Shown: piece by piece, positions 1 through 32,739 of the stretch
Layout of the letters: each line of letters starts with the position of its first letter
How positions within the stretch are numbered: position 1 is the stretch's first letter
Source of the DNA: Armatimonadota bacterium
GTDB taxonomy: Bacteria; Armatimonadota; UBA5829; DTJY01
Direction of reading: 5' to 3'
NCBI GenBank assembly: GCA_025358205.1
Contig: JANYKG010000006.1
Coordinates: 1 to 32,739, forward strand
Length of the DNA stretch: 32,739 nucleotides
The notes under the pieces: generated by a model
What the model was told of the DNA's origin: nothing
The model's input: the letters and a program-made list of their open reading frames with translations, nothing else
Database searches by the model: none
Position numbers and translations under genes: made by a program

Positions 1-44
1 TGCTGAACGGGATGGAGGAGAAAAATCCCAAGGTAGGCCTGTGA
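1..44 (+). CDS. C-terminal end of an upstream gene (partial)
   Basis: Frame 3 is open from the window edge and ends at TGA 42-44, giving the last residues LNGMEEKNPKVGL. The TGA overlaps the GTG start of the next gene in a GTGA arrangement typical of translationally coupled genes, and a GGATGGAGGAG stretch at 10-20 lies upstream of that start. Too little is present to assign a family. It could be a chance open stretch, but the tight overlap favours a real upstream cistron in one operon with the DUF2064 gene. Confidence 0.45.
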   Translation, partial: LNGMEEKNPKVGL

Positions 45-688
45 GAAGAAAGATCATCGTGCTGGCAAAGAGTCCACGCGAAACTCAGTGGGTGCTGGCT
101 GATGCCATGGACGCGCAAATGGCATCCTGTTTGCATGAATGCCTGCTGATGGACACTCTGGAGAAGGCGTCCGCGGTGCCCGATGCGGAGTTGTCCGTTC
201 GCCCCGCCACAAGTGATGATGTGGATTTCCTGCGCGCTATATCGCCTGACTATGCGCTGTGTATGGCTAGCGATGACGTGATGGAGCAAGTGTATTCGCA
301 GGGATACGCCACCGTGCTTCTCTCGGCTGATGCGCCCACGCTTCCTGCCAGATTCATGGAACTTGCCTTTGACGCGCTGGCAATGGACGACGTGGATGTG
401 GCGCTGGGGCCTTGTGATACCGGCGGGTGGTATCTGCTCGGCATGAAACATCCGCGCCACGAGATGCTGGAGTTAGCTGAGACGTGCGACTGGGGCGAGC
501 TTGAGGAGCGTGCGTCGGCGCTGAGTCTTCGATGGTACGTGCTGCCGGGTTGGCGGTGCGTGCGCGGACCGGATGATCTGCGAGCATTGAAGGACGAACT
601 CACGAAACCGCTCTACGCCGGACGCTCTGCGCCTCGCACACGGCGGTTCCTGCGCTCGACTGAGACGGCCTCACCGACTGCCCGATAA
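41..688 (+). CDS. DUF2064 / TIGR04282-type glycosyltransferase-like protein
   Basis: A 215-residue soluble protein resembling the DUF2064 family, a nucleotide-sugar transferase fold related to CofC and MobA. The N-terminal beta strand IIVLAKSP (5-12), the LHECLLMDTL helix (31-40), SADAPTLP (95-102) and the GPCDTGGWYLLG block (123-134) follow the family pattern; the last is usually written GP..DGGYYLIG. The N-terminal PGxxKTRL nucleotide-binding motif, expected right after the first strand, is absent: the sequence reads PRETQWVLADAMD instead. Substrate use may therefore be altered or lost. The start is GTG, overlapping the upstream stop, so coupled translation is likely. The 3' neighbour is convergent. 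Family assignment is fairly sure; the substrate is unknown. Confidence 0.75.
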   Translation: MRRKIIVLAKSPRETQWVLADAMDAQMASCLHECLLMDTLEKASAVPDAELSVRPATSDDVDFLRAISPDYALCMASDDVMEQVYSQGYATVLLSADAPTLPARFMELAFDALAMDDVDVALGPCDTGGWYLLGMKHPRHEMLELAETCDWGELEERASALSLRWYVLPGWRCVRGPDDLRALKDELTKPLYAGRSAPRTRRFLRSTETASPTAR

Positions 689-715
689 TCACGGATTGGT
701 CAGCACACCCGCACG

Positions 716-1519
716 TTAGCGCATTTCCTGGCCGCCGGTGACGTTTAGCGCCTGGCCCGTCATGTAGTTTGACTGCTCGGACGCCAGGAAGACCGTCACG
801 TTGCAGACGTCCTCGTAGGTACATCCACGGCCCAGCGGAACCTGGCCGAGATACTTTTCCTTCACTTGCTCTATGGTCAATCCCTGGGTTTCCGAATACT
901 GCTTGAATAGGCTGTCCTGCCAGAGCGTGCCGTCCAGCAGGTTACCGGGGCAAATCGCGTTCACTCGCACACCGTACTCGGCCATTTCAAGCGCCAGGCT
1001 CTGGGTAAGTCCGATACCGCCGAACTTGCTGGCGGCGTAGGCAGAGTTCTTGAAGCTGCCCTTCTTGCCGGACTTGGAGTTGATCTGGATGATGCTGCCG
1101 CTCTTCTGCTTTTCCATGACCTTGGCGGCCTCTCGCGCACAGATGAAGTACCCGACGAGGTTCACGTCTATTACCCTGCGCCAGTCCGACACGGGGAACT
1201 CGGAGACGGCGCCGGCCTTGAGGATGCCAGCGTTGCAGACCATGATGTCCAGGCTTCCGAACGCCGAGACCGTCTTCTCCACCAGCGTCTCTACTTGATG
1301 CTCATCGGTGATATCGGCACGGTCGGCCATGGCTTTAACGCCGAGAGCGCTCTCGATGTCTTCCGCTACGGCTTTAGCCTGGTCAACGTTTATATCGGCG
1401 ATGACGACGTTGCATCCCTCGGCAGCAAGTCTGCGGGCGATTGCCTCGCCCAGCCCCTGACCCGCACCGGTAATGATCGCGTTCTTGCCTGATAACTGCC
1501 CGCAATTCTGATTATTCAT
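716..1519 (-). CDS. srlD: SDR-family sorbitol-6-phosphate 2-dehydrogenase (SrlD-like)
   Basis: A classical short-chain dehydrogenase of 267 residues. The NAD-binding motif TGAGQGLG is at 17-24 and NAG at 96-98; the catalytic set is N120, S148, Y161 and K165. The block from IIQINSKSGK through YAASKFGGIGLTQSLALEMAEYG, the VPLGRGC segment and the C-terminal ALNVTGGQ closely follow E. coli SrlD, which oxidises D-glucitol-6-phosphate to fructose-6-phosphate with NAD. It is the last gene of a minus-strand cluster behind a SorE-like MDR enzyme and a class II aldolase, consistent with reduction and re-oxidation of a hexitol phosphate. The ribosome site TAGGAG lies about 14 nt before the ATG, rather far. 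A different polyol-phosphate substrate remains possible. Confidence 0.8.
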   Translation of the reverse strand: MNNQNCGQLSGKNAIITGAGQGLGEAIARRLAAEGCNVVIADINVDQAKAVAEDIESALGVKAMADRADITDEHQVETLVEKTVSAFGSLDIMVCNAGILKAGAVSEFPVSDWRRVIDVNLVGYFICAREAAKVMEKQKSGSIIQINSKSGKKGSFKNSAYAASKFGGIGLTQSLALEMAEYGVRVNAICPGNLLDGTLWQDSLFKQYSETQGLTIEQVKEKYLGQVPLGRGCTYEDVCNVTVFLASEQSNYMTGQALNVTGGQEMR

Positions 1520-1550
1520 GACTCTTACTTGTACTCCTACTCGAAATCAG

Positions 1551-1628
1551 GTGGTAGGTGGTAGTTGTTAGGTGTTAGGGTGCAGAACCGAAAACCCAGA
1601 CTAACACCTAACACCAAACACCCAACAC
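1551..1628. repeat. Heptad-word inverted repeat in spacer (copy D1)
   Basis: The left side reads as consecutive 7-bp words GTGGTAG, GTGGTAG, TTGTTAG, GTGTTAG (1551-1578). The right side reads CTAACAC, CTAACAC, CAAACAC, CCAACAC (1601-1628). GTTAGGTGTTAG (1567-1578) is a perfect reverse complement of 1601-1612, so the two halves can form a hairpin with a 22-nt loop. It sits in the 116-bp spacer between the MDR gene stop and the SDR start, on a transcript shared by both. Confidence 0.75.
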
Positions 1629-1635
1629 TTGGCTC

Positions 1636-3369
1636 CTATATCTCCGCTTTCGTCCTCAGTAACTCCGCTTCCGCCTCGCGGTTCCAGAACATCCCGTCAG
1701 TCAGCATGTCGTACACATTCGGCAGAACGGTCTTCAGATCCTCAACCGCCGTCAGCGCCAACCCGCGAACCTGCGGATAGATAACCACCTTGCCGGGGAA
1801 CTTGCCTTCCTTCGCCGCGAGCATTCCGTCCCACGACGCCTCCATGCCGCCCACCGCCGCGACGGATGTGTTCGTGGAAAGCTTGCCGGACTCCGCCGCG
1901 TGCAGGGTGTCCAGCATATCGCTGACCTTGGAGCCGCTGCTGCCGACAAAGCGAATCTGCTTCGTGTAGACCGGGCTTAGGTCCAGGCTCACGATTGTGC
2001 CGATCGGCAGCCCTGCGAACACGTTCATCAGCCCCTGCTCTGCGAGGAACGGCGCGGCGTGCTCGATCAGCGCGGGTACCGGGGCCAACACCACTATATC
2101 ATCAAAACCCTTGCCGCCGGTGAACTCGTTCAGCAGGTCGTCGAACTCTTCTTTGCTCATCTCCTTCGGGTTCACCACGCGGAAATCTACTCCGCGCCGT
2201 GCCGCGATGGGGCTGAACCGCTCCTTCACGCTGTTCAGGCGAGCAGTGTCAACGTCGGTGGCGATGACCTTCATCGGGCCGCCTTCCAACTCCACCGCGC
2301 GCTGGGTATGCATCTGACCCATCGGGCCGCCCGCGCCTATCAGCCACGTCACGCCGCCGGGCTTAAGCTCGCTCGGAGTGCGGATCGGCGCATATGCGTC
2401 GGAGACCTTCTTGCCCATTGTACCCAGATATGAATGGTTCTTGTAGTGGACCTTGCCGATGTCAATCTTGACCGGGTCGTCCAGCGGCTTGTCGGCTAGT
2501 ATGCTCATGATGCCGTGCGCGCCCAGAAGCGGAGCGGCTTTTTCGATCTTCTTGCCGTCAGCCCCAAGCATAATGATGTCGTCAAACAGACCGTATTTCG
2601 CCTCAAACTGCTCCATGTCCAGCGAGCCAAACGCGAACGACTCGACGAGTTCGCACTCTTTCGCGGCTGCCAGGGCCTTCACTTTGTCCATCATGGTCGG
2701 GCACAGATTCGTCGCCACGATCAGCTTCGGCGCCTCCGCCAGGTCAAGCTCGTAATCGCAGTCGCAGTCACACCCGCAGATGATCCAGACCTTCCCGCCC
2801 GGCTTGTTGGCGGCGCGGCGTCCGATGCGGTAGGATGCGACCACGCAGGCCCACGGCTCGGCGAGTGCGGCCTCGGCGTACCCGGTGTCGTCCTGCATGG
2901 GGAGCAAGTAGCAGCCCTCGTCGCCGTTGAGAACTTCCTTGGCGATGACCTGGTATTGGGTCTGGCCGCCGGGGAGGACGTAGCCCCACGCCATGCTGAC
3001 ACCGTTGACAAAAACATCCGCCTGAACGATATACCGCTGGCCGACCTTGAACTTGTCCTTGAGCTGGTCACCGATGCCGACGATGGTCACCGCCGCCTCG
3101 TGCCCGAGCGTGACCGGGTCGTTGACCAGGTCGCGGCCCGTGATTCGAGGGTGCTTGTCGCCCTGGTTAATCACCTTGATGTCGCTGAAACAGATGCTTA
3201 TGGCATCCACGCGGACCAGAAGCTGATCCGGGCCGTATGATGGCATCGGCAGTTCGTCCGGCTTCTTATCCCGTCCGAAATTCTCCATCCCCGCGCCGTA
3301 CAAATGCCACGTGAGAATGGTCTTCGGGAGAGCGTATGAGACCTCTTTGTAGGTTTTCAGAATATCCAT
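1636..3369 (-). CDS. Zinc-type MDR dehydrogenase, SorE-like, with duplicated Rossmann domain
   Basis: A 577-residue medium-chain dehydrogenase, far longer than the usual 340-400. Residues 40-190 form the GroES-like catalytic domain, with possible zinc ligands C60 (SICFSD), H90-E91 (LGHEAA) and E171 (LAEPWAC). The GQRYIVQAD stretch resembles Klebsiella L-sorbose-1-phosphate reductase SorE. Two Rossmann-like modules follow. Module 1 (about 189-330) has ICGCDCDCDYEL where a glycine loop is expected. Module 2 (about 336-490) has canonical GAGGPMG (345-351). They align with each other: KPGGKVWII/KPGGVTWLI, KKIEKAAPLLGAHGIM/ALIEHAAPFLAEQGLM, YLGTMGKKVSD/FVGSSGSKVSD. GGAGG lies 10 nt before the ATG. 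It probably interconverts a ketose phosphate and a hexitol phosphate with the adjacent SrlD-like enzyme; the substrate is inferred. Confidence 0.78.
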   Translation of the reverse strand: MDILKTYKEVSYALPKTILTWHLYGAGMENFGRDKKPDELPMPSYGPDQLLVRVDAISICFSDIKVINQGDKHPRITGRDLVNDPVTLGHEAAVTIVGIGDQLKDKFKVGQRYIVQADVFVNGVSMAWGYVLPGGQTQYQVIAKEVLNGDEGCYLLPMQDDTGYAEAALAEPWACVVASYRIGRRAANKPGGKVWIICGCDCDCDYELDLAEAPKLIVATNLCPTMMDKVKALAAAKECELVESFAFGSLDMEQFEAKYGLFDDIIMLGADGKKIEKAAPLLGAHGIMSILADKPLDDPVKIDIGKVHYKNHSYLGTMGKKVSDAYAPIRTPSELKPGGVTWLIGAGGPMGQMHTQRAVELEGGPMKVIATDVDTARLNSVKERFSPIAARRGVDFRVVNPKEMSKEEFDDLLNEFTGGKGFDDIVVLAPVPALIEHAAPFLAEQGLMNVFAGLPIGTIVSLDLSPVYTKQIRFVGSSGSKVSDMLDTLHAAESGKLSTNTSVAAVGGMEASWDGMLAAKEGKFPGKVVIYPQVRGLALTAVEDLKTVLPNVYDMLTDGMFWNREAEAELLRTKAEI

Positions 3370-3393
3370 TGTTCTCTATCCTCCGTCTACAGA

Positions 3394-3482
3394 ATGGCTC
3401 ATGGCTGATGGCTCATGGCTCAGGGGAGAGAACCCATCCGCAGCCATCGTCCATTGTCCGTCAGCCATTTCCTATCGTCCTT
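3394..3482. repeat. Heptad-word inverted repeat in spacer (copy D2)
   Basis: Four tandem heptamers ATGGCTC, ATGGCTG, ATGGCTC, ATGGCTC occupy 3394-3421. On the other side, in 7-bp register, are CAGCCAT (3441), CGTCCAT, TGTCCGT, CAGCCAT (3462), TTCCTAT and CGTCCTT, ending at 3482. CAGCCAT is the reverse complement of ATGGCTG. The right arm overlaps the stop codon and last codons of the aldolase gene, so the element forms the junction between aldolase and MDR genes. Confidence 0.72.
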
Positions 3483-4239
3483 CTATCAGTTTCTTCCGCT
3501 GGTCTTCATCAGGGCGATTGCCGATTCGGTACACCTGCTCCGGGGTCATGAAGCTGGGTCCGCCGAAGTTGACCGACCCGGCAAGCACCTTCGCCGTCTT
3601 GTCCCACATCAGCGTGATGCTCTCCACTTCCTTCGCCGTGTCGCCTATCGCAATCAGGCCGTGGTTCTGCATCAGAATCGCCTTCGGTCGGCAGCCGCGT
3701 TCCACGACGTAATCCTTCACCGTCTGACGGACGCTCCGGGCGAGCGTAACGCCGGGATCGGTGTAGTCCACGTATGCCGGCGCAATCCCACAGCAGACGA
3801 TTTCGTCCGGGAATATCCGCCCGATGGTCGCTTTGCGCCAGTTCTTGGTGCAGAGGATGGAGTTCACGGAAATGGGGTGCGTGTGGCCGATGAAGTTCAC
3901 GCCCGGCAGGCTGAGCAGATACGCGTGAAACACGGTTTCGATGCTCGGCAGGTACTTGCCCTGTGGATCAACCATCGCAGCGCGGAGCCTCGCCTTGATC
4001 TCCGAATCGCTCAGTTCCGGACCATCGAGCATCGCCAGTACCCTCGGCGCGTTGACCTCGACCAGCCCCTCTGCGTCAATAGTGCCGAGTTGAGTGCCGC
4101 TGGCCTTCACGTAAAATGTGTTGTCGTCAATCTTGGCGGAGGTGTTTCCCTCGCCGAGTATCACCAACCCCCTGCTCTCGATGCCGAGGTTGTGGGACAT
4201 GTTGATGAGTTGTTGCAGAACCTGTTCTTTGGAAGCCAT
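3472..4239 (-). CDS. Class II aldolase/adducin-family protein (sugar-phosphate aldolase)
   Basis: A 255-residue protein of the zinc-dependent class II aldolase family that includes L-fuculose- and L-rhamnulose-phosphate aldolases and ribulose-5-phosphate epimerase AraD. The phosphate-binding LGEGNTSAKI block, the KASGTQLGTI segment, the zinc-binding FIGHTHP motif and the later MQNHGLIAIGDT motif are all present. The ATG at 4239 is preferred over the in-frame codon 54 nt upstream because the family N-terminus aligns from MASKEQVLQQL and a GAGGGGGG stretch lies about 12 nt upstream. It is the first gene of the cluster, driven by an extended -10 promoter at 4336-4341. Its substrate is unknown; the hexitol-phosphate dehydrogenases beside it suggest a ketose phosphate. 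Confidence 0.82.
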   Translation of the reverse strand: MASKEQVLQQLINMSHNLGIESRGLVILGEGNTSAKIDDNTFYVKASGTQLGTIDAEGLVEVNAPRVLAMLDGPELSDSEIKARLRAAMVDPQGKYLPSIETVFHAYLLSLPGVNFIGHTHPISVNSILCTKNWRKATIGRIFPDEIVCCGIAPAYVDYTDPGVTLARSVRQTVKDYVVERGCRPKAILMQNHGLIAIGDTAKEVESITLMWDKTAKVLAGSVNFGGPSFMTPEQVYRIGNRPDEDQRKKLIEGR

Positions 4240-4335
4240 GGTGAATGCGTTCCCCCCTCGCTCGCTGTGGGCGAGCACTGCCGACACCGACAAAGATTTT
4301 CCAGGATGATGTCGGCACCCGTTCGTTTCGCGGAC

Positions 4336-4364
4336 ATTATAGCACGAACAGCGAGAAACGGAAA
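4336..4364 (-). promoter_or_regulatory. Extended -10 sigma70-type promoter of the aldolase cluster
   Basis: On the minus strand a perfect TATAAT (4336-4341) is preceded by TGC, giving an extended -10. The -35 position holds only TTTCCG (4359-4364, 17-bp spacer). The start point would lie near 4329, about 90 nt before the aldolase ATG. Confidence 0.6.
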
Positions 4365-4388
4365 ACCTTGGATGGAATGGCTGGTCAC

Positions 4389-4417
4389 TTTTACGCCAGG
4401 GTTATATGTGCTATACT
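4389..4417 (+). promoter_or_regulatory. Candidate promoter of the DUF262 gene
   Basis: TTTACG at 4390-4395 and TATACT at 4412-4417 are separated by 16 bp on the plus strand. The site is back to back with the aldolase promoter and gives a leader of about 110 nt before the GTG start at 4535. Confidence 0.5.
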
Positions 4418-4427
4418 AATGTTGAGG

Positions 4428-4453
4428 TTGCCTCGGACTCCTCAGCGAGGCAA
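4428..4453 (+). promoter_or_regulatory. Perfect 8-bp hairpin at the 5' end of the DUF262 leader
   Basis: TTGCCTCG (4428-4435) and CGAGGCAA (4446-4453) are exact reverse complements around a 10-nt loop. It begins a few bases after the predicted start point. No T-run follows, so it is not an intrinsic terminator. RNA stabilisation or protein binding are possible. Confidence 0.45.
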
Positions 4454-4534
4454 GATACGAGTACTAGTTGATATGCGTGGGAACCCGAGGTTGGTAGTTT
4501 CAGTAGTACGTATGCGATCACAGGGAGGCTAGCA

Positions 4535-6490
4535 GTGAAAATCAGCACGATTCTTGATCAGATCGATCTTGGCAGCATCGCGCTGCCTGAGTTTCAGCGA
4601 GGGTACGTGTGGAATCGAGATCAAGTTCGCGGGCTGATGCATTCGTTGTACCGAAAGCATCCTGTGGGGAGTCTGCTTGTGTGGGTCACCCAGACCGAGC
4701 ATGCCGACGCTCGTGGAAATGGACCGATCTCGCCGGGTTGGGTTCAACTACTACTTGACGGCCAGCAAAGAATTACCTCGCTGTACGGTATTGTCCGCGG
4801 ACAACCGCCGAAGTTCTTCGACGGCAACAGGCAGGCGTTCAGTGGGCTCCATTTCAACGTTGAGGAGGAGACATTCGAATTCTATGCGCCGATGAAGATG
4901 AAAGACAATCCCCTCTGGATAGAGGTTAATCGTGTCATCGGCAAGGGCATCGGTCCGTATATGCAGCAATTCAGTACAATCCCCGACATTGATCAGGACA
5001 AGCTGACGGAATATGTCAACCGTTTGTTGGCCGTGTGTGCCATTAAGGACATCGACCTCCATATTGAGCAGGTGACGGGAGAAGACAAAACCGTGGATGT
5101 CGTAGTAGACATCTTCAATCGTGTCAACAGCGGAGGGACTAAGCTTTCGAAGGGCGACCTCGCGCTAGCCAAGATCTGTGCGCAGTGGCCAGAGGCTCGC
5201 GACGAGATGAAGACCAGGCTATCCAAGTGGTCGAAGGCCGGCTACTACTTCAGGTTGGAATGGTTGCTGCGTAACATCAACACCATACTCACAGGAGAGG
5301 CGCTCTTCTCGGCTCTTAAGGATATTGATACCCCGCAGTTCAAATCCGGCCTTGTGCAAGCAGAGAAAGCTGTGGATTCTCTTCTGAACATGACCGCTGG
5401 TAGGTTAGGATTGGATCACGATCGGGTGCTGGGGAGTCGGTATTCCTTCCCTCTGTTGGCACGATACATGGTTCAACGCGGAGGCACTCTAACGGATCAG
5501 CGAGAACGCGATGCGCTCCTGTACTGGTACGTGCATACATTCCTCTGGGGACGATACGCAGGTTCAACGGAGAGCATACTCAATCAGGATCTCGCACTCA
5601 TTGAAGAAGCCGACGGAGCACTTGACCGGCTGATCAACCAACTGCGCCAGAACCGTGGTGACTTGCGCATCAAGGCAGACGATTTCAAGGGATGGAGCCT
5701 GGGTGCTCGCTTCTATCCACTGCTCTACATGCTGACCCGTGTTCAGGGTGCGCGCGATTGGGGAACTGGGCTGCCATTGTCGGCCAATATGCTGGGCAAT
5801 TTCAGCACTCTACATCTGCACCACATCTGTCCCAAAGCATTGCTCTACAGATGCAACTATTCGCGGCCTGAAGTGAACGCCATCGCTAACTTCTGCTTCC
5901 TAACGCAGGAGAGCAACATTAAGATCCAGGACCGTGCGCCGGAGGAGTACCTGCCAGAGATCGAGCGCAAGTTTCCGGGGGCACTCGCTTCGCAATGGAT
6001 TCCTACTGATCCTGACCTGTGGAGAGTTGAAAGACACCGAGATTTCCTTGCTGCTCGACGCGAACTCCTTGCGAATGCGTCCAATGACTTCCTCGACAGT
6101 CTGCTGTCAGGGTCAAGGCCTGAACAGGTGCAGGCCCAATCTGTTTCGTTGTTCGACCGTGAATCACTCGCCATACCGGGCGGAGTTACGGGTGAGGAAG
6201 AAGAGAGGATTCTCTTCGAATGCCTGGATTGGGTTGTTGAACAAGGACTCCCCGAAGGCGAGTTGTCCTATGAGCTAACAGACCCGAATACCGGAGAACT
6301 ACTGGCCGTGATTGATCTTGCATGGCCAAATGGTCTTCAAGAGGGTTTCAGTGATCCAGTCGCACTACTGATAGATGAGGACCTGCAGGTAGAACAGATC
6401 GTCAATCAAGCTGGCTACTTGTTCTTCACCAACATGGACAGCTTCAAAGCATACGTCAAGCAGAGTATTCTAGCGGAGGCGTTGGCCTAG
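4535..6490 (+). CDS. DUF262/HNH protein, GmrSD-like nuclease
   Basis: A 651-residue cytoplasmic protein. The N-terminal DUF262 (ParB/Srx-like NTP-using fold) shows LPEFQRGYVW (17-26), DGQQR (75-79) and FNRVNSGGTKLS (194-205). A middle helical region leads to a DUF1524-like HNH site, HHICPKAL (429-436) with N448, N452 and N461 downstream, consistent with a metal-dependent nuclease. From about residue 530 there is a further ~120-residue extension that I cannot assign. Family members include the type IV modification-dependent restriction system GmrSD and other phage-defence proteins. The start is GTG with GGGAGG six nt upstream. It stands alone, with its own promoter and opposite to both neighbours, which fits a single-gene defence system. 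The target is unknown. Confidence 0.82.
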   Translation: MKISTILDQIDLGSIALPEFQRGYVWNRDQVRGLMHSLYRKHPVGSLLVWVTQTEHADARGNGPISPGWVQLLLDGQQRITSLYGIVRGQPPKFFDGNRQAFSGLHFNVEEETFEFYAPMKMKDNPLWIEVNRVIGKGIGPYMQQFSTIPDIDQDKLTEYVNRLLAVCAIKDIDLHIEQVTGEDKTVDVVVDIFNRVNSGGTKLSKGDLALAKICAQWPEARDEMKTRLSKWSKAGYYFRLEWLLRNINTILTGEALFSALKDIDTPQFKSGLVQAEKAVDSLLNMTAGRLGLDHDRVLGSRYSFPLLARYMVQRGGTLTDQRERDALLYWYVHTFLWGRYAGSTESILNQDLALIEEADGALDRLINQLRQNRGDLRIKADDFKGWSLGARFYPLLYMLTRVQGARDWGTGLPLSANMLGNFSTLHLHHICPKALLYRCNYSRPEVNAIANFCFLTQESNIKIQDRAPEEYLPEIERKFPGALASQWIPTDPDLWRVERHRDFLAARRELLANASNDFLDSLLSGSRPEQVQAQSVSLFDRESLAIPGGVTGEEEERILFECLDWVVEQGLPEGELSYELTDPNTGELLAVIDLAWPNGLQEGFSDPVALLIDEDLQVEQIVNQAGYLFFTNMDSFKAYVKQSILAEALA

Positions 6491-6540
6491 GGCATGCCGG
6501 TGATCGGTACGGTCGCCAGTACCACGTGAATGATGTGTAA

Positions 6541-6642
6541 CTCGAACAAGGGCACTGAGTGTTCAAGCGCCCGAGTTTACCAATGCTGCTGCGGACCTGG
6601 GCTTAGCCCCAGAACGCTTCGCTGGGGTCTCGGCGCTAAGCC
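6541..6642. terminator. Two stem-loops between convergent genes
   Basis: The 165-bp gap between the DUF262 and nucleoside phosphorylase stops contains CTCG..GGGC (6541-6554) facing GCCC..GAG (about 6570-6574), and a longer imperfect stem: GGCTTAGC+CCCAG (6600-6612) facing CTGGG (6622-6626) and GCTAAGCC (6635-6642). No strong T-run follows on either strand. They may act as a shared transcription stop for the convergent genes. Confidence 0.35.
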
Positions 6643-6655
6643 TGACTTCAGACCT

Positions 6656-7957
6656 CTAGACGATTTCGTACACCAGAGACCTTGGGGCTGGTGCGGTAGC
6701 CGCGAGTGTGTATGCGCCAAGGACGATGGTTGCGGCCTTGTCTGCGGATTTCTGGTCTTTGGCGTGGACGTCGGTCAGGGGTTCGCCGGCACGAACATGG
6801 TCACCGCACTTCTTGTGCAGGTAGACCCCGACCGCCATGTCCGGCTTCGCGCCTACCGATCCGCGTCCGGCTCCGAGTGCGGTCGCGGCGTGGGCGATCT
6901 CCATCGCGTCGAGGCGGGTGACGTAGCCCGAGGACGGGGAACTTACGGTATGAACCACAGGCGCGGCCGGCAGCAGCGACAGGTCGTCCACCACATTCGG
7001 ATTCCCGCCCTGTGCGGAGATGATCTCTTTCAGCTTGAGAGCGCCTCGTCCGTTTGCGAGCAACTCCCGAATCACGCCCTCGCCATCATCGCGTGACTGC
7101 GCCTTGCCGCCGAGGACAAGCGCCAGCCCTCCTAGGACCGCGCACAGCTCGATCAGCTCGTCCGGACCGTTTCCCTTCAGCGTCTCGATAGCTTCCCGAA
7201 CCTCGATGGCGTTCCCAACTGCCCGACCAAGAGGCTGCTCCATATCGGTGATGGCCGCGACAGTCTTACGCCCGACCTGGTTTCCGATGTCCACCATAGC
7301 GCGGGCAAGTTCGCGAGCCTCGTCAACGGTCTTCACAAACGCGCCTGAGCCAGCTTTCACGTCGAGCACGATGGCATCGGCGCCGGACGCGATCTTCTTG
7401 CTCATGACGCTGGCTGCGATGAGCGGCACGCAGTCCACAGTAGCGGTCAGGTCCCTGAGTGCGTACATCTTCTTGTCGGCGGGAACCATGTCGGCGGTCT
7501 GACCGGCCACTGCCGCCCCGATTCTCTTCACCTGTTCCACCATCTGATCGGGCGTCAGCGCGGTGGAGAATCCGGGTATGGACTCCAGTTTGTCAAGTGT
7601 GCCGCCGGTGTGGCCCAGACTTCGGCCCGACATCTTGGCGATGGGGACACCCGCCGCAGCCAGCAGCGGAATAAGGACGAGCGTTGTCTTGTCGCCCACG
7701 CCGCCGGTACTGTGCTTGTCAACCTTGACGCCGGGGATGCCGCTGAGATCGAGGGTCTGGCCGGAGTACACCATTGCGGTCGTGAGGTCGGCGGTCTCTT
7801 GCGCGTTCATCCCCTGGAAGTAAATCGCCATAAGCAGTGCGGCCATCTGCGAATCGGGGATGCCGCCAGTGACGTAGTCTTGCACGAAGAAGCCGATCTC
7901 CTTCGCGGTCAGAGCGCCGCCGTTGCGTTTCTTGAGGATGATATCGTACGCACGCAT
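6656..7957 (-). CDS. pdp: Pyrimidine-nucleoside (thymidine) phosphorylase
   Basis: It catalyses reversible phosphorolysis of pyrimidine (deoxy)nucleosides to base and (deoxy)ribose-1-phosphate in nucleoside salvage. The 433-residue length matches the family. The phosphate and active-site motif KHSTGGVGDK (81-90), the signature SGRSLGHTGGTLDKLE (110-125) and the LDVKAGSGAF block are intact, and the C-terminal all-beta domain is present. The open frame runs 67 codons further upstream, but ATG 7957 has GGAGG seven nt before it and gives the canonical N-terminus MRAYDIILKKRNG. The 230-bp upstream gap (7958-8187) shows short GC-rich inverted stretches but no promoter I would defend. A thymidine-specific DeoA role cannot be separated from broad Pdp activity by eye. 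Confidence 0.92.
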   Translation of the reverse strand: MRAYDIILKKRNGGALTAKEIGFFVQDYVTGGIPDSQMAALLMAIYFQGMNAQETADLTTAMVYSGQTLDLSGIPGVKVDKHSTGGVGDKTTLVLIPLLAAAGVPIAKMSGRSLGHTGGTLDKLESIPGFSTALTPDQMVEQVKRIGAAVAGQTADMVPADKKMYALRDLTATVDCVPLIAASVMSKKIASGADAIVLDVKAGSGAFVKTVDEARELARAMVDIGNQVGRKTVAAITDMEQPLGRAVGNAIEVREAIETLKGNGPDELIELCAVLGGLALVLGGKAQSRDDGEGVIRELLANGRGALKLKEIISAQGGNPNVVDDLSLLPAAPVVHTVSSPSSGYVTRLDAMEIAHAATALGAGRGSVGAKPDMAVGVYLHKKCGDHVRAGEPLTDVHAKDQKSADKAATIVLGAYTLAATAPAPRSLVYEIV

Positions 7958-8187
7958 GTCCGAGCCTCCAATTGGGGATTGCTCAGATGACGCCCAAAAT
8001 CCTGCTGGGAGGGGGGAGGGATTATTCGCCGCCGATTGACGCGGATAACCGCCGATAGGGAGGATAATTGGGCAGATAGGCAGGAACGGGATTTTCCAAC
8101 GGCGCAAATCCGCGCTCCCTATCGCATTCGCAGTAGCGAACGCTGTCGGGTGCGACATCCGCGGCTAAAATTCCGGTTCCGAGGTAT

Positions 8188-9537
8188 CTAGATCAGGGTG
8201 GGAATCTGCTTGCCGATGGAGTCAACCACGGCTGCTGCGGTCGCCCGGTATGCGTCCTGTTTGATGATCGCGCTGCCGGATAGCCTCGTCTGCTTCTGTG
8301 GGGTGATGAGTAGAAGCGTGACCAGAACGATATCTTCTGATCCGCCGGAGTGGACTACGTGAACGTTCTCGGGGGTGACCGCAAAGCCTTCGGACGGCAG
8401 GAACTTGGTGACGGCTTCGGCGGCGGCATCGGCGATGAGACGAAGCGCGCTGTTTCCAGCGGCATAACCACTGCGCGAACTCTTGTGCGTGACCGACCCG
8501 TCTGTGATCTCCACCTCGGCGACTGCTGTCTCGCCGACGCCCCAGGACAGGTTCAGCGCCTGAATGCCCAGATGCCAGTGGCCGTTGGTATGCTCTTTGG
8601 TGAGAGCGGGTGCATGCGCCGGTGAGGCTGTAACAAGGGTCTGTGGGGCAGGGACGACCTCCGGCTGTTTGACCTCGGCGATTACGGACACGCCGCCCGC
8701 AGCCGACGAACCATCGGAGATTGACTTTGCCACCGTGCATGATTTGCTGGCAAGGTTGATGAGCGAATCCAGTGTGGCTTCGTAGTGTACCTGCTCGCGT
8801 TCTTTGGTCCGCTTGCCGCCGTATATGCCCACGGTGGCGGTCACCGGCTCCGGCAGATCGGCGTTTTGCGATGACCTCAGCCGTTCTTCCAGTGCAGCGG
8901 CGAGCGCCCTGGCCTCGTCATGTGCGCGGACGGTGACTACAACGAACTCATCACCGGCGTATCGGCACAGCATGTCGGTTTCGGCATTCACGTTCGCAGA
9001 CAGAATCATGGCTATATGCTTGATCGCCTTGTCGCCGATGATATGCCCGTAGACCTTGTTGAACATGCGAAGGCGATCCATATCTACAAAAATGACTGTG
9101 ATTTCCTGCCCGCTGCGCAGTGCATTGATGCCCCAGTCGCGCATGGCGTCTACACGAAGGAGTCCGGTGAGAGGGTCCAGTGATTTGCCCAGTTCGGGTA
9201 GCAGATCTCCACGGGTGACTATGCCGACGAGCTTGTTGCCTTCCATCACCAGCAGTCGGCCGTTGCCGATCTTGGTCATGAGGTCAGCGGCGTCTGGCAC
9301 GGGCATAAGCGGGGGTACGGTCACGAACTCGCGGTTCATGATGTGCTGCACGGGGACTTCCGTGTCGCGACCAAGGATGTCCTGATAGTAGATCACGCCG
9401 ACGACAGACTCCTCATCCATGACGGGAAGGCAGCCTATGCTGCGCCCCTTCATGAGGATGATCGCGGTCTTCACCTTGTTATCCGGGCTGAGCCAGATAA
9501 TGTCGGTTGTCATTACGTCGCGGACAGTCTTAGTCAA
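8188..9537 (-). CDS. CBS-CBS-GGDEF protein with unassigned C-terminal domain
   Basis: A 449-residue soluble signalling protein. Two CBS domains (about 3-60 and 63-118), which typically bind adenine nucleotides, precede a GGDEF domain (about 119-275) with DPLTGL (121-126), FVDMDRLRMFN and the signature CRYAGDEFVVV, where AGDEF occupies 194-198. A G-to-A change at the first position is tolerated in some active diguanylate cyclases. No RxxD inhibitory site lies at the usual spot. After a Pro/Ala linker (290-320), residues 322-449 form an alpha/beta domain I cannot name. The start is TTG with GAGGAG nine nt upstream; the next ATG would cut into the first CBS motif. It likely links nucleotide state to cyclic di-GMP. 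Confidence 0.82.
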   Translation of the reverse strand: MTKTVRDVMTTDIIWLSPDNKVKTAIILMKGRSIGCLPVMDEESVVGVIYYQDILGRDTEVPVQHIMNREFVTVPPLMPVPDAADLMTKIGNGRLLVMEGNKLVGIVTRGDLLPELGKSLDPLTGLLRVDAMRDWGINALRSGQEITVIFVDMDRLRMFNKVYGHIIGDKAIKHIAMILSANVNAETDMLCRYAGDEFVVVTVRAHDEARALAAALEERLRSSQNADLPEPVTATVGIYGGKRTKEREQVHYEATLDSLINLASKSCTVAKSISDGSSAAGGVSVIAEVKQPEVVPAPQTLVTASPAHAPALTKEHTNGHWHLGIQALNLSWGVGETAVAEVEITDGSVTHKSSRSGYAAGNSALRLIADAAAEAVTKFLPSEGFAVTPENVHVVHSGGSEDIVLVTLLLITPQKQTRLSGSAIIKQDAYRATAAAVVDSIGKQIPTLI

Positions 9538-9567
9538 GGCGGTCTACTCCTCTGGCCCATTTGCAGT

Positions 9568-9627
9568 AATACCGGTTTGAGTATAGCATGTTCTGAGTAC
9601 ATTGGATACTGGACAGAATACCGGTTT
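9568..9627. promoter_or_regulatory. Direct repeat pair flanking a -10 element upstream of the CBS-GGDEF gene
   Basis: AATACCGGTTT occurs twice in the same orientation, at 9568-9578 and 9617-9627, 49 bp apart. Each contains the palindrome ACCGGT. Between them, on the minus strand, is TATACT (9580-9585), a plausible -10 for the gene starting at 9537, although its -35 is weak. The layout resembles a pair of operator sites around a promoter. Confidence 0.4.
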
Positions 9628-9634
9628 TTTGACA

Positions 9635-9916
9635 TCAGCCGATAAGATGGCGCAGTCCGATTACGACAAGTGCAAGTACGAGAGCAAGCGCCACCAGTCC
9701 TACGGTCGGGCCGATGACGACAAATGCACATACAAAGGCCAGCAGAACCAGACCCGCAGTGATGCGCATGATAAGTCTGCGGCGGTGAACGCGGACTTCC
9801 TGCGTAGACTTACCAAACAGCGCGTTGAACCGGTCGCGCTCCTCGGCATCATTTACTCCGTAGACGTCTTCTTCATCCGGAATGTTATCTTTGCCGTCTC
9901 TGATCTCGAAGCCCAT
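9635..9916 (-). CDS. Small membrane protein of unknown function
   Basis: A 93-residue open frame. The first ~45 residues are hydrophilic and acidic (RDGKDNIPDEEDVYGVND), followed by a basic patch RVHRRRLIMR and a hydrophobic region from about 52 to 88 that could form two short transmembrane segments around VVIGPTVG, ending RHLIG. A cytosolic N-terminus is likely from the positive residues. The ribosome site is weak (CCGGGAAC before the ATG). A longer plus-strand frame overlaps it but has Lys/Arg/Gln-rich content typical of an antisense shadow, while this frame has a sensible membrane topology. I do not recognise a family. Confidence 0.55.
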   Translation of the reverse strand: MGFEIRDGKDNIPDEEDVYGVNDAEERDRFNALFGKSTQEVRVHRRRLIMRITAGLVLLAFVCAFVVIGPTVGLVALALVLALVVIGLRHLIG

Positions 9917-9947
9917 TTTATCGTTCCCGGCCAGCCTGCATAATGCA

Positions 9948-9992
9948 GGGCCTTCATAGCATTATTCACGTTCTTCGTGAATAATGCCGGTC
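9948..9992. repeat. Palindromic repeat family A, copy 1 (overlaps rnhB 3' end)
   Basis: Inner arms GCATTATTCACG (9959-9970) and CGTGAATAATGC (9976-9987) surround the loop TTCTT. An outer GGCC (9949-9952) can pair with GGTC (9989-9992) using one wobble, leaving a TTCATA bulge. The element covers the last codons and the TAA of rnhB. A separate small palindrome CCTGCAT-A-ATGCAGG lies just to its left (9935-9949). Confidence 0.8.
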
Positions 9993-10630
9993 AGTGGTAG
10001 CTGCGGTAGGCGGTCTCTTACCGGCCCGAATGATCGTCGGTGTATCTCACACGCGCCGTGTATGGAGAGCATGCGCATGTGCTCTTCGGTGGGATATCCC
10101 TTGTGTTTCGCGAACCCATACTGCGGGAATGCCTCGTCATAGATGAGCATGATGCGGTCTCGGGTCACCTTGGCGATGATGGACGCCGCTGCTATGGACG
10201 CGCTCTTCGCGTCTCCGCCGATGATGCCGATCTGCGGGCTCAGGATATCTCGAACTGCATAGCCGTCCACCAGACAGAGGTCAACCGCTGTGCCAAGCCC
10301 GGCCAATGCGGCGCGCATTGCCATGTGAGTAGCGCGGAGGATGTTCACCCGGTCTATCTCCGCCTCTTCTACTATACCCACGCCCACGGCAAGCGCTGTG
10401 GCATGAATCTTGTCGAACGCGGCATCCCTCTTTCGCGAGGTTAGCTGCTTGGAATCGAAGATGCCGTCCGCGTCACACTCCAGTGGCAGAATCACAGCCG
10501 CCGCAACCACCGGCCCTGCGAGCGGACCTCTGCCGGCTTCGTCTATGCCGGCAATCACACGAATGCCCCGCGCCGAAGCGTCGCGCTCATACGCCCACAG
10601 ATCAATGTCTTCGCGTCTGATCTTTGCCAT
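9962..10630 (-). CDS. rnhB: Ribonuclease HII
   Basis: It cleaves the RNA strand of RNA-DNA hybrids and nicks at single ribonucleotides in DNA. Of 222 residues, the signature AGIDEAGRGPLAGP carries catalytic D30 and E31; DSKQLTSRKR follows at 59-68; D122 is in LVDGY and D158 in AKVTRD. GYPTEEHMRMLSIHG and HRRSFGPV complete the family pattern. ATG 10630 is chosen because the family N-terminus fits and the 30 extra upstream codons are read from a hairpin repeat (10685-10740); no clear ribosome site is visible. The last residues, IIHEERE, and the stop are supplied by palindromic repeat A. A terminator separates it from lepB, so it probably has its own promoter. Confidence 0.93.
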   Translation of the reverse strand: MAKIRREDIDLWAYERDASARGIRVIAGIDEAGRGPLAGPVVAAAVILPLECDADGIFDSKQLTSRKRDAAFDKIHATALAVGVGIVEEAEIDRVNILRATHMAMRAALAGLGTAVDLCLVDGYAVRDILSPQIGIIGGDAKSASIAAASIIAKVTRDRIMLIYDEAFPQYGFAKHKGYPTEEHMRMLSIHGACEIHRRSFGPVRDRLPQLPLTGIIHEERE

Positions 10631-10684
10631 TGCACACACTCGGTCGAGTTGTTCACAACACGCACGACATGATAGAGTTTGCAC

Positions 10685-10740
10685 TGTAGCCGCAGGCTTC
10701 ATGCCTGCAGGCCGACGCACCCGTAAAGGGTGCGTCTACA
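10685..10740. repeat. Double-hairpin repeat element family B, copy 1
   Basis: Terminal TGTAG (10685-10689) and CTACA (10736-10740) enclose two hairpins: GCAGGC/GCCTGC around TTCAT, and GACGCACCC (10714-10722)/GGGTGCGTC (10728-10736) around GTAAA. The second is a perfect 9-bp stem. It lies in the rnhB-lepB gap, upstream of the chosen rnhB start. Confidence 0.65.
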
Positions 10741-10764
10741 GGCTCCATTCGATCCCGGTAATGC

Positions 10765-10795
10765 CAAAAAGGCCCAGGGTTTCGACCCCAGGCCT
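10765..10795 (-). terminator. Intrinsic terminator after lepB
   Basis: Read on the minus strand, AGGCCTGGGG (10795-10786) pairs with CCCTGGGCCT (10779-10770) around a short loop, followed directly by TTTTT (10770-10766). It sits 17 bp past the lepB stop and would close the housekeeping transcript. Confidence 0.85.
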
Positions 10796-10811
10796 GAATC
10801 TTGATTCTCAA

Positions 10812-11693
10812 TCAGTGGGGAATCCCCATGCGGTTGAGCGGCCAGAATCGAACCAGGGCTTTCCCTACCACTCGATCTCTACTCAGGAACCCCCACAAGT
10901 GGCTGTCGTTGCTGTTGTTTCGGTTATCGCCCATCATGAATAACATGCCCGCAGGCACCTTCGTCGGAGGCATATCGTAAGCGGGCGGCTCAGCCAGGTA
11001 AGGCTCCTTCAAGAGTTTACCGTTTCGGATAAGCCCCTTGCCGGCAACCACTTGCAGCACATCGCCCGGCACGCCGACCAGTCGCTTGATGAAGTCCTTT
11101 TCCACCACTCTGATCTGCGCCCCAACGAGGTCCTTGGCTGCATTGGCATCTTCCACGCCGCTCAGTTTTACGACCTTGCTGTTCTCCGCCCACGCATCCA
11201 CGTACCTGAGATCGTAGTTGCCGTTCTCCATTATGCAGACCTGACGAACTTTAGCAAGTTCTTCGGGATGGCTGGTATTGAGCGATAGCCTTACTGCGCC
11301 CTTATTGCCAACCGGAGCCGTCACCGTTGCCGCTACCTTGTTCCACTCCGCGCGGTTTAAGATCTGCTCCCCTGGTATCAACGGCGGTGACTTGAAGACC
11401 ACGATATCGCCGTGCTTAGGCTCGCTGAACCGATAGGTGAACTTGTTCACCAGTATGTGGTCGCTCAACTGCAAAGTAGGCAGCATTGACCCGGACGGTA
11501 TGTAAAACGCCTGGACGACAAACGGCCTGATGATGAGAAAGACCAACACCACCGCGATAAGCACCGACTCCACACCCTCGGCGGCAGACTTTGCCGTGGG
11601 TGACTGGGATTTGCCCAGTATAAACCAGATGACCAGAAGCGCCGCTACTGCAGCCAGTATGTACGGAAGCGTGATATTCGCCAGCCAATCCAT
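10812..11693 (-). CDS. lepB: Signal peptidase I
   Basis: A membrane-bound S26 serine protease that removes Sec and Tat signal peptides on the outer face of the inner membrane. It has 293 residues. Two transmembrane segments (about 8-27 and 43-60) precede the catalytic domain. Box B, IPSGSMLPTL, carries nucleophile S69; the general base K203 lies in FIKRLVGVPGD; GDNRNNSNDS (255-264) and GKALVRFWPLNR complete the family. The stretch between residues 105 and 190 is longer than in typical Gram-positive enzymes and contains CIMENGNYDLRYVDAW. It begins six bp after the rplS stop, so it is part of the rpsP-rplS operon, a placement also seen in Firmicutes. Confidence 0.94.
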   Translation of the reverse strand: MDWLANITLPYILAAVAALLVIWFILGKSQSPTAKSAAEGVESVLIAVVLVFLIIRPFVVQAFYIPSGSMLPTLQLSDHILVNKFTYRFSEPKHGDIVVFKSPPLIPGEQILNRAEWNKVAATVTAPVGNKGAVRLSLNTSHPEELAKVRQVCIMENGNYDLRYVDAWAENSKVVKLSGVEDANAAKDLVGAQIRVVEKDFIKRLVGVPGDVLQVVAGKGLIRNGKLLKEPYLAEPPAYDMPPTKVPAGMLFMMGDNRNNSNDSHLWGFLSRDRVVGKALVRFWPLNRMGIPH

Positions 11694-11699
11694 GGTTTA

Positions 11700-12044
11700 T
11701 TATCTCGCTTCTTTGATTCTCGCGGCCTTTCCAATCTTGTCTCTCAGATAGAAGAGCTTGGCGCGGCGGACCTTACCCTTGCGGATGGCTTCCACCTTGG
11801 CCACTCTCGGGCTGTTCAGCAGGAACGTGCGTTCCACGCCGATACCGTGAGAGATCTTGCGGACTATGAAGGTCTCGCGGTTGCTGTCATGCCGCTTGGC
11901 GATGACAACGCCCTCGAAGATCTGAATGCGCTCTTTGCCGCCCTCAATGACGCGGACATGCACCTTCACGGTGTCACCCACGCCGAACACCGGCTTTTCA
12001 GCCTTGAGTTGCGCTTTTTCGATTTCCTGAATGATCGTAGACAT
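11700..12044 (-). CDS. rplS: Ribosomal protein L19
   Basis: A 114-residue large-subunit protein at the 30S/50S interface. [24 protein letters not shown], the [14 protein letters not shown] block, HSPxV-like [26 protein letters not shown] and the C-terminal KAARIKE are all standard for L19, and the length is typical. Its ATG overlaps the trmD stop by one base (TAATG), so it is translationally coupled to trmD. lepB follows after six bp. The order rimM-trmD-rplS is nearly universal. Confidence 0.97.
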
Positions 12045-12781
12045 TACCCGGACTCCTTCAGCTTCTTGATTGTTGCTTCGTCTTCATCTAATAAATCGGC
12101 CTTCTCCAGTAGATCGGGCCGCCGATTCAGCGTTCGTTTCAGAGACTCAAACCGTCTCCACTTGGCTACCTCGCCGTGATGGCCTGAGAGCAGCACATCC
12201 GGGACCTTCCAGCCCCGAAAGTCCGCCGGCCTTGTGTAATGAGGATACTCCAGCAGTCCTTCCGAGAAGGACTCATCCAGCGGAGACTCGCCGCCTCCGA
12301 GTACACCGGGGATCAGCCGCACCACTGAGTCTAAGACTACCAGTGCTGGCAGCTCCCCCCCTGTTAATACGTAATCGCCGATGGAGAGTTCCTCGTCCAC
12401 AAGATGCTCTCTCACCCGTTCATCTACGCCTTCGTAGTGGCCGCAGATCAAAACGAGATGCGGGAGCATGGACAGCTCTTCCGCCTTCCGCTGAGTGAAC
12501 GGCTCACCTTGCGGACAGAGCATTATCACCCGGCTTTGGTCGGTCCAATATTCGGTTTTTATCTGCTCGGCCGCTCTGAAAATCGGCTCGGGCTTCATGA
12601 CCATTCCGGCACCCCCACCGTATGGCGGCTCGTCCGTGGTCCTATGCTTGTCTTCGGTGAAATCCCGAATGTTATGTACGCAGACCGTGACCGCGCCCTT
12701 CTCCTGCGCGCGTTTCACGATGCTGTAATCCACTCCGCTGCGAATGACTTCCGGGAAGACGGTAAGGATATCCACCCTCAT
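12044..12781 (-). CDS. trmD: tRNA (guanine37-N1)-methyltransferase
   Basis: It methylates G37 of tRNAs reading CNN codons, using S-adenosylmethionine, and prevents +1 frameshifting. The 245-residue SPOUT enzyme starts [11 protein letters not shown]. The knot region is clear: [28 protein letters not shown], and [23 protein letters not shown]. The C-terminal domain ends in [18 protein letters not shown]. It starts three bp after the rimM stop and its TAA overlaps the rplS ATG, both consistent with tight operon coupling. Confidence 0.97.
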
Positions 12782-12784
12782 CAG

Positions 12785-13294
12785 CTATTCCCGCTCCAGT
12801 CCTTCCATCGGCCTGACCACCATCAGCCGCGTGTCCATGTCCATGCTGACCACAAACTCTTTCACTGCCGGTATCATGGCCTGATCGGTCACGTACACAT
12901 CGTTCGCCGGAGACCTGATGATCTCGGTGATCGTCCCCAGGCTTTTGCCGTCGGTGGTCACCACGTCCAACCCGATGACATCATCCACATAGTATTCGCC
13001 TTCGGGGAGCGGCGCAACGTCCGAGAGCCTGATGCGCACTTCCATGCCCCGCAGAAGCTCCGCCTTGGTCAGGTCGTCCACTCCCGCGAACTTCATGGAA
13101 ATGCCGTTGTTTCGGACAGCCACGCTCTCGATGCCGAATACGCGCCCGTGGGTTTCGTCTCTGCCCACAAACACCTCGTCAAGCATCTCGAAACGCTCAG
13201 GATGATCGGTAAGCGGGATGACCTTTACGTCACCCTTGAACCCAAACGGAGCGCACACCTCGCCGATAACTACTTCCCAACCTGGATTACTCAT
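12785..13294 (-). CDS. rimM: 16S rRNA processing protein RimM
   Basis: A 169-residue 30S assembly factor that binds S19. It has the N-terminal RimM barrel beginning WEVVIGEVCAPFGFKGDVKVIPLTDHPERF and the C-terminal PRC barrel starting around GEYYVDDVIGLDVVTTDGKSLGTI. ATG 13294 is preferred because the upstream frame adds only MLRRPWSTHF, read from repeat A, and a GGAG lies 10 nt before this ATG. It is followed by trmD after three bp. The 75-bp gap to ylqD contains palindromic repeat A copy 2. Confidence 0.94.
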   Translation of the reverse strand: MSNPGWEVVIGEVCAPFGFKGDVKVIPLTDHPERFEMLDEVFVGRDETHGRVFGIESVAVRNNGISMKFAGVDDLTKAELLRGMEVRIRLSDVAPLPEGEYYVDDVIGLDVVTTDGKSLGTITEIIRSPANDVYVTDQAMIPAVKEFVVSMDMDTRLMVVRPMEGLERE

Positions 13295-13309
13295 GAAATG
13301 AGTGCTCCA

Positions 13310-13354
13310 GGGCCTTCTTAGCATTATCCACGTTTCTTGTGAATAATGCGGCCC
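13310..13354. repeat. Palindromic repeat family A, copy 2
   Basis: GCATTATCCAC (13321-13331) faces GTGAATAATGC (13339-13349), with one mismatch. The outer stem GGGCC (13310-13314)/GGCCC (13350-13354) is perfect, and the left strand carries the TTCTTA bulge seen in the other copies as TTCNNA. It lies in the rimM-ylqD gap and on the shared transcript. Confidence 0.8.
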
Positions 13355-13369
13355 AGCGGTTGTCGCCCG

Positions 13370-13774
13370 TCATTGGTTCCTTATCTCCACGATCAATCCA
13401 TCTCGCGCTACTATCTCGGCTGCCACCAGTTTGTCGTTCAGGTTGTCGCCCACATGGACTTCAACCAGCCCGTCAACATCGGTCTGCCGATACTCCGACT
13501 CAAGTTCCAACGCTTCGGCTGCCGCGATCTCGGCGGTGAGCTTTGCGTTCAGCTCATCTCGTTTCTGCAGTTGGCGCTCCAACTTCTGACGAAAAGAATC
13601 TGCCCGAGCCGGGTCTTTACCCTGCAACTCAGTCAGGTATTTTCGCCCCTGAAGCTCCAAGTCTTGACGCGATAACTCAATCTCGCGCTGAGCTTTACGC
13701 AGACGCGCAAGCAATTCCATCTTGAACTGCTCGGTGACTATCGTCTTAACTATCACCTTGCGATGGATCAACAT
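13370..13774 (-). CDS. ylqD: YlqD-family coiled-coil protein
   Basis: A 134-residue protein recognised as YlqD-like by position, length and architecture. A short N-terminal strand (VIVKTIVTEQFK) leads into a long charged helix from ELLARLRKAQREIELSR to QKLERQLQKRDELNAKLTAEI, predicted to be coiled coil, and a C-terminal beta region VDGLVEVHVGDNLNDKL...GLIVEIRNQ resembling a small barrel. B. subtilis ylqD is also found between khpA (ylqC) and rimM. ATG 13774 is taken as start; a TTG two codons earlier is possible and neither has a clear ribosome site. The family's biochemical role is not established. Confidence 0.8.
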   Translation of the reverse strand: MLIHRKVIVKTIVTEQFKMELLARLRKAQREIELSRQDLELQGRKYLTELQGKDPARADSFRQKLERQLQKRDELNAKLTAEIAAAEALELESEYRQTDVDGLVEVHVGDNLNDKLVAAEIVARDGLIVEIRNQ

Positions 13775-13790
13775 GTGCAAGATTCGCCCG

Positions 13791-14021
13791 TCAAGGGATA
13801 ATCTCTACGTAGACGCGCTTCTTGTCCTTCATCGCCGCAGCCTTCGCTATCGTGCGAAGTGAATTAGCGATCTTACCCTGCTTGCCGATGACCTTGCCCA
13901 GATCGTCCGCAGCAACTCTGATCTCATACGTTGTGGACTCTTCCCCTGGAACTTCGGTGATGTTCACCTGTTCCGGCTCATCCACCAGAGCCTTTACCAG
14001 ATACTCGATCATATCCTTCAA
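13791..14021 (-). CDS. khpA: KH-domain RNA-binding protein KhpA
   Basis: A 76-residue single KH domain with the RNA-contact loop GKQGK in VIGKQGKIANSLRTIAKAA. In Firmicutes KhpA pairs with KhpB (Jag/EloR) and affects cell elongation and sRNA binding; here this is inference by homology. The start needs a decision. A TTG at 14030 touches the AAAGGAG sequence, which is too close. The TTG at 14021 lies nine nt after it and yields MKDMIEYLVKALV, matching the family N-terminus, so it is preferred. It sits between rpsP and ylqD, the usual place. Confidence 0.92.
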   Translation of the reverse strand: MKDMIEYLVKALVDEPEQVNITEVPGEESTTYEIRVAADDLGKVIGKQGKIANSLRTIAKAAAMKDKKRVYVEIIP

Positions 14022-14030
14022 CCCGAACAA

Positions 14031-14037
14031 CTCCTTT
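14031..14037 (-). promoter_or_regulatory. khpA ribosome binding site that decides the start
   Basis: AAAGGAG on the minus strand is immediately followed by TTG (14030-14028) and, nine nt later, by a second TTG (14021-14019). Spacing favours the second codon as the real initiator. Confidence 0.7.
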
Positions 14038-14102
14038 CGGTGTGCGGGATAGAGGATTCAAGGTTGAAGGCTTGCGGCCCCCATGCCCTGGATCGGCTCC
14101 CG

Positions 14103-14651
14103 CTATTCAGCCGTCTTCTCCTCTACTGCTTCAGCCTCGATAGCTACCGGCGCTTCTTCGGCAACTTCGGCTGTCGGCTGCTCTTCAACGGTTTCGGCAA
14201 CTGCAACCGGCTCTGCTTCTACTACTTCGGTCTTCTTCTTCCGGGCGACCGGCTTCTCTTCAATTGATTCGGCTACTGCTGCGGGCGTTTCTTCAGCAAC
14301 GTCAGCCTTCTTCTTCCTGGCAACCGGCTTCTTTTTCTCCTCTACAGGTGCGGGAGCCTCTTCAACTACTACGGCCTCCACGCCCTGACCCTTGGATGCA
14401 AGGAACTTGGCCACGATGCCCTGCTTCTTCAGCAGCGCCTGTGTGGTGTCCGTTGCCTGCGCGCCACGGCCCATCCAGAGAAGAGCCTTCTCTTCGTCAA
14501 TCTTTATGGTCGCGGGGTCGGTGTTGGGGTCATACGTGCCGATAGCCTCGATGAACCGTCCGTTGCGCGCTCTGCGGCTATCTGCTATGACCACTCTATA
14601 AAAGGGCCGTCCCTTAGCGCCCATGCGTCTCAGTCTGATCTTAACTGACAA
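14103..14651 (-). CDS. rpsP: Ribosomal protein S16 with long Ala/Glu/Lys-rich tail
   Basis: The first ~85 residues are normal S16: [34 protein letters not shown] and the [18 protein letters not shown] segment. The protein continues to 182 residues, about twice the usual length, with a low-complexity tail. The tail holds two similar blocks, [22 protein letters not shown] and [22 protein letters not shown], then an acidic end. It alternates basic KKK clusters with acidic/Ala runs and is probably disordered. Tails of this kind occur on S16 in several phyla. The start is TTG with GGAGG seven nt upstream. It heads the khpA-ylqD-rimM-trmD-rplS-lepB series, 71 bp after ffh. Confidence 0.94.
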
Positions 14652-14722
14652 GTCCTGTCCTCCTTTGGTAACTTACCATTCCGTTGAGTCTTGCTTTATT
14701 CCTGCTAAAAGCCCTTCACGTG

Positions 14723-16060
14723 CTAGTTGAAGAACGATCTGGGCACGGCTCTGCGCTTTCCGCCCTGTTCCATGCCGGCCATTTCACGAATCATCTTGCG
14801 CATCTGCTCAAACTGATTCATGAGCCGGTTCACCTCTTGAACGCTCGTACCGCTTCCAAGCGCAATCCGTCTGCGTCTGCTGCCGTTGATGGTTTCAGGA
14901 TGATGCCGCTCCTTCAGGGTCATGGAGCGAATGATTGCCTCCACCCTGTTCAACTGACCTTCGTCTATCTCCACGCCTTCGAGCTTCTTCGTGTTCATGC
15001 CCGGTATCATGGAGAGGATCTGGTCAAGCGGCCCCATCTTCCTCATCTGCTGAAGCTGCCCAAGGTAGTCCTCGAAATCGAACTTGTTTTCCTTGAGTTT
15101 GCGCTCCAGTTCTTCGGCCATCTTCTGGTCTACGGACGCCTCAGCCTTTTCGATCAGGCTGAGCACATCGCCCATTCCCAGAATCCGAGACGCCATTCTC
15201 TCGGGGTAGAACGGTTCCAGCGCGTCCATCTTCTCGCCGACGCCCGCAAACTTGATCGGCTTGCCGGTCACTGCCTTGATAGACAGAGCCGCTCCGCCTC
15301 TGGCGTCACCATCGAGTTTTGTGACTATGAAACCATCCGCACCCAGCGCCGAGTTAAACTGTTCGGCGACGTTGACCGCATCCTGCCCGGTCATGGCATC
15401 CACTACAAGCAGCACCTCCTGCGGCGAAAGGGTAGCCTTCAGTCGGGCCAGCTCGTCCATCATTTGCTCGTCTATGTGCAGGCGGCCCGCGGTATCAAGG
15501 ATGATAACATCCTGACCGCCGACCTCCGCCGCGCCCAGCGCGGACTTACCGATATGCACCGGATCCTGCTTGTCACCGAGCGCGAAAACCGGTATCCCCA
15601 GTTGCTCCCCGAGGACCTGAAGCTGCTTTATGGCCGCCGGACGGTATACGTCAGCGGCTACCAGCAGCGGCTTTCGCCCTTGCTTACGCATCAGATTCGC
15701 CAGCTTTGCGGCGGTTGTCGTTTTGCCTGAGCCTTGCAGTCCCACCAGCATGATAACCGTGGGCGGCTTCTGCGCAAACGTCAGCCCCACATCGCTGCCG
15801 CCAAGGAGCGCAACCAGCTCCTCGTTTACTATCTTAATCACGTGCTGCACTGGGCTGAGACTTTGCAGTATCTCCTGCCCCACGGCACGCTCTTTTACCT
15901 TACCCATGAAGTCCTTGACGACTCGGAAGTTTACGTCGGCCTCAAGCAGCGCCAGACGCACCTCGCGCAAGGCTTCATTCACGTCCTGTTCGGATAGGAC
16001 GCCCTTACCACGCAGCCGGTTGAACACGTTCTGCAGTTTTTCGGACAGGCTTTCAAACAT
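14723..16060 (-). CDS. ffh: Signal recognition particle protein Ffh
   Basis: The SRP54 GTPase that binds signal sequences and 4.5S RNA and hands ribosome-nascent chains to FtsY. Of 445 residues, the N domain is followed by G1 GLQGSGKTT (107-115), then DTAGRLHIDEQ, TKLDGDARGGAAL and the GVGEKMDALEPF region, and finally the M domain with methionine-rich QQMRKMGPLDQILSMIPGM and the RNA-binding NGSRRRRIALGSGTSVQEVN helix pair. The tail is short. A good promoter (16095-16124) lies between ftsY and ffh, so ffh can be transcribed separately from ftsY. No SRP RNA gene was found in the window. Confidence 0.97.
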   Translation of the reverse strand: MFESLSEKLQNVFNRLRGKGVLSEQDVNEALREVRLALLEADVNFRVVKDFMGKVKERAVGQEILQSLSPVQHVIKIVNEELVALLGGSDVGLTFAQKPPTVIMLVGLQGSGKTTTAAKLANLMRKQGRKPLLVAADVYRPAAIKQLQVLGEQLGIPVFALGDKQDPVHIGKSALGAAEVGGQDVIILDTAGRLHIDEQMMDELARLKATLSPQEVLLVVDAMTGQDAVNVAEQFNSALGADGFIVTKLDGDARGGAALSIKAVTGKPIKFAGVGEKMDALEPFYPERMASRILGMGDVLSLIEKAEASVDQKMAEELERKLKENKFDFEDYLGQLQQMRKMGPLDQILSMIPGMNTKKLEGVEIDEGQLNRVEAIIRSMTLKERHHPETINGSRRRRIALGSGTSVQEVNRLMNQFEQMRKMIREMAGMEQGGKRRAVPRSFFN

Positions 16061-16094
16061 GTCAAACCAGTTATTGCCAGAAAGGGCAAAGGTT

Positions 16095-16124
16095 AGTATA
16101 CAGAAACGGACGTGTTTTTGTCAA
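16095..16124 (-). promoter_or_regulatory. Sigma70-type promoter upstream of ffh
   Basis: On the minus strand, perfect TTGACA (16124-16119) and TATACT (16100-16095) are separated by 18 bp, in the 98-bp gap after ftsY. The start point would lie near 16088, about 28 nt before the ffh ATG. Confidence 0.72.
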
Positions 16125-16158
16125 ACTTTTTGTCCCATAGTATGTCCGAACAAGCATA

Positions 16159-17040
16159 TCAACCGAAAAGCGCGGACACAAAGTCCCTGGAATCGAACTC
16201 ATCAATATCCTCGCATTTTTCGCCCGTGCCGACCAGCTTGATCGGTATCCCCAGCTCATCCTTCAGCGTAATCACGATGCCGCCCTTCGCCGTTCCGTCC
16301 AGCTTTGCCAGAATGATGCCCGTGATCGGCACCGCTTCCTTGAACTCTCTTGCCTGGCTGACCGCGTTTTGCCCGCAAGTGGCGTCCAGCACCAGCAGAA
16401 CTTCGTCCGGCTCGCGGCCAAGCTCGCGCTCCACCACGCGGCCGATTTTCTTCAGCTCTTCCATAAGGTTCTTCTTTGTGTGCAGCCTGCCCGCCGTGTC
16501 GCAGATAACGATGTCGGCCCCGCGCGACTTGGCCGCCTGAAGCGCGTCATATACCACCGCCGCCGGGTCCGCACCCTCGCGCTGTTTGATGATATCCACA
16601 CCTGTCCTGTTCGCCCATATCTCTAGTTGGTCAATGGCCGCCGCTCGGAACGTGTCCGCCGCTGCGAGCATCACTTTCTTTCCCTGCGACTTGAACCGCG
16701 CCGCCATCTTGGCGATTGACGTGGTCTTGCCCACGCCGTTGACGCCCACCACCAGGTAGACCGTCGGGGGACTGGGCGACCAGCGCAAATGCTCATCCGC
16801 GTTGGCGGTGAGTACCTTGACCAGATCATCCTTCAGGCGTTCTTTGATGGCATCCGAATCGTTGATGCGTTCCTTGCGGGATGCGTCGCGGAGATCGTTC
16901 ACCACGGCCATGGTGGTATGGATATTCACGTCAGCCTGGATCAGCGCCTCTTCCAGATCATCGAATAGCTCATCGTCAACGGGCCTGCGCCCGGTGAGCA
17001 CCTGGTCAACCTTCTGAAACAATCCTTTGAAGAATCTCAT
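16159..17040 (-). CDS. ftsY: SRP receptor FtsY
   Basis: The membrane-associated SRP receptor GTPase. At 293 residues it is the compact NG form, lacking the long acidic A domain of proteobacterial FtsY; the N-terminal [17 protein letters not shown] is a short amphipathic stretch that could touch the membrane. N-domain helices with [11 protein letters not shown] are followed by G1 GVNGVGKTT (99-107), [32 protein letters not shown] and [10 protein letters not shown] in the form [10 protein letters not shown], ending with [13 protein letters not shown]. It is transcribed from a strong promoter at 17207-17235 through a 160-nt leader with two hairpins. The ribosome site is weak. Confidence 0.96.
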
Positions 17041-17100
17041 GTCCTGTCTTTCTGCACGGCAATCACCTAGCGCGGACTATGCATGTCCCGCATAATCCGC

Positions 17101-17143
17101 GGCCTTCCGAGCATTATTCATGCTTTTTATGAATAATGCGGGC
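17101..17143. repeat. Palindromic repeat family A, copy 3
   Basis: GCATTATTCAT (17111-17121) and ATGAATAATGC (17129-17139) are exact reverse complements around GCTTTTT. The terminal pair differs from copy 1 and copy 4 (CAT/ATG instead of CAC/GTG), a compensatory change. GGCCTTCCGA precedes the left arm, matching the GGNCCTTCNNA pattern of the other copies. Confidence 0.8.
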
Positions 17144-17154
17144 TGCTATGACAC

Positions 17155-17195
17155 GAAAACACCCCGCCTCCGCTTCGTGCGGGCGATCGGGGTGT
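17155..17195 (-). terminator. Terminator-like hairpin at the very 5' end of the ftsY leader
   Basis: On the minus strand ACACCCCG (17195-17188) pairs with CGGGGTGT (17166-17159), with an inner CCGC/GCGG stem around ACGAA, followed by TTTTC. The hairpin begins about five nt after the predicted ftsY start point, so it is an attenuator or 5'-protective structure rather than the end of an upstream gene. Confidence 0.6.
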
Positions 17196-17206
17196 CCATA
17201 TATCTG

Positions 17207-17235
17207 AGTATACCAGCATTGGCCCTATCGGTCAA
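17207..17235 (-). promoter_or_regulatory. Sigma70-type promoter of ftsY
   Basis: On the minus strand TTGACC (17235-17230) and TATACT (17212-17207) are separated by 17 bp. The predicted start point is near 17200, 160 nt before the ftsY ATG. Confidence 0.75.
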
Positions 17236-17265
17236 GGAAAATCGTGCGCGCCTCCTTCCTTATAG

Positions 17266-17295
17266 TTGACTTTGGGCCGCTCAGAGAGGTAAAAT
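17266..17295 (+). promoter_or_regulatory. Sigma70-type promoter of the E1 dehydrogenase gene
   Basis: TTGACT (17266-17271) and TAAAAT (17290-17295) are separated by 18 bp on the plus strand. The leader to ATG 17464 is about 160 nt and contains a GC palindrome, repeat A copy 4 and another hairpin. Confidence 0.6.
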
Positions 17296-17368
17296 GCTGG
17301 TGTGAAATCAGGTTCAAATGGTTGCGGCGCCGCATGAATAATAGTCGGCTTTGGCCGGGTGCGCGCTT

Positions 17369-17413
17369 GGACCGCATTATTCACAAACAGAGTGAATAAT
17401 GCTCAGAAGGTCC
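17369..17413. repeat. Palindromic repeat family A, copy 4 (inverted orientation)
   Basis: GCATTATTCAC (17374-17384) and GTGAATAATGC (17392-17402) are exact complements around AAACAGA. The outer GGACC (17369-17373)/GGTCC (17409-17413) is perfect and differs from copy 2 (GGGCC/GGCCC) by a compensated base pair. Read on the minus strand it shows GGACCTTCTGA before the arm, the same flank as copies 1-3. A half-arm, GCATGAATAATAG, lies at about 17332-17344. Confidence 0.8.
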
Positions 17414-17442
17414 TAGATTCTTCGTGTCGCGAATAATCTAGG
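17412..17442 (+). promoter_or_regulatory. Hairpin just upstream of the E1 gene
   Basis: CCTAGATT (17412-17419) pairs with AATCTAGG (17435-17442); TTCG/CGAA forms an inner stem with single-base bulges on both sides. It abuts repeat A copy 4 and shares its GAATAAT core, so it may be a diverged member. The ribosome site AAAGGGG follows. Confidence 0.55.
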
Positions 17443-17463
17443 CTAGAACAAAGGGGTAGTTTA

Positions 17464-19698
17464 ATGGCTGGCAAGAAAAAAATTAGTTCCGACAAACCCA
17501 TCACCGGGCTCAGTAAAGATCAGATTGCTGACTTCCTGCGCCAGATGTGTGAGATAAGGTTCTTCGAGGAGAAGGTCGCCGAACTCCTGAAGATCGGCGT
17601 TATTAAGGGCGCATCCCACCTATACGCAGGAGAAGAGGGCGTGGCGGTCGGCGCGATTTCGACCATCACCGAGGATGACGTCATCGCCAGCACCCACCGT
17701 GGGCACGGACACTGCGGCGCTATCGGCGTGAAGCACGCGCACACGGAAGGCGAGCGGCAGGAACACTGGAACAAGATGATGGCCGAACTGATGGGCAGGG
17801 CCACCGGTTATTGCAAGGGACGCGGCGGCTCCATGCACATCGCGGACGTTCAGAAGGGCAACCTGGGGTCCACCGGCATCGTCGGCGGCAACATCCCCAT
17901 CGGGACCGGCGCGGCGATGGCGGAGAAGCTGAAAGGCACGAACAACGTGGTGCTCTGCTTCTTCGGTGACGGCGCGACCAACACCGGCAGCTTCCACGAG
18001 GCCCTGAACATGGGCGCAACGCTGCTCGGCGGGCTTCCCATTGTATACATTTGCGAGAACAACCTCTACGGCATGTCCGTCCCGTTCAACCAGAAGTCGG
18101 TTGCAGACGCCGGTACAGCCTCGAAAATCGAGAACGTGGCAGACCGTGCGGCGGCATACGGCATACCCAGCGAGATAGTGAACGGCATGGACATACTGGC
18201 TGTGCGCGAATCCATCACCAAGGCGGTTGACCGTGCGCGCAAGGGCGGCGGGCCGTCGCTAATCGAGGCGAAGACATACCGGTGGTTCGGCCACTCCATA
18301 AGCGATCAGCGCATCTACCGCAGCAAGGAAGAGGAAGCTGAGTGGAAGTGCAAGTGCCCCATCGAGTGTTTCGGCAAGCGGATGGTGGATGAGTTTGGGT
18401 TCAAGCAGGCGGAAGTGGACAAGATCAAGGCGACTGCAACCAAGACGATTGAAGTTGCCACTCAGTTTGCGCAGGATAGCCCGTATCCCGATCCCGGCGA
18501 GCTTTTCGACGACGTGTATGTACCGTTGGACGAGGCGAAGTTCGCTGCTGACAAGGCCGCGGAAAAGCCGATTATGGCGAAGGTCAAGGCCATCGAGGAC
18601 GATATCCGCGCGTTTGTCCGCGAGCAGTCCGGCGGTGCGGCGAAGTCCGCCCTGCCCAAGCTGAACAAGGATGCGACAGGTAAGTTCGAAGCCAAGCACG
18701 GCATGCCGATTCTCACATATGGTCAGGCGGTGGTCGAGGCTCAGCGTGAAGAGATGAAGCGTGACAAGACCGTGGTCATCATGGGCGAGGACGTGGGCCT
18801 GTACGGCGGCGCATATGCAGCTACCAGAGGCCTGTATGCTGAGTTTGGCGGCGACAGGGTGATTGACACGGCCATCTCCGAAGCGGCAATTGCGGGCGCG
18901 GCGGCAGGTGCGGCTATGAGAGGCATCCGCCCGATCCCCGAGATCATGTACATTGACTTCGTGACAATCGCATCAGACCAGATTGTCCACAACATGGCAT
19001 ACAACCGCTACATGTTCGGCGGCAAGACCAAGGTTCCGTGCGTACTGCGAACCGAGGGCGGCGTCGGTCGGTGCATTGCGGCTCACCACTCCGAGAGCCT
19101 GGAGGCGTGGTTTGTCCATATCCCCGGCCTGATCGTGGTCATGCCGTCCACACCGTATGACGCTAAGGGCCTGCTGAAGGCGGCCATTCGGGACGACAAC
19201 CCGATCATCTTCATCGAGCATAAGGTGCTCTACAGCGGCGTGATGGGCCCGGTTCCGACCGAGGAGTACATCATCCCCATCGGAGTCGCCGACGTGAAGC
19301 GCGAGGGCACGGATGCCACGGTGGTGGCCTACTGCCGACAGCTCCACTTTGCGATGGACGCAGCGTGCGAGCTGGCGAAAGAGGGGATCAACGTCGAGGT
19401 GATTGATCCGCGCACACTGAAGCCGTTGGATGTGGAGACAATCGCGAATTCCGTCCGCAAGACCGGACGGCTGATAACTGTTTCCGAAGGCTTCCCGAAG
19501 TGTGGCATGGGTGAGACCATCGCGCGGCAGGTCATGGAGTACAAGTTCGCTGACGGCACAGTGGCATTTGACTATCTGGACGCCCCGCCGGTGATCCTGG
19601 CCGGTAAGGACGTGCCGATTCCGATGAGCGAGCCGCTTGAGGATGTCTGCGTCCCCGGCAGGGATGACATCGTCAAAGCGGTGAAGTCGGTGTTGTAG
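17464..19698 (+). CDS. Fused 2-oxoacid (pyruvate/acetoin-type) dehydrogenase E1 alpha-beta
   Basis: A 744-residue fusion of the thiamine-diphosphate E1 subunits that decarboxylate a 2-oxoacid (or acetoin) and pass the acyl group to lipoyl-E2. Residues 15-385 are E1 alpha, with the ThDP/Mg motif GDGATNTG...NN (168-200) and the phosphorylation-loop-like GHSISDQRIYRS. An Ala/Lys linker (388-412) leads to E1 beta, with GEDVGLYGG (441-449), DTAISEAAIAGAAAGAA, the EIMYIDF region and the C-terminal transketolase domain ending PMSEPLEDVCVPG. The ribosome site is AAAGGGG. E2 and E3 are not in this window. Substrate choice among pyruvate, acetoin and branched-chain 2-oxoacids is undecided; the alpha half looks most like pyruvate/acetoin enzymes. 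Confidence 0.9.
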   Translation: MAGKKKISSDKPITGLSKDQIADFLRQMCEIRFFEEKVAELLKIGVIKGASHLYAGEEGVAVGAISTITEDDVIASTHRGHGHCGAIGVKHAHTEGERQEHWNKMMAELMGRATGYCKGRGGSMHIADVQKGNLGSTGIVGGNIPIGTGAAMAEKLKGTNNVVLCFFGDGATNTGSFHEALNMGATLLGGLPIVYICENNLYGMSVPFNQKSVADAGTASKIENVADRAAAYGIPSEIVNGMDILAVRESITKAVDRARKGGGPSLIEAKTYRWFGHSISDQRIYRSKEEEAEWKCKCPIECFGKRMVDEFGFKQAEVDKIKATATKTIEVATQFAQDSPYPDPGELFDDVYVPLDEAKFAADKAAEKPIMAKVKAIEDDIRAFVREQSGGAAKSALPKLNKDATGKFEAKHGMPILTYGQAVVEAQREEMKRDKTVVIMGEDVGLYGGAYAATRGLYAEFGGDRVIDTAISEAAIAGAAAGAAMRGIRPIPEIMYIDFVTIASDQIVHNMAYNRYMFGGKTKVPCVLRTEGGVGRCIAAHHSESLEAWFVHIPGLIVVMPSTPYDAKGLLKAAIRDDNPIIFIEHKVLYSGVMGPVPTEEYIIPIGVADVKREGTDATVVAYCRQLHFAMDAACELAKEGINVEVIDPRTLKPLDVETIANSVRKTGRLITVSEGFPKCGMGETIARQVMEYKFADGTVAFDYLDAPPVILAGKDVPIPMSEPLEDVCVPGRDDIVKAVKSVL

Positions 19699-19752
19699 AA
19701 GAATACGCGTCTGGCCATGCACGTGACTGGGCAGCGCAAGTAGGTGCTTGGA

Positions 19753-19938
19753 ATGAAAGTGCGCGATGCAGTCAAGCTGGTTGTAGATGATGGGTGGTAT
19801 ATTGTGAAAACCCAGGGGAGCCATCGCCAGTATAAGCATCTGGAAAAACCAGGCCGAGTGACGATAGCCGGTCATCCAAGCGATGAACTGGCTCCAAAGA
19901 CGCTGCGTAGCATACTGGAGCAGGCTGGACTGAGGTAG
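19753..19938 (+). CDS. hicA: HicA-type mRNA interferase toxin
   Basis: A 61-residue dsRBD-like toxin that cleaves mRNA when free of its antitoxin. The family core is clear: MKVRDAVKLVVDDGWYIV, the catalytic histidine in GSHRQYKH, then VTIAGHPSDELAPKTLRSIL and QAGL. ATG 19753 matches the family start; a GTG nine nt earlier is the alternative, and AGGTG lies six nt before the ATG. hicB follows after nine bp. The pair sits 54 bp downstream of the E1 gene on the same strand and may be transcribed through from it. Confidence 0.9.
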   Translation: MKVRDAVKLVVDDGWYIVKTQGSHRQYKHLEKPGRVTIAGHPSDELAPKTLRSILEQAGLR

Positions 19939-19947
19939 GAGGCAAAC

Positions 19948-20181
19948 ATGTATCGTTTTCTCATAGTTATCGAGAAGGCTAACAAGAACTATTCTGCCTA
20001 TTCACCGGACCTGCCCGGGTGCGTTGCCACGGGAAAGACGGTCGAGGAAACAGAGCGCAACATGCATGGGGCTATCGAGATGCATATTGCAGGGATGCTG
20101 GAAGACGGTTTGCCGATTCCGGTATCTCAATCTATTGCCGAGTATGTTGCAATCACAATGCCCACCGAATCCGCAGCTTAG
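19948..20181 (+). CDS. hicB: HicB-type antitoxin, short form without DNA-binding domain
   Basis: A 77-residue antitoxin with the partly degraded RNase H-like fold typical of HicB: YRFLIVIEKANKNYSAYSPDLPGCVATGKTVEETERNMHGAIEMHI. The protein ends soon after the fold, with no room for a C-terminal ribbon-helix-helix or HTH domain, so autorepression through HicB itself is unlikely. AGGAGG precedes the ATG. It is paired with hicA in the common toxin-first order and is followed by a terminator. Confidence 0.9.
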   Translation: MYRFLIVIEKANKNYSAYSPDLPGCVATGKTVEETERNMHGAIEMHIAGMLEDGLPIPVSQSIAEYVAITMPTESAA

Positions 20182-20212
20182 CAGGAATACGGATACCAGA
20201 CTGAAGACCATG

Positions 20213-20259
20213 GACCGCAGACGGAGTACCCTTGACGGATGCACTGCCTGCGGTCTTTT
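20213..20259 (+). terminator. Intrinsic terminator after hicAB
   Basis: GACCGCAG (20213-20220) pairs with CTGCGGTC (20248-20255), followed by TTTT (20256-20259). The loop is long (27 nt), and an ATGG/CCAT pair can extend the base. It sits 32 bp past hicB and just before the ribosome site of the GH4 gene. Confidence 0.6.
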
Positions 20260-20274
20260 CCATAGGAGACGGAT

Positions 20275-21597
20275 ATGAAAGTGAAGTTCGTACTAGTCGG
20301 TGCGGGGAGCGCCAGTTTCACAAGAGGGTTGGTTGCTGATCTTATCAACCGGGGCGAGGGATGCGAACTCGCGCTGGTTGACGTTGACCCGGATGCCCTT
20401 GCGGTTGCGGAAGGACTCTCGCGGAAGATGATAGAGGCCCGGAAGTCACCTATCAAGCTCTCTGCTTCCACCGACCGGCGGGACGTGCTACGCGATGCTA
20501 CCGCCATCATCTGCACCATCGGCGTTGGCGGACGGCGCGCTTGGGAGCAGGATGTGTTCATCCCTCGCAAGTACGGCATCTACCAGCCCGTGGGTGACAG
20601 CGTCATGCCAGGCGGCTCATCACGTGCGTTGCGCATGATACACGCAATGGTCGGGGTGGCGCAGGACGTGCTCGACCTTGCGCCGAATGCCCTCTTCTTC
20701 AACTACGGCAACCCCATGGGCCCGGTCTGCCGGGGCGTCCGAAAGGCCACCGGCGCGAACATGGTCGGCCTGTGCCACGGCGTGAACGGTGTGGCGCACC
20801 ACTTGGCCTGGGTGCTTGGCGCGGACATCTCACGTGTGCAGTACACGGCCGTGGGGATGAATCACCTGACTTGGTTCACCGAGGTCCGCGTTGACGGCCA
20901 GGACGCCATGCCGAAGATTCAGGCCTTCGCGAAGGAAAGAATCGCCCAGCGCGAAAAGACCCCGCCGGATGAACTGGACATATTCACATGGGAGATGTTC
21001 GATCTCTTTGGCGCGTTTCCGGCCGTGCTTGATCGTCACATCACCGAATTTTTCCCGCAGTACTTCCGCAGCGGCGACTACTACGGCAAGAAGTTGGGGG
21101 TTGACGCGTTCAGCTTTGAGGGCACGATTGCAGGGGGCGACCAGACCTTCAGCGAAATGAGGGCCGATGCGTTCTCCAAGGAGCCGCTGGACGAGGAGTA
21201 TTTCAAGCGCATCAGCGGCGAGCACGAGCAGGTGATCGAGATCATAGACTGCATAAGGCAGGACGGACGCAGGGTCTTTTCCGCGAACCTTCCAAACCGT
21301 GGCCAGGCACCCAATCTGCCTGCGGAGAGCATCGTGGAGAGTCCATGCATCGCCGATGCGTCGGGTCTCAAGCCCATCACGCTTTCGCCGCTTTCGCCGG
21401 GAATCGTTGGTACGCTTGCCGCCAGGTTCCAGTGGGTCGAGACTATTGTGGATGCAGCGCTTGAGGGCAGCCGCCGGAAGTTCATCCAGGCGCTGGTGCT
21501 GGACGGCTCGGCGGATTCGGTCGTGACTGCGGAGAAGTTGGCGGACGACCTGCTCACCGCCCAGGCGGAGTACCTGCCGCAGTTCGCGGCCCGGTAA
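20275..21597 (+). CDS. GH4-family glycosidase (NAD- and metal-dependent)
   Basis: A 440-residue enzyme of glycoside hydrolase family 4, which cleaves alpha- or beta-glycosides by an NAD-assisted redox elimination needing Mn2+ or another divalent metal. The Rossmann start [11 protein letters not shown] (8-18), the acidic residue after strand 2 (VDVD), NYGNPMGP (143-150), the metal ligands C167-H168 in GLCHGVNG and H197 in GMNHLTW all fit. GH4 subfamilies (alpha-glucosidase, alpha-galactosidase, alpha-galacturonidase, 6-phospho forms) differ at the residues following CH; the CHG found here does not let me choose. AGGAG lies seven nt before the ATG. The downstream gap to the MttB-like gene carries a double-hairpin repeat. 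Confidence 0.88.
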
Positions 21598-21603
21598 CGC
21601 CGT

Positions 21604-21655
21604 AGCGCCGGCAGCTTGCCGGCTTCCGGAAGATGCCGGCAGGATGCCGGCGGTA
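21604..21655. repeat. Double-hairpin repeat element family B, copy 2
   Basis: GTAGC and GGTAC bracket two hairpins, GCCGGC/GCCGGC around AGCTT and GCCGGC/GCCGGC around AGGAT, separated by a TTCCGGAA palindrome. Architecture and position mirror the element at 10685-10740. It fills most of the 71-bp gap between the GH4 and MttB-like genes. Confidence 0.6.
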
Positions 21656-21668
21656 CCATGGAGACCCA

Positions 21669-23081
21669 ATGATCGCACAAATACTGACCGAAGATCAGAT
21701 CAAACGCATACACAACGCCTCGCTCGCCATTCTGGAGCGCACGGGCGTACACGTGCCGCACGATGATATGCTTTCAAGGTTTGCCGACGCAGGCGCGAGT
21801 GTGGACTGGGACGCCAAGCGGGTGCGCATTCCCGCCGAGCTGGTTGCGCGATCCATAAGCCAGGCGGGTAAGCAGTTCACGATCTACGGGCGAGACCTGA
21901 ACCGCAAGGCCGAGTTCGGGTTCGGCAAGCGGAACTACAACACAATCGCCGGCGAGGCGCACTGGGTGGACGAGCCCTGCCAACAGCGGCGCTTTGCTAC
22001 CCTTGACGACGTCGCCACTGCCGCTCGGTTTGCCGACGACATGGACTGCATCACCATTCCCGGCGCTATGTCCGACCCGCATGAGATGGATGTGTCGTAC
22101 CGCTGCGTTGAGGTCATGGCGACGATGCTGCGGAACACCACCAAGCCGATCACGTTTTGGTACCACGACCGAGCATCGGCCAAATACCTGAACGACATGA
22201 TGATCGCCCTGCGCGGCAGCGAGGCGAAGGCGCGCGAATTCCCGGTCTGCTACCCGTTCCTTGAGCCGATCAGCCCGTTGCGATTCCCATTCAACGGCAT
22301 TGACCTGCTCTATGAGACCGCCCGGCTGAACCTGCCGGTGCCAATCGGCCCGATGGCTCAGATGGGTATCTCGGCGCCGGGGACGATCGCCGGGACCCTG
22401 GCCCAGGAGAACGCGGAAATCCTCGCAGGCGTATGCATCACGCAGCTCGTCCAGTCCGGCATGCCGGTCTGCTACGGCGGCATCTGCCATGCGTTCGATA
22501 TGCGCACCACTCAGATGATTTTCAGCGGGCCTGAGCAGGCGATATTCGGCGTGGCCATGACCCAGATGGGCAAGCGCTACGGGCTGCCGGTCTACATCAA
22601 CGTCGGCCTGACCGATGCCAAACGTCCCGATGCGCAGGCCGGTATGGAGGCGGGCATCACGCTTGCCATGGGAGCCGCGGCGGGCGCGGATATCTTCGGC
22701 CACATGGGCATCTCCGGCGTTGACCAGGCGTCGTCACTGGACATCCTGACGATGCAGAACGAGGTCATTGCCTACGTTGAGAGCATGATGCGCGGGCTTG
22801 ATCTGAGCGACGATGCGCTAGGGCTGGACGTGATTGACTCGGGCGAACCGTTCATAGACAGCGAGCACACCGCCGAGCATTTTCGTCGCGAGCTGTGGTT
22901 TCCACGGCTTCTCGACCGCGATTACTATCAGGCCTGGCTTGACGGTGGTGCGTCCGATATGGAGTCCCGCTGCCGTGCGCGCAAAGAGGAAGTCCTCCGC
23001 ACGCACATGCCTGAGCCGATGCCTGACGATCTTGACAAGGCGCTGAATGAGATAGTGACGGCAGCAAGACAATGTCTGTAG
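21669..23081 (+). CDS. MttB-superfamily (non-pyrrolysine) methyltransferase
   Basis: A 470-residue TIM-barrel protein related to trimethylamine methyltransferase MttB but with no in-frame UAG, so it belongs to the non-Pyl group whose known members move a methyl group from quaternary amines such as glycine betaine, proline betaine or carnitine to a corrinoid protein. The N-terminus LTEDQIKRIHNASLAILERTGV and the segments PIGPMAQMGISAPGTIAGTLAQENAEILAG and GAAAGADIFGHMG follow the family. ATG 21669 is preferred to an upstream frame read from repeat B; GGAG is six nt before it. No corrinoid partner, activating protein or transporter is adjacent. The last 10 bp overlap the queG-like gene, so the two are translationally linked. 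Substrate unknown. Confidence 0.85.
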   Translation: MIAQILTEDQIKRIHNASLAILERTGVHVPHDDMLSRFADAGASVDWDAKRVRIPAELVARSISQAGKQFTIYGRDLNRKAEFGFGKRNYNTIAGEAHWVDEPCQQRRFATLDDVATAARFADDMDCITIPGAMSDPHEMDVSYRCVEVMATMLRNTTKPITFWYHDRASAKYLNDMMIALRGSEAKAREFPVCYPFLEPISPLRFPFNGIDLLYETARLNLPVPIGPMAQMGISAPGTIAGTLAQENAEILAGVCITQLVQSGMPVCYGGICHAFDMRTTQMIFSGPEQAIFGVAMTQMGKRYGLPVYINVGLTDAKRPDAQAGMEAGITLAMGAAAGADIFGHMGISGVDQASSLDILTMQNEVIAYVESMMRGLDLSDDALGLDVIDSGEPFIDSEHTAEHFRRELWFPRLLDRDYYQAWLDGGASDMESRCRARKEEVLRTHMPEPMPDDLDKALNEIVTAARQCL

Positions 23082-24022
23082 AAGATCGGGTCAAATCGCT
23101 GGCACGAGAGGTCGGTTTCCACGCGGTGGGGATTACCACCGTAACGCCGGGTGACGGGTTCTCGGAGGCCCACCCGAATGCCAGGTCTATCATATCGGTC
23201 GCACTCTCGTATCTGTCAGATCAGCCAGATCGGACTGATCAGTCCGACGCTCCGCGTGGCTGGCTCGCACGGTTTGCCAGGGGGCTTGACTATCATCCCG
23301 TCATGCAGAGCAGACTGTTCGCACTTTCCCAAGCTCTGCGTGCGGAGTTCGGCAAGCAGACCGAAATCCACCAGTATGCCGACACTCATTCCATGTCCGA
23401 CCGTGCCACCGCCATCCGCGCGCGCGTTGGTTCCCCAGGGAAAAACTCATGTGTGTACGTCGGTGAGTACGGCTCGTGGGTGGCGCTCGGCGAGTTGGTC
23501 ACGGACCTGGAACTTGAACCTGATGTCCACGCGCCTAAGAATATCTGCGGCGAGTGCGACTTGTGCATCAGAGCGTGTCCGACCAGCGCGATAACCGAGC
23601 CGGGTAGGGTGGACGTTCAGCGGTGTCTCTCGGCGGTCACCCAGCGGAAGGACTCAATCCCCCTTGAACTCCGTGAAAAGCTGGGAACACGCATCTACGG
23701 CTGCGATACCTGCCAGTCCGTCTGCCCGCTCAACAAGTGCGCCATACCCGGCAACGTGGATGAGTTCCATCCATCGCGCGGACTAGGTGCATCGCCCGAA
23801 CTCCTGCCGCTCCTCAACATCACGCCGTCGGAGTTCAAGGAGCGGGTCGCGCCCACCACAGCAGGATGGATTCGCCGCAATCGGTTCCGCCGAAACGTCG
23901 CCGTTGCGCTTGGCAATATCGGCGATCCCTCGGCTGTTCCGGCGCTCACCGAAGCATCCGCCGACCCTGATCCTGTGCTTCGGGACCACGTACTATGGGC
24001 GCTCGCACGCATCTGCGGCTAA
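23072..24022 (+). CDS. queG: QueG-like epoxyqueuosine reductase (divergent, short)
   Basis: QueG is a cobalamin and double 4Fe-4S enzyme that performs the last step of queuosine synthesis in tRNA. This protein has both cluster motifs, CGECDLCIRACP (159-170) and CDTCQSVCP (211-219), the RIYGCD region, and a C-terminal HEAT-like segment VALGNIGDPSAVPAL. It is 316 residues, shorter than the ~380 of E. coli and B. subtilis QueG, with about 30 residues missing near 25-38. The catalytic Asp appears as D104 in YADTHSMSDRA, but the usual GLGWxGK(N/H) loop reads RVGSPGKN. Residues 49-60 (SDQPDRTDQSDA) are encoded by a palindromic insertion. A related B12 reductase function is possible. Confidence 0.75.
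   Translation: MSVEDRVKSLAREVGFHAVGITTVTPGDGFSEAHPNARSIISVALSYLSDQPDRTDQSDAPRGWLARFARGLDYHPVMQSRLFALSQALRAEFGKQTEIHQYADTHSMSDRATAIRARVGSPGKNSCVYVGEYGSWVALGELVTDLELEPDVHAPKNICGECDLCIRACPTSAITEPGRVDVQRCLSAVTQRKDSIPLELREKLGTRIYGCDTCQSVCPLNKCAIPGNVDEFHPSRGLGASPELLPLLNITPSEFKERVAPTTAGWIRRNRFRRNVAVALGNIGDPSAVPALTEASADPDPVLRDHVLWALARICG
23211..23247. repeat. Palindromic insertion inside the queG-like coding region
   Basis: TCGGACTGATCAGTCCGA (23230-23247) is a perfect 18-bp palindrome. It is preceded by related words GTCAGATCAGCCAGAT. Together they encode the hydrophilic stretch SDQPDRTDQSD in frame, at a surface-loop position between conserved QueG blocks (VALSYL and RGWLARFARGLDYH). Confidence 0.7.
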
Positions 24023-24060
24023 CGGAAAGCCGGGCCGATGCCAATGATGGGGGACTAAAG

Positions 24061-24097
24061 AAAAAGGCGGCCGTCGAATAATTCGCAGCCGCCCTTC
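24061..24097 (-). terminator. Intrinsic terminator after htrA
   Basis: On the minus strand GGCGGC pairs with GCCGCC, with an inner GAAT/ATTC pairing, followed by TTTTTC (about 24066-24061). It is 24 bp past the htrA stop. The plus-strand side has no good T-run, so it terminates the plus-strand queG-like transcript less convincingly. Confidence 0.8.
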
Positions 24098-24120
24098 CGA
24101 TTTCTGTTTGGGGTCGCACA

Positions 24121-25230
24121 CTACATGTCCACAGGCATCTCGCCCAGTTTTGCGACCACGAGTTTGGTCTGTCCATCTCGCCACACGGTCAACCGCACCA
24201 ACTGGCCGACCTTGCGCTTCTGGAATATCTTCGTCACATCTTCCGCGCCGCCAACAGATTCATTGTCAATCTTGACGATGACGTCTCCCTGTATGAGTCC
24301 GCTCTTCGCTGCGGGACTGTCAGGCTGTATCTGATAGACCACTGCTCCCTTGTTGCCTTTGAATCCGTTCTGCTTGTAGTAGTCACCCATGTCACCCTGC
24401 AGATTGGCTACAATTACACCAAGGTAAGCGCGAACGACGCTACCCTTTTCAATAAGATCCTTCGCGATCTGCTTTGCTGCGTTGATGGGTATGGCGAAAC
24501 CGATGCCGATATTACCCGCGCCAGGACCAGTGGAGTAGATAGCGGTATTGATCCCTATGACCTGACCGTTGATGTTCGCCAGCGCGCCTCCGCTGTTTCC
24601 TGGATTGATCGCCGCATCGGTCTGAATCATGTCAGGGAGCATTCTGCCCTCCTGGACCATCTCGTCCCTGTGAATCGCGCTCACAATCCCCAAGCTTACG
24701 CTATTGCCTTTATCAAACGGGTTTCCAATCGCTATAGCCCAGTCTCCGGGGCGAAGCGCGGATGAATCGCCCAGTTCCGCAACTGGGAGATCCTTTGCGT
24801 TTACCTTCACTACCGCCAGGTCCGATGTATCATTTCGGGCCACCACGCGAGCTTTGAAATTTCGCCCGTCCGCGAGTGCGACAGTGATATCGTTTGCACC
24901 GGCGACGACGTGATTATTCGTAAGTATGTATCCATCCTTACTGATGATGACGCCGGAGCCTGCGCCCTTCCGTATCGCCGTTGCCATAAAGTCCGGGAAG
25001 ACTTGCTGTCCGGTAACCGTGTGGATATTGACGATAGCCGGACCGATCTTGGCTGCTGCATCCGCGACCGCATTCATGCCCTTCATGTTGGACGTGATTG
25101 GGCGTTTATTTAGCGCCTCCATAACGGTCTTGCTGCCGCCGGTTGGCAGGAATCCGTAGTTGTTTAGAATGAACGCACATGCGCCGAAACCGAACACAAA
25201 TATCGCCACGTACGAAATAAGCTTCTTCAT
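24121..25230 (-). CDS. htrA: HtrA/DegP-type serine protease with one PDZ domain
   Basis: An envelope quality-control protease of 369 residues, anchored by an N-terminal hydrophobic segment (about 4-24). The trypsin-like domain has the triad H107 (TNNHVVAG), D137 (TSDLAVVK) and S213 (NPGNSGGAL). One PDZ domain (about 275-365), with SPAAKSGLIQGDVIVKI, follows, as in DegS and Gram-positive HtrA. AAGGGG is nine nt before the ATG. It is the last gene after ribE-ribBA-ribH, separated from ribH by a 75-bp spacer bearing a heptad hairpin and ended by a terminator. No functional tie to riboflavin synthesis is evident. Confidence 0.94.
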   Translation of the reverse strand: MKKLISYVAIFVFGFGACAFILNNYGFLPTGGSKTVMEALNKRPITSNMKGMNAVADAAAKIGPAIVNIHTVTGQQVFPDFMATAIRKGAGSGVIISKDGYILTNNHVVAGANDITVALADGRNFKARVVARNDTSDLAVVKVNAKDLPVAELGDSSALRPGDWAIAIGNPFDKGNSVSLGIVSAIHRDEMVQEGRMLPDMIQTDAAINPGNSGGALANINGQVIGINTAIYSTGPGAGNIGIGFAIPINAAKQIAKDLIEKGSVVRAYLGVIVANLQGDMGDYYKQNGFKGNKGAVVYQIQPDSPAAKSGLIQGDVIVKIDNESVGGAEDVTKIFQKRKVGQLVRLTVWRDGQTKLVVAKLGEMPVDM

Positions 25231-25247
25231 AGTTCAGCACCCCTTAA

Positions 25248-25303
25248 GAGAATGGTTAATGGCTGATTGCGACAAGGTTTCCATTAGCCATTGCCCCATT
25301 CTC
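25248..25303. repeat. Heptad-word inverted repeat in spacer (copy D3)
   Basis: GAGAATGG (25248-25255) and TTAATGGCT (25256-25264) face AGCCATT (25286-25292) and CCATTCTC (25296-25303). Both sides read in 7-bp words: AATGGTT, AATGGCT on the left; CCATTAG, CCATTGC, CCCATTC on the right. It fills the htrA-ribH spacer. Confidence 0.72.
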
Positions 25304-25305
25304 TA

Positions 25306-25773
25306 TTACGCAATTTCTTTGAGAAGGTTCGCCATTTCTATGGCGGCTTCGGCGGCGTCGAAGCCTTTGTTGCCGACTTTGGTGCCCGCCCGCTCGATCG
25401 CCTGCTCGATGGTGTCGCTGGTGATCACGCCGAAGATGGTGGGTACGCCCGTCTGCATGCCAACCTGCGCGATGCCCTTGGTACACTCGCCTGCAATGTA
25501 GTCGAAGTGAGGCGTCGCCCCTCGGATAACCGCACCCAGGCAGATCACGGCATCGTACTTGCCGGACTTAGCCATCTTCTGCGCCACAAGCGGTATCTCG
25601 AATGTTCCCGGTACCCAGGCGATCTCCACGCTGTCCGGAGAGCCGCCGTGCCGCTTCAATGCGTCCTGCGCGCCGTCAAGCAGTTTCTTCGTGATGAACT
25701 CGTTGAACCGGCTGACCACTATCCCGAACTTCAGCCCTTCAGCCAGCAACTTACCCTCAAATGTCTTAGCCAT
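25306..25773 (-). CDS. ribH: 6,7-dimethyl-8-ribityllumazine synthase
   Basis: The penultimate riboflavin enzyme, condensing the pyrimidine intermediate with 3,4-dihydroxy-2-butanone-4-phosphate; usually an icosahedral or pentameric assembly. Its 155 residues match the family. Conserved blocks are [17 protein letters not shown], the [10 protein letters not shown] substrate loop, [16 protein letters not shown] and the [19 protein letters not shown] end, which includes the usual GNKG. GGAGG lies eight nt before the ATG. It stands third in the ribE-ribBA-ribH series with 106 bp to ribBA, a spacer occupied by nested hairpins. Confidence 0.97.
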
Positions 25774-25795
25774 ACGTTTATCCTCCGTCCAAACG

Positions 25796-25877
25796 TGATA
25801 AGTGATGAGATACCCTCACCCCCTGCCCCTCTCCCAATAATGGGCGAGGGGGGTGCTGGATGTAGTTCACTAATCAT
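25796..25877. repeat. Heptad-word inverted repeat with nested C-rich palindrome (copy D4 plus family C)
   Basis: Outer words GTGATAA, GTGATGA (from about 25796) face TCACTAATC (25867-25875), which is complementary to GATAAGTGA with one mismatch. Nested within is a C-rich palindrome: CACCCCC..CCCCTCTCCC (25817-25835) facing GGGCGAGGGGGGTG (25842-25855) around AATAAT. C-rich elements of this appearance are common in spacers of several phyla. It fills the ribH-ribBA spacer. Confidence 0.68.
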
Positions 25878-25879
25878 CC

Positions 25880-27094
25880 CTACAGCATGTGTCCGAGCTT
25901 TTCCTTCTTGGTTGCCAGATACCGCTTGCTGTTGCGGTTTGGCTCCACAATCAGCGGCACACGTTCCACTATCTCAAGGTCATAACCCTCCAGCCCGGCC
26001 AGTTTGGATGGACTGTTGGTCATGTACCTGATCTTCTTTACTCCCAGGTCTATCAGCACCTGCGCGCCAATGCCGTACTCCCGCAGGTCGGCAGGGTATC
26101 CCAGGCGCTCGTTCGCCTCCACAGTATCATACCCCTGATCTTGGAGCGCATAAGCCTTCAGCTTGTTAATCAGCCCGATTCCGCGGCCTTCCTGGAAAAT
26201 GTAGAGCAGAACGCCCCGGCCTTCTTCGGCAATCTTCTGCATCGCGCGGTCCAACTGGTCGCCGCAATCGCAGCGCAGTGAGTGCAAAATGTCGCCCGTC
26301 ACGCAGCTAGAGTGTATGCGCACCAGAACCGGTTCACCGTCCGTAACATCGCCCATGACCAGCGCCAGATAGGGCTTGTCGTCCACATCCGTTTCATAGG
26401 CATGGAGGGCAAACTCGCCGAACCTGGTGGGCAGCATCGTGCTCGTCCTCTTGTGGATCAGCCGCTCCGTGCGCCGACGGTATTTGATGAGATCCGCTAT
26501 GGTGGCGATCTTCAGGTCATGCTCTTTCGCGATCTCCTGGAGTTCCGGCAATCGGGCCATGGTGCCGTCTTCGCTCATAATCTCGCACAACACGCCCGCT
26601 GGGTACAGTCCGGCCAGTCTGGAGAAATCCACCACCGCCTCTGTGTGGCCGGAGCGCTTTAGCACGCCGCCCGGCCTGGCCGCCAGTGGGAAAATGTGTC
26701 CCGGTCGCGCGAGGTCGGATGGCTTGGTGTTCGGGTCTATGATTACCTTGATCGTCTGCGCACGGTCGAACGTGGAGATGCCCGTGGTTGTGCCGTGAAC
26801 CGCGTCCACACTCACCGTAAACGGCGTACCCAGGAGCGCGGTGTTCTTGTCCACCATCATATCCAGCCGCAGTTCTTCCAGCCGCTTCTGCGTGGTTGAC
26901 AGGCAGACCAGCCCGCGCCCGTGTTTGGCCATGAAGTTGATTGCATCAGGCGTGACCATATCCGCCGCCATGATGAAGTCGCCTTCGTTCTCGCGGTCTT
27001 CATCATCAACCACGATGAGGATCTTCCCCTCGCGTATTTCCTGTATAGCCTCTTCTATCGAACAGAACACATCACTGTTCTTACTCTTACTCAT
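25880..27094 (-). CDS. ribBA: Bifunctional DHBP synthase / GTP cyclohydrolase II
   Basis: A 404-residue fusion feeding both branches of riboflavin synthesis. Residues 1-205 are 3,4-dihydroxy-2-butanone-4-phosphate synthase ([23 protein letters not shown], the RPGHIFPL and [10 protein letters not shown] motifs). Residues 206-404 are GTP cyclohydrolase II, with zinc cysteines in [17 protein letters not shown] and the [10 protein letters not shown] block near the C-terminus. The conserved GRGIGLINK loop is present. The ribosome site is AGGAG about 13 nt before the ATG. It is in line with ribE and ribH; ribD is not in the window and no FMN riboswitch is visible. Confidence 0.97.
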
Positions 27095-27136
27095 ACGCCT
27101 GCTATTGCTCCTGACCCCTGTGGTTCCGAGATCACC

Positions 27137-27223
27137 GTGATGAGTGATGAGTGATACGTGAACTGCTTGTCAGGTCTAGCAAACCTTCCCGCCAAAGTTC
27201 ACTCATCACGTCTCACTCATCAT
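27137..27223. repeat. Heptad-word inverted repeat in spacer (copy D5)
   Basis: Left words GTGATGA, GTGATGA, GTGATAC, GTGAACT run 27137-27164. Right words AGTTCAC, TCATCAC, GTCTCAC, TCATCAT run 27196-27223. CGTGATGAGTGA (27136-27147) is an exact reverse complement of 27199-27210. The right arm runs into the ribE stop codon. It fills most of the ribBA-ribE spacer. Confidence 0.78.
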
Positions 27224-27867
27224 CCCATGAATCCCGCCTCCGCCAGCTTATCCAGCAGCCGCTGGTCGCCGCCGGCCTCGGTTTTGCTAACAAACTTGTA
27301 TACGTACTTTCCTATTATATCAGTTTCGAGGTTCACCGTGCTACCCTGGGCCGCATCGCCGAGCGTGGTTTCCGCTAATGTGTGCGGAATCACGGCGACT
27401 TCGAACCACTCCTTGCCTACTTCTGCCACGGTCAGGCTGATGCCGTCAACCGCGATGGAGCCTTTCTCCACCACCAGTTGCATGACCTCAGGGGGGGCTT
27501 CAAAGCGAATGACGGTCTCCGAGCCGCCTCTGCGAATGTCGCGAATAACGCCGGCGCTGTCCACATGGCCTTGAACCATGTGCCCGCCCATCCGGTCGCC
27601 CGCGCGCAACGCCCGTTCCAGGTTCACGCTGCTCCCCGGCCTCAGCCGACCGATCGTGCTGCGCTCCACGGTCTCTCGCACCACGTCGAACGTGAGCATC
27701 GGGGGCGCGATCTGCACCGCTGTCAGGCACACGCCGTTGACCGCCACGCTGTCACCCAGCTTCAGACCCTCGGACACCATCGGCCCCTGCACGGTGAGCT
27801 TCACCCCGCCCGCGCCGGGACTCACCCGCACGACCTTGCCTTTTTCTTCAATCAAGCCTGTGAACAT
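27220..27867 (-). CDS. ribE: Riboflavin synthase alpha chain
   Basis: It dismutates two lumazine molecules to riboflavin. The 215-residue protein has two homologous lumazine-binding barrels: MFTGLIEEKGKV...LGDSVAVNGVCLTA, then the second opening at MGGHMVQGHVD with EKGSIAVDGISLTV. ATG 27867 is chosen over an upstream frame because the invariant MFTGLIEE start fits and GAGGAG lies seven nt before it; the 28 extra codons come from repeat D6. It is the first rib gene of the series, 88 bp after the Tat oxidoreductase stop. Confidence 0.96.
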   Translation of the reverse strand: MFTGLIEEKGKVVRVSPGAGGVKLTVQGPMVSEGLKLGDSVAVNGVCLTAVQIAPPMLTFDVVRETVERSTIGRLRPGSSVNLERALRAGDRMGGHMVQGHVDSAGVIRDIRRGGSETVIRFEAPPEVMQLVVEKGSIAVDGISLTVAEVGKEWFEVAVIPHTLAETTLGDAAQGSTVNLETDIIGKYVYKFVSKTEAGGDQRLLDKLAEAGFMG

Positions 27868-27886
27868 ATGGTCTCCTCTGACGTTC

Positions 27887-27957
27887 GGTGTTGGAAGTTG
27901 AAAGTTGATCCGCCGCGGCGGATGGATGTTCGGACTCCCATACTCCCACACTCAACT
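27887..27957. repeat. Heptad-like inverted repeat with 14-bp palindrome (copy D6)
   Basis: Left words GTGTTGG, AAGTTGA, AAGTTGA (from 27888) precede a perfect palindrome TCCGCCGCGGCGGA (27909-27922). The right side has ACTCCCA words and TCAACT (27952-27957), complementary to AGTTGA (27903-27908). The heptad register is weaker here than in D1, D2 and D5. It fills the spacer between ribE and the oxidoreductase gene and touches that gene's stop. Confidence 0.55.
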
Positions 27958-29218
27958 ACACAAATCTCGCTCTCCCGGTTGCCTGGTCGAACGCCATGCT
28001 CCGACCGGTCTGGTACGAGTGGATGCCCATGTGCAGCGCCGTCATCACCTGATACCCCAGCATCTCGTTGCTCCGGGGTTTTCGCCGAACCTTCACGCAG
28101 TCCAGGAAATCCCTGAAGTGCTCCTCAAGCGACCAGCCTCGCTTGGCAACGATTTCCTCACCAGGCGCTTCACCGGTCACCGCTTTCTGCGGCGCGATGA
28201 CCGACTTGCCCAGGTCCATCGTGATGGTGCCGGTATGCCCGCGAATTACCCACGGAAGACTGGAGTCGTTCGCCAGTGACGCGATCAACAGTACCGAAGG
28301 CCCGTCCGCGTACTCCATGGTTATCGTGAAGATATCAGGTACCTCACGCCCGTCCTTGAGCTGGTACTGCCCGCCGGTTCCGCTGACGCGCTTCGGGAAT
28401 CCGAGTCCCATGGTGCGCACGAGCGGTGTCATGATGTGCGGCAGGAAGTCCGTTCCGCAGCCGCCGGAGTAGTCCCAGAACGACCGGAATGCGAAGAACC
28501 TGCCGGGGTCCCAGTCGCGCTTCTTAGCGGGGCCGAGCCACATCTTCCAGTCGAGGTTCTTGGTCGGGTCTGCCTGCCCGTCGTTGCTCTTCGGATCGTA
28601 CACTCCTATCGGGCCATTACGCATATCGCTGCCCTGCGCGTGGATTACTTTCCCAATCGCGCCGGATTTAATCCGAGATCCTGTCTCTTCCCACAGGCTG
28701 CTGGACACGAACTGCGTGCCGACCTGCATCACCCGCTTGTTTCGGGCGATGGCCGCAACCACGTCCTGCGCTTCCTTCAGATCGCGCCAATGGGTCATAG
28801 GTTTCTCGCAGTAAACGTCCTTGCCTGCATCCGCTGCTTCGATGGTGATGCGGGAATGCCAGTGGTCCGGCGCGGCAACGGAGACCGCGTCAATGTCCTT
28901 ACGCTCAAGAATCTTGCGGTAGTCGGAGTAAGGTTTGGCGCCGGTTCGAGCGGTAGCGGCGTCCAGGCGAACCTGGTACACATCGCTCACAGCGACGATC
29001 TCGACCGGGTATCCGCTGTTCTTCAGGTTTGTCAGCGCGCCGAGATGTGCGTTGCCCATTCCGCCGCATCCGATGGTGGCAATGCGGATGACCTCATTCG
29101 GCGAAACCGGTTTTGCCGGTGCGTTGTCCGCCGCCAGGGCGCTCCCGCCAAGCAGCGCCACACTGCCCGCTGCCGCCGCCGATTGCTGAAGGAATTCACG
29201 TCTGCTGATCTCAGTCAT
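27956..29218 (-). CDS. Tat-exported Gfo/Idh/MocA-family oxidoreductase
   Basis: A 420-residue NAD(P)-dependent oxidoreductase with a twin-arginine signal: SRREFL at 5-10, then a hydrophobic Ala/Gly stretch and a likely cleavage near ALAADNA (27-33). The Rossmann motif GCGGMG (50-55) and the CEKPMTH block (137-143), containing the catalytic Lys of EKP, are intact. The large C-terminal beta-sheet domain follows, with CGTDFLPHI and WDYSGG. Tat-exported members of this family are numerous in Planctomycetes, Verrucomicrobia and Armatimonadota and are usually linked to sugar or glycoside breakdown. AGGAG overlaps the stop of the upstream nitroreductase gene, so the two are coupled. Substrate unknown. 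Confidence 0.92.
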   Translation of the reverse strand: MTEISRREFLQQSAAAAGSVALLGGSALAADNAPAKPVSPNEVIRIATIGCGGMGNAHLGALTNLKNSGYPVEIVAVSDVYQVRLDAATARTGAKPYSDYRKILERKDIDAVSVAAPDHWHSRITIEAADAGKDVYCEKPMTHWRDLKEAQDVVAAIARNKRVMQVGTQFVSSSLWEETGSRIKSGAIGKVIHAQGSDMRNGPIGVYDPKSNDGQADPTKNLDWKMWLGPAKKRDWDPGRFFAFRSFWDYSGGCGTDFLPHIMTPLVRTMGLGFPKRVSGTGGQYQLKDGREVPDIFTITMEYADGPSVLLIASLANDSSLPWVIRGHTGTITMDLGKSVIAPQKAVTGEAPGEEIVAKRGWSLEEHFRDFLDCVKVRRKPRSNEMLGYQVMTALHMGIHSYQTGRSMAFDQATGRARFV

Positions 29219-29227
29219 AGTGGTCTC

Positions 29228-29803
29228 CTAGTATTCTCCGATAATAACTTCGCCCAAAGTGCGCTTAGGCACGTGGTGTACGCCCTGCGCATCACGATAA
29301 TATTTGATTTCTCCATCCGGTCCCACGTCTTCCAGTAGTACCGCCTCATTCGGGTAACCCAGCGCCAGCACGAGAAGTATATCATATCTGTCCGGTATGT
29401 TCAGCGATTGCCGCAGATCGTCTCGCTGGATCGAACCTATCATGCACCCGCCGATGCCGTTCTCAGCGGCCCCCAGGAGGATGCTCTGCGCCGCGATGCC
29501 GTGATCGCACCCGAAGCCTTTGCTGATCTCCGTGTCGCCGAGGATGATGATGTATGCGCTGGGCCGCTCGCCTTCAGCAGGTCCGGGCCAGTCTTTCAGG
29601 TAGCCTGCCCACGCCGTCGTCGGAAAAATCTTTGCGTTCGTTTCAGGATCGCCTGATATGATGTACTTCAACGGCTGCAGATTCGCCGCCGAAGCGGAGA
29701 GCCTGCCCATGTTGACCAGCCGCCGCAGAATACCAACGTCAATGCTGATCTCCTCATGAAAACGCCGGTAGCTTCTGTTCGCTTTGACTATTTGCTCCAT
29801 CAT
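29228..29803 (-). CDS. Nitroreductase-family FMN oxidoreductase
   Basis: A 191-residue NfsA/FRP-like flavoprotein. RSYRRFHEEISIDVGILRRLV gives the FMN-phosphate-binding Arg/Ser segment near the N-terminus, SASAANLQPLKYII the second FMN contact, and AAENGIGGCMIGSI followed by LVLALGYPNE the typical C-terminal core. ATG 29803 (a double ATG) is chosen over a longer frame: AAGGAGGGG lies seven nt upstream. Its stop overlaps the ribosome site of the oxidoreductase gene. With a strong promoter at 29835-29863 it probably leads the transcript that continues into the riboflavin genes, which would supply its cofactor. The physiological substrate cannot be told. Confidence 0.88.
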   Translation of the reverse strand: MMEQIVKANRSYRRFHEEISIDVGILRRLVNMGRLSASAANLQPLKYIISGDPETNAKIFPTTAWAGYLKDWPGPAEGERPSAYIIILGDTEISKGFGCDHGIAAQSILLGAAENGIGGCMIGSIQRDDLRQSLNIPDRYDILLVLALGYPNEAVLLEDVGPDGEIKYYRDAQGVHHVPKRTLGEVIIGEY

Positions 29804-29834
29804 CGGAAAACCCCTCCTTGCGCTATGCGTAAGT

Positions 29835-29863
29835 ATGTTAAGCCTGAGAATTACGAATGTCAA
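29835..29863 (-). promoter_or_regulatory. Sigma70-type promoter of the nitroreductase-rib-htrA unit
   Basis: On the minus strand, perfect TTGACA (29863-29858) and TAACAT (29840-29835) are separated by 17 bp. The start point near 29828 is about 25 nt before the nitroreductase ATG. No FMN riboswitch fits in this leader. Confidence 0.72.
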
Positions 29864-29926
29864 GGACATGGGACGACCAGATGGATTGGAGATCAAAAAT
29901 GAAGGGGAAGAGGAGTGTGGCGCGAA

Positions 29927-31417
29927 TCAGGACGCAAGTCGCAGCCCGAACGTGTATGAGGCATCATTGTCTGAAGAATGCTGTTCCAGTGTGCGTTCGT
30001 AGAGCTGTGCGTTAGCTATGGAAACGGCGGCAGAGGCGGCCAGCGTCTCGAACAGCCGCATTCGTTCAGCGTTGATGGGCACATGGGCATCGAAGAAGAG
30101 GTTGATAATTCCCAACGCCACATCGTGGTATACCAGCGGCACCGATACCGCGTATCCGTTGCTTCTGGCCAGCAGACGCCATGGTACAAACTCCACATCC
30201 GTAAACACGTCCTCGGCGGTTACAATGCGTTTTTCGCGGAATGCGCGGGCGGTATGGCCGGAGAAGAACTCCGGGCGTCCGCTCCCCTCTACCTTCTGAG
30301 GCTCGTGGGTCTTCAGAATTGAGTCCGGCAGGCCGAATGTGGAGACCGTCCTTAATGTTTGACCGGAATCATCGGCCAGCATCACCGAGGTATAACGAGC
30401 CTGCAACACGTCGCCCATATCGGATGCCAGCACCAGCAGCACAACTCGCAAGTCCAGCGTGTTGCCCAGGTGCGCAGATATTTTGTGGACCGCTTCCAGG
30501 TGTTCTATACGCGCGGCCGCGTTTGCATAAGATCGGCCAAAGTCACGCGCTATTTCGGCTACCAGCACTATCATGGCGGCTACCCCAAACGCGTGAGACA
30601 GCCACCAGAGCGTATCGGAGTTGTGTGGTGACAGCAGTGCGGACGTCATACCGGCAGTCGCAAGCGCAAGGCATCGCACTATGCCTCTGCTCACTGCATC
30701 TTCGTCCTGGATGAACCTTCGCGCATAGAGAACGAGCGCTACAACAATGACTGCGCTATCCAATGCATGCAACAAAAGCTCGGACGAGAGGAGATTCATT
30801 GCCATTCGGATTTGGTTATATTCCGGCGCGGAAAGATTGATCCATCTGCCGGAACCCATGCGGCTCAGGCATAACATTGCGACAAGGCTAAGAAGTGATC
30901 CGGCCTGCATCCCCCATATCCACCGTAGCCCCATCTTCTTCGCGGTTATCGGGTTGTCTTCACTGTAGTTTACTGCGGATGCCGATAGAAGAATTCCGGC
31001 CAACAGAATCCAGAGACTGTATACCTGATGTCCAAAGCTTGCAAGCGATTTCCATGAGTCGTGCGCCACAGCGACGGTAAGCGCATGGGCTAGTTGTGTG
31101 GTCATGAAACCGCTGAATGCAATTGTAGCGAGGAGAGTTTGTCGCTTTAGGGATACACGGTATTGCATCCACAAGCCATACGCGATGCCGCCGGAAAGCA
31201 TGGCCCCGCATACCTCCAGCAGTGTATGCCAGATGTGGTTCGTCCCCTGGTGATTAAGTCCGGGCACAAATCTTACTACCAGCGCCAATGCGTTCAGAAA
31301 CAGCACCCATGCAATCAAGCGAACAACGTAAGGGTTGCGCTCAACTATTTCTTTGCCCATGTTTGTGTGGGCGGCATCCGGTTTTACGGTATTGATATGA
31401 ATGACCTGCGAGTCCAC
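29927..31417 (-). CDS. 7TM membrane sensor with C-terminal GAF domain
   Basis: A 496-residue membrane protein. About seven hydrophobic segments span residues 29-305, among them LIAWVLFLNALALVV, LEVCGAMLSGGIAYGLW, YSLWILLAGILLSASAV and LSHAFGVAAMIVLVAEI. A short coiled-coil linker (RSYANAAARIEHLEAVHKI) then leads to a GAF domain (about 318-475) with DLRVVLLVLASDMGD, YTSVMLADDSG and IINLFFDAHVPINAERMRLFETLAASAAVSIANAQLYER. The layout resembles MASE-type sensors, but the protein ends after GAF with no kinase, GGDEF, EAL or HTH output. The start is GTG with a weak ribosome site; an ATG 20 codons later is possible. It may work through a partner protein. Confidence 0.75.
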   Translation of the reverse strand: MDSQVIHINTVKPDAAHTNMGKEIVERNPYVVRLIAWVLFLNALALVVRFVPGLNHQGTNHIWHTLLEVCGAMLSGGIAYGLWMQYRVSLKRQTLLATIAFSGFMTTQLAHALTVAVAHDSWKSLASFGHQVYSLWILLAGILLSASAVNYSEDNPITAKKMGLRWIWGMQAGSLLSLVAMLCLSRMGSGRWINLSAPEYNQIRMAMNLLSSELLLHALDSAVIVVALVLYARRFIQDEDAVSRGIVRCLALATAGMTSALLSPHNSDTLWWLSHAFGVAAMIVLVAEIARDFGRSYANAAARIEHLEAVHKISAHLGNTLDLRVVLLVLASDMGDVLQARYTSVMLADDSGQTLRTVSTFGLPDSILKTHEPQKVEGSGRPEFFSGHTARAFREKRIVTAEDVFTDVEFVPWRLLARSNGYAVSVPLVYHDVALGIINLFFDAHVPINAERMRLFETLAASAAVSIANAQLYERTLEQHSSDNDASYTFGLRLAS

Positions 31418-31541
31418 GGCTAATCCAGTCTCTGCGCGAGATGAGAGTCACCAGTAACGGGTCAAGTGAGTGTGCGAGTGTTCCTGTACCCCATATTGTT
31501 TCATTATGGAGAAAATCGGCGGATTGATTAGCGACAGAACG

Positions 31542-31575
31542 CAAAACCCGCTCCGGGCATCCGAAGCGGGTTTTG
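31542..31575. terminator. Bidirectional intrinsic terminator
   Basis: CAAAACCCGCT (31542-31552) and AGCGGGTTTTG (31565-31575) are exact complements, with an inner CGG/CCG pair around GCAT. A- and T-runs flank it on both strands. It lies 30 bp past the stop of the exported protein gene and upstream of the sensor gene, which therefore needs its own promoter. Confidence 0.85.
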
Positions 31576-31604
31576 TAGAACTGCATTGTTATGAAGGAAT
31601 TAGA

Positions 31605-32219
31605 TCAGAAGATTGGCGCGGCCACTTCTCCTGCTGCCCACAGTGAAGGCAAACTTTCTCGCGCGCGATCCATCGCACCGCTCGCAGGACTAGGTGCGCC
31701 GCCGTACATATGCTCACTGGGCAATATGTTCATCGCTGCGTTGATCTGTTCCGGCGTCAGCGTTATGTTTGGCAGCTCACCTTCTGTCTGAGCTATCACG
31801 GCCTCTCGATCCATGCCGTAGCACTGGAACAGAGTATCCCATGCAGATTGTGTCATGGTCTGAGTACGGTACACGGCCGGCAAGTAAACCTTTATCACCC
31901 GATTGTCCATGGTTTTGTACTTGAAGCTTATGAATCCGGTGATCTTGCCGTCCCAATTCTTGATGTTCGCAGATTTCACGCCAACGGGCGCGACTGCTCT
32001 GAAAGCTATAGTGGGTTCCGCAGTCGGCGAGGCGGCAGCGGGAGCAGCTCCCGGTGCGGGCGCACCAACGACTCCGGGTGTACCACCCATGGCTGGGTCC
32101 ATCGGCGCTACCGGCGTCTGGGCGCTGAGTCCCTGCCATCCGAAGAGGCAAACTATTCCTGCCAGAACTATGCAAACAGGTACCAGCCAGTATCTGTGTC
32201 TCTGAACTGTATGAGACAT
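31605..32219 (-). CDS. Exported or membrane-anchored Pro/Ala-rich protein, unknown function
   Basis: A 204-residue protein with a basic N-terminus (HTVQRHRYW) and a hydrophobic segment (about 11-33, WLVPVCIVLAGIVCLFGWQGL) ending in SAQT, which fits a signal peptide or anchor. A Pro/Ala/Gly-rich linker (35-68) leads to a compact domain: VGVKSANIKNWDGKITGFISFKY, RVIKVYLPAVYR, then WDTLFQCYGMD and LTPEQINAAMNILPSEHMYGG. I do not recognise the family. AGGAGG lies nine nt before the ATG. It is monocistronic, with a near-consensus promoter (32271-32299) and a strong terminator, so it is probably well expressed. Confidence 0.72.
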   Translation of the reverse strand: MSHTVQRHRYWLVPVCIVLAGIVCLFGWQGLSAQTPVAPMDPAMGGTPGVVGAPAPGAAPAAASPTAEPTIAFRAVAPVGVKSANIKNWDGKITGFISFKYKTMDNRVIKVYLPAVYRTQTMTQSAWDTLFQCYGMDREAVIAQTEGELPNITLTPEQINAAMNILPSEHMYGGAPSPASGAMDRARESLPSLWAAGEVAAPIF

Positions 32220-32270
32220 GGTTTCTATTCCTCCTGCCGCGCGTCAAGCATGACGCACGATACTGCGCCC

Positions 32271-32299
32271 ATTTTACCTTACGGATGGTGCGTTGTCAA
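32271..32299 (-). promoter_or_regulatory. Sigma70-type promoter of the exported-protein gene
   Basis: On the minus strand, perfect TTGACA (32299-32294) and TAAAAT (32276-32271) are separated by the optimal 17 bp. The start point near 32264 leaves a ~45-nt leader. Confidence 0.78.
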
Positions 32300-32405
32300 C
32301 ATTCGCCAGTTCTCTCAATTGTATTGACGGCCCGAGCAGTGGCGATTGTTCCGCTCTGGGCAGGCATTTGCATGTGTTAAGTTGGGTATATTTTGTGGAA
32401 AACTG

Positions 32406-32455
32406 TGTCAAAGTATTGTCAGATGCTTGACAGATGGGATGTTGACTGGTATCAT
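32406..32455 (+). promoter_or_regulatory. Promoter with three TGTCA-type boxes at 11-bp spacing
   Basis: TTGACA (32427-32432) and TATCAT (32450-32455) are 17 bp apart on the plus strand. TGTCA at 32406 and at 32417, and its inverse TGACA at 32428, are each 11 bp apart, one helical turn, with the last inside the -35. This looks like a repressor or activator site on one face of the DNA. Confidence 0.6.
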
Positions 32456-32562
32456 ACAAAGAGCTACCTGATATCAGGGGATTTGTCGGGGAGCGTCAAA
32501 AGCGTTCATTATCGCCCGGGTTGTGCATTTTATGTACATGTGAGAAGGCGAGGCGAGTGCAA

Positions 32563-32739
32563 ATGCCACTGAATCGTTCAGCGGCCTACACAGGCAACAG
32601 CAAAGAAGAACGCAGTCGGTCGGACAAGCAGTGCGGTGATGTAGATGACTTTTCCGTTGAAGAGTTGGCTTACATCGCTCAGGGACTGCTGGGCCTGCTA
32701 CGTGCCGGATCTGCCGCCGTTCGGCGAAGCGGTCGGCGT
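32563..32739 (+). CDS. Start of an unidentified gene (partial, runs off the window)
   Basis: From ATG 32563 the frame stays open for 59 codons to the window edge. The product begins MPLNRSAAYTGNSKEERSRSDKQ, is hydrophilic at first, then DDFSVEELAYIAQGLLGLLRAGSAAVRRSG, an amphipathic helical stretch. GAGG lies nine nt before the ATG, and a strong promoter is about 110 bp upstream. No domain is recognisable in the visible part. Confidence 0.55.
   Translation, partial: MPLNRSAAYTGNSKEERSRSDKQCGDVDDFSVEELAYIAQGLLGLLRAGSAAVRRSGRR

What the first reader, a model, noticed from the sequence alone, without database searches (positions are those of the whole stretch)
1551..3482. Heptad-register hairpins in both spacers of the sugar-phosphate operon
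Both intercistronic gaps read as tandem 7-bp words on one side and complementary 7-bp words on the other. D1: GTGGTAG x2, TTGTTAG, GTGTTAG against CTAACAC x2, CAAACAC, CCAACAC. D2: ATGGCTC/G x4 against CAGCCAT and CGTCCAT words. The words differ completely between the two spacers, yet period 7, inverted layout and location are the same. Heptanucleotide STRR repeats are known from filamentous cyanobacteria, but I know of no described class of paired inverted heptad arrays with a different word set at each locus.
Basis: seen in the sequence. Interest (0 to 1): 0.75.

Follow-up and report, generated by a model that had tools for sequence, protein, structure and literature searches.

The report
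REP-like palindromes built from heptads
The two spacer hairpins are real, but they are not a device of this operon: they are two copies of short palindromic repeats, built from 7-base words, that are scattered by the dozen through this genome, mostly just after stop codons and sometimes in frame inside genes, much like the known REP and Rickettsia palindromic elements.

Summary
Both spacers have strong period-7 signal and inverted arms (0 of 2000 shuffles reach the period-7 score in either). The interpretation does not hold as stated: the words belong to families, not to loci. The D1 arm core occurs at 79 sites in the genome (control 0), and D1-class hairpins share the same odd heptad. A second family (F2) gives 103 matches counting both strands here but 0-11 in 40 relatives. 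A 1.66-Mb sample has 72 period-7 arrays against 0-18 at periods 4-6 and 8-11. The window holds five such palindromes, not two, each within 5 nt of a stop codon or overlapping it. Non-coding arrays cluster at stop codons (44% within 15 nt against 18% expected). Others sit in frame inside conserved enzymes; a DegT gene carries a clean 30-codon insert. Arms are conserved without compensatory changes, loops diverge, and an arm fits its own partner no better than another locus's. Best reading: lineage-specific, REP/RPE-like dispersed palindromes with heptad arms. The spreading enzyme is unknown; reverse transcriptase and Y1 transposase do not track them.

The parts
1549..1579 (+). D1 palindrome, first arm: GTGGTAG GTGGTAG TTGTTAG GTGTTAG (family F1, word class GTGKTAG)
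1580..1599 (.). D1 loop, 20 nt, not shared with other F1 copies
1600..1630 (+). D1 palindrome, second arm: CTAACAC CTAACAC CAAACAC CCAACAC; outer end 5 nt from the stop codon of the dehydrogenase gene
3393..3425 (+). D2 palindrome, first arm: ATGGCTC/G x4 (family F4, word class ATGGCTG)
3441..3468 (+). D2 palindrome, second arm: CAGCCAT CGTCCAT TGTCCGT CAGCCAT; outer end 3 nt from the aldolase stop codon (3472)
25250..25301 (.). Further ATGG-class palindrome (GAATGGTTAATGGCTGAT ... TTAGCCATTGCCCCATTC) in the spacer downstream of ribH; outer end about 4 nt from the ribH stop codon
25796..25876 (.). Weak F2-like palindrome (TGATAAGTGATGA ... TCACTAATCA) downstream of ribBA, with an unrelated CCCTCTCCCA...TGGGCGAGGGG palindrome in its loop
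   Evidence: 16.0 bits, E 0.044
27138..27222 (-). F2 palindrome (word class GTGATGA), full copy; the ribE stop codon is the first TGA of the element
   Evidence: 83.4 bits; it is one of the 16 sequences used to build the model
716..1519 (-). Short-chain dehydrogenase, NCBIfam equivalog sorbitol-6-phosphate dehydrogenase (365 bits, cut-off 307), downstream of D1
1636..3369 (-). 577-aa zinc-type dehydrogenase between D1 and D2 (ADH_N and ADH_zinc_N)
3472..4251 (-). Class II aldolase, upstream of D2 (start codon uncertain; ORF open to 4293)

Best explanation
D1 and D2 are single copies of two of several families of short dispersed imperfect palindromes in this genome (about 55-85 bp when the loop is short). 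Each arm is three or four 7-bp words of one word class, and the two arms are inverted with a fixed polarity. Shown: copies of a family share arms, even the same off-consensus word, while loops differ; F2 is expanded in this lineage and nearly absent from relatives; copies sit just after or across stop codons, or in frame inside genes. Inferred: the elements spread by copying of whole elements or arms, as non-autonomous REP/RPE-like insertions, and survive where they do least harm, chiefly at gene 3' ends, where their built-in stop codons can serve the upstream gene. A mild effect on the upstream mRNA's 3' end is possible but secondary. The heptad build of the arms is probably a relic of how the arms first grew (slippage or stepwise copying in 7-nt units). 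Which enzyme moves them is not known.
For: Same arms at many loci with different loops: F1, F2. Copy numbers far above control: F1 3' arm core 79 against 0, F2 arm 138 against 1 with 24 exact copies of a 24-mer, F2 whole element 103 matches counting both strands against 0-11 in each of 40 relatives. Fixed polarity: GTGKTAG words are the 5' arm at all 13 paired loci, F2 15 of 15 and F4 5 of 5 pairs (listings). Insertion: a 30-codon insert made of two opposed heptad arms in a DegT gene, missing in an orthologue with 82-85% identical protein flanks. Position at stop codons: 44% against 18% of non-coding stretches within 15 nt; F2 offsets at -3, -10 and -17; genes that use the element's stop codon are complete. 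REPs behave the same way (PMC3733652).
Against: No mover identified; no target-site duplication seen by eye. Loops are only weakly related (43% against 26% expected, six loops) while arms are nearly fixed, so arms must be kept by selection or conversion after spreading, which pure selfish spread does not explain. Strain-level gain or loss was not observed. Many arrays, above all in coding sequence, lack an obvious inverted partner.
Confidence: 0.75

Rival explanations
1. Functional intercistronic RNA hairpins: a 3' barrier or attenuator that stabilises or limits the mRNA around each stop codon, kept by selection on RNA structure.
For: Position just after stop codons; arms much better conserved than loops; the F2 copy in the window folds far better than its shuffles (z -4.3).
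Against: No compensatory change in 13 pairs of 16 F2 copies; an arm fits its own partner no better than arms from other loci (p 0.995 and 0.999); a mismatch in the stem is conserved; no terminator-like T-run; D1 and D2 fold only slightly better than shuffles; arrays also lie inside coding genes and are missing from the same spacers in family members.
Confidence: 0.12
2. Independent simple-sequence repeats: each array arose in place by replication slippage in 7-nt steps, and pairing is incidental.
For: Heptanucleotide repeats are the commonest class of 5-11 nt repeats in most genomes of one survey, explained there by polymerase slippage (Mrazek et al. 2007 as summarised in PMC4679880); some arrays in other phyla are long and uniform (L161, L183, L210); unit shifts between F1 copies.
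Against: Shared odd heptads and exact 24-bp arms at unrelated loci; fixed polarity; lineage-specific expansion of a whole 85-nt element.
Confidence: 0.08
3. Break-repair filler: a polymerase adds heptads to both 3' ends of a broken chromosome before the ends are joined, which would give inverted arms of one word class with fixed polarity.
For: Fixed polarity with arms that are not exact copies of each other; insertion with slight change at the target in DegT; period 7 recurs in many phyla with unrelated words.
Against: Conserved odd heptads and exact arms need a template, so copying of existing elements explains them better. No enzyme found; no reverse transcriptase hit in the heptad-rich, near-complete genomes G006 and G016.
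Confidence: 0.05

Closest known systems
REP elements (GTAG- and CGTC-tagged repetitive extragenic palindromes; PMC3733652)
   Same: Many-copy dispersed palindromes; close to the 3' end of the upstream ORF with variable distance to the next; ends often supply a stop codon; some copies lie in frame inside ORFs.
   Different: REPs are 20-40 bp with a GTAG or CGTC tag and are tied to Y1 (RAYT) transposases in many genomes. These elements are longer, have heptad arms, no common tag, and do not flank the Y1 genes here.
Rickettsia palindromic elements (RPE)
   Same: Palindromic inserts carried in frame by conserved genes, coding for some 20-30 residues (cited in PMC3733652).
   Different: Heptad-built arms, several word families in one genome, and many copies outside genes. 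RPE sequences were not compared here.
Heptanucleotide STRR of filamentous cyanobacteria and other heptamer repeats (GGGNATC, PMC4692102; TAACTGA, PMC4679880)
   Same: Tandem 7-nt units, mostly outside genes, near gene ends, patchy across phyla.
   Different: Those are direct arrays (TAACTGA: 169 direct sets and one indirect); here arrays are commonly inverted pairs around a loop, with arms conserved as units.
Stem-loop sequence families of bacterial genomes (PMC2267715)
   Same: Families of repeats sharing a stem-loop, mostly intergenic.
   Different: Heptad build is not mentioned in the passages read.

Membership tests
REP element | Dispersed palindromic repeat in many copies | tested here: met
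   F1 79 arm sites, F2 138 arm sites, controls 0 and 1; inverted arms
REP element | Close to the 3' end of the upstream ORF, may supply its stop codon | tested here: met
   published behaviour
REP element | Length 20-40 bp | tested here: not met
   F2 81-86 nt; F1 about 70-200 nt with loop
REP element | Unpaired GTAG or CGTC tag at one end | tested here: not met
   GTAG occurs inside F1 words, not as an end tag; F2 and ATGGCTG arms have neither
REP element | Associated Y1 (RAYT) transposase gene flanked by the repeats | tested here: not met
   Three Y1 matches in the genome, none with heptad arrays within 900 nt; heptad-rich G028 has no Y1 match
Rickettsia palindromic element | In-frame palindromic insert in conserved ORFs | tested here: met
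   DegT 30-codon insert; other coding arrays
Rickettsia palindromic element | Sequence relation to RPE families | not tested
   RPE sequences were not compared
Cyanobacterial STRR / heptamer direct repeats | Tandem heptanucleotide units | tested here: met
Cyanobacterial STRR / heptamer direct repeats | Direct arrays without an inverted partner | tested here: not met
   D1, D2 and the F1 and F2 families are inverted pairs; other arrays here are single
Intrinsic transcription terminator | GC-rich stem followed by a T-run | tested here: not met
   No terminator-like site in 700-4600
Known Rfam structured RNA | Match to an Rfam model | tested here: not met
   No match at gathering score in the window; only chance-level matches at 1500-3520

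The most novel reading that the evidence does not exclude
A general process working in 7-nt steps, present patchily in many bacterial phyla, makes or multiplies heptad arms of arbitrary sequence, often as inverted pairs with fixed polarity, and these become mobile palindromic families. What phyla share would be the period and the layout, not the words.
Probability: 0.2. Interest if true: 0.8.

Novelty: new variant of a known kind. Interest (0 to 1): 0.5.

Why it matters
It links two literatures that are usually kept apart: heptanucleotide simple repeats and REP-like mobile palindromes. It also explains odd peptide inserts (such as KSEIRNP) in conserved enzymes of this genome as translated heptads. 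The patchy occurrence in related genomes gives a natural comparison for finding the responsible gene, and the question why the unit is 7 becomes testable by strain comparison.

Tried and rejected
Locus-specific regulatory hairpin: rejected as the main reading because the arms are dispersed families. Reverse transcriptase (PF00078) or Y1 transposase (PF01797) as a required factor: no RT hit in heptad-rich G006 and G016, no Y1 hit in heptad-rich G028. A word list shared between phyla: foreign words match this genome's list no better than shuffled words (36% against 30% within one mismatch, shuffles up to 51%). Base-pair covariation: none. Terminator: none. Plasmid or phage carriage of D1: no BLAST match, though short repeats and filters limit that test. 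Target-site duplication: none seen by eye at the paired F1 loci. RNA folding energy as proof of structure: z-scores of D1 and D2 too weak. Pairing by plain local matching of each array to its flanks: only 7 of 36 arrays beat other loci at p<0.05, partly because other loci of the same family match too.

Full report
Observation. Both spacers are as described. Lag-7 self-match is 50% (D1) and 53% (D2), and in a sliding-window scan the only arrays of the window at lags 4-12 are these, all at lag 7. Dinucleotide shuffles never reach the lag-7 scores and rarely or never the inverted-match scores. Folding energy alone is not decisive.

Genome-wide. The doubled word GTGTTAGGTGTTAG, allowing one mismatch, occurs 38 times in the genome against 1 for the reversed control. 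I fetched stretches of the genome, 1.66 Mb of 4.08 Mb with the window. They hold 72 period-7 arrays, against 0, 0, 18, 6, 1, 0 and 0 at periods 4, 5, 6, 8, 9, 10 and 11. Part of this sample was chosen because it held hits, so the density is biased upward; the comparison between periods is less affected, since hits were chosen by words of period 7 only in part of it. The first 0.90 Mb, itself partly so chosen, gave 33 against 0-10 at periods 4-6 and 8-11. Words include AAATCCG, AAATTCG, CTAACAC, CTACCAC, GTGATGA, ATGGCTG and CGAACAT.

Families, not loci. Hairpins of one word class share their arms. Loci including D1 have the 5' arm AGGTGKTAGGTGKTAGTTGKTAGGTGKTAGG and a 3' arm with CCAAMCACC, with the odd word in the same place in most, around differing loops. 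The F1 3' arm core is found at 79 sites (control 0). F2, with arms TGATGAGTGAYRAGTGATGAGTGAACTG and CAGTTCACGTATCACTCATCACTCATCA, has 138 arm sites (control 1), 24 of them exact. A model built from 16 F2 elements finds 103 matches in the own genome counting both strands, 0-11 in each of 40 relatives, and none in three of the four family members. D2 belongs to the ATGGCTG class, with 66 sites within three mismatches in 1.66 Mb; some of those with three mismatches are probably chance.

Anatomy. The strand order is fixed: at 13 loci in this and other genomes the GTGKTAG-type words are the 5' arm; for F2 it is 15 of 15 pairs and for the ATGGCTG class 5 of 5 (read from the listings). A hairpin and its reverse complement have the same order, so this is a property of the element and not of its orientation. 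F2 elements usually carry one GTA-type and one TCA-type arm. In the 16 F2 elements aligned, the 25 invariant columns lie in the arms and the predicted stem has no compensatory change. Six loops of exactly 30 nt are 43% alike against 26% expected, so they may share descent but have decayed. Arms fit their own partner no better than partners from other loci. Arms thus look conserved or homogenised for their sequence, not for pairing.

Position. Five palindromes lie in this window, each with one end within about 5 nt of a stop codon or overlapping it: D1, D2, 25250-25301, 25796-25876 and 27138-27222. The one at 25796-25876 is a weak match to the F2 model (16.0 bits). Across the sample, 44% of non-coding arrays are within 15 nt of a stop codon against 18% of random non-coding stretches; for start codons it is 14% against 19%. 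F2 offsets pile up at -3, -10 and -17, which are the first stops of the F2 arm in the three frames. An element that carries stops in all frames would always end an ORF that it interrupts, so I checked whether the genes are whole: AtpG aligns to the end of its model, AroA, HisS and LarE within a few residues of it, and RibE nearly so. The published REP survey reports the same for REPs: close to the upstream ORF's 3' end, variable distance downstream, and supplying stop codons (PMC3733652).

Coding copies. About half of the strict arrays lie in coding sequence by my gene calls. In a DegT-type aminotransferase two opposed heptad arms form a 30-codon insert that is missing from an orthologue in the same family with 82-85% identical protein flanks. 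The IspD-IspF linker and a variable loop of TrpC also carry heptads; relatives have differing sequence of similar length there, so those two are not clean insertions. GTGTTAG and GTGATGA words contain stop codons and AAATCCG does not, which fits their different placing.

Relatives and other phyla. Of 29 fetched stretches of other genomes with the dehydrogenase gene, 28 lack period-7 arrays; the exception, from another family in the class, has GGTGTTG and CATGGGG arrays of its own upstream of the gene. Within the phylum the GTGTTAG repeat is patchy. Words of other arrays in those loci do not match this genome's words beyond chance.

Mechanism. The evidence favours copying of whole elements or arms from existing copies; this is inference. 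No mover was found: reverse transcriptase and Y1 transposase do not track the arrays and the Y1 genes here are not flanked by them. Selection against harm may explain much of the position. A role at mRNA 3' ends is possible and untested.

Limits.

Noticed in passing
window 1523-1549; also flanks of F2 copies in L070, L073, L307, L309: Hexanucleotide arrays of the GAGTAC/TACTCG type lie next to D1 and to many F2 copies; period 6 is the second commonest array period in the sample (18 arrays).
   Followed up: no
window 25796-25876: A CCCTCTCCCA...TGGGCGAGGGG palindrome sits in the loop of a weak F2-like palindrome: nested repeats. Nesting is also seen in L030 and L061.
   Followed up: partly
L172 about 615-720: In a Parcubacteria record an array of CTACCAC/CTACAAC heptads appears to lie inside the rRNA methyltransferase gene ksgA, read from the translation by eye.
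   Followed up: no
L315 around 13050-13800: Another palindromic repeat family, GGGAGCGC...GTGTCCTCAC and its inverse, occurs several times around a Y1-transposase match.
   Followed up: no
window 14103-14651: Ribosomal protein S16 gene with a long C-terminal tail encoded by a 75-bp tandem repeat (14175-14329).
   Followed up: no
window 4535-6490: A lone GmrSD_N (DUF262-type) protein, a family that includes restriction endonucleases, stands beside the operon.
   Followed up: no
L253, L255, L263 (relatives): In relatives, heptad arrays stand beside other short palindromes such as CCAGGATTTGTAATCCTGG and CATCCCGAGCGCAGCGAGGGATCTG.
   Followed up: no
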